This document shows, one piece after another, positions 1-64,000 of a DNA stretch of 64,000 nt. Every line of letters begins with the position of its first letter. The first letter of the stretch is position 1. Made by a program: the position numbers and the translations under genes. The notes beneath the pieces are model-generated. The model did not search any database. It saw only the letters and a list, made by a program, of their open reading frames with translations, and was not told the origin of the DNA. Source of the stretch: Glandiceps talaboti (Eukaryota > Hemichordata > Enteropneusta > Spengelidae); assembly GCF_964340395.1 (NCBI RefSeq), contig NC_135558.1, forward strand, positions 17,018,271-17,082,270, written 5' to 3'.

Positions 1-3000
1 ACTGCCTCATGGCAAGTCCTGTCGTTGGAGTTTCTTTTTTCTGAAGGTTAGTACATCCACCATTCATACTTTGCTAATAATGACTATCATTTAAGACCAT
101 TATTTCAGAGTTTCAAATTGAATTGGCGACACTATTATTATGTATGACTGTCCCGTCACAGTGAGCAAACTCGATTGAATATGGCCGCTCATATGATATA
201 CATCTTTGTGCTGTAGACGTTTTTGAATTCATATATTTTTGTCCAAATTTTCAGCAGTTAGTATTGTCAAACCTTTCATCAAAGGATGGGTGCATTTATC
301 TAAAAGTAGTCGCTCATGTTCGAGACAGGGGTGATCTTCAAGGGCTGTAAAATTTTAGTCTGAAAAACGAAAGCACAGAAGCCAAGAGTACTGAAAAACG
401 AAAAGTCACAAATGAATGAAAATATAGACCCTGTTTATGTGGACAGCTCAGAATTTAAACTTTACCATGGGTTATTACAGAGATATTAATTATGTTCTTG
501 TACATGTATATTTGCCATGTTTAATAGTATTGTTACAATAAAAATGGCGCAAGTTCACATGGCGGAAGTTCACCATTTGTAATTTTATAAACTTACAGAT
601 AGTTACGTAGTCGCTACTCAGCTCAGTCCCGCTATTCGCTAACTCAAAGGTCAAATGTTCACGTGTTTAATATTACCTCAAATAAGGAAGCATTAGGATT
701 TTGGTTCGATATACACACTGGCCCGCTATCCCGAGTCTAGTAACTTTCTGTAAGGACCAGTAAAACTTACTAAAATGCCCATTGGCATTGCATGTATATC
801 CTACATACGGGATAGTGACTTTTCAATATTAGGGAGCTCAGCATTCAAAATGGTGGCGATACGGATTCACGGTCACGGAAAGGTAAAATTCATTCGATTT
901 TTAATTTGCTATTGTAACCAACTCTGATTGTCTATTCCGAGTATTCGCGATAAAATTATCAGTTTGGAAACGGGGTAGATTTTATATGAGTTCGTGCCAT
1001 AACAGCTTATGTTGTGTAGTTTTCGAAAAGCACGCCCTGTGGGAAAGTCGCCCAACAGGCGATCTCGCATGATTTCGTATTTATGTACAGTGCGTAGTCT
1101 TTCTAAACAGTAATTTTCAGATCAGTTGGTATCTAAACTACGTTTCTGAGTTATTTATTTGGTAGGTTATAAAGCTCCCTTTATAAAATCACTGTACAAA
1201 TTGGACGTAAGCGTTCGTCCGGCCACGTTCAACTGAACTGACTATAGTGAAGCTCAATCATAACAATGGTTGCTGTCAAAATCGATGACGTGATCGTGTT
1301 TTCGGTGCGTCGAATTTCAAATCACATTAGTTTGAGGGTCCAATACTTCTTTTATTTTGTGTCAGTGAGTTTATTCAGCAAGAACACAACGTGTTCTATG
1401 TTTTTGCTGTGATGATCGTAATTTTTACCGGGTACAGCCTACATTGAAGCCATGTGGCACTGCTAACAGTAACAATAACACGATTCCGTTCTGTGTTGCG
1501 AGGTCGTGTTTTTGGGAACATTTCTAAATACACGAAACCAGTTATTGAATGTGTAGTGGATATTGATATTCAGTTTGAAAAAATCAAAATTCTGAACTTT
1601 ATTTTACGATTGGTTTTGTCATTTCTTAGTAGTTATAGGGCCAACTGTATCACGTTTAACGTTTAATATGTCAACCCGGAAGTACAGAGACATGAAAATA
1701 GACTACGTGTAATTAGTAACGAAATTTTACTCTAACTGCTGGTAACCTTCAGATTTATTTATTTTTATGTTGTGAATACATTCTAGTAAGCCCTAAGGAT
1801 GACACTATAGAGACTTGCTGTATGGGAAAGTAATTTTTTGTCCTTAAAAATGCAAGTCAGACTATGTGTACCAGAATGTTATATTTAAGCTAGAAATAAG
1901 ACCACATGATCATATCTTATTACCCTTCATCCCCACCCCCCCCCCCAAAAAAAAAAAAAAAAAAAAAAAAATTAAGACAAACTACATAAAGAAAGCCAAA
2001 ATAGAAGCAGCCCCAAAACATAAAAAAGCAAACAAAATTACAGTAAGGAGCTGATGATGCACAAACAACTACAAAGAAATAGACAGTACAACTGGAACAC
2101 AGGGTTTGAAATAAATATGGCGTTTGGAAAAGTGAATTAGAAGTAGAGCAAAAGCTAAGAGAGATGAAGAGCCAAAGTGAACAATTGAAAGCACTGAAAG
2201 ACGGGACCACCAATTCTTTTGCAGGACTATGTTATCAATTTTACTAGTCCTGTGGGATAGTGTTTTTTTTACTCCAGTGTCAAACCCAGCATGATATGAA
2301 TTCCTATTCTGATTTAATTTTGGGAATCTCTAAAAAGATGACAAATTAATTTCAAAAATTATATTCACATACACTGGCATGTGCTTCCTGTGAAACTTTG
2401 CTTTCAACGATCAACCTCATGGTATGTTTTCATAAACATAATCATCTTTAAGACAATAAATTTCGAAAGGATTGACTAGTATCTGTTTTCCAGCAAGTTA
2501 ATTTGGTGAAATACCAGCTTTATTCATAAAATTCAGTTCAGAAAAGCTTATTGAACTTTACTATTCTCAACAGATTGTTTCTGTCAATGATGTCATCATT
2601 GATGAATGAAATGTACTCAATTCTACCAACATTTCTTGACAACATTTTTTGCTGAGGGTCAGACAAATAAATTAAAATATGATTAAAAGTAATTGTGTCT
2701 GCAGCAGAACTGAATTGCCCCAGAAATTACTGGCCAGCAAGATGAGGGCTTTGATTTCCCACAGTCCTGCTCTCTTTGAAAACCTGCTTATAGACAGCCA
2801 CTGCTAAAATTTACACAAATGGTGTTATCAAGACCATTATGTTATAAAGTGTGATTAGGTGTGTAGCTATGGTGTGATGCCCAGTTTGGTCACAGATATG
2901 TATACGACTAATAATTGACCTACTAATAGGTAAATTCTTAAGTGGTAATCAGGTGCATGGGCATGATGTACTTGATGCAAAGGGAGTTTTAAATGGATGG

Positions 3001-3098
3001 CGTGTGTACTGGATGTTGAACTAATTACTACACTAAATTTCTTTTATTGTCAATGAGACCTTTGTTGAAGCTCAAAGTTGCTATAGACCCATGCAGTA
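1..3098. other. non-coding stretch, no gene recognised
   Basis: I see no recognisable coding exon here. Positions 1935-1970 hold a poly-C run followed by a poly-A run. A possible tiny exon lies at 850-882: an ATG, ten sense codons and a GTAAAA donor. The first 47 bases also stay open up to a GTTAGT donor and could be the end of an exon from a gene to the left. Neither can be confirmed without transcripts. The SET-domain gene further right must have at least one 5' untranslated exon upstream of 6035, and it may lie here. Confidence 0.4.
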
Positions 3099-3165
3099 AC
3101 TTGATGGGCTTGTCAAAATTCATTACAACTGCCAGTTGTAATGAATTTTGACAAGCCCATCAAGT
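3099..3165. repeat. perfect inverted repeat, 32-bp arms with 3-bp loop
   Basis: The left arm (3099-3130) and right arm (3134-3165) are exact reverse complements, separated only by gcc. The arms read acttgatggg... and ...cccatcaagt. With no mismatch, this looks like a recent templated inversion or snap-back duplication rather than an old element or a bulged microRNA precursor. Confidence 0.85.
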
Positions 3166-3346
3166 GTGATTGACATTACCCCAGTAAGAGAATGATGTGT
3201 AGTTAAAAGTCACTATCTATGGACAGTTGGTGTCATTTGTTGGGGATGCTTGTGACAAATATTTTGTTACCTGTATTACATCACAACCAAAGCAGTTTGT
3301 GAAGAAGACAGGCCACCTGTTTGACTTCTCTCATTACATACATTAA

Positions 3347-4607
3347 TTAGTCCCCGTCAGATGAAGTCCGGACGGGGACTTATGGGTTGGGTTCCGTCCG
3401 TCTATCCATCCGTCCATCCGTCCATCCGTCCGTCCGCCCGCAGCTGTTTCTTGGAGATGCTTGGACCAATTTTTATCAAACTAGGTACAGGGGCAACATA
3501 CAAATGTACTATGGCATACATATGCACGTCAATTTGTTTTATGATACAATCCAATATGGCCACCTAGCAGCCATTTTGTTTGCGAATTGTCCCTGTCCAA
3601 AGCCATAACTCAGACATGCGTGAACAGATCTCATTCAAAGTTGCTATTAGGACAGTGTTTTATGACATACATGTGCATATTCATTGATGTCATGATACAA
3701 TCCATTATAATATACCTAGTGATAATGCTGTGCCATGATACGCTATAGCCCTCATGGCCAGGCAATATGTGTTCAATATGGCTGCCTGGCAGCCATTTTG
3801 TTAGCAAATTTCCATGTCCAAATCCATAACTCAGACATGCTTGAATAGATCTCATTCAAAGTTGGTATTAGGACAGTGTTCTATGACTTACATGTGCATA
3901 TTCATTTTTGTTGTGATACGATCCAATATGGCCGCCTAGCAGCCATTTTGTTTGCGAATTTTCAATGTCCAAAGCCATAACTCAGACATGCTTGAACAGA
4001 TCTCGTTCAAAGTCGGTATTAGGACAGTGTTCTATGACATACATGTGCATATTCATTGATGTCATGATACAATCCAATATGGCTGCCTGGCAGCCATTTT
4101 GTTAGCAAATTTTCCATGTCCAAAGCCATAACTCAGACATGCTTGAATATATCTCATTAAAAGTTGCTATTAGGACAGTGTTCTATGACATACATGTGCA
4201 TATCCATTTTCGTCGTGATGCGATCCAATATGGCTGCCTGGCAGCCATTTTGTTTGCGAATTTTCCATGTCCAAAGCCATAACTCAGACATGCTTGAACA
4301 GATCTCATTCAAAGTTGGTATTAGGACAGTGTTCTATGACATAGTGATACATTTGCATATTCATTGTTGTCATGATACAATCCAATATGGCTGTCTGCCA
4401 GCTATTTTGTTTTCGAATTTTCCATGTCCAAAGCCATAACTCAGACTTGCTTGAATAGATCTCATTCAAAGTTGGTATTAGCACAGTGTTCTGTGACATA
4501 CATGTGCATATCCATTTTCGTCGTGATACAATCCGATATGGCTGCCTAGCCATTTTGTTGGCGCAGTTTTCATGTCCAAAGCCATAACCCAGACATGCTT
4601 GAACAGA
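3347..4607 (+). mobile_element. repeat element with terminal hairpin and ~150-bp internal tandem repeats (copy 1)
   Basis: The left end is a short hairpin: agtccccgtc at 3349-3358 pairs with gacggggact at 3371-3380. A gtccgtccatcc-type stretch follows, then about seven imperfect repeats. Their shared core, ccataactcagacatgc, recurs near 3603, 3824, 3974, 4124, 4274, 4433 and 4580, giving a period of about 150 bp. The same terminus, inverted, occurs at 8783-8815. No coding potential is seen. The class is uncertain: the terminal inversion suggests a non-autonomous DNA transposon or foldback element. A piece of a different foldback element is embedded near 3704-3775, which lengthens the first interval. 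Confidence 0.65.
3704..3775 (+). mobile_element. internally deleted copy of the 21.6-22.0 kb foldback element
   Basis: The left part (atatacctagtgataatg...) matches 21617 onward. The right part (ctatagccc...catggccaggcaatatgtg) matches the right end near 22000-22020. The roughly 350 bp between them in the longer copy is absent here. It interrupts one unit of the 150-bp repeat array and explains that unit's extra length. Confidence 0.6.
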
Positions 4608-4838
4608 GTAGTGATATCAAAAACAACCATATGAGGCCAAACAACATTAACCAGGTTTGAAAATGACAACATAAACTGCCAGTTCCTTAAAACCCAATCA
4701 TAGCGCTAGCTGGGTCTATGTCATTTTCAATGACTTGTTTGTATTTTTGCCTTGAGTTGTTAGTGTGTAGGGAATAACGGTTTATTTGTAGAACAGTGAC
4801 TCAGAGGTACTTCACCATGTAACTTTGTACCGATCAAT

Positions 4839-4883
<45 letters not shown>

Positions 4884-6034
4884 AGAGCTACTGAGACTAT
4901 ATATCTGCTGCTCGTATTTTATGACTTCTTTTAACTATTACTACAGATGATACCTTTGTATAGAGAATTACACTGTGTGTGTGTTGTGTGTGTAAAAGTA
5001 AGACCATCTGCTCTACTTCCTTCATGTTGCTTAATTTTCTAAAGGGTGTGTGTATCGATTTTCAGTATAGACTTCAGAAGAGAGACCAGCTGCCACACAT
5101 ACATGTAGATTTATCCTTCTTTCAGTTGTTTAATAGCGTGCATAGAGAATAACAGGATAAGTGTAGAAGAAACCGTCTGCTGTTCTTATTTCATGTCTTC
5201 TGTTTGCTGTTGAGTTCTTACAGTTTGTAAATTTCTATAAAGAATTAGTTTGTATGTGTCACTTTGTTTGTATGTATGTATGTATGTATGTATGTATGTA
5301 TGTATGTATATGTATATGTGTGCGTGTGTTTAGAAGGCCATCTATTCTTTTGATCTCATGTTTCTATTTTGCTTTTGAGTTTTAAGTGTTTGTATAGAAT
5401 AAGTGTGCAAGTATACAAGAGAGACCATCTGCTGTACTTATTTCATAACATCTTATGTACTATTGATAAATACAGTTTATTTTCAGAATTGCAGTAATAC
5501 CATCTATTATAATTACTTCAAAAACAGCCTTGTGATCCCAATTTGGAATTTACATTTTAGTGAGTGGTTATTCAATGTCATCTCCCTGTATTCCTTTTGA
5601 TAGGTCGGATAGCTCATCCTGTCATTTATTTGGATTTGGATGAAAGTTTGGCCACAGATACTTTACATAATTTATGTAATTCATTTCCTGGAGAAACTTA
5701 ACTATCAATTTACAAATTACAGAGGCTAAAGGTACACAAGGTAAGCATAATAATGGACCAGTGGGTTTTATGACATGTGCATTGTCTCTGGAACATAAAT
5801 TCTTTTGTTTTACATGTACATTGTGTACATGCATGTAATGTGCCTTCAAGTGCAATGTTTTGAATATAGATCTTGTATTAATTATATTTTACATAAATTC
5901 CTTGCATAGTTGCACCAGTTAAGTCATCTTTATGGAAAACCTGCTGATGGTAGAAAGTTGTTGACTCATTCATTTTGTGTTTAATATATTTTGTAGCCTT
6001 ACTGTTCAAACTTTTTTACATCCTTTTGTCTATA
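4608..6034. other. upstream flank of SET gene with microsatellites, no exon recognised
   Basis: The stretch contains a (GT)n run at about 4840-4880 and a (TGTA)n run at about 5270-5318. It ends at the splice acceptor (ctatag, 6029-6034) of the first coding exon of the SET gene, so an upstream untranslated exon must exist here or further left. No promoter could be assigned. Confidence 0.45.
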
Positions 6035-6048
6035 GATTTAGAAAAAAT

Positions 6049-9000
6049 ATGTCACGCAGTAGACGTGTTTCAAGACAGCCAGAGTATAAGAGGTATATAA
6101 GGGAAAAGAAGGATAAGCCCCATGTTGCAAAACAGTTCATCTGCGATTACAAAGGTGAGGAAATCTTAGTTGAAAACATAGATTGAAGTTTCTTTTTGCA
6201 CATGTGTACCTGCCTGGCAAATAATGTAGTCTTAGAACTTACTGTACAAATACTGTAGGTCAGAGTGCAGAGGTTTTTTTTTCCACAAGCAAAGTTATAA
6301 AGTTTAGATAATGAAAGTAGCAAAAAGTGCAACATAACTGTTATATAATGTCATTCTCATACTTCATACTTCATACTTAGGCACAAAAGTAACTCCTAAT
6401 CATGTGTGTTGACACCTACTAACTACACATTCATGTATGTATACAACTATCCCCTTTCCTTTTTCCCATTTGTTATTGATAAGAAAAAATATATTCAATA
6501 GAAGAATATTGCTATAAAATGTACTTGTATCAAGACAAGTTTATTTGATGCAGTAAATATCCAGTACACGATGAAGATTGCAAACTAAGAAATGATATCC
6601 TTTGACTTTTGTTAAGTGTCTTACGATGTATCCAACATAGCTTACAACTAGCTGGTGTTGAGTAAAAAAAATGCAGTCATAAAGAAAACCATGTGTACCT
6701 ACTTAGTGTATAACACTTACTTTTTTTCTAGGACATGGAGTATTTGCAACAGAACCTATTTCAAGAGGAGACTTTGTCTTAGAATATCGCGGAAAGCTTA
6801 TAACAAGTTTTGAAGCAGATCATTTAGTGTCTGAATTTCATCAGAAAGAGTACTATATGTTTCATCTACGCCACAATGAGAAAAGTTTGTGGTAAGTGTT
6901 TTTTTAATGTTTTTGTCTTCACAGTCCTGTTTTGGTATAGAGATGAGATTGCAGGAAAAGCCATCTCATTGAAACTACTGCAGTTAAAAGATTGTACGAA
7001 TATACCGTTCCACTTCCAACTATTCAACAAGACATTGTAAATGACATAGGTGTTTTGGGTGGATTGATAGTGATAGAGGTGTGGCAAGGGGAATTGAGTG
7101 GGGGTATGGCTGGCATTGTAGTTCTTATGTTTGTAGAGTTTGTGTAGAGTGGTAGGCTGAATAGATAGAATATTATATAGCATACAGATAGCATACATAT
7201 TTTGTTGCAGACATTTTGTTACAATTTTGTCCATGTTCAAAGGCATTTACAAACATTCAGGAGTGGATCCTATTCAAAGTAGTATAAAGACAATGGTCAA
7301 AAACATAAATATGCATGTTTATATGCCATGGTAACAACATCAATCAAAAGCAGAGATGAATTGAACCACGCGAAAATAATGTATATTGTGTGTGGCTTAC
7401 CCTTATGTGCAATGGATTATTCCATGATGTACAATCAGCTGTTTTGGTCACGTGAGCAAGCTTCTTGCTAAGCAGCGGCCATATGGTTGCCTACTTGACC
7501 GAACAAGCCATCCCTACCTTCACCCAACCTTTCAAACTGTTAAAGTTCTCCTTTGTGTTGATCCCTCACTGTTACCTTAGTTTTCTGCCCACAAATGCAT
7601 ATTGATTGACTTAAAAGACAATGAACTCTAAAAATGACTTGTAGAAAAGAACAATATAGCTGACCATTAATTACAACAACGACAAGTACTCGACTATCGA
7701 AGTGTGAGCTGATTGCTATCTCATGTATATCTGCATTACGGTAATGTGTGAATTTACATGGCAAACACATTGCTTGTAGAGTTTGGACTTGCTTTCTTCA
7801 ACATCGTCAAAAAAGAACAACAGCCTCATATACCTTTCCATAAAGAGTTGACGTTGTGTCCGATCATTAGTTTTCTGTTCAATTTCACTCTGAAAACACG
7901 ATTAGTTGTAGTTTGACATCATACATCATATGACAATCAAGACAAGCATTTTACAAAATGGCAGTTAATGACGTCACAAACTATCGTGAGGTGTTGGACA
8001 CTTAACAGTGTAAGGTATAACAAGTCTCATGTATCACAAGATTTGTCCTGACGCAATGCATACTGTATGTAAATGCAATTTTAGAATAGAATACATGTGA
8101 AGCCACAGTACAAACATGAAAAATATAAATTTTGGCAAAAAAAAGCTTACAAAGTACATGGCAGCTCCATAAATTATGCACTTTATTTGCTGTCAGCTAG
8201 ACTGATAGTACATGTATGTATGCAGTAGTGTGTTGTCCTTGTAGTGAGTTTAAGACAAACCGGTCGAGCCATGTCTGAGAAGCGGCTCCAGACAGTCAAA
8301 CAGTTAATCGGTTAAAATGGCCACTGTCGGTCATATTGGATTGTATCACAAAATAAATTGATGTGCATATGTATGCCATAGTCAGTTTTCCTTGTAATGA
8401 GTTTCGAAAAAATCGCTCCAATCATGCCTGAGAAACTCTGGAAAGCAAAACAAACAAATGACCAAATGGCCGTATGTCAGCCATATTGGAATGTATCACA
8501 AAACAAATTGATGTGCATATGTATGCCATAGTTTGAAACAAATTGGCACAGTCATGTCTGAGAAATGGCTCCGGACATACTCCAGACAGACAAATATAAT
8601 TGTGACAAAATGGCAGCCTGTTGGACATATTTGATCATATCACAAAATTAATTAACATGCATAATATTTATGCACACCATACTTTGTTGTCATTGTACCA
8701 AGTTTGAGACAAATCAGTCCAGCCATGTCTGAGAAATGGGTGCGGGTGAACAAACGCACACACAAACGGAACCCAATCCACAAGTCCCCGTTCTAGACTT
8801 TGTCCGATGGGGACTAATAATGATGCCCATTGGTGATCTCAGCTCCAGCAGGCATGCAGTCACATGTCAACCTTGGAATCTCTCAATGAGCATTGGAAGG
8901 TTTGGTGACAATCATGAAAACTAAAATATTGCAAGTTATTGTTTTGCTTAAGATTCACCCTTAAAAAAATCATACTATTTTTCTACTTTTCCATGGCTAT

Positions 9001-12000
9001 ACAGTATACTTTTAACAAAATCATTCAAAAACATAAACTTTGATGTTTTTCATAATTTGCAGTGTTGATGCTTCTGAAGATGATGGATCTCTTGGACGAT
9101 TTATAAATGATGACCATCATAACCCCAACTGCAAAGCAAAAAAAGTTCTTTTCAACTGCCAGCCTCACATATGTTTCTTTGCTCTTCGAAATATCGAAAA
9201 AGGTGGAGAAATAACATACAATTATGATGGAGATAACTTATATTGGCGTGAACAGGTAAAAGACACATTTATGAAATTTTTATCCCAGGTTTCCATTCCA
9301 TTTCATTTATCATAATTATTGTTTGTGTGTGCAGAAATGACAGTTCATGTTGATTCAACAAGTGACAGGCATATTATGAATTAATACTATGTTGTATTTG
9401 TGAGGCCATAACTGTTCATTATCAGACAACAAAGTGTCAGATTATTGTAAACAATTATATAGCAGGTGTCACAAAGATATTCATTTTGTGTTGAAAAAAA
9501 TAGAATAAACAAATAATAATACTTTTGATTGTATGTAATTATGATAGCAATATTTAATGTCCCAAATTTATACATGGGTTTTAGAGACATTCAGCAAGCA
9601 GAACTTGTGCAGTGTTTGACCTCTATTGTTGTCCTAAATAAGTCTCTAGGTGTAAATATTCATATGCATAGTAGGACATGTGTATGATGAGGGGAGACAT
9701 TACATGTAAACACAGAAAGTGAAAAGTAAATGCATTAAAAAAATTGCTATGTTTTGATCAACATAAATGGTTATTGAATGTTGATTTATGTTGCTTAGGT
9801 CATATATGTTATACTGATACTGGCAAAATAAGACGTGTCAATATTAGGCAGCATCTAGTTCTTTCTATACAGTCTTATGTATAACACTTGGTACTTCATT
9901 GCTTTTTTCAGGCTTCCTATCATTGCAGAAAATGTAACCCATTTGAAGGTGATCAGGTTAGTTATAGAAATAGAGCGTTTTGACTCAAAATCTGTACCAC
10001 TCTCTATCCTTTCAATTTTTGATGAACCTGAGCATGGAAAGCTAAAAATGATTGCTGTAAGCCTGAACATTTAATTTTTTGTGCAAAATTTCAGTTAACT
10101 GTGTCATACATTGTAAGCATGTAAATTACATGTATACATAACTATGCATACATGTAGATGAATTGTTACACCAACTCAAATAAAAGAATTATTTCTTGTC
10201 AGTGGATCTTCCCCAATGATAAAATGCACATTTTTGTAAATATTATTATTATCATCATTATTATTAGTGGTATCATTATAATTTGATATTTTCAAATGAA
10301 GCTGGTCATTGCTACTTTGTGCAAACAATGACTGAGTGTACATTTCTCTAAGAATGATTTTTTATCTCCCAAGCTTTGATTGGAATTATTTGGATTGTGA
10401 CTGTCATTATCTTTTCCTGTGTTCACTTCTAACCAAAACCATATATTCCTACTGGCACACTGATCATATGAATCTATTGAGGAATACTTGATATAATCAT
10501 TGTACTGATGTTATCTCAACAGATTGACAATCAAGACTCGGCACCATCAGCCATGTCATCACAACGCCAACAGGATTTGAACACAGCTCAAGCAGTCAAG
10601 TCATTTAAACAGAACACAGACTCAGTTCTAACAGCAATGTCATCTCAACTGAGAAAGAATTCAGACTCTGTTCAAACAGCTGAATCATCTCAACAGAATA
10701 GCAATCCAGACTCATCTACAACAGCCATGCCATACCAACAGAATTTGAACACAGCTCATCAACAGACAGCCATGTCATCTCAACAGGACTCAAACACAGC
10801 CCAAGCAGCCATCCCATCTCAACAGAATTTTAACACAGTTCCAACAACCATGTCATCTCAACAGAATTTGAACACAGCTCCAACAACCATGTCATCTCAA
10901 CAGAATTTGGACACTGTTCCAACAACCATGTCATCTCAACAGAATTTGGACACTGTTCCAACAACCATGTCATCTCAACAGAATTTGAACACTGTTCCAA
11001 CAACCATGTCATCTCAACAGAATTTGAACATGGTTCCAACAGCCATATCATCTCAACAGAATTTGAACACTGTTCCAACAGCTATATCATCTGAACAGAA
11101 TTTGGACACTGTTCCAACAGCTATATCATCTCAACAGAATTTGGACACTATTCCAACAGCCATGTCATCTCAACAGAATTTGAACACTGTTCCAACAGCC
11201 ATATCATCTCAACAGAATTTGAACACTGTAGACTCAACAGTCACATCATCTCAACAGAGTCAAAATACAGACTTTGCTCAAGCAGCCATGCCATCTCAAC
11301 AGAATTTGAATACAGACTCGGCTCACACAGCCATAACATCTCAACAGAGTTTGAACACAGTTCCAACAACCTTGTCATCTCAACAGAACTTGAACACAGT
11401 TCCAACAACCATGTCATACCAACAGATTATGAACACTGCTGAGACAGTCATGCCATCTCATCAGAAAAAGACACCGGACTCAATTTTTACAGCTGTATCA
11501 TCTCAACAGAACAAAAATCCAGACTTATCAACAATAGCCATGTCATACAAACAAAATTTGAACATAACTCAGACAGTCATGTCATCTCAACAGGAATCGA
11601 ACATAGCTCAATCAGCCACGTCATGTCAGCAGAATTTGAACACTGTTCCAGCAACCATCCCATCTAAACAGAATTTAAATACAGACTCAGCTCAAACGTC
11701 CATATCATCTCAAGAGAGGTTGAACTCAGACTCTGCTCTAACGCCCATATCATCTCAACAGAATTGGAACATACCTGCAACAACCAATATATTGTCATCT
11801 CAACAGAATTTGATTTTGAACAGAGGCGTAGCGCAAACAGCCATACCATCTCAACAGAATTCTACATTGAACACAGATAGAACTGCAACAGTGATGTCAT
11901 CTCAACAGAATTTGAACACAGCTCCAACAACCATGTCATCTCAACAGAATTTGGACACTGTTCCAACAACCATGTCATCTCAACAGAATTTGGACACTGT

Positions 12001-15000
12001 TCCAACAACCATGTCATCTCAACAGAATTTGAACACTGTTCCAACAGCTATATCATCTCAACAGAATTTGAACACTGTTCCAACAGCCATATCATCTCAA
12101 CAGAATTTGGACACTGTTCCAACAGCTATATCATCTCAACAGAATTTGGACACTGTTCCAACAGCCATGTCATCTCAACAGAATTTGAACACTATTCCAA
12201 CAGCCATATCATCTCAACAGAATTTGAACACTGTAGACTCAACAGTCACATCATCTCAACAGAGTCAAAATACAGACTTTGCTCAAGCAGCCATGCCATC
12301 TCAACAGAATTTGAATACAGACTCAGCTCACACAGCCATAACATCTCAACAGAGTTTGAACACAGTTCCAACAACCTTGTCATCTCAACAGAACTTGAAC
12401 ACAGTTCCAACAACCATGTCATACCAACAGATTATGAACACTGCTGAGACAGTCATGCCATCTCAACAGAAAAAGACACCGGACTCAATTTTTACAGCTG
12501 TATCATCTCAACAGAACAAAAATCCAGACTTATCAACAATAGCCATGTCATACAAACAAAATTTGAACATAACTCAGACAGTCATGTCATCTCAACAGGA
12601 ATCAAACATAGCTCAATCAGCCACGTCATGTCAGCAGAATTTGAACACTGTTCCAGCAACCATCCCATCTAAACAGAATTTAAATACAGACTCAGCTCAA
12701 ACGTCCATATCATCTCAAGAGAGGTTGAACTCAGACTCTGCTCTAACTCCCATATCATCTCAACAGAATTGGAACATACCTGCAACAACCAATATATTGT
12801 CATCTCAACAGAATTTGATCTTGAACAGAGGCGTAGCGCAAACAGCCATACCATCTCAACAGAATTCTACATTGAACACAGACAGAACTGCAACAGTGAT
12901 GTCTTATCAACAGAAATTGAACACAGATCAGACTTTGTCCTCAAAACAGAATTCAATCTTGAACAGAGACTCGGCTCCTCCAACAGCCATGTTTTCTGAA
13001 CAGAATTTGAACACAGCTGCAACAGCCATGTCATATCAACAGAAGTTGAAGAGAGTTCTAACAGCCATTTCCTCTCAACAGACTGAGAATCCAAACTCAA
13101 CTATTACAGCAATGTCGTCTCCACAGAACAAGAATCCAGACTCGAATGCCATCTCATCTAAAAAAAACAAGAATCCAGACTCGACTCAAACAGCCATATC
13201 ATCTCAACAGAATTTGAACACAGTCTCAGCAGTAACAGCCAAGTCATCTCAACAGAGTGAGAATCCAGACTCTGCTTTATGTCAACATAAGAATCTCAGC
13301 TTGACCCAGTCAGGAATTCCACTGGGGTGGAATAGGACTCCTTTCTCAACATTGCCAGCCAAACACTCTCTGACATTCAGTAGATCTCAGAATGTTGCCA
13401 TTGTTTCCCCCAGTAAGAAGCGTCATCGTAGTGAGGTATGTATGCTAGAACTAATTTGCTATATTGTGTTCATCATATTGATTTGTTCAAAACAGATATT
13501 TGGTCATGCTAACAGAGCAAAGTATATTTCTCAATACCCATTCTGACAGAATGAATACACACCTTACTTTTTCTTGAAGTAATAAGCCTGTAAGCACTGA
13601 TTAATTAATATGTTAACCTTATCAGTTGTCAAAATACTAGATTATAATAATTGTTGATACAAAAAATGAGCAATTAAGTCACAATTTTGTTACATGCAAC
13701 CAACTTTTTTTTTTAAAGCCAAAGGTATTCGATGTGGATACTGCATTGGATTCCAGTGATGAGGATGTTGTCATGGATTCTAGTAATGAGGATGTTGTCA
13801 TGGATTCTTGTAATGAGGATTCTGAAAATCAAAGCGATCAGGTAAGTTGGGATCTACATTATAGCTACAGTGCAAATCAGGACAGTGTAGATTTTCAGTG
13901 TTCAACACAGACAGATTTCTTGACATAAAGGTGTAACAACATTATTGGTGTGTGAAATGGGGTGATAGCAGGCAAGTCAATTTCATATGGGTACATGTTG
14001 GCACAGTATTTTGATGTAATTAGTCAGACATTACATGTTAATGTTTCTTTGATTGAAAAGGTAATCAAAATTTGATATTCATTCCAGAAGATGAAAACAA
14101 TTCTGTTTTTTAAAAATCAGAGGGGTTGTAGATATACTTGAAAGTTTTGCCATGAAATAATCATTATGATTGGATATCAAATTGATTCAATTAGATACCA
14201 GTATTTTATCACCGCACCTTAATACCTTTTCTAATGTATCTGTCAGTCAAGAAAACTGTCCGATTTGAACACTGAAATTCCATGCTGTTTTGACTTGCAC
14301 TCGCTGTATTAGACTAAAGTCCAATTGAACAAGGCCATGGATAACTGTGATGTTACATGTACCCAAGATGACCTAAACTGATAGCCATTTTGTTTCCATT
14401 GCACGTGATCAGTGATTGAAAAATCAGAAAAGATGTAAATTCTTGACAAAGCATCATAATTGTTTCAGGTTTCCCAAATCATACATCTGTTGTATGTGAT
14501 ACAATTTTTATCGTATGAGTAGTTTATTAAAAGCTTTTTAATGCACCAGAGAGGACATCAAGTGAACAGTAGTGACAGATTCGCCATATGATAAGTGTAG
14601 TGGAGGTATTTCTGTCAATTTATGTATGCCCTGACATTCACCAACTTGCAAAAACATAAAACAATCCATTACTGTAAGCTCCCATGTTTCTTATTTTGCA
14701 TAGGGACCATACTCTTTCAATTCTTTGAAGAATACAGAAGACAGTGAAGCTGCAGAGTCCAGTTGTTCTGAGTATGTTCCCAGTGCTGACCCTGAAAGTG
14801 ACAGTGATGATGATTCTGACTGTGATCACCTTAGTGTAGAATTGAATACAAGTGAGTGTCAAAATAGTGATACCAGAAGTCAACAAATGGACAAACCAAG
14901 ACCTAAGCCTGGTACTGATCATGACTTTAATCACAGTAGTGAAGAATTGAATGTGACTGAGGGCCAAAATAATGATGGCAGTTGCCAACCAGTGGACAAA

Positions 15001-18000
15001 AAAGAAGCTGAGCCTGGATTCATCTCAAGTCAAAGTGAAGTAGGTCAGTCTGAGACGGGAATCACAGTAAAGTGTGTTTCACGTAATGCACAAGGCAAAA
15101 GAATACAGAACAAAGTCAATTACTGCTACTACTGTGATAAAGAACAAACTCATATAGCTCGACATTTAAAGTTAATGCACAAAGAGGAGAAGGAAGTAGC
15201 TGCAGCTCTGGCTTATCCGAAATATTCAAAAGAACGGAAGAGATCGTTTAGTCTAATTGTGAATAAAGGGAACAAAGCACACAATATGGAAGTATTAACG
15301 AAGAACTCTGGAACTATTGTAACAAGAAGGCAACCATCAAAACAACGCACAGCTAAGAGTTACCTGTTCTGCGTACACTGTGGAGGAATGTTTTTCAAGG
15401 ACACACTGTGGCGTCACGTACAAACATGTTCGTTCAGGAAAAGCAGTAGTGATGCAATAAAAGGTCGTCAAATACAAGCGAGTGCATGGCAACTAATGCC
15501 CATGCCAAAGAATGTTTCACATGAGTTTTGGAAAGTTCTGTCAGATATGAAGAAAGACGAAGTCACTTCTGCGATCATGGCTGACCCACTAATCATAAAG
15601 TTTGGAGAGAAGCTATTCAAGAAGCATGGACGGCGGCAGTTGGAAAGTGGTAAAGTTATATATGACACTGCAAAGAATGACTACATCAAACAGCGATTGC
15701 GAGAATGTGGCCGATTGGTTGTAGCAGGAAGAAGTTTAGGTCTAAAGATGATGGAAGATTTCATTTCTCCAGAGAACTTTCCGACAGTAATAAAGACAGT
15801 GAGAGCTCTTGGTAGATTTAATGGAGTGAGCTATGAAGTCCCCTCATTGGCATTGAAGACTGGCTACAACCTTCTTTCCCTCTCTGAGATTGATATGTAC
15901 TGTGCAATAATGGAAAACTGTGATGAGAGAATTAAAAAGGTATGTAGAAGTTAATGTTTTGTTCAGGGCTTATCAATAATATTCAAAGCCAACTGCAAAT
16001 AATGTAATTGTAACAGTTACTGTAAAATACTCTAACACAGTGAATGTAGTAACAAATTATCCTGTTGTCTCAAAACCAATTATATAGGTTCACTCACTTG
16101 GCACCTAGATAGATCTTGTTTAATACATCTTTGACAACAAGAGGGTAGCGTAACACTCTCTCTACAGTTGTCAGTGGTTTTCTGTTCAACATCAATCAAC
16201 AGAGAAAGGTACATTAGGTACCCACTGTGGTTGTCACTTCTCCCACACACGGCTACATCAAACCCTGAGTGGGGTACTGTACGTACTCCCATTATTTTTG
16301 TATGGCGGGTCTGATGCCTGAGTTGAAAACATCTACCAATGCAAACTCAAAAAAGTAGACACATTTTTAGGGATTTCTAGTCAAAATCAAACCTATATTT
16401 TAAGGTTTCTCTATGTTGAGGGGGTTTTCAGGTGAAATGTCAACCAATTTTAGGAAAGTGGCCCATCTGGGTGGCACATATCCGTACAACTTCCCAAGGG
16501 CTAACACCAACAATTGTTTGTTTGACAAGTTCATTATGAATATTTACTCATATTTTACAGGCTGAGCGTTTCCAGCAAATCTATAGATCAGAATGGAATG
16601 CTGAAATTTCTGCTGCTGCTCTTACTACACTCAAAGAAGCAAGATGGAATAAAACTGCAGTGCTGCCATCTTCTGAAGATGTACAGAAAATCACAGACTA
16701 CTTATCTAAAGAGATGACACACTATAAAGACAACCTTTCTGGGGCACATATAGATGGATTCACAAAGGAAATGTGGGGAAAGTTGTGTCAGGTGACATTG
16801 ACTTCTGTTATCATATTTAACAGGAGACGGAGCGGAGAAGTGTCAAGACTTCTTCTTGAAACATTCATAAATAGAGATGATTCACCACCAAATGCAGATG
16901 TCCTAGCTTCTCTAAGTACCACAGAGCAAGAACTATTGAAATACTTCACAAGAATCGTAACTAGAGGCAAAAAGGGCGGCAAGGTTCCAATTCTGCTATC
17001 ACCCAACACATATGAGATTATGGAATTGCTGGTGAAGACCCGACAAAGTGCTGGCTTAGAAGGGAATCCGTATTTTTTCGCTAATCCCAATGGAGCAAGA
17101 AGATTATACTACAGGGGCACCGATACTCTCAGAGCATGTGCAGTGCAGGCCAATGTGTCAAATCCTGAAAGCTTACAGTCCACACGTATGCGAAAGCATG
17201 TGGCTACAATGTGTCAGATCCTGAACTTGAAAAATAATGATTTAGCAAACCTTGCCCAATATATGGGGCATGACATCAGGGTACACAGTAATTTTTATAG
17301 GCAACAAGAAAGTGCCGTACAAGCTGCACAGATAAGTAAGGTGTTGCTGGCTATGGAAAGTGGAACTATTGCCAAATATAGAGGGAGAAGTCTGGAAGAA
17401 ATAGATATAATTCCAGAAGGTTAGTACCCTACATTTGAGCTTTACCTACAGTCACAGTAGTAATCTGAAAATCATTCATCAAAAAGATTTTGCTGCCAAC
17501 GGACACTTGAATGGACAAAAGCATAGCAATACAAAAATAAAACATCCCCCTCACTGATCTACCACAGGCAACTGACAACGTACGAAGTATTTCAACTGTG
17601 TGTCCGCTAGACGTTCTGTCTCACGAGCTTCTACAACACATGTATTACAGAGTACGCATTCATCCTTATAACATGTATGTACGCGTCTACATGATACGCC
17701 ATGTTCCAACGTATTCAGACGAAATGTATGGAGGTACCATCAAATTACCAGTACTTTAATTACCCTTTAAATATACTAATACAATCACTGAATTTTTTTT
17801 ACAGTTGAAATACTTTGTACGTTGTCAGTTGCCTGTGGTAGATGGGGGAGGGGGAAACAGAATAAAAACGTACGATGGGCATGGTTTGGAATGACGCACG
17901 CGAGGACGGGAAACAAAACCTTTTTTTGGCCTAAGTTTAAATTTTGAAAATAAGAGTATGCACCAAATTTTATGTAAAGAAGAAATAAAATAGTATAATA

Positions 18001-20290
18001 AGTATTTCTCTTCATTTTCTTACATTGTACTAACCATCATACCTATCTGGGTGTCAATTGGTCTATTTAAGGCTTTATGATTTTGTCATTAAAGTTTAAC
18101 CAAAGAAAATGATAATGACGACTGTATCAGAAAAAAGGAAAAAAATTTACTGCATCTAAATGTATGTGTGTACAGGCCCCTACCAGGGAACCCCCAAGCA
18201 GGTGCCCAAACCTGATGTATGTACACTTCACAATCACAATGTTTTATTTAAGGTCAGCTGCCTGGGAACACAGGCAAATTCATAGGGAACTGCGGTAACA
18301 TTAGTGATGAAAAATTGAAGTGTCAATTGGACAAAATGACAGGGGAACCCCGGTAACATTTACCTACTTACCACCCTTAAATAAAACACTGCGTGACTTC
18401 TCTCTCAATTTCTTTGTGTCATGATGAGGACCTCACTCAAGCTTGTTTGCTCCAACAGAAGTTACTGGACTCCTTTCTGATGAGGAAGACTCATGTGATA
18501 GTGATTGTGATGATTCAAAAAAAGAAGTGGACCCTAATCCAGATTGTGATGATTCAAAAAAAGAAGTGGACCCTAATCCAGGTAAGTTAATTGTCCACTT
18601 GTACTTTTAAAAAAAAATAATGCTCTCCTCTATGCTACATCGGAAAAGGACATGTTTAAAACAGTTATTAAATGAAAACAGTAGCACATCTAAAAATTGT
18701 CTGTGCTGCTGAGAAGTCAGAATTTTTAAGAACATACAAAGTGTCATCAGTCTTGTCATTAAATACTTGTATTTCTAAATATGTTTTTGTTTTTTAATGA
18801 TATGAGATCCTTGTAAATGCCTACAAGTAATAATTGTTTCTTGAAGACACACTTGTACATTAATGACCCTTTGGGGTGGTGTGGTGCATTTTTTGTCTTT
18901 TGTTGTGATTCAGTTTGTTTCAGGTTCTGGAGTATCAATCCAAGCTGTATAGAAATATTTACTATGAATCATTTGGGAAATCACAAGATAAAATTTAACA
19001 TATATATATGTGATAGCTATAATGTGTGGTATACAGCAAGAATAGTTGGTTGGCAGCTCTTTTCTTTTGAATTCAAAAATTCTTGTCTTTGCTAACAGTG
19101 ATTTTGAGTTGCATAATTTGTGAACATACCATCTTTACTGCATAGGCTTGATATTTTACACAGTGACTATAATTTTTTCATTAGCCTCCAGTGAGGGAAT
19201 ACAAAGAATAAGTATACATAATCAGACAAGTCAACCAGAGATTAGAGAAAATTGTGGACCTAAGAAGGGGTCGTCTACAGGACCTAAAAATAGATCAACC
19301 ACAGGTAAGTGTAAAATAAGTGCTAAACTGTCATAGAATGACTGGTTGTGATGGCTTCTGTCAATATCTGTTCCCAAGGAGGAAATAAGTTAGTCACCCA
19401 GAATGAATCAGACTGTTTTCCTCCAGTCAAATGAAATTGCATTCATTTCAAGTTACTTGCAACCCGTTCTGGAACAGGTTGCTGTTGCTGGTCAATGTGT
19501 GTTTTATAATACACTACAGTGTACTTTATTGTTCCGGTACTAATGTCAGATCAATCCCTAAATGTCTTGATAGACAGTATCAAACGCTAAGCAAGGATCT
19601 TCGAGCATAAAAACTGACAATGCATGAGAAGGGGTCCGATGGATTACTTGCATTGCAGGATATGGAGTACTGTCACACCCCACGCACATGTGGACGTACA
19701 TATGCTAACAAATTGTTAGTGTCACACTTTCTTTCAAGCAGTTGTGGGCTGACATAGTATTTGGATGCAACATGAGTACGAAAAGACTAGAGTTTTGTTG
19801 CTTAATTGCTCATTTGTATATTTATCAATGCGCGTAAATCCAGAAAGAATAGGAAAGTTTGCTTTGATGGAACTTGAAACAAACATTGATCATACAGCAA
19901 TATGATAGTTCCAAAAGTTATTAAGTGCTACAGTGTCTTGTAATTGCTCATTTACATCATTAACAATGTCAGCTGAATGTTCTTCCTTGATGTCAAGGAT
20001 GACAGTGAAAGTATATTGCTGAAAATTGGTCTTTTTTCTTTGTACATGTAGTTGGGACAAAGTCTAAAGTTGTTGGACGAAGAGTGCCATGGACAAGGGC
20101 TGAAGAAGAAGCCATTGACAGGAATTTCATGTCTCACATTCAAAAGAGGAAAGCTGTAACAAAGTCTGAAGCTGAAAAATGCCTATTGAAGGAGAAAGTG
20201 TTGTGCAACAGGGACTGGAAATTAATAAAATGGCATGTTCAAACCAGAGCAATAGCATATGAAAAAAAAGGCACCAAACAACAAATGTAA
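6049..20290 (+). CDS. SET methyltransferase / Q-rich repeat / tyrosine recombinase-like fusion protein (11 coding exons, 2038 aa)
   Basis: Exons: 6049-6154, 6732-6891, 9063-9255, 9912-9956, 10523-13435, 13719-13841, 14704-15939, 16561-17419, 18459-18581, 19185-19304 and 20052-20290. All introns are GT-AG and the phases agree, totalling 6117 nt. The ATG lies 14 nt inside an exon with its own acceptor, so a 5' UTR exon exists upstream. Order of parts: KMT5A-like SET domain (residues about 25-155), a short Cys-containing tail, Gln/Asn/Ser/Thr repeats (169-1139), acidic Asp/Ser/Glu segments, two Cys/His finger-like motifs (about 1320 and 1400), tyrosine recombinase domain (about 1600-1850), acidic linker, and Myb/SANT-like tail (about 1970-2030). 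From memory, multi-copy fish and invertebrate proteins annotated as KMT5A-like share the SET plus integrase plus Trp-rich tail layout and look Crypton-derived. Ten introns and an open frame argue for a host-type gene rather than a freshly inserted transposon. Lysine methylation and DNA binding are inferred roles only. Confidence 0.85.
6892..9062 (+). other. intron 2 of the SET/recombinase gene
   Basis: The donor is GTAAGT at 6892 and the acceptor is tttgcag ending at 9062. The first part, about 6900-8230, has no recognisable gene or repeat. The 3' part holds an inverted copy of the hairpin-ended repeat element (8231-8818). Confidence 0.7.
8231..8818 (-). mobile_element. repeat element with terminal hairpin, inverted copy 2
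   Basis: This is the reverse-orientation relative of the 3347-4607 element. Three or four imperfect units share a cctgagaa / cacaaaataaattgatgtgcatatgtatgcc core. The right terminus at 8783-8815 (agtccccg...ggggact) is the inverted counterpart of 3349-3380, followed on the minus strand by the same tgggttccgt segment. It lies inside intron 2. Exon 3 of the host gene is outside the interval between the two copies, so the copies are probably independent insertions rather than the two ends of one element. Confidence 0.6.
10523..13435 (+). repeat. giant Q/N/S/T repeat exon with a recent 1-kb in-frame internal duplication
   Basis: One 2913-nt exon encodes 971 residues, mostly degenerate units near 13 residues such as TVPTTMSSQQNLN. 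On top of this lies a second-order duplication. About 1 kb ending near 11880 is repeated ending near 12890. The offset is exactly 1005 nt (335 codons) over its 3' half and 1044 nt near its 5' edge, because the second copy carries one 39-nt unit fewer. I count only about five to seven substitutions over the shared kilobase. The repeats also create long open frames on the reverse strand (such as 10830-11078 and 11862-12044), which are shadows. The composition predicts a disordered, prion-like linker between the SET and recombinase parts. Confidence 0.9.
14704..17419 (+). other. zinc-finger and tyrosine recombinase block of the fusion gene (exons 7-8)
   Basis: Exon 7 opens with an acidic stretch (SEYVPSADPESDSDDDSD). 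It then shows a C-x2-C-x9-H-x4-H motif starting near residue 1320 and a C-x2-C-x11-H-x3-C motif near 1400. Exon 8 carries a tyrosine recombinase catalytic core. It has Arg in RRRSGE (R1682), a basic beta-hairpin TRGKKGGKVP supplying the Lys, TRMRKHVAT around R1801-H1805 for box II, GHD with H1829, and FYR with nucleophile candidate Y1838. The 9-residue His-to-Tyr spacing matches XerD-type enzymes. The box II His expected three residues before Arg appears as Thr, so the tetrad is nearly complete. Known relatives are Crypton transposase-derived domains. Confidence 0.75.
17546..17854. mobile_element. MITE-like element with ~50-bp inverted ends in intron 8
   Basis: The left arm at 17546-17600 (cccctcactgatctaccaca...) and the right arm at 17801-17854 (...tgtggtagatggggga) are imperfect reverse complements. 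The core between them is about 200 bp and has no coding potential. The element lies inside intron 8 of the SET/recombinase gene. Confidence 0.7.
18237..18391. mobile_element. short TIR element, same family as 62.1-62.6 kb
   Basis: The left end caatgttttatttaaggt (18237) is the inverse of acccttaaataaaacactg (18373-18391). The interior aaaatgacaggggaac... matches the right half of the 62141-62572 element. It is a non-autonomous DNA element in intron 8, ending about 70 bp before exon 9. Confidence 0.6.
18459..18581 (+). repeat. exon 9 with perfect 39-bp in-frame duplication
   Basis: Two identical 39-nt units at the end of this exon encode DCDDSKKEVDPNP twice. They form part of the acidic linker between the recombinase core and the C-terminal domain. 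The unit length of 13 codons equals the repeat length in exon 5, but the sequences are unrelated. Confidence 0.8.
20052..20290 (+). other. C-terminal Myb/SANT-like exon of the fusion gene
   Basis: This exon encodes residues 1960-2038. It contains VPWTRAEEEAIDRNF, then NRDWKLIKWHVQTR, giving a tryptophan spacing and a helix-rich pattern like a Myb/SANT-type DNA-binding motif. From memory, related KMT5A-like/integrase proteins end in a similar W-x-x-IK segment. The stop codon is TAA at 20288. No canonical polyadenylation signal was found close by. Confidence 0.65.
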
Positions 20291-20561
20291 TGTATGGTTT
20301 TGCTATTGATCAGAATTGTCTGGTTTATCTCCTATCTAGGCAGTGATCAAATTGTGACTTTTAACTGATTCGTGATTAGTCAACCCTCATGTGATAACCA
20401 ATATTGCACATAGCTCACAGTAGATGACAGTGATCGACAGTGAGGTATGTCTAATTATTTAATGCTTCACATGACCTTGTTTGTTCATGTAAAATAACAC
20501 TGTCAAGTAACTATGTAGGTTAAACTGTGTGGTATACTATAAGCCATTTTCTACTGAAATT

Positions 20562-21300
20562 TGAAATTTTCATTCTCCAACACAACAACTTTTAAAAGCT
20601 GTACCTGAAGCATTCATCCAGTCAAACTAAGGTATTCACCAGCAGACTGAAGGAATTGACATAAACAAACAGCAGGTGTTAACATGTTAGAAACACCACC
20701 ACTCACTGGCTTAGTGAGTGAGTCCCATGTACATGTATGTGAAATGGTCCCCATCTCTGTTCAAAGTAGGCCTGTAAGCCCGTGGTTTCACAGTCAGAAG
20801 TGGTCACCAGATTGATATACTATGTATGTCCACAGTAAATTTGACATATATGTCTAGACACTTCGGATGTACTAGTAATGTGCTTGGCAATCTGTACGTG
20901 TTCTAAAAACCTCACTTTCAGTGATCTTTCCATCTCCCCGATTCAGTCTTGATCACACTGACTATCACTACCGCCCCCACATTTAATGCGATATGTTGGA
21001 CCCTTCAGATCCTTTTTGTCTGTCTTGTCCTTTCGTTTTACTAACAATTGCTTGCATGATCATTTAAACAAAGATGGGAGCCATTTCAGTCTTTCCCATG
21101 CATAGGACCACTGTCACAGTGTTAATATCACTCACTAACCCAGTGAGTGGTTATGTTTCTAAACATGGTAAGTAACACCTTTTGTTCTTAGCTTAGCTAA
21201 TTCATGTCAATTTTTTTCAGTCTGCTGATGAAGTTGATTAGTTAGAGGATGAAAGCTTCAGGTGTAGCTTTCAAAAGTTGTGTTTGAGATTGAAAAGTTC
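20562..21300. mobile_element. foldback element with ~160-bp imperfect inverted arms
   Basis: The left arm from 20562 (aacacaacaacttttaaaagct, cctgaagc, cagcagactgaa, gttagaaac, cactcactgg) is mirrored by the reverse complement of 21120-21300. The core is about 350 bp. It begins about 270 bp past the stop codon of the SET/recombinase gene and may lie in its 3' UTR. No coding potential is seen. Confidence 0.65.
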
Positions 21301-21339
21301 AATCCCTGCTGGAGGAAGTCTTGGATAATGTAAATGACA

Positions 21340-21530
21340 CATATATTGGGTTCTGTCCATCTGTTCCTGCATGTGAGCATCTGAAGTCATATTTTTTTGA
21401 CAAGACTGAGTTTATTTCTGGCAAACTTGGCACGAGTATAACATACATGCTTGTTTATTTCTTTTGTGACACATGTTCTAATATGGCTGCTCGGTGGCCA
21501 TTTTGTTTGTGCTTTTCATGCCCTACATCA
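21340..21530 (+). repeat. diverged fragment of the hairpin-ended repeat family
   Basis: The segment runs ttgggttctgtccatctg... to aatatggctgctcggtggccattttgtttg. It resembles 3385-3600 in the same order but is clearly older. Confidence 0.45.
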
Positions 21531-21606
21531 TACTATAGTGCACAATGTGTGGAAATTAAGTATTCTTATGTAGAGTGCATTCAGTAGCATCATTGTCTGA
21601 TATAAT

Positions 21607-22022
21607 TTAAGTTATAATATACCTAGTGATAATGCTGTGCCATGATTCGCTAGAATCAGTCACATGATAGGAAAATAGAATGACTATTTCCCTAGGGAAA
21701 TAGTTCCATCAACTATTACATGGTCATGTGACCACCGCACATTCACAGCAGGTCAAAATGGCAGCTTCGAACGATGTCGTCTGCCAACCTCAAGAAAAGA
21801 GGGCAAGATTTTCATGAGGTATATTATAAAACACATATTGCCTGGCCTATATTTGGGCTATAGCACCTGTTTATTACCCCTTCGTGACTGTGAGTTACCA
21901 GAATTACATGCTATTTCCCTTGGCTTCGGCCTCGGGGAAATAGCATGTGATTCTGGTAACTCACAGTCCCTCAGGTGTAATAAACGAGTGCTATAGCCCA
22001 CATGGCCAGGCAATATGTGTTC
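21607..22022. mobile_element. foldback MITE with ~80-bp stem
   Basis: From about 21833 to 22020 a left arm (cctggcctatatttgggctatagcac...) folds onto a right arm (...gtgctatagcccacatggccagg) around a short ttggcttcggcctcg centre. A second, perfect 22-bp palindrome lies at 21683-21704 (actatttccctagggaaatagt). A short internally deleted derivative sits at 3704-3775. Confidence 0.7.
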
Positions 22023-22599
22023 ACTATAATGAGCTATTTTGTGTGGAGAATATTCATATTTTGAGAGCTGTTAACTCCAAAACTTTGATGCTATTAAAGC
22101 ATGTAGATACCTCATGCAAAGAAAGAGGTTAAATTGGCAAAGAAAATAATAAAATCCAGAAAAGTGCTTGTAAGTCTTTGCCTGCTTCAAAATAGCGATC
22201 ATCTTGGTTGCATAAACTTTGTTGGGGTTGGGATGTCTTTAGGTCTTGATTCCTATAACTAAATATCAAAATACAGAAAGTCATTTTACTCATCTTTCCA
22301 CCTGTGTAATAATTGTGTAAAGGTTGTGTAAAGGTGGTAAGTATGGACAGAATGTCATCTTTGGCCTTTTTTGCCTCCAGTCAAATCTTCCCTAGGTGAT
22401 GTGGCAGGTCAAAGGTGATACTTTGTTTCATGCTACCCCTAGACAAAGGTGGTAGTAATCATGTGGGTCACAAGTGTGGTGATGGAAGGGTAAAGATGTG
22501 TAAATTATAAGACTTGCAGTGTAGTGTATGCATGATTTCTGCAGTGTAATTGGCATTAATATTACTATTGTTTTCATTTAATGAAAATTGATGCTTCTC

Positions 22600-23125
22600 T
22601 GGTAGTTGGTGAGTTAGGAGTTTGATAATTCTCTGCTGTATTTCATAAATTGGTGTTAACTTTGGAATCAGAGTTTGTTAAGAAGCTGGGTTTTTTTTGG
22701 TTGCTTCTCTCAGACTGGTAGTTGGTGAGTTAGGAGTTTGATAATTCTCTGTTGTACCTCATAAATAGGTGTTAACTTTGGAATCAGAGTTTTGTTAAGA
22801 AGCTGTTTTTATGGCCTTTCTCAGACTGGTAGTTGCTGAGGTAGGAGTTTGACTGTTGTACTTCATAAATAGGAGTTAACTTTGGAATCAGAGTTTTGTT
22901 AAGAAGCTGTTTTTATGGCCTTTCTCAGAGTGGTAGTTGCTGAGGTAGGAGTTTGACTGTTGTACTTCATAAATAGGTGTTAACTTTGGAATCAGAGTTT
23001 TGTTAAGAAGCTGTTTTTATGGCCTTTCTCAGAGTGGTAGTTGCTGAGGTAGGAGTTTGACTGTTGTACTTCATAAATAGGAGTTAACTTTGGAATCAAA
23101 GTTTGTTAAGAAGCTGTTTTTTTAA
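22600..23125 (+). repeat. tandem repeat, five units of about 104-117 bp
   Basis: Units begin with gtagttg(g/c)tgag(t/g)taggag near 22602, 22719, 22829, 22934 and 23037. Each contains gttaactttggaatcagagttt and aagaagct. The last three are nearly identical, suggesting recent expansion at the right end. No open frame is shared. Confidence 0.8.
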
Positions 23126-23159
23126 AGATAGCCTTTGGTCTGATAGGGCAGGACTGATT

Positions 23160-26100
23160 CAATGCAAAATATGACCTAGTGAAGTAACTATGTATTAAGT
23201 TCCACCAACTATGGTTGCCGACAATCATGTGTGCATATAAGTTTCTTGTTAACTAGATGCCACCAGGTGTGGTATAGTACTGACATTTTAAAACAATGGC
23301 ATTGCCATGGAAATTTACCACACAATTTAATTTTCATATGAGCATTTTCCAATCACAATTAGTCAATTTTCAATGTAATTGAAATGTCTGACCATCAAGC
23401 CTTTGTGTTGTGATACACTAGCAATAAATGCCATCGGAACTGGCTTTGATTCTAGGCTACATATTCTTGTAATTACTCACTTATCACACCAACTGATTTC
23501 AAAATCTCAACCTTTTGCTGACAAAGCAATATTAACGTGTGCTGTAAGGTTTTGATTTTTGGCGCCTGTTTTTGAAAGACAGCTAACATGAGCTAGAGCA
23601 ACTAGGATAGTTCATCAAAACATTTTATTCAAAGTTGAAGGCTTTTTGACATTGAGTTTTCCAAGTTCATGTTTTTCCTCTTCATATGCAAGTTTGACTT
23701 GACGGTTTGAAGGAAATTGTTTTTCTGAGAAATGACTTTCTTACCCAATATCAAAATAACATGGGTTCTTAGCATGGCATATTTGTAACTTTGTTGGCTT
23801 TGATGTTTGTAAAAAAGAGTTTGTGCACTCTCCTCAGTCGCACGTTCTACCATGTTACAGTGTTACTTTGTAAATGATCCTACTTTTTCAAAGTGTTGTT
23901 TTTCTTTTTCATAATTGTGAAGTCGAAGTCAAAGGTCTGTCATGTTGCCGTATTACTAAGAGTGTGTGGATGGCCTTATTTGTCACTTAAATTATCACAC
24001 TCCAGGGCCTTCCATTGTACCATGGTACCAAGGGTGTGTAAATGGTCCTGCTTTTCTGTTGAAAATACACACACCAAAGTATTACTTTGTACCTTGTAAT
24101 GTGTACACAATTTGACTTGTGTCTTCTATATGAAATTACAGCAGAAATTGAATCTCTCATCTGTGGCCTGAGCTTTGGTGACTTTGTGGTGACCATAGTA
24201 TAAGGAACTTGAATGGATACTAGGCTACATACTAACTTGTTTGCTAACCTATCACAGTCTTATTTCATAAGCACAATACTTTAAACTCACTTTCCTAAAT
24301 ATAACAACAATGGAATAATTTTGATTCATGTTCCTCTTCCTGGAAAAATGTTTTAATGCAGGTAGTAGCTAGTCACTAACTGGACAAATCTCTGTTGTAC
24401 AGGAAAGAGTTTGACCTTTGTAAGCAGAATTTTTTTGTTATTAAGTTTTTTTCAAAGTAAATTTGTTAGTCACATAAGGCACAATAATTTTTGGCAGATG
24501 GGGGGGGGGGGAGGGGGCAGATTTATTTATACAAATGCATCATGTAACCTACTTTAGACTCCATGTGAGTTCTGCCAACTATGGTCACTACACCGTCACC
24601 TGGGCTCAATGCATTGTCATACATAAATTTAGCTGTGACCATGGGCTAGTGTATCGATCGACCACATTCTGAAAATAATGCATGGCTTTCCTTGGAAATG
24701 TACCATTTAATTCATTTTTTTGGTTGCTGTTCAAAGCTGCATAGCCTGTAGTTGACCTCTTGTCTGTTTACATTCTGGGACTTCCTACTTTTCTACTTCA
24801 GAACACAATAATGTCTCCCTCTCTACCAAACTCCCATGAGTGTTTAAATGACCCCATGTTAAACTTTAAAAAATACATTTTACCAAAATACTATGAATGT
24901 GTAAATGTTCAACTTTCCTCATAAGTACACACTACAAACTCCTTTCATTGTGCCATATTATTACTATGATTGTATAAATGGCCAACTTTCAATGTATAAA
25001 TGGACAGTCAAAGGTCTGTCATGTTGCCATATTACTAAGAGTGTGTAGATGGCCTTATTTGTCACTTAAATTATCACACTCCAGGGCCTTCCATTGTACC
25101 ATGGTACCAAGGGTGTGTAAATGGTCCTGCTTTTCTGTTGAAAATACACACACCAAAGTATTACTTTGTAGCTTGTAATGTGTACACAATTTGACTTGTG
25201 TCTTCTATTTAAAATTACAGCAGAAATTGAATCTCTCATCTGTGGCCTGAGCTTTGGTGACTTTGTGGTGACCATAGTGTAAGGAACTTGAATGGATACT
25301 AGGCTACATACTAACTTGTTTGCTAACCTATCACAGTCTTATTTCATAAGCACAATACTTTAAACTCACTTTCCTAAATATAACAACAATGGAATAATTT
25401 TGATTCATGTTCCTCTTCCTGGAAAAATGTTTTAATGCAGGTAGTAGCTAGTCACTAACTGGACAAATCTCTGTTGTACAGGAAAGAGTTTGACCTTTGT
25501 AAGCAGAATTTTTTTGTTATTAAGTTTTTTTCAAAGTAAATTTGTTAGTCACATAAGGCACAATAATTTTTGGCAGATGGGGGGGAGGGGGGCAGAGTTA
25601 TTTATACAAATGCATCATGTAACCTACTTTAGACTCCATGTGAGTTCTGCCAACTATGGTCACTACACCGTCACCTGGGCTCAATGCATTGTCATACATA
25701 AATTTAGCTGTGACCATGGGCTAGTGTATCGATCGACCACATTCTGAAAATAATGCATGGCTTTCCTTGGAAATGTACCATTTAATTCATTTTTTTGGTT
25801 GCTGTTCAAAGCTGCATAGCCTGTAGTTGACCTCTTGTCTGTTTACATTCTGGGACTTCCTACTTTTCTACTTCAGAACACAATAATGTCTCCCTCTCTA
25901 CCAAACTCCCATGAGTGTTTAAATGACCCCATGTTAAACTTTAAAAAATACATTTTACCAAAATACTATGAATGTGTAAATGTTCAACTTTCCTCATAAG
26001 TACACACTACAAACTCCTTTCATTGTGCCATATTATTACTATGATTGTATAAATGGCCAACTTTCAATGTATAAATGGACAGTCAAAGGTCTGTCATGTT

Positions 26101-29100
26101 GCCATATTACTAAGAGTGTGTAGATGGCCTTATTTGTCACTTAAATTATCACACTCCAGGGCCTTCCATTGTACCATGGTACCAAGGGTGTGTAAATGGT
26201 CCTGCTTTTCTGTTGAAAATACACACACCAAAGTATTACTTTGTAGCTTGTAATGTGTACACAATTTGACTTGTGTCTTCTATTTAAAATTACAGCAGAA
26301 ATTGAATCTCTCATCTGTGGCCTGAGCTTTGGTGACTTTGTGGTGACCATAGTGTAAGGAACTTGAATGGATACTAGGCTACATACTAACTTGTTTGCTA
26401 ACCTATCACAGTCTTATTTCATAAGCACAATACTTTAAACTCACTTTCCTAAATATAACAACAATGGAATAATTTTGATTCATGTTCCTCTTCCTGGAAA
26501 AATGTTTTAATGCAGGTAGTAGCTAGTCACTAACTGGACAAATCTCTGTTGTACAGGAAAGAGTTTGACCTTTGTAAGCAGAATTTTTTTGTTATTAAGT
26601 TTTTTTCAAAGTAAATTTGTTAGTCACATAAGGCACAATAATTTTTGGCAGATGGGGGGAGGGGGCAGTTATTTATACAAATGCATCATGTAACCTACTT
26701 TAGACTCCATGTGAGTTCTGCCAACTATGGTCACTACACCGTCACCTGGGCTCAATGCATGGTCATACATAAATTTAGCTGTGACCATGGGCTAGTGTAT
26801 CGATCGACCACATTCTGAAAATAATGCATGGCTTTCCTTGGAAATGTACCATTTAATTCATTTTTTTTGGTTGCTGTTCAAAGCTGCATAGCCTGTAGTT
26901 GACCTCTTGTCTGTTTACATTCTGGGACTTCCTAATTTTCCACCTCAGAACACAATAATGTCTCCCTCTCTACCAAACTCCCATGAGTGTTTAAATGACC
27001 CCATGTTAAACTTTAAAAAATACATTTTACCAAAATACTATGAATGTGTAAATGTTCAACTTTCCTCATAAGTACACACTACAAACTCCTTTCATTGTGC
27101 CATATTATTACTATGATTGTATAAATGGCCAACTTTCAATGTATAAATGGACAGTCAAAGGTCTGTCATGTTGCCATATTACTAAGAGTGTGTAGATGGC
27201 CTTATTTGTCACTTAAATTATCACACTCCAGGGCCTTCCATTGTACCATGGTACCAAGGGTGTGTAAATGGTCCTGCTTTTCTGTTGAAAATACACACAC
27301 CAAAGTATTACTTTATAGCTTGTAATGTGTACACAATTTGACTTGTGTCTTCTATATGAAATTACAGCAGAAATTGAATCTCTCATCTGTGGCCTGAGCT
27401 TTAGTGACTTTGTGGTGACCATAGTATAAGGAACGTGAATGGATACTAGGCTCCATGCTAACTTGTTTGCTAACCTATCACAGTCTTATTTCAAAAGCAC
27501 AATACTTTAAACTCACTTTCCTAAATATAACAACAATGGAATAATTTTGATTCATGTTCCTCTTCCTGGAAAAATGTTTTAATGCAGGTAGTAGCTAGTC
27601 ACTAACTGGACAAATCTCTGTTGTACAGGAAAGAGTTTGACCTTTGTAAGCAGAATTTTTTTGTTATTAAGTTTTTTTCAAAGTAAATTTGTTAGTCACA
27701 TAAGGCACAATAATTTTTGGCAGATGAGGGGGGGGGGGGGCAGACTTATTTATGCAAATGCATCATGTAACCTACTTTAGACTCCATGTGAGTTCTGCCA
27801 ACTATGGTCACTACACCGTCACCTGGGCTCAATGCATGGTCATACATAAATTTAGCTGTGACCATGGGCTAGTGTATCGATCGACCACATTCTGAAAATA
27901 ATGCATGGCTTTCCTTGGAAATGTACCATTTAATTCATTTTCTCCATTGCCCAAACAAAAATACTCAGTACCTGAACAATAATTGAAATCTCTGACTAAC
28001 CCTGAAGCTTTGGAGTATGGGGAGTGATAATATAAGTGGACCTGGCATTCTGGGCCACCTACTCACTTTTTGTTCACCTATCACACCATTTTATTTAAAA
28101 AGTTCAACCTTCACTGAGTATCATGGTGGAACTGTATTTCTTATTGTTCATTTGAAGTCAGTTTTTCACATTTTTTGAAATATAAATAAACTGAACAAGG
28201 CTTGGGTATACTTAATGTGAACATCATGTTCAAAGTTTAAGTTGAAACTTTTCTTACTTCATTTTTTCTCTTCATGTGCAAGTTTTACTTGCCAGATCAT
28301 CTAAGAAACCCTTTTAAGTAGAAGTCTTTATTCCAAAACCAAATAATGTTGGTCCACAACATAGCAAAGTTCTAACTTTTGGTTTTGATGTTTCAAATAA
28401 AAGTATATGTTCAGTATATTGTTTCTGTGTCTGTTGTAATATCCCCCTAAAGTCTAATATCTAGCAAGACCACATATATGAAGTGCTGTCAAATGTGAGA
28501 ACAATATATTGAGTCATCAGTCATCTTACAATTGTGTATTGGTTGCTGTTCAAAGCTGCATAGCTTGTAGTTAACCTCTTGTCTGTTTACATTCTGGGAC
28601 TTCTTAGTTTTCCACTTCAGAACACAATAATGTCTCCCTCTCTACCAAACTCCAATGAGTGTTTAAATGACCCCATGTTAAACTTTAAAAAATACATTTT
28701 ACCAAAATACTATGAATGTGTAAATGTTCAACTTTCCTCATAAGTACACACTACAAACTCCTTTCATTGTTGCATATTATTACTATGATTGTATAAATGG
28801 CCAACTTTCAATGTATAAATGGACAGTCAAAGGTCTGTCATGTTGCCATATTACTAAGAGTGTGTAGATGGCCTTATTTGTCACTTAAATTATCACACTC
28901 CAGGGCCTTCCATTGTACCATGGTACCAAGGGTGTGTAAATGGTCCTGCTTTTCTGTTGAAAATACACACACCAAAGTATTACTTTGTAGCTTGTATTGT
29001 GTACATGATTTGACTTATTTGTGTCTTCTATTTAAAATACAGCAGAAATTGAATCTCTCATCTGTGGCCTGAGCTTTGGTGTCTTTGTGGTGACCATAGT

Positions 29101-30060
29101 ATAAGGAACTTGAATGGATTCTAGGCTACTTGTTTGCTAACCTATCTCAGTCTTATCTCAAAAGCACAATACTTTAAACTCACTTTCCTAAATATAATAA
29201 CAATGGAATAATTTTGATTCATGTTCCTCTTCCTGGAAAAATGCGTCAATGCAGGTAGTAGCTAGTCACTAACTGGACAAATCTGTAATGTACAGGAAAG
29301 AGTGTGACCTTTGTAAGCAGAATTTTTTATGTTATTCATTTTTTTATAAAGTAAATTTGTTAGTGAGATAAGGCACAACAATTTTTTGGCAGATGGGGGT
29401 GGGCCAGAGTTATTTATACAAATGCATCATGTAACCTACTTTAGACTCCATGTGAGTTCTGCCAACTATGGTCACTACACTGTCACCAGGACTCACTGCA
29501 TGGTCATACATAAATTTAGCTGTGACCATGGGCTCGTGTATCAATCGACCACATTCTGAAAATAATGCATGGCACTACCTTGGAAATGTATCATTTAATT
29601 CATTTTCTCCATTGTCCAATCAAAAATACTTGGTACTTGAACATGTGAAGTGATAATGTAAGTGGACCTGGCATTCTGGGCCACATACTTACTTCTTTGT
29701 TCACCTGTCACACCATTTTATTTAAAATGTTCAACCTTGACTCAGACTGCAAAATTTTGGTGTGCTGGAACTGTATTTCTTATTGTCCATTTGAAGTCAG
29801 TTTTTCACATTTTTTGAAAAATAAATAAACTGAACAAGGATTGGGTATACTTTATGTAAACATCATGTTCAAAATTTGTTTCACTTCATGCACACATTTT
29901 ACTTGCCAGATCATCTAAGAAACCCTTTTAAGTAGAAGTCTTTATTCCAAAACAAAATAATGTTGGTCCACAACATAGCAAAGTTCTAACTGTTGGTTTT
30001 GATGTTTCAATTAAAAATATATGATCAGTGTATTTTTCTGTGTCTGGTGTAATATCTGTG
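23160..30060 (+). repeat. large tandem array with ~1.07-kb (short) and ~1.67-kb (long) units
   Basis: A near-identical block starting aaaggtctgtcatgttgcc recurs near 23930, 25010, 26085, 27157 and 28830. The intervals are about 1080, 1075, 1072 and 1673 bp. The last interval is longer because it keeps a ~600-bp segment (about 27938-28537) missing from the first three units. A diverged relative of that segment follows the fifth unit (29600-30060), and another precedes the first (23210-23880). Repeated small open frames on both strands differ only slightly between units and are passengers. A poly-G tract varies in length from unit to unit, as expected of slippage. Confidence 0.85.
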
Positions 30061-30855
30061 TCTGGTGTCATATCAGCCCATGACTTCAGAATTCAGAGCA
30101 CTATACAAAAACCTATTTGTAATCACATTGTCCCTTCGTGAAGACCAGTTACAACAAGGGGTGTTCAAATTTGCCATATTGTTTTACCTTGTCTTTATTG
30201 GCCAATAAAATCATTGTCAAATAAAGGTAAAAGTCTGATTTTACACACCAGAATATGACTACAATCGTGTTTCAAGAAGTCTACTAATAACATGCTAACA
30301 ACCTAGTAAACTTTAAACTGGTTTTGAAGTTTTCAAGAGTTTTTGGTATCTTTTCCTCTGTCTACTCTGCATTCTAAAAAGGAAGAAAGCATATGAAATT
30401 ATGTCAAATACCAGATTATTACAGTAGGTTGTCAGTTTTCTGACAATTTTGCAGTTGCTGTTGTGTAAAGATACAACGGAAAATACAGGGATACTTAATT
30501 TACCTTTTAAAAATGCATAAAGGTCCTATTTTATACTTTACTTCCATGAGTATGTAAATGGCCCTACTTCCCACTTAAAAGTACACACTCGGTCCAAGGT
30601 CCTACTTTTAAGCTTATGCCCAGTAAATGCTTCACACCCAATGGCTCCATAAACCACGTCAGCCTGGGAAGGCTTCACAAGTTCACATGCCTACAGAAAG
30701 CTCAATAATGGTTGTTTCTTTAAACTGCGATGATTTTTGTATAGTCTGCTAGGGGAAGAATATACGATATCATGTTCATGGATTTAGCATCACAACAAAC
30801 TAGGGGTCTCATAACACACACCCGTACTGAAGGCCTCATTTGTAATAAAACACAC

Positions 30856-30905
<50 letters not shown>

Positions 30906-31900
30906 CTTAAACTCAAAAACCGCCAGATCGATTGGCTTGGTATTTGGTGGAGAGATTACTTTTGGTGTCTAGTTGGTAAATTGTTCAAAACAAAATGATC
31001 ACAAAACAGGTATGTGATTTGGGTAAAAAAATGTCATTTTTGGTAAAAAAAACCCAACAACCCTTAATCACAAAAGCAACAATGCAGATTGGTCTAAAAT
31101 TTCGGGGAAACATTCTTAGGTGTGTGTTAATTAAGATTTGTTCATGACATGATTCCATTCGTAATATGCAAATTAGGGCTAAAAATGTGTCATGTCTTTT
31201 TGGCCAAAATTATTTAATTCCAAGACTACTGAGCAGATTCGGCTGAAATTTAATGGGAATCCATCTGGGAGTGTATAGATTAAGAAATATTAAGCATATA
31301 ATGATCTAATCAGTGCTATGCAAATTAGGTGTAAACATGTGAATTTTGATAAAAAACTTACATCTCAAGAAGTACTTGGTCAATGAGACTGAAGCTTGGT
31401 AAGATGTTTCTAGAAGTGTTATTCTGCAGATTTTCTTCTAAAGTTTTTGACACGAATGGCCGTAACAATCATGACCACGCCCTTAGCAACACTAAATGGC
31501 CGTATATTTTGCTAAAATAACAATATCATTTGGTAGGCAAGTTAGTAAACATTAAAATATGTATGCAAATATCCCTAGCAACTATGACCACGCCCATAGC
31601 AACAGCCAAACGGTCGTGTATTTCACAAAGATAACAAGGACTCATAGATCAGTGAACAAACATTCAAAAAAATATGCAAATATGCATAGCAACAAGTCCA
31701 CGCCCATGGCAACAGTCAAATGATCACATATATTGCAAAGATAAAAAGGATTATGAGACAAATTGATAAACATTCAAAAAATGAATGTAAATGTGCCTAG
31801 TAACAAGACCACGCCCATAGCAACAGCCAAATGGTCGCGTATATTGCAAAGATAACAACAGGGTTGGATAGGCAACAGGATAGTCATCCAGTTAATGAAC
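30856..31900. repeat. (GT)n tract followed by two tandem-repeat blocks
   Basis: A (GT)n run at 30856-30901 leads into two or three degenerate units of about 190 bp (30905-31440), each containing a gatnggnntgaaattt-like line and aatatgcaaattagg. Four units of about 115 bp follow (31440-31860) sharing ccacgccc(a/t)tagcaac and aaatggtcg. This arrangement is typical of a non-autonomous repeat linked to a GT microsatellite. No protein is encoded. Confidence 0.6.
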
Positions 31901-32430
31901 ACCTATACCTAGCATGGATCAGCATGTGGATAAGCATTTATAAAAAAAAATAAACAGTTGTGCTACAATGCCATTGTCATTATTTTATGATTGTTCGTGA
32001 AGTGTCAAACCTCATATGAAAAATAATAAAACTGTAATTTAATGTCAGTAGAACTTCGTACTCATTCATTTATTTCCTTACCGTAAAGACCTTATATTAC
32101 AAATACAATGTTCTACTTACATGTCAAAGAGTTTTATAATCATCATGTGTACGATCATTTTGGGTAAACTTTGTTATTTTCTTCGAATTTCGTAAATTTA
32201 GCTCTTTTGGCGTAAAAGTTTGCACAGTCGTAATTTGCTTTTTCTTTTCTACTTTGACTGCAATGTACTTCTTGTTTTCTTCAATTGCATAGCGAGGAAA
32301 CGGATCATATATTAATACACGGCACTGCACATGACAATCTGATGCGCATGCCTAGAGATACCTATTATGTTCAATATTAAAGGTTGTTCATTTCCCACAT
32401 CAAAACACAGGGAGCCCAGGCACTGTGTTG
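31901..32430. other. intergenic stretch, nothing recognised
   Basis: No exon, RNA gene or repeat is recognisable here. A short minus-strand open frame (32124-32330) has no familiar motif. Confidence 0.4.
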
Positions 32431-32436
32431 CAAACA

Positions 32437-32925
32437 AACAAACAAACAAACAAACAAACAAACCAAACAAATAAACAAAGGACGAACGAACGAACATATA
32501 TAGATCGAGGGATAAATACATAACTAAAACATGCATACATACATACATACATACATACATACATACATACATACATACATACATACATACAGACAGACAT
32601 GTATACATATATAAAAACATATACATGTGTATACATACATACATGTAAACATACATACATACATACATACATACATACATACACATACATACATACATAC
32701 ATACATACATACATACATACATACATACATACAGACGTACAGACGTACAGACATACATGTATACATATATAAAAACATATACATGTGTATACATACATAC
32801 ATGTAAACATACATACATACATACATACATACATACATACATACATACATACATACATACATACATACATACATACACCCACAGACATACATACATACAT
32901 ACATACATACATACATACATTCACA
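32437..32925. repeat. (CAAA)n and (ACAT)n microsatellite with a higher-order repeat
   Basis: A (CAAA)n run is followed by (ACAT)n from about 32530. A composite block (cagacatgtatacatatataaaaacatata...) occurs at about 32593-32650 and again at about 32750-32815, so ~160 bp of the microsatellite has itself been duplicated. The 60-200 codon open frames on both strands are shadows of the tetranucleotide repeat. Confidence 0.9.
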
Positions 32926-32999
32926 AACAAAATATGCATGAATACATGAAAATACCACAAAGACTTGGATACCTACCTATATACATGGGTACATCATGT

Positions 33000-35600
33000 A
33001 CGTATATGGACAATATACTATTAAAACTATGTACTATGTTTCTAAATACTTTGCTATACAATTCAGTGTTAATTTGTCACAATATTACAGATAATACAGC
33101 AGAATTCCTCAGGCTACGGTTCCACAGTTCCGTGTCAGTTAATTTATTATTTCCTTTCCTTTGTGTTTCGTTGTGCAGCTATAGAAACCGAAATATGTAC
33201 ACGATGCTGTAATGATGGTGACCTTTGCAATGGATCAACTACTCAATCATTGAAGATGACAATGATCGTGCCGAGCATCTTGATGGCGCTCAGAATGTAC
33301 GTCTTCTGAGATAATTTATTCTTGAAGAATTATCACATTTTTTTCTTTCTTCAAGATAATATATAATCAGTTTATTTACCCCAAATAAATATAACAGTTG
33401 GTAATTGGGGAGTTAGGCAATAGTTTACAGCTAGTCCCCTCACTTATTTGTATACAGAATTCACAGCAAGGTACTGAATATGACTCAAAATATATAATGT
33501 ATTATGTGCACACGATTAGAATTACAAATTAATATACAGTTGATCAGTTATACTGAATTAATGAGCGAGAACAATATATATCGCGCAACTGCATGGCAAT
33601 TTACAATTTCACAACAATTAGCACTATCGTTGAAGCAGAACAAGTTAAAACAGCAGCAACATGCCATTTATGAAGTTTCAGATTAAAGAGGGGAAAGTGC
33701 AGTTGAACTTACATGTATGAGCTTCTGACTTTAGTACCTTTGTATTCATTATAGTACTGATATCAATTGTGTTATGAGCACCGCTGTGACTTACTCAACT
33801 TTGAAATCTTTTAAAGAAAAAATTCTGCACTTGTTGATATTTGTTCAGCCTTTTTTGCGGGAATTTCCTAGATCCTACAAAGTTTCATAGGGAAAATCTC
33901 TTTTAATGACATCACAAATAGCTATAAAGCTCTTTATCTTGGCAAATACAAAGCTGTGTGAACGTGTACATCACTAGATGTACTTGCAGGCTAGATTAGT
34001 TTGACTGGGTATCAATAGTATTAATTTCCAAACAAGTAAACAGAACAATTAAAGTTTCCATATTTCTGACACATCAAACTTATATATGTTGTTGGTGTGA
34101 GTTCATGAATGTACTGTAAATGAATGGTACTGACATCTTGTAATGTGAATTTTGATTATATGCTGTACCTTGCTATCGTACACTGTCGACTTTGTTCAGC
34201 ACATCCAGACTGAAGTATCGAGACCATAAGGCCAACCTTTGATTACGTTTCCTATCTTTGGATTTTTACCATTTTTCGTTCAATTTCAAATTAATTATTC
34301 AGTTGAAATAAATGTTCACATAGCTTACACACCAAGCAGTGATTGTTATAATTTTAATTGTCTGTGAAATGGGATATATTGAGAGGCGTAAATCTTTTAT
34401 TGTTACAGGTGAGACATCTGAAAACATGTTAATATTCATATCGCCAAGGAACAATCACTTCCCCTCATAGACATTAGATCAAGGTATGCCAGTATGTGTG
34501 TCTATTTGTCAGTTAGTTAGTCAGTCAGTTTGTCTAAGTATGGACTCGTTCCGACATCTTAAACTTTATATTAAAGAAGTATCTTTGAGTATGTTCATCA
34601 TCGCAATGGATGATGTGTTCCTACGTCCGTCGATGATGGGGGTGGGGTGGTGGTTGGGGGTAGTATGTTTCGTTGACGTTGAGATAAAAAATTACGATGA
34701 AACAAATTCTAGCATGTAAATGTTGAAACCGTGTATAAAGTAGTCTTGTATCGCCCTGTTTGTTAAATCATCTGTCAAGGGAAAGGAGGGGGTGGGGGAA
34801 ATATTTGTTTGTACACAAATAACTAGAAGTTGAGGAAAGTAGGATTCATTATCTTTTCACATGCAAATTGGGGTAAAATAGCATATATTTTAAAAAAAGC
34901 ATATATTTAAAAAAAAAGATAGAAAAAAGGAGTAGTTACAATAGCCATTTAAATGTGCACAGAATTCATACTGAGCTCGAGTCTGTTTCAGGATTCTGAC
35001 ATCTTTTCAACAAAGCTGATTAACGTAAGTTTGGCCAATCATAAATGTAGTCTCTTCCAATGTTTTCCTTAGGTAACCAATCATAAATTCAGTCTCTTCC
35101 AATTCTTTCCTTAGTAACAAATCATAAATAGGTCAATATCAAGTTTGCATCAATATTTATGGACTGCAGGTAACTCAACATCAGCTGATGATTATGTGTT
35201 ATTTGTAGGAATTTCTTAATAACCAATAAAGTATATGTAGTTGTTTTTAATAGTACTCAGTTGTACAGTCGTCATTCTTTTCATAATCTCTCCTTAAACA
35301 GTTTTCCCCACATGCGATAAATGAAAGGCCACTGTTGATGTCAATTGTTGTAAAGGGTTTTATGAAAGTGATGAATCTATAGCTCGACCTCTTAATAATG
35401 AAAGATATTTGTATGTAGTATTTGGCAACGGTCTATCAAGATCACCTGATTAAAACACTTAGTTTAATTGTTCCAAATGAAGTGTAGACTTTCAGTATGC
35501 TGATTAGTTTTACACTCCAGTATATATCAAGTTGCTCTGAGTATTTTTGAAAAATATTTGAGTAGCCCCCCCCCACCCCCGCCTTCCTTCAGTCTGCCAG
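33000..35600. other. intergenic stretch with a minor tandem repeat
   Basis: No coding exon is recognised. Around 35033-35125 a ~50-bp unit (aatcataaa...agtctcttccaat) is repeated two to three times. Confidence 0.4.
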
Positions 35601-35623
35601 TTTTTAGTATCCTCTGTAGTTTT

Positions 35624-37175
35624 GTAGATAGCAACCATGAAGTCAAAGATGCCATGATAATTGGTAAATTACTTGTCCTTGGGTTTGATCCAAAGCCATG
35701 TGATGATGACCCAGATGCAGCCAAGAAAAGAATACGACACAAGTATGCATATGATGACAGGGAAGTTTGTAAAGAAGCATTTTTATTTTTACACAACACT
35801 ATTTTATGGAAACACTGGTAAACATCCAAAGCATGCCTTAACATACGAACAAGTTATACACTATACTGAATTTATACTTCGGTATGCTGAAGACCATGGA
35901 CTTCCACAGCCAGCAGCCCCAAGAGGTACAGATAACAAACCACCAGTGCATTTACCAGCATCTGAAAATTATAAAACAATGCATGGCCTGTACTGTACAG
36001 TTTGTAATGCCCAGCTGAGACCATTTGGATATGACAGCTTTCGACTTGTATGGCATCAGATTTATCCTCATGTGCAATTCGCAAATCCAAAATCTGATTT
36101 TTGTCAGAGATGAGGGGACTTTCGAGAAAAAGTGTTCCATGCACGCACTGAAGAAGAAAAGTTGAATGCATGCTGTGATCGACCTGACAACACACATCAA
36201 TGAAGCTAAATCAGGCAGAGCATACTATAGAGAATATATCAATGCAGCTAAAGAAGAACTGATAGATTGTGATTTACCAATTGAGTATATATGATTTGCC
36301 AATTGAACCATGTAGTGATGATTTCATTTGATTTCATTACACTTTTGATTTTGCCCAAAATATCTTTCTCCCTCATAGAGTTAGGCAGGTTCGGCCAATG
36401 TTTTTTAAAACACCATTAAAAGTGCAGTTGTTTGGCATATGTAGTGAAGGTGTGCCACGACAAGTTAATTATCTAATCAGTGAACAGGAAACCATAGGTG
36501 AAAATGGCACAAAAAGTCATGGTCCTAACACTGTTGTATCCTGTCTTCACCATCACTTTGAACAGTACAGCTTTGGTGAACAAAGCTGCTCTATGCATGC
36601 TGATAACTGCAGTGGTCAGAACGAAAATAAGACTGTCATTGCATACTTAGCCTGGAGAGTAATGACAGGACTTCACAAATCAACTCAATTCAATTTCATG
36701 ATGAGTGGACACACCGGATGCACTGCTGATGGTTTCTTTGGTTATTTAAAACAGAAATATAGAAGGTCCAATATTGATACTGTACATGAGCTAGCATCCA
36801 GTCAATCTGTCTTGCAGTCCAAACATTGCCCAATTGTTTAAGAACAGTACTACTGGTCATCCACACTATGAGTGGCGGGATTGGATTACATACCTGCATC
36901 GCTTCTTCAAACCTGTTCCTGGGGTAAGAAAATATCACCATTTCTGCTTTACATCTGATCACCCAGGTAGCGTGTTTGTGCGTGAATCACTCACCTCAAC
37001 GGAGAAGGAGTTCAAAGTACTTCGACAGCCAGATACTCGGTTCTGCAGACAGGAACTACCACCAGTGATCCAACCAGCTGGAATGACACGGGGACGTCAA
37101 ACTTACCTGTACAAGACCATCAGAGAGCATGTTGCGCCAATAAATAGAGACATAGTGTGCCCCAGACCAACATAA
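35624..37175 (+). pseudogene. broken copy of a multi-copy orphan family (DUF7869-like)
   Basis: Several open segments in different frames resemble one protein family that I recall under the label DUF7869, common as multi-copy genes in invertebrates. Recognisable pieces are HGLPQPAAPRG and a Cys-rich YCTVCNAQLRPFGYDSF segment (35790-36113), then HADNCSGQNENK with WRVMTG and MSGHTGCTADGFFG (36398-36841), and KYHHFCFTSDHPGSVFVRES (36834-37175). The reading frame is interrupted about four times, so the copy is probably dead. The conserved Asp/Asn-rich HADNC motif hints at an RNase H-like fold, but that is inference. No clear terminal repeats were found. It could be a decayed transposable element or a processed gene copy. 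Confidence 0.65.
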
Positions 37176-37868
37176 ACGCTGTCTTGTTTCTCCAGACATG
37201 ATTGCCCTCCATGTAAAAGGAAATGTTAGTATATGTATGTAGTACTGGTGAATTTGAAGCATCTCTAGCTATGAATGTATGAGTACCAATTAATGCATGT
37301 TACTCGTATAGTATATAGGATAATTCATGTGTTACTCATAAAATATACATGATAATAATTGTAATATTGAATTAAATTGTGAAGTCCAGTCATTGCTCTC
37401 CATGTATCCAATGACAGCCTTTGTTTTGGCCATTGCAGTTATTAATATCAGCATGTACATGTACATGTATACTGCAGCTTTGGTTCTTCATATAGCTTTA
37501 CGGTTAACATTAATACAGCTTGGTTCTCAAGTTACTACATCAACCTTGATAGTAGATATTGGTTCCCAAGTTACTACATCAACCTTGATAAAAGACATTA
37601 TATTGTTGGAGTCACACTGAGACTTTAAGATTATCAACACCAAACATCAGGGTGTACAATCTACATACTTAGTAGTTTAGTGAAGGAATAAAAAGTATGA
37701 CTTTTAACTGTAGTGACCATTCTGAATATTTAATAAGGTAATGTGACTAATATTTAGTAGCATATCTTTGAAAATATGAGTTTGTCTTAAATATAAATAT
37801 ACATGGTTATGCTTGATTATATAAGGCGCATAGAAACGTATTGTGAATTTGCGCGGATAAATGAATAA

Positions 37869-37904
<36 letters not shown>
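37869..37904. repeat. (ATT)n microsatellite
   Basis: About twelve ATT units follow a ggataaatgaataa segment resembling a SINE or retroposon tail. This may be the degenerate 3' end of another retroposon. Confidence 0.6.
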
Positions 37905-37906
<2 letters not shown>

Positions 37907-38021
37907 ATATGTATAAAGTTTTATGGCAGTTGCTATTTTCATTTACCAGTTTCACTTTCTTAACCAACCACGGCCACCCCCTGGTGGCCAATGTAGCGAG
38001 TTAAAAATTGCATGTGGAGTC

Positions 38022-38305
38022 ATGATGGGTGAATGGTTAGCGTGACTGCCTTGGAATCTGCAGGTTGCAGGTTCGAGCCCCGTCGCTGCCTGCTGTTTGT
38101 TTCTGAGTGGCTAAAGTCCTTGAGCAAGATCTGAACCACGACTATGCCTCAGTCAACCCAGCTGTATAATTGGGGACCTGGTAGGATGTAGGTTGCAATG
38201 TGAAGGCTTTAATCATATGGGCATAAACTGCTGCAATGGATTGTATGCTCCCCGGGGAGTTGAGGAAGACTAAAGGGCCATTGTGCCATTCTGATCTGAT
38301 TTAAA
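38022..38305 (+). mobile_element. tRNA-derived SINE
   Basis: A pol III type-2 promoter is visible: box A tggttagcgtgactg at 38034-38048 and box B ggttcgagccc at 38070-38080, about 36 bp apart as in tRNA genes. Downstream lies a central domain with ccttgagcaagat...cctcagtcaacccagctgtataattgggg, of a kind shared by many invertebrate and vertebrate SINEs. The 3' end is AT-rich and poorly bounded. Sequence outside the boxes does not fold as a functional tRNA. Confidence 0.8.
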
Positions 38306-39122
38306 GAAGAAACAAATCAATAGTCTTTAGCCCGGAATACGATATGAATGCACAACCTTAACTTAGTGTATCATTTTTTGACTCAACAATATGACAATCA
38401 AAACAATTACCAATGCTTGTGTTTCTTGTAAAACATGATTTATTGCTTTCGTCAAAAAATGAACCTGGTGTTGGGTTTGATCTTCTCAATCTATGTTTTC
38501 AATTTATTAAACACACACCAAATGTTGTATCACGGGTAAACAGTGGAGTTGTGCCACACTGTCCCTTTCGTAGATCTGTGTATGGTGAATGTCAATTGTC
38601 AACTGGTGTTGTAAACGAGGTTGGTGCTATTGTAAAATACTGCTATTAATGTTAACACATGTCGTTATATAGCAAATCCTGCTTTGACCAAACTTGTTGA
38701 TGTCCAATTCTATCGCTATATCAAATTATCATCCTAACGTATGCGTACACTTACATTGTACGTAATTTGGAAAACGTTAAAAGTACTAAGAGTAAGATAG
38801 AGTGGAAGACTTGTCCATCTGGCAAACATGTGTTTGTGCCGATTAGCTATAACGATTGAGGTGAATGCAATGTCACGTATCTGTATACAGTGTGATGACT
38901 CTGTCTGAGATATGAACACCTGTTACCCTTACTGAGGTAAGATGTATGTCTGCATCCCGGAATTGGTGTAAAAGTAGCATCTTTTGCAGATTACTGTCAT
39001 TATTTCAGAAAAGGTTTGTTTCTCTGCATAAATTATAAAACATAAGTCAATTGTTCATGTTTGTACATGGAAGCCCAAATGTTATAGGAGTGAGTTCAAA
39101 AGAGTTACATGCATATATTTCT

Positions 39123-39545
39123 CTAATCGATGTCAACAAGCTCCGTTTCAAATATCAGTGTGGCACCCCCTGGTATTTTTGGTGGCGACCCTCTTTCTCC
39201 ATACCCTTTATCGGATGGGATTGTTAAAGTTCTCTTCTCGCCAATACACATTCCCTGGATGCCAAGATCCCAGCCTTTAATGACCTGACCTTGACCTAGA
39301 GTAAATGTGAAGGGTCTTTTCCTTGAATAACTCGAATCGAATTCCGAACCATCTTCAAGTGATCCCCTGTAGTGTATTGAAAGCGAATCACCGTCTTCTG
39401 CTGCAAAATCACATGTCTTTGGAATGAATTTCCTTTCCACTTTGATGCCTTCGATTTCAAAGCTTTTTTCACCACTTTTTCCCTCAGAAAATATGACGAA
39501 AAGGGAGATCATCAACGTCACAACTTTTGCAATGGAGGCCGCCAT
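39123..39545 (-). CDS. FKBP2: FKBP-type peptidyl-prolyl isomerase, FKBP2-like, ER lumen
   Basis: This is a single uninterrupted frame. An upstream in-frame ATG at 39563 would add six residues. I prefer the second ATG at 39545 because it lies in CAAGATGGCGGC, an exact TISU/YY1-type initiation element. The protein has about 140 residues. It begins with a hydrophobic signal peptide (AKVVTLMISLFVIF), followed by one FKBP domain with the expected pocket residues: HYRG, EFDSS, GQVIKGWD, GYGERG and IPGGATLIFE. Two cysteines (PKTCDF and GMCIGE) match the conserved disulfide of FKBP2/FKBP13. It probably catalyses proline isomerisation of secretory proteins. It ends ELVDID, without the C-terminal ER-retention-like tail of mammalian FKBP2. 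The lack of introns is odd beside its intron-rich neighbours. Retroposition or intron loss are both possible, but the frame is intact and the TISU argues for expression. Confidence 0.9.
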   Translation of the reverse strand: MAASIAKVVTLMISLFVIFSEGKSGEKSFEIEGIKVERKFIPKTCDFAAEDGDSLSIHYRGSLEDGSEFDSSYSRKRPFTFTLGQGQVIKGWDLGIQGMCIGEKRTLTIPSDKGYGERGSPPKIPGGATLIFETELVDID

Positions 39546-39547
39546 CT
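39536..39547 (-). promoter_or_regulatory. TISU / YY1-type element spanning the FKBP2 start codon
   Basis: Read on the minus strand, CAAGATGGCGGC matches the TISU consensus SAASATGGCGGC at all twelve positions, with its ATG in frame with the FKBP2-like protein. TISU elements direct initiation from very short 5' UTRs and also bind YY1. This predicts a transcription start only some 5-30 nt upstream, making the first ATG at 39563 marginal or absent from the mRNA. Confidence 0.75.
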
Positions 39548-39842
39548 TGCTGATGTATCCCATAAGCCACTGAGCGCAGCAAACATACGAGGTCTGAACA
39601 ACGCCCTCAACGATTCAACCCATCAACGATTATGCAATATTGTTACACCAGTTGTTACACATGTAGTTCTGTTTTATTTATCCAGAATTCAAAATGTCTG
39701 CTAAATACCAAGTTAACTTTATGTTGTAGGGAAAAATAAACAAGATAAATAAACAAGATTGCCAATTGGATGGTGAAACCTTAAAAGTTTCTATTATTTC
39801 AAAATGACATGAAACAAGCTTCCGTTTCATATGGAATAGTTT

Positions 39843-40018
39843 TTAATGATTTGAACATAAATTTTGTCGAAGAGGTGCATCTTTGGCTGATATTTCATAA
39901 ATAGGTGGTATTGACCCAATCTGATTGATATCCAATGTAGTGTACATTCGTGATTTCTTCTTGGCTGTTACTTTTACTGTTGTTTGTTCTTTTGTGAGTG
40001 CTCCTACATACATCTGAC
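39843..40018 (-). other. possible terminal coding exon, unidentified
   Basis: On the minus strand an acceptor-like tattgtgtcag precedes an open frame beginning MYVGALTKEQTTVKVTAKKK and ending LRQNLCSNH before a TAA. A tttatt (minus AATAAA) lies downstream near 39675. The composition is protein-like, but I recognise no family. Upstream exons would have to lie between here and RPL28, where I find none. Confidence 0.2.
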
Positions 40019-40029
40019 ACAATACCATA

Positions 40030-40900
40030 CTTTATTTTAAACAGTGTTATATTGTAAAAACGGATTCTGGTTGGCTACTCCTAAATACGACTCGAAATTG
40101 GGTTCATAAGAAAACCAATCATATTGTCAGATTTATGTAACGGGCACTAATAAAAGAACAAATGACAGAAAACATAACACTTAACAGCCCCCCATCGGCT
40201 GCTCTATCAGTGTACCTTACAAAATAGTATAGACCCCCTAGGATGTCAATATAAATCATACATTGAGAGCTCAGCAACTACTAAGATTCACCTATCCAGC
40301 TAGCCTAGAGACTGGTCTTGGTATTCATCTACACCCAGGCTTTTGCCCTTGGGAAGGTTTTGAATTTGATATTAGCACAAACAGCCCTGATAAATCTAAG
40401 TGAATTTTACTATGTAAAGCTATGATGTAATAATGGTCCCAACACGACCTCTTGTAAGGGGACCAGGGACATATTAGATTTTAGCACAGCTGCTTCTGCA
40501 TGTGGTAATTCCAAATGTCTGAATTGCTTTCACGGGCAAAAGCATTGGAATTGTGACGAGAGCCGCTTGAGATACTAACACAAAGACTTATCTCTTGGCT
40601 GTGTTTCAGCTACAGAATCTTATTTGCATGGAATCAGACTACAAGATATATTGTGCCGTTCCACCCTCCTCTCTCTGAGAGGACTTGACCAATGTGTGAA
40701 GGCACCCCATCTTGGCATACCTTACAGACTATGCTGGTACCTGTACAAGGACTATGAAAGTAAATGTACATACACGCCTATATTATACATCAACCTTGTA
40801 TATTCAGACCTTCATTAAACTTTAATCTCATACACATTCAATCACTTACATTCATTTAGCCAAACATCAACATACTGTTCCACTAAAACCGGTGTGTGGT
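40030..40900. other. intergenic stretch with a dispersed repeat fragment
   Basis: No gene is recognised. Around 40660-40740 a segment containing tggcataccttacagactatgctgg recurs in diverged form near 46650 and 50970, so it belongs to an old dispersed repeat. A related phrase (ccttacaaaatagtatagac) is at about 40216. Confidence 0.4.
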
Positions 40901-40903
40901 GTT

Positions 40904-40909
40904 TTTATT
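40904..40909 (-). terminator. polyadenylation signal of RPL28
   Basis: AATAAA on the minus strand, about 67 nt past the RPL28 stop codon, a spacing typical of ribosomal protein mRNAs. Confidence 0.7.
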
Positions 40910-40975
40910 TCACAAGACTGACAAAGTTTGAATGTACACAGTCAAATATGAATCTTTTCATCTGATCTTAATAAT

Positions 40976-43943
40976 CTATTCACGCTTGGCGCGTGGCTTC
41001 CTCTTCTTGACTGCTGCCACAGGTTTCTGGCTTTTAAGAACAGCACTGGCACGTCTCAAGGCAGCCTGAAATTACAATAATACAGCAGTGCTATCAACAA
41101 CAATACTGATGTATTCACAGATTACAATTTCCATATGAATTCAGACAGGTATACATATTTTGTTCACAATTTAGAACATGGATGGTAAAACTGCCATAGC
41201 TTTCTCATTCATACAAAAGCTAAATTTGGTTGCAACTCGGCCCCCAGCCCCACCCCAGGAACACTATGATTTGGGTACATTTTACCAACTAACAGCCTGA
41301 AAGAACTGCAGAAGTCTTAGTTTTTGAATAAACCAGTCTGGTCAAATTATCCCTGGTGATTGGCTGCAAGACAGGAATGATGCTGGGCTAGGTAAGCATA
41401 TAATCAATGATCAAGAACCTAACACAGACACTATATATAACTGCAACTGATATTGCAATATGTTGATATAAGCCATCGACATGCATGACGTAATAACAGT
41501 TACAGTAGGGTGGCATCCCCCTACATGAGCACAATTAAACCAATGTCCATTCAGTAGCTTATTTCAGCATGTTACAACAATATATGCATCTGTATCTGTA
41601 TCTGTACCTGTATCTGTACCGTGTCTTGTAGATGTACAAGCACCAATGCTGGTTGTCACGTACGTACATACAATAGTTTTAATTTAAAAAAAAAAATATT
41701 TGTCTCAGTTGAAAGCTCGGTGTCCACTCTCCTATGTAGTTAATTAATTTGACTCAAGTTTATATGTTGTTCATTTTTCTCACACAAAACACAAACATGA
41801 ATCCTCACCTTCTTGAGATCCTTACGGTATCTACCTTTAGAGATTTCATTTCTGATTGAGGTGAGAGTACGTCTCCAATCTCTTTTCAGTGTTACTCTAC
41901 GTTCCCATTTCACTGGCTTATTCTTAGCTGTAGAAACAATCAATAAATGTACATGTTAGTTGTCACAAAACAGATAACACTTGTATTACATCTCAATAAA
42001 TCCACATGAAATTACTTTCCTCTTTTCCCTTCTCCTATGAAGCATTCGCTCCAGAAAATAACAGATCGAGTAGCGAGAAATTTACATATTAAGTGAATAT
42101 ATTGCTATGGCCTACTATGATTGTACCAGCAACTCAATAAAGATCTAAGCTACCGAAGTGGGGCCAAGTGTTTCGTGAGCTCGAAGGAGCAGTGTCATAA
42201 ACATTTGATTTGGGGGCATGTACAATGTAGGGAGAATCTTGCTATACTGATAACACCACCTATAATGATATCGAAGTGGTTGGTTGGTTGGTTCATATAT
42301 CTTCCCAGCATTTTTCTTCTGCTTGGCTTTAGTTATCAAGCAGGATTTGAACCACATTAAATTACGTTTTTGATTACCCAGTCATCAACAAGAGATACTG
42401 ATATGATGTAACGATAGCTATGAGACTGACTAATCTGGTGAAAAGATAAGCTGATAAAAACTTACCATTCTGTTTTTTTGTGACAAGAACAACACCTTTG
42501 CCATCTTCAGCAGGCTCAATACCAACAGTCTGAAATCAAACAAAGTCTTGTTTACAATTTTATCTTAACTAGAGAGTACAAAAACATCTCCTCCTTGCAG
42601 AGAAACTGAAGTGATTCAATTGTCACTTTCAAAATCCTTAACTTTGCAAGATTTACTGAGAAACATCTATTGTATTAATTTTATACTTCGATGTTATTCC
42701 ACTATGTTTTTCTTCATTCAGCTACAAAAAAATATGAGTGACCTAGTGACTTGTAGAGACAAAACCTTTAGGTCACGAGTATTTTTCTGGCTGAATGAAG
42801 AAAAATACTGGAGAATAGCATAATTATACCAGTGCCAGTAATATCAAAGAAAAGGCGGCGAAAGTAATGGTAATTTTGAACGTTTTGACTTTCGAACACA
42901 GCAGAACCAATGACGTAGACACACGTTGTTGTGATATACATGTAGATGTGTGTTGACATGACATCGACCGACCAGGATATAAATTCCATATATTTTTGTT
43001 CAACTTGGCTTGTGCATGGTATAAAAGTACTTACCTTTTTGTGGATTAGACCATTATACCGGAATGCATTCTTACTCTTCAAGTTGTTGGGTTCCTGTAG
43101 ATACAAATACAATATGAAATCTTAGTATCAGTACATGTATAACACCTCAAACAGACAGTTTTCTTTAAATTCAGTGTATATGGTGTACCTTATGAGTGAA
43201 AAATTCATAAATGTTGTGTTCTTGTAATCACTCATCAAACCAAGTGTAGTAAGCGCTTACTGTAAGACTGTAAGATATGTTATATTGTTGTTCAGCCCTG
43301 TCAGGCTTCTCAAGTGATAGTTGATAGCATGGCACTACACATGGCATCGTATCTTACAGACCACAGGCGAATGACGACATTTTCTGTACATTGTGTATCT
43401 CTGATTCTGGATGAACAATATCTCCATGACAATATACTGAATGCTGATGTCATGTGTAAGTATCCACTATCGTCCAATCAGAGTTTCTAGTTTACACTGA
43501 TACCAGTAACTCATGACAGGCACAGGTGTATTTTCTGAGTTGTGTTAGCTTGTGGTTATTTCCTGGGTGAAAGCATGGTGTACACAGATATTTTCAAAAT
43601 GCTATCAAACTGCAGATATATTTTGAAGCAATGTGCAAGTCACAAAACAGTGTGTTACAATGCAAGCCAAAATGCTCAACCCGCTGTGTGCTGGGTAAAC
43701 CTACTTAGTCTAGTGAAGTTCACACATGGCAATACATAAAACGTGTTTTTTTTCCCATGTGGCACATTGGTTGCTCAAAATCTGTACACTGCAGCTCTTT
43801 TTCGGTTCTTTTGCTACTTTAATTATATTTCTGCAATAATTTCCTGTACTTACTCTTGTGAAAACTGTTCTGTTACCCTTGAGAAGGAAGCTGGAGTTAT
43901 CTCTCATGATGAGCCATTGAACATCTGGCGAACACGACACCAT
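40976..43943 (-). CDS. RPL28: 60S ribosomal protein L28 (eL28)
   Basis: Coding exons on the minus strand: 43943-43854, 43094-43035, 42529-42466, 41927-41809 and 41065-40976. All junctions are GT-AG and phase-consistent, giving 140 residues. Diagnostic segments are DVQWLIMRDNSSFLLK, EPNNLKSKNAFRYNGLIHKK, TVGIEPAEDGKGVVLVTKK, and the basic tail RRASAVLKSQKPV...KKRKPRAKRE. These align along the whole of human RPL28 (137 residues). An acceptor at 43967 shows that exon 2 begins in the 5' UTR. Exon 1 is proposed at about 44974-44996. A foldback MITE begins about ten bases past the donor of the EPNN exon. The protein is a structural component of the large ribosomal subunit. Confidence 0.95.
42683..43024 (-). 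mobile_element. ~330-bp foldback MITE, copy A (RPL28 intron)
   Basis: Part of this copy forms a foldback. The ttttcttcattcagc near 42707 pairs with ggctgaatgaagaaaaata near 42790, with tgtgacct/aggtcac-like pieces between. A unique arm continues to cttggcttgtgcatgg at 43005-43020. Copies B and C carry the same sequence in the opposite orientation. Confidence 0.75.
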
Positions 43944-43966
43944 GGTTGCTGATTTTTAGTGACTTC

Positions 43967-44973
43967 CTAGAAAAAAAACACACAAACAATTAAGGTGGTT
44001 AGACCCTAAAACAAGCATTACCAGGTACTATCAAAATGCATGGGCAATATACTTCTTTTCTCTTCTTAGTACATTTGGTCAATGCCAGGGACAGCTTTTG
44101 GTGCAGTCAATTTATCAGTTTCAATGACATGGTCGGAGTGACTGCCAAATTGTCTATACCCTATCTATTTCATATTTACTTGGATCAAACAGCTATATAT
44201 GAAGAAAGCACTTAATGAGATGAAGTGGCAGCCTATTCCTCTTTTAAAATCAACTCAACCGGGATACAATCACCAACATCAACTTGGTAGATAGAATGTG
44301 AACATCACTTCAACGAGCGGGGTAAGTATGTGTAGTACGGTGTACTATTAATTTAGAAGCAGACAGATTGACTACATTACTATTTGTAAAACTATGTGTC
44401 TGACGGAGATTTTGCGCTAATGGGAAGAGAAGATAGCTAAGCTTGCCATATTCGCTGTGTATCTAACCCCATTTTTTTTCTTCAATTAACAAAATGAAGA
44501 CCCGGTACCCAAGAAGAGTAATATTAGGGTTAGGGATTTTTGGGAGTATTCCACACGGATAAATTCTTCCAGACTTCATATCTAACGCAAGATTGTAATG
44601 AGAACTAATCGTATAAAAGTCTGGGCCCAGTACACATCCCTGTAAAATGTATGTGGATTTTTCGATGGATCAAGAGTTTCCCAAAACTGCGTTCCTGGAC
44701 AACCAACACTGTTGTACACTACACTATTACTACAATACATAACATAGTTTACATCGATATCGCTTGTCAATGGCCATGCTGCAATCGTCGCTCGCTACCA
44801 TAAACAGTTATTCTTCGCTAAATATCAAGCAAAACAGAACCATACAAAGCCATATCATAAAAGCATAAGATTGAAGACATGGTCCATTGACTATTTTGGG
44901 GACATTAGTTTCAATTAGTGGGTAATTTCATCGAAAGATTGGCACTGCTAGTGAACACGAGGTTTCTTCTCAC
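43967..44973 (-). other. RPL28 intron 1 (proposed)
   Basis: The span runs between the proposed exon 1 donor (GTGAGA) and the acceptor ttttctag before 43966. No snoRNA with convincing C/D or H/ACA boxes was found. Confidence 0.5.
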
Positions 44974-44996
44974 CTTCCACGGGCCAAAGAGGAAGA
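44974..44996 (-). promoter_or_regulatory. RPL28 non-coding exon 1 with 5'TOP-like tract
   Basis: On the minus strand cttcctctttggcccgtggaag ends at a GTGAGA donor. A pyrimidine run of about ten bases starting with C is the hallmark of the terminal oligopyrimidine (TOP) start of ribosomal protein mRNAs. The exact start site is inferred. Confidence 0.6.
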
Positions 44997-44999
44997 CCA

Positions 45000-46776
45000 G
45001 AGGCGGATCACATTGATGGGGTCTTACGCGCCATGTATGATGGAACGAAATAATGATTAATTTCGATATACTCTGGGTGGACATAGTTTAGACATAAGTA
45101 TGGTATAACTACAATTCTAATAATCACCTCAAAAATGGTAATAAGAGACAACATGGTAGTTACACTGTGGCTTATTTTCACTGTGCGCATTGTTATAGAA
45201 CTAAGTGAAAAGTTACATCAAGGAATTATGGGTAGTTTTCAAAATGGCTGCCCACTAGTTGGCGTTTCTTTCTCAACCATACGCATTTCCTGTATAATTT
45301 CAAGCTTTTCCAGGAATATATCGAGGACTACAGATTCGTGAAATAGTGAAATCAAGTCTGCGTTATAGAATCTCGTGGGGCCTTTTTTATTTTGTTCTTC
45401 CATAACTGTGATATACGTCCCTACAAAGAAATACAAATTAGCAACTTGGCAGCTGTTTCATTTGGCCACAAAACCACGAGTACGCGTGTAGAACCTCCAG
45501 TCACCCAATACCAACGTGTATTGTACCTATTTACTTATACTGTCACTCTGAATAGCTTGACATCAGAAGAGGTAAGTTGCTAAAGACTTCAAGAATCTTG
45601 GTGATTGAACAATTTCCAATGAAATATTCTGATTTATTAGATTAAAAAAAAATTTGTATTTATCTGTGTCTAACGTTCGAACTTACACCTTACAGATAAA
45701 TGATGATAATTGATATAGGGAGAGCATATATTTGTGAAGTCTTTTGAAATTAAAAAATACCAGCACTTAATTTTGAATAAACTTACAAATGTATGCAACT
45801 TGTAAAACAAAATATTGTACATTGTAAAGCCAAAATAATTATCGCTTCAAATATGTTATCTGGTTTAATATTCATGTGTAAGTTACAGAAAGATAATGTT
45901 AGAACAGAACATTTTCAGTTCTTTATTTGTAGACCAAAAGTTGTTACAAAACAGATTTAAAACGCAAATGTACCACCAGCAGGCATCATATAGTAGTAAT
46001 TAATGTAGTATTACATCATCACAAAACTAATAGTGCAAGATGCGTCGCCAAGTTAAATTTTTGATGCTCCAGCAGAAAAATATGCTCTGGGAGTCAGCAT
46101 TTGAACTCATAACTTTTTGTTGGATAAGATACTCGGTACTTAAGGATTATACAAGCAATCAAATCTCAGTAAAATTATACCAAACATTCATTTACTCAAG
46201 TGATAGCAATGTCCTCTCTTAGTTGGTAACAAATATTGCAACTAAAGCATACCCAAGAGTCAAGACCATCCCTAATTACATGTAGCTCTAAATCTAAATC
46301 TAGCTACCTAGCTTGATAACAATTTGTTGCCTACTGTATTGTCAGTTCATTGTTCTTCTTTTAAATATGCTTTTGTGTTTGCACAAATTGGACAATATGT
46401 TGTTGATTGTTACAAGAATTAATAGGACAGTAAAATATAATTGCTTTGGAATGGTAAGTGTAGAAAAGAATGTAAGATTTTGATCCATCTACTAAAACCA
46501 TGGCTGTCGAATTACTGTCTTTGAAACTGTTAAAATAAATATTGTTTAATATTTTATCAGATGTGTATTGGTTTCTAACTTGATAACAAGTCTGTCATGT
46601 CTTTCCAATGCCCCTCAATTGCTTGGTCCCGGTGCGTTAAGGCGTTCCGTTATGGCGTACCTTACAAACTATGCATGTCCCTAACTTGAAAACACGTCGG
46701 CCAGATGTCTGCTGATGGTTCACATTTTTTTATCCTTTTTTTCTGAAGATAAAATGTTTGGTTTATTTTCTTACAG
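45000..46776. promoter_or_regulatory. divergent intergenic region between RPL28 and the triple-MLLE gene
   Basis: RPL28 leaves on the minus strand near 45.0 kb. A plus-strand donor at 45572 (gaagag/GTAAGT) is the best candidate for the end of a 5' UTR exon of the MLLE gene, joining the acceptor at 46776. The two start sites may share a promoter of a few hundred bases. An old dispersed repeat fragment lies near 46620-46690. Confidence 0.45.
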
Positions 46777-46845
46777 AGAGAAGTGTCTTTTTTTGTGGGG
46801 AAGGCCAAATTTGTGTGTGATACATACATAGCTTGAGTACCAACA

Positions 46846-48532
46846 ATGTCTCATTTACCAACTACAAGGGAAGTGTTAGGAGAACATTTGTACAGTGTCA
46901 TCCAGCCATTACAGCCGGACTATGCTGACAAACTTACAGGGATGCTACTGGAGCTTGGTAACGAGGAAGTCGTGCAGTTGTTGCAGTATTCAGACTTGTT
47001 GAGGAAGAGAATAGATACTGCAATGGAAGTGTTGCAGCAAGAGGAGTCCCAAAACAAAGACATGTTGGGTGAAAAGTTGTATGCTAGAGTGGAAGAAATT
47101 GAACCAGTGTTTTGTTCTAAAATCACAGGTAAATGTGCTACATGTAGCCCGGGAACTTTGGCAAAGTGTTTCTGAGAGGGAGATGATGCAATGGAAGAAA
47201 TAAAACCGTGGTGAAAATGATAAACCAGAAGAATGAACTTTTTCAGTTTCACTTCTACTCAACTCAAATCTGACATCAAAAAGTGCATTTGGTAGGGTTG
47301 GTAAGTTGGTTGGTAAAATCAGTTCCCCCCAATCATTTTCAGGCCAGGTTTCCACCACAGTAATATGTTACTAAATATGGAATTATTTACAAATTTAACA
47401 GGTTTCCCACATTCTGTAATTGGGTTCCTTATCTATCTAATATTGTAGGAGTGAAGCAACTAATCAAACAAAGTATGACAATATATTGAAATCAATTTTA
47501 TGATATGAATTATGATGACAATGATATCAACTCTTACAGGAATGTTACTTGAAATGGACAGCCATGCTATTCATCACCTACTGTTATCAACTGAAGCTTT
47601 GCATGGTGCTATCCATAAAGCAAAGCTAGCTCTCTCACATGAACACAGTGGGTAGGTATCGTGTACAACATTATGATATCATGAAACTAGATACCAAGTA
47701 AAGGACTTCAGTTATATTATATCATATCATATTACAGCTAAAAAAAGTAAAGGCTAATAGCCTATGAACTGATCAATGTCGAATTGTCAAAAACAAGCTA
47801 TTAATCACCATATCATACATTTAGTAACAATGTGTCTGTGTGAATTAGTTCATGGTTCGAGTTTTCATCACAAAGTCCCAGTTTTTGCAGAGTTCTAGAT
47901 AGTAATTACTTGTTAATGTTCAGAATGATAATAATGATACTTTGTCATGTAAGCTGAGAATGTGACAATTGTGAACTCTGAGTATAATGGAGTATATCTA
48001 ATGACATCTCTAGAATAACATTTAGAATTTAAAGAAATGAAGTTCAGTGTACACAGTTATGAGTAGCTCTTTCATGTACACAATCAAGGGCTCTAATTGT
48101 TTATGAGTAACGGAATCTAGATGTTTCTTGAGGGGAGGGGCATCATTCTATCTGCCAGGATGACTGGATGATAGAACAATCAAGTTTTGTAATAACTTAC
48201 AAGTAATGAAATTTAAATGTTTCTGGAGGGAAGGGGCATCATTTTGTCTACCAAAATGACTGCATGATAGAACTTTTGATTCAAATTGTTTTGGGTTTCA
48301 TTACAGAGTATCGGATAGTGACTACCACCATGGAGGTGATAGAGAGAAGCTTGGTGAATTACTATATAATATCATTGCAGAGGAGTATCCACAGCATTCA
48401 GCTAAGATTACAGGGATGTTGTTAGAACTAAATCAATCTGATCTTGTAGAATTACTCAACAATAATGATATGCTGCAGAGCAAGGTCAAGGTCGCAGTTG
48501 ATGTCATTGAGAAAGAATGCAATGGAAGATAA
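46846..48532 (+). CDS. small protein of three tandem MLLE (PABC) domains
   Basis: Exons: 46846-47128, 47540-47651 and 48307-48532, with consistent phases and 206 residues. The exon begins at the acceptor at 46776, and an in-frame TGA lies four codons before the ATG, so nothing is fused upstream of this start. MLLE1 (about 10-67) has LGEHLYSVIQ and KLTGMLLEL. MLLE2 (about 73-131) has LGEKLYARVE and SKITGMLLEM. MLLE3 (about 146-204) has LGELLYNIIA and AKITGMLLEL. These helical domains, known from poly(A)-binding protein and the ligase UBR5, bind PAM2 peptides of translation and deadenylation factors. No RRM, HECT or other domain is present. The Tyr in LGExLY and the LYxRV pattern of MLLE2 look more UBR5-like than PABPC1-like. 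The likely role is a multivalent PAM2-binding adaptor or competitor (inference). An intron splits MLLE2 inside KIT/GMLLE. Confidence 0.88.
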
Positions 48533-49610
48533 TCAGGACTGTGTAAATTGAAGGACAAAGTAAGAAAATAGGAGCCAAGAAATTACAAGACGTGGTACGA
48601 AAAATCTGATTTGATTGATATAATTATACAAGTGTTTTCAGTGATTTTTATTTCAACCTTCCGCAAAGCGACACACAATTTTTGTTGTTGACATTAGAGA
48701 AGTGAATGAGTAGCTCATACCGATTAAGTACCATATTGAGCAGTAGAAACTTGATGAAAAGACACAACAATATACCTTCACAATGAATTACACCCTCTAG
48801 TGTTGACAGAGTTATGATGCAAAAAGGTGAATAGAACTTTCAAGTTAATCATGCCCTCTCTGGTGAAATAGAGAAATGATGTAAATGGCGAAGTCAGTTG
48901 ACCTTTCAGGTAAAGCATGCCCTCTAATGGTGAAAAAAGTAGTGATGTAGATGCATGAAGACAGAGAAGAGTTTCTGATGATCATTTTAATTGCTGATGA
49001 AGAAGAGCAGTGATACAATGTGGATGACATACACGCATCAACAGACCTCTTGATATGCTTTTGAAAGAAAGATGAACAATAGACAGTACAATGGCAAAAA
49101 GTCTGAATGTCACTATTATGGCATATAGGAGATACCACATTCATATGATTTGTATTTACTACTGAAAAATGATAATTAAAATATTGATGAAATACTTTTG
49201 GAAAACAAATTTGAATATTATGCAAATTCCTAATCAATACTATAGTTTGTGTTGATTTTTGTGTAAATATGTCAAATCTTACGAAGTTTACGTTGTATCT
49301 AGGAAAACTTCATTCTAGTGAGTGGCATAGTAAGCATAGGAGATGAAGTGAGAGCATGCCAAAGATTTGACTGACATTTGAAGAACAAAGTTAGAATGTG
49401 CATGATAATTTTGAGTTTAATTATACTGCGGGTCAATTTTTAAAGGAAAGGCCCAACAATTCAATGACATTTTTTTTATATATATAAAAAGCAAAAAGGA
49501 GTACATGACAAAACAAAGTACAAACAAATCACAAGAATAATATAAACAACCAGAAATACCTACATGTCCCATTTATCAGTGTGTTTACCAAGTGTATACC
49601 TTCTTTTTTT
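48533..49610 (+). other. probable 3' UTR / flank of the triple-MLLE gene
   Basis: No further exon is seen. Candidate polyadenylation signals are ATTAAA near 49175 and AATAAA at 50170-50175. If the latter is used, the 3' UTR would contain the (ACAT)n microsatellite at 49.6-50.0 kb. Confidence 0.4.
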
Positions 49611-49620
49611 TGCTATCCAC

Positions 49621-49827
49621 AGCACACATACACATATCACACACATACACACATACAGATCCAGACATACACGCATACATGTGGTACATACATGTATACA
49701 TACATACAGTACATACATACATGCTTGCATGCATGCATACATACATACATACATACATATACATACATACATATACATACATGCATACATACATACATAC
49801 ATACAGTACATACATACACACATACAT

Positions 49828-49858
<31 letters not shown>

Positions 49859-49990
49859 TACATACATACACACACACATACATACATACATACACACACA
49901 CATACATACATACATACACACACACATACATACATACATACATACATGTACATACATACATACATACATACATACATACACAAACACACC
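49621..49990. repeat. (ACAT)n/(CA)n microsatellite
   Basis: An imperfect tetranucleotide tract with (CA)n interruptions and a tgcatgcat core. Open frames over 100 codons on both strands are repeat artefacts. Confidence 0.9.
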
Positions 49991-50429
49991 AAACAAGATA
50001 TTAACAAAGTGAGATTTTAAAAGATATCTTTATTTGCAAATTATGACCAACATAAACATTTTTAAAGCTGGTGCTTTTATTTTACAAATTGATTTTATTT
50101 GGTCATAGAGTTATATTTTTTATAGAGTTATAATCATTGTACATATTTTGTACAATTTTATTGTGAAGTAATAAAGATACCATGCCACTTTATCTGTTTC
50201 ATTGTCTGTGTAATCAAATATTATGTAATAACTGTTAGATCCTTAAAGGCCAATGTTTCAGTGCCAGGTTCTTGCATGAATATTATCTTATGATTCATAT
50301 ATGTTATGGAATCTTTCTCGTAGGTAATATAACTTTTTTTTTTCACATTGCAAATAGGAAGTGCTTTAGTTTGTGTGTTGGTGCAATACTACTTCTCTCC
50401 AGTGGTGAGCAATCTGTAGTATTGTATGT

Positions 50430-50762
50430 ATGGTATTCCATGCACAAGCCATTTAGAACAAAAAATATGGAATGTATACTCTGGTCATTGTACATCACGA
50501 CAGTATGTCTATCTCACAACAATGCATATCTATGTCACTGGTTCTAATGTCTTCGAAATGAGTCAAAACATTCAAAATTACCATTATTTTCCCTAATTTT
50601 TCTTTGATATTACTGGTGCAGGTATAATTATGTTATTCTCAAACATATCTCTTCATTCAACCAGAAAATACTTGTGACCTAAGGGTTTGTCACTACTTAG
50701 GGCACTTGTATTTTCCTTGGCTGAACAAAGAAAAATATTGGGGAATAACATCGAAGTGTAGA
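50430..50762 (+). mobile_element. ~330-bp foldback MITE, copy B
   Basis: It starts ccatgcacaagcc and ends gaaaaatattggggaataacatcgaag, colinear with copy C and inverted relative to copies A and D. Confidence 0.75.
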
Positions 50763-51187
50763 AACACAGTGAGAAAAAAATCACTTTGTACAGTAACAGC
50801 TACTGCTAAATAAGCAAGCAACAATGGCATTTATATTCAAAATGATGTTTCACTATGGTTCCTAGACTGTCGAGCCCTGCCGTAAGATACATTAACTCCG
50901 TCATTGAGTCCTTGGCCTCTCTTTACAAGTGTGGGGTGGGCTGATGTGTGAGGAAACCATGACATGGCATATCTTCACGGCTATGCTGGTCATGGTTCAA
51001 ATTAATATTTAAATACATACGAACAATTTACATTTTCTGAAAATGGATAAACCCTATTTAGATGTAATTACAGAAAGGCAAGTTCTAACATGATTACTAG
51101 TGCACTGTTGGGTCATCACGAGAGTCAACCTGGTTCTTGATACATATATTAAAAGTCGACATAATGTAATAATATAATCTAAATATA

Positions 51188-51513
51188 TTATACCATGCAC
51201 AAGCCAAGTTGAACAACAAATATGGAATATATACTCTGGTCGTTTTACATTATGACAGCATGCCTATGTCACTGGTTCTGCTAAGTTCGAAATATGAGTC
51301 AAAACGTTCAACGTTTCCATTACTTTCCCTAATTAATCTATGCTATTACTGATACTGGTATAATTATGTTATTCTCTAACATTTTTCTTCATTCAGCTGG
51401 AAAATACTTGTGACCTATGGGTTGTCACTACTCATCTAGCAACTCGTAGTGACAAAGCCCCTTAGGTCACTCATATTTTCTTCGGCTGAATGAAGAAAAA
51501 TATTGGGAAATGA
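51188..51513 (+). mobile_element. ~330-bp foldback MITE, copy C (ODR4 3' end)
   Basis: It starts ccatgcacaagcc and ends about 12 bp from the ODR4 stop codon at 51526, so it probably supplies most of the ODR4 3' UTR. Confidence 0.75.
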
Positions 51514-51525
51514 TATCTACATATC

Positions 51526-59867
<8,342 letters not shown>

Positions 59868-60457
59868 GGCTGTGGTACCGATCAACTCAACTGCTAGAAA
59901 AAAATTTATTTCGATGACATTCACATGAAGATGAACATGTGTATTCTCAAACAGCTGATGACATGAAGTACCGTGTTAATCGTAGCACCGGATTCAGAAA
60001 ATTTCAAGTGCTTGTAAAGATCGCATAAGTGCCATAAATATTCTATTTATCAGTGTAGATATTCTGAATACTTTTAAATAATAAAATCATATGATTTTTT
60101 TTTTTTTTTGTAGCGGTAAAAAACTTTCATTGTTGTCTTAAAATTACAGTCTCGTAAGATCTCACGAGGTTAGCTTACGAGATTTAACTTGCGTAGGCAA
60201 TATTGGATCGGCAAGGGACTTACCACAGTTGCGCACACCTGAAACTTCTTGGGCATGTTTTATATTTAATAGTTATGTTTACATGTTTATATAACATGGT
60301 ATTATCTTAGATATGACTGTATATGACAGCAACTGGTTAAATCTACAACTTGTGGGCTAAAACTTTGCCGAAACGACTTCATCGCTTTGCCAGCTGAATC
60401 ACAACAACACACAAATCTATTTCCGGGCAGAGGGTGAAGCCCTCAGAAATACTCGCA
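59868..60457. promoter_or_regulatory. head-to-head promoter region, ODR4 / ZDHHC12
   Basis: The two start codons are 590 bp apart on opposite strands. A minus-strand donor (CTGTG/GTAAGT) at 60224 probably ends ODR4 exon 1, pairing with the acceptor near 59890. That leaves about 230 bp for both start sites, an arrangement typical of bidirectional housekeeping promoters. Confidence 0.55.
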
Positions 60458-62796
60458 ATGGTCATGACACAGAAACTGTTTTGGATGATAACAACTGGGA
60501 TATTCATCAGGAGTATACATGTAGGGTTGACACTTGCAGTTGTTCTGGTACTGTTCCTGAAAGACACTGGTGAGTCAGTTGTTATTGACATTGGCAATGG
60601 AATATCTTGACTTTGTGACTGTAACCTGATGTTATTGTTATATTATTGGTAATGTTTTTCAAAATCTTAGAATTTATTTTTCATTTTGGTGCTTACACGA
60701 TATGATAAGGTGTTGTCGCAGCTATTATTAATCACACCCACGTGGGTGAACCATTTGTACAACTGTTGCACCAAAAATAACACAATATAGAAATACATGT
60801 ACATGTTCAAGTAAACACAAAGAAGGATTAATTAACAGTTAAGTGACTGGTAATACAGTTTTAGACTGGAATGTGTGTCTGGTCTAAAAGCAGCATATCA
60901 ACACTTCAACTGAAACAGGTTTGATATTCTGGGATATTTATATAGTTTTTTTTACAGACAACAGCTGTATGTGAGGATTTTTTATGTATACAAATTTGTC
61001 ACTTTTGTGCCACTTCTATAAGTTCTAATTCTTTACTCTTCAAGAACATACACAAATTGAATAATATGATCACAGTCCCTCAATGACAGAGGGACTATGA
61101 CACCATGATAGACCTGTTACTGATTCCAAGATACATCTCAAAATCTCCCCATGCAACACACAGTCACACAGATGGTCATGATACAAAATAATGGTGTTTT
61201 TGTTATTACATGCATACATGTATGCATGTACATTTTTACAAATATTCCAAAAATATCATTACTTGTGTTAACCAAAAAAAAAAAGATCACCTTAACAACA
61301 CCAGTGATGATATTTGTTGATATTTTTTTTAAATACCTACCGGTAATGATGCCATTGTTATGTAAGTTATATTGACTATCTTTGAATAGAATATTAGTTC
61401 ACAAATGAATGTGATACAATACAACATCATATTTTCTACATACATGCTAGAAATTTGCAGGTATACTTAGTAACTCAGGGGGTATGGTTGTCACCTGACA
61501 GTACCCAGTAACCCTGGGTTTACTAGTAAAAGTTTTCTATCAGTTTAGTCTTTTTTATATAAAAACACTCACAATTAAAGAGGTCAACTGAACTTTATTA
61601 ACAGTTACAATGTATGTTAGAATTATCTCAATTTGTTATGTTAGACTTTACACCTACATTGTATATTGTAATTACTAACACCGTCACACCGCACCATATG
61701 AAATGTTGAGCGAGACAGGAAAGTTTGGATATGGATGTTGGGTGTCTGTAGAAGTCTCCGTTTTACAAAACCTCAGAGACAAAACTAATAACAAATTCAT
61801 GTACATGTAATTACATTTTTGTATGTATACAACTACATGTAACTGTTGAGGTCACTTTGATTTGCCTACCATTACATGTATATGGTACTGCACGTGACTT
61901 CAAGTGTCCCCATACGATGTACATGGATGATGTACAAATGTACATGTAGTCTTGCTGCTAGACCCTAGGGCAGTTCTGCCAACTTTAAAAGCAACCATAC
62001 ATTGCATACATGTATATGTACATGTAGGTACTGATATCCATATAAAATACTATAAAATATCCTAGACTTTTGTTTGGCAACCTTTCAAGCACAGATCTGA
62101 GGGTAGAAGGCTTAAATAACTACAACTTAGTGCAGAACTAGTCAGTGTTTTTGCTAAGGTGTGGGAACCCATATACATGTAACGTCACCGCCGTTGTTCA
62201 ACTCATATCTGAGTATTCGCGACCTCTCTGATGAAGCTTCTCCATTCGTGGCGATTTTGAGACTTGGTGTAGCAGCTATAAATTGATCTGCCTGTAAGAG
62301 TCATAATTCCATATGTCCAGCAAAGTTTCTGCCTACCTCTGCATCTTTTTCCTTCCACTTTACCAAACATAATCAGTTTCTCCAGATTGTCTCCAACACG
62401 CCTTGCAATGTGACCAAAATATTTCAACCCATATAACAGAGGGGGGTAAATTTGGTAAAACTGGCATACTTCCCATACATTGTAATATACTTTTGGTGAG
62501 GACCTCGGTAAAATGACTGGGGAACTCTGGTAAGTTTTATCTACTTTTACCGCCATTAAAAAAAACACTGACTACATGTGTAGGTACCCCTTCGATAAAA
62601 TGCATGAGCATGATTTAAAAACAGCAAGTTTAATATTTTTCACTTTCCTATTTCAACAGCTATCAGTAGAGCCATAAAAGATGGAGAGTATGTGGTACCT
62701 AGTATATTCACAATGTGTGTCCTGGTACCAACTGGGTTTTATTTTATTGCCAGTCTGATTGATCCAGGATACATAAAGAAGGAACATCAAAAGAAG
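60458..62796 (+). CDS. ZDHHC12: ZDHHC12-like palmitoyltransferase, N-terminal exons only (runs off window)
   Basis: Exons 60458-60569 and 62660-62796, joined in phase 1 and leaving in phase 0 after 83 residues. The product has one membrane segment in IHVGLTLAVVLVLFLKDT and a second in VVPSIFTMCVLVPTGFYFI, then SLIDPGYIKKEH. The R-x-x-H start, LFL-x-DT, the short luminal loop and SL(I/M)DPGY match human ZDHHC12. The catalytic DHHC cysteine-rich domain must lie past the right edge; no CRYC-type exon was found up to 64000. The family transfers palmitate to protein cysteines at the Golgi/ER. Identification rests on the N-terminus alone. Confidence 0.7.
62141..62572. mobile_element. TIR element (TA target site) carrying a LINE fragment
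   Basis: The left end gtcagtgttttt (62141) and right end aaaaacactgac (62572) are inverted repeats, and each is flanked outside by TA, as for Tc1/mariner-type insertions. The right half matches the 18237-18391 element. The middle is replaced or interrupted by the LINE piece. Confidence 0.65.
62203..62427 (-). mobile_element. 3' end of a LINE reverse transcriptase ORF
   Basis: About 75 residues on the minus strand, from LKYFGHIARR through KVEGKRCRGRQKLCWT to EWRSFIREVAN and a stop, match the C-terminal tail shared by many non-LTR retrotransposon ORF2 proteins (FGHVxRR...GKRxRGRQ...WRxxV). It lacks all catalytic motifs, so it is a 5'-truncated, dead fragment. Confidence 0.8.
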
Positions 62797-64000
62797 GTAA
62801 ATATTCAACAAATAAAACTTTTCTAAAGGCTTCAAATTAATATTCGATAACCAAACTATCAAGAAAGTAAGTCTTGAGTGGCTCTGTATGACAAGGAGGG
62901 ATTATTGTGAAAACTTATAATTTGAAAAGTCTCAGAAGTAAAGGAAATCGGTAGTGGGGAGTAGGAATGTGTATGGATACAATGTACATGTTTACACTGT
63001 AATGGGGAGGATGTCATGTCCTTCTGACACAGAAAGGCTTTCCCTGGGGCATTATTGAAGTCTGTTATACAATGTATTTCAAAATAAAATAAAAAATCCA
63101 AAAGAATTATGTATATCGCTAATACATTATAATTATTGTTTTAAAGTTCATTTTGAAAAAAAAAGGGGGGGGGGATTGATATACGGTTATTGTCCTTCAT
63201 ACAAAGGGTTTTCCTACTCGTGATGTAACCAATTTCTGTAAATCAAATATTTTTATGCCTGCTACCAGCAATTAATAGTCAAATACATTTTTTTTTAAAT
63301 CTAGATATAAAACATGTCTGGTACAGACTGGAATGCTAAAACCCGGATTTCTTCTAATCCTATTAAATTTGTAAATATCACAACCATTGAATAATCAAAT
63401 CCACATTTATGTTGTGAACTATAGTCAGAATAATAGACCAAATGTGTACTTGCATTAAAATGTACATCTAATGTCCAGGCATGTTTTCCATATGGTGTTT
63501 TTTTCTTTTGTTGAAGGCAGAAGGTAGATTACACATGTATAAATTTGTTAACCAGAGTTTCTCATTGCTTTAATCTACTGAAGTTGTATTCCATATTGAC
63601 ACATGTATTATGTTGATAGGAAATGTGTAAATTTTAGCAACCATATGTAATCCCCTCCCAGTTACTTTAAAGGTTCTAAGATCTTAGCAACAAACGTGAT
63701 ATGGATTATGTAAAATATACATTTGTAGTTCTAAATTAATATGCAAAATAATATCAAATGTTGATTAATCTATTTTTAATTAACTCTGTTTAATTTTAAT
63801 TGGATTGGTGATTAATTGAATGAATAGAACATACATGCACAATGTACCAGTGCACGGTTGTTTGAAAAGTGATGTTTGACTTTAAAACGAAACACATGCG
63901 ATGCTTTTTTGTTATGAACAGTATGGAGCAACTAATAACTACTGAAAAGGGTAAATCTGGGAAGTACATGTACCTTGTCAACTTGGATGTCGAACAAAAT
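62797..64000 (+). other. ZDHHC12 intron, no exon recognised
   Basis: This span is AT-rich with a short poly-G tract near 63164. A possible acceptor lies near 63518 (ttgttgaag), but the frame after it does not resemble the family. Confidence 0.4.

Follow-up and report, generated by a model that had tools for sequence, protein, structure and literature searches.

LOC144441161 of the acorn worm Glandiceps talaboti belongs to a conserved animal family of MLLE-only proteins

Based on profile searches, domain phylogeny and the inspection of peptide-pocket residues, the gene LOC144441161 of the acorn worm Glandiceps talaboti (Hemichordata, Enteropneusta) was found to encode a protein that consists of three MLLE domains and belongs to none of the groups PABPC, UBR5 and Rrm4. 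MLLE-only proteins with three or four domains are a widespread animal family rather than an oddity of one genome; the family is real and conserved and, as far as the open-licence literature was searched, undescribed. Judging from sequence features, the protein may serve as an adaptor that takes up several short linear motifs and carries no RNA-binding part, a reading to which we assign a probability of about 0.58 and which is supported by the three MLLE domains, the lack of any other credible domain, the retained contact residues of the peptide pocket, the conserved exchange in domain 2, the predicted helical domains with one disordered linker and the positional orthology of domains 1 and 2.

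Gene structure and genomic context

The window, that is, the whole stretch of 64,000 nucleotides that was analysed, contains LOC144441161 in three coding exons (Table 1). When joined in silico, these remain in frame across GT-AG borders and yield 206 amino acids followed by a stop codon, and the uncharacterised NCBI protein LOC144441161 (P0001) shows 100% identity to this spliced product. Upstream, an acceptor-like CTTACAG (46771-46777) precedes the probable 5' untranslated part of exon 1 and marks a putative splice at 46777.

Table 1. Features of LOC144441161 in the window
Feature	Positions	Strand	Remarks
Probable 5' UTR part of exon 1	46778..46845	+	Direct sequence reading; holds an in-frame TGA
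Coding exon 1	46846..47128	+	Encodes residues 1-94 and begins Gly95; covers MLLE domain 1 (class A) and the N-terminal half of domain 2
Intron 1	47129..47539	+	411 bases, GT-AG, phase 1; splits the domain 2 signature (KIT-G/MLLE)
Coding exon 2	47540..47651	+	C-terminal half of MLLE domain 2 (class B); the Ala606/Lys609 exchange corresponds to A118 and K121
Intron 2	47652..48306	+	655 bases, GT-AG; within the linker of domains 2 and 3
Coding exon 3	48307..48532	+	Linker, MLLE domain 3 (class C), stop TAA at 48530-48532

The stop-to-stop frame of exon 1 starts at 46837, and a TGA at 46834-46836 lies in frame 12 bases 5' of the ATG. The preliminary description had taken this stop to exclude an upstream RRM part; the stop is real, but by itself it cannot exclude splicing from exons further upstream. 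A Pfam scan of the three forward frames of 39617-46848 (7.2 kb) therefore bears on the question, and it gave no family at E ≤1, that is, neither RRM nor HECT. The same type of read-through scan recovers the MLLE exons of LOC144441161 and thus works for exons of such size. Furthermore, the start and the length of the protein are matched in two other acorn worms (MSSLPTT and MSDLPTT; 205 residues; 58-63% identity). Because of the empty scan and the matching start and length, an upstream RRM or HECT part, and hence a transcript that joins exon 1 to exons encoding one, is unlikely.

The next feature upstream of the gene is an open frame for an FKBP-type peptidyl-prolyl isomerase on the minus strand (39126-39614; PF00254, 124.8 bits), and exons of an ODR4-like gene lie downstream, also on the minus strand (49201-58802; PF14778, at most 103 bits, in three frames). 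Elsewhere in the window, a 1021-residue open frame on the plus strand (10481-13543) consists mostly of repeats of about 39 bases and has no Pfam match above the cut-off, and a DUF7869 open frame (36332-36838, plus strand, 54.5 bits) might, at a guess, be part of a mobile element.

Domain content and comparison with known MLLE proteins

With a cut-off of 27 bits, the Pfam MLLE model (PF00658) matches the translations of exon 1 (101 bits, two stretches), exon 2 (29.3 bits) and exon 3 (70 bits) and the whole protein in three stretches at 192.8 bits (E 8.2e-58), which bears out the stand-alone protein of three MLLE domains proposed in the preliminary description and answers its suggestion of a search with the MLLE/PABC profile; chance is excluded as the source of these matches. 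The signature [K][IL]TGMLLE is present in all three domains; the earlier claim of a KITGMLLE-type octamer throughout holds to the letter for domains 2 and 3, and domain 1 reads KLTGMLLE. Pfam reports no credible domain beside MLLE, neither HECT nor RRM: the plant PABC variant PF23182, which overlaps MLLE, reaches 35.5 bits with no single stretch passing alone, and HTH_9 stays under its cut-off. The structure is predicted to comprise confident helical domains and one disordered linker (residues 132-141). A Foldseek search with this model returned nothing at E 0.001 or better, and its top matches were MLLE chains (0.009); the alignment to 1i2t shows 50% identity and reflects the MLLE domain that the protein has in common with UBR5/HYD. 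VIA-align placed no MLLE chain over domain 1 among the matches listed, but since one domain can fill that list, its silence on domain 1 is uninformative, and Pfam matches domain 1, together with the start of domain 2, at the 101 bits given above.

Comparison with the known architectures separates LOC144441161 from each of them. Cytoplasmic PABPs such as PABPC1 carry RRMs and one MLLE domain, whereas LOC144441161 has three MLLE domains and no RRM. UBR5/HYD is a HECT E3 ligase, and neither HECT nor any other UBR5 part is found in the three-MLLE protein or in 39617-46848. The mRNA transporter Rrm4 of Ustilago maydis likewise has three MLLE domains, but they are preceded by N-terminal RRMs, which LOC144441161 lacks. 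The contrast that had been drawn with PABPC, UBR5 and the fungal Rrm4 agrees with the consulted sections of PMC9249222 (2022), in which only UBR5 and Rrm4-type proteins are described with MLLE domains beyond PABPC1 and Rrm4 is presented as the first protein with multiple MLLE domains as a platform. According to the same sections, Ser and Arg replace the pocket glycine in Rrm4 MLLE1 and MLLE2, which bind neither PAM2 nor PAM2L, whereas all three LOC144441161 domains keep this glycine. Rrm4 MLLE3, a seven-helix form, keeps the glycine and binds PAM2L but not PAM2, as stated in the parts consulted of PMC12852828 and PMC9249222.

The NCBI PABP model TIGR01628 matches the protein at E 6.2e-44, although at the C-terminal end of the model only, and this match is what could make LOC144441161 appear to be a truncated or wrongly predicted part of a larger gene of the PABPC or UBR5 type, or a copy in decay. 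The score of 151.1 bits is far below the cut-off of 497.1, however, and its three stretches all fall on the MLLE end, the best one on model positions 538-595 only. The empty upstream frames and the shared start and length in other acorn worms also oppose such an origin, as does the placement of the domains outside the PABPC/UBR5 clade (see below). A PABPC/UBR5 fragment was rejected on the controlled upstream scan and the sub-threshold TIGR01628 score, and the reading as a whole is very improbable.

No description of an animal MLLE-only protein was recognised in the open-licence literature among the matches listed, and no papers on the LOC numbers of six family members were found there. The consulted portions of PMC3287031, PMC12898128 and PMC4466420 do not mention an animal protein of this kind.

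Extent of the family

A homology search with the LOC144441161 protein gave 1374 proteins at E ≤1e-3, of which the best 120 were examined; together with the best 120 of 248 from a Lingula query and the best 120 of 159 from a lungfish query, a pooled set of 287 different proteins was obtained. Among the best 120 of the 1374, three MLLE matches were counted in 68 proteins, four in 51 and five in one, in which one domain is split. When 43 family members were scanned singly (Pfam, E ≤0.001), MLLE was found in all 43, the PABC variant model in 22 and a weak HTH in one. The orthologue search in related phyla that had been suggested thus recovered MLLE-only relatives from anthozoans to fish. Among the matches listed, the deuterostome invertebrates are represented by three acorn worms, sea urchins, sea stars, a brittle star, crinoids, a sea cucumber and amphioxus, the vertebrates by sharks, rays, a chimaera, coelacanth, lungfish, bichir, sturgeon, gar, bowfin and many teleosts, and other animals by the brachiopod Lingula, the annelid Owenia, the snail Littorina and anthozoans. 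Among the named sources in the best 120 of each of the three queries, tetrapods, insects and nematodes do not occur. In the strongest test for tetrapods, the lungfish query, coelacanth comes next at 58% identity and cartilaginous fish follow; an absence of the family from tetrapods is suggested for the named sources in the matches listed.

Domain phylogeny and array classes

The domain tree comprises 97 domains and 60 columns and is unrooted, with 28 open forks. In this tree, one group (96/82) unites domain 1 of Ambulacraria, Lingula and Owenia with the second domain of vertebrates and amphioxus, and two sea-urchin third domains also fall inside it. Another group (98/94) unites domain 2 with the third domain of vertebrates and amphioxus and includes the extra first domain of amphioxus. 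Domains 1 and 2, as read from the tree, are therefore each positionally conserved across bilaterians. Third domains require seven changes on the same tree with its 28 open forks, and neither they nor the fourth domains of vertebrates gather into a supported group there. The PABPC and UBR5 domains form a separate clade (99/98), which consists of five rows only, three of them from one crinoid protein. A lineage-specific copy of PABPC was rejected as the origin of LOC144441161 on the placement of its domains outside this five-row clade.

The classes were named A, B and C, with N for the first domain of vertebrates, and their profiles were trained on 23 of the 287 proteins, so that the domain order is partly circular for those 23. 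By class-profile scoring, the A/B/C/N kind accounts for 245 of the 287 proteins, and 241 of the 245 show the order N-A-B-C in full or in an ordered section: NAB in 170, ABC in 29 (at least eight of which are shark or ray isoforms or have incomplete first domains), NABC in 15, AB in 15, NA in nine, and NBC, BC and B in one each. LOC144441161, itself in the training set, scores A, B and C with margins of 23.5, 38.2 and 27.9 bits. The NAB arrays (170/287, mainly teleost) are devoid of class C, while other bony fish, bichir and sturgeon among them, keep four domains. Cnidarian-like arrays account for 39 of the 287, mostly with four domains that mostly score as C; the cnidarian domains group together on the tree, and their class C scoring may be by default. 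Four amphioxus proteins (P0030, P0031, P0035 and P0038) show a BABC array, the extra first domain of which groups with class B (99/76), unlike the vertebrate N domain, which suggests that the N-terminal additions in amphioxus and in vertebrates were independent.

In a tree of 23 proteins with their A, B and C domains concatenated, four groups were recovered, namely vertebrates (100/100), hemichordates (99/94), amphioxus (100/100) and Lingula with Owenia (89/88); the echinoderms are not one group, and hemichordates and vertebrates are weakly joined (74/88). On the whole, this topology fits a vertical descent of the A-B-C family from the bilaterian ancestor or earlier.

Three further proteins are MLLE-only tandems like LOC144441161, with three domains in P0117 (the crinoid Anneissia), five in P0285 (Octopus sinensis) and three in P0065, but their domains score as PABPC-type, unlike those of LOC144441161. 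The PABPC tail was thus probably amplified separately in these arrays; P0117 falls within the PABPC clade (99/98) but belongs to the training set of that class, and the tree excluded P0285 and P0065.

PAM2-pocket residues

The positions of contact residues were taken from the PABPC1-eRF3 structures as given in the consulted text of PMC2854688. All three Glandiceps domains keep Gly563, Glu564, Lys580, Thr582, Gly583, Met584, Leu585, Leu586, Glu587 and Ala610, and position 567 is Tyr in each; judged by these residues, none of the three departs from the canonical phenylalanine pocket. Gly563 corresponds to G12, G75 and G148 of the protein. Two PABPC1 contacts are changed in the Glandiceps domains, His617 to Glu in all three and Gln560 to an acidic residue. 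In complete arrays of the family, Gly563 is kept in 211 of 218 A domains, 196 of 218 B domains, 46 of 48 C domains and all 185 N domains, leaving 22 B and seven A domains without it; these losses and the two changed contacts speak against a pocket that is plainly like that of PABPC.

In class B, the counts of which are dominated by the NAB arrays (170, mainly teleost), position 606, a Lys in PABPC1, carries Ala in 216 of 218 domains, and at position 609, a Glu in PABPC1, there is Lys or Arg in 214 of 218. Of the 48 arrays that bear class C, 47 have Ala606 and 45 have Lys/Arg609 in their B domain. Class N shows Ala or Gly at 606 and Lys or Arg at 609 in all 185 domains. Position 606 is mostly Lys in class C and in cnidarian-like domains, and mostly Gln, Lys or Arg in class A. 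Class B domains of fish have for the most part exchanged Lys580, another point against the adaptor reading: Asp stands there in 154 of 218 B domains, but in only two of the 48 C-bearing arrays. At the level of the alignment, domain 2 (class B) is marked by a conserved, domain-specific and long-maintained leucine-pocket exchange, Ala606 with Lys/Arg609. LOC144441161 displays the features of the family, namely the ordered A-B-C array, this class B exchange and no other credible domain, as far as its sequence can be read.

Proposed function and alternatives

The most likely role of LOC144441161 is that of a multivalent counterpart to the PABPC MLLE, lacking the part that binds RNA. Each of its three domains would take up one PAM2-type peptide, the phenylalanine of which would sit between helices 2 and 3, and the protein could in this way bridge up to three PAM2 proteins. 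Alternatively, it could divert PAM2 proteins from the single MLLE domains of PABPC and UBR5. Domain 2, with its reshaped leucine pocket, probably prefers another peptide. We infer, besides peptide binding and bridging or competition, a cytoplasmic location and an effect on deadenylation or translation. Binding of PAIP, TOB, PAN3 and GW182, and through it an influence on deadenylation or translation, is plausible because the pocket is conserved; since Rrm4 MLLE3 has the glycine and yet binds PAM2L rather than PAM2, the pocket glycine is no proof of PAM2 binding. Self-binding through an internal PAM2 motif was rejected, as the strict pattern occurs in none of the 287 family proteins and a loose pattern in two (P0065 and P0139).

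A simpler action is conceivable, in which three interchangeable domains act as a sponge that lowers free PAM2 protein, with neither bridging nor a division of labour. The lack of an RNA-binding part, the short linkers and the three intact phenylalanine pockets would suit it, but the three domains share just 19, 24 and 19 of 57 positions in pairwise comparison, and domains 1 and 2 each side with the domains at the corresponding positions in other phyla, which would be needless for equal sponge domains; we regard this action as improbable.

On the other hand, the PAM2-like motifs that the protein gathers could be unconnected with the poly(A) machinery; it would then act as a platform elsewhere, on endosomes or in ubiquitin pathways for instance, with PAIP, TOB, PAN3 and GW182 not its main ligands. 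The preference of Rrm4 MLLE3 for PAM2L points this way, as do the differing partners of the human PABPC1 and UBR5 MLLE domains reported in the consulted part of PMC12852828, the altered leucine pockets of class B and N domains, and the position of the family domains outside the PABPC/UBR5 clade. However, the canonical phenylalanine pocket in three of three Glandiceps domains differs from the state of the two Rrm4 domains without glycine (PMC9249222, sections consulted), and the present analysis gave no pointer to membranes or ubiquitin, so that this platform appears rather unlikely, though less so than the sponge.

For the adaptor reading, a wider role, less likely than not, can be put forward tentatively: an ancient, unnamed animal family of soluble multi-MLLE hubs might read several PAM2-like motifs simultaneously and so decide which PAM2 regulators reach poly(A)-bound PABPC. 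MLLE-PAM2 contacts control the access of deadenylases, the release factor, microRNA effectors and ubiquitin ligases to mRNA, according to the consulted portions of PMC2854688 and PMC12852828. In such a network, a conserved protein that combines three or four MLLE pockets with the lack of an RNA-binding part would be well placed to regulate or to bridge. The class-specific pocket changes lead to precise predictions on peptide specificity, and because teleosts and sea urchins have MLLE-only proteins, the family is accessible in standard laboratory animals. If the proposal is true, a loss of the hub family among tetrapods would imply that a whole layer of control has escaped studies of human and mouse. 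LOC144441161 and its relatives might control messenger RNA regulators in a way that has so far been overlooked.
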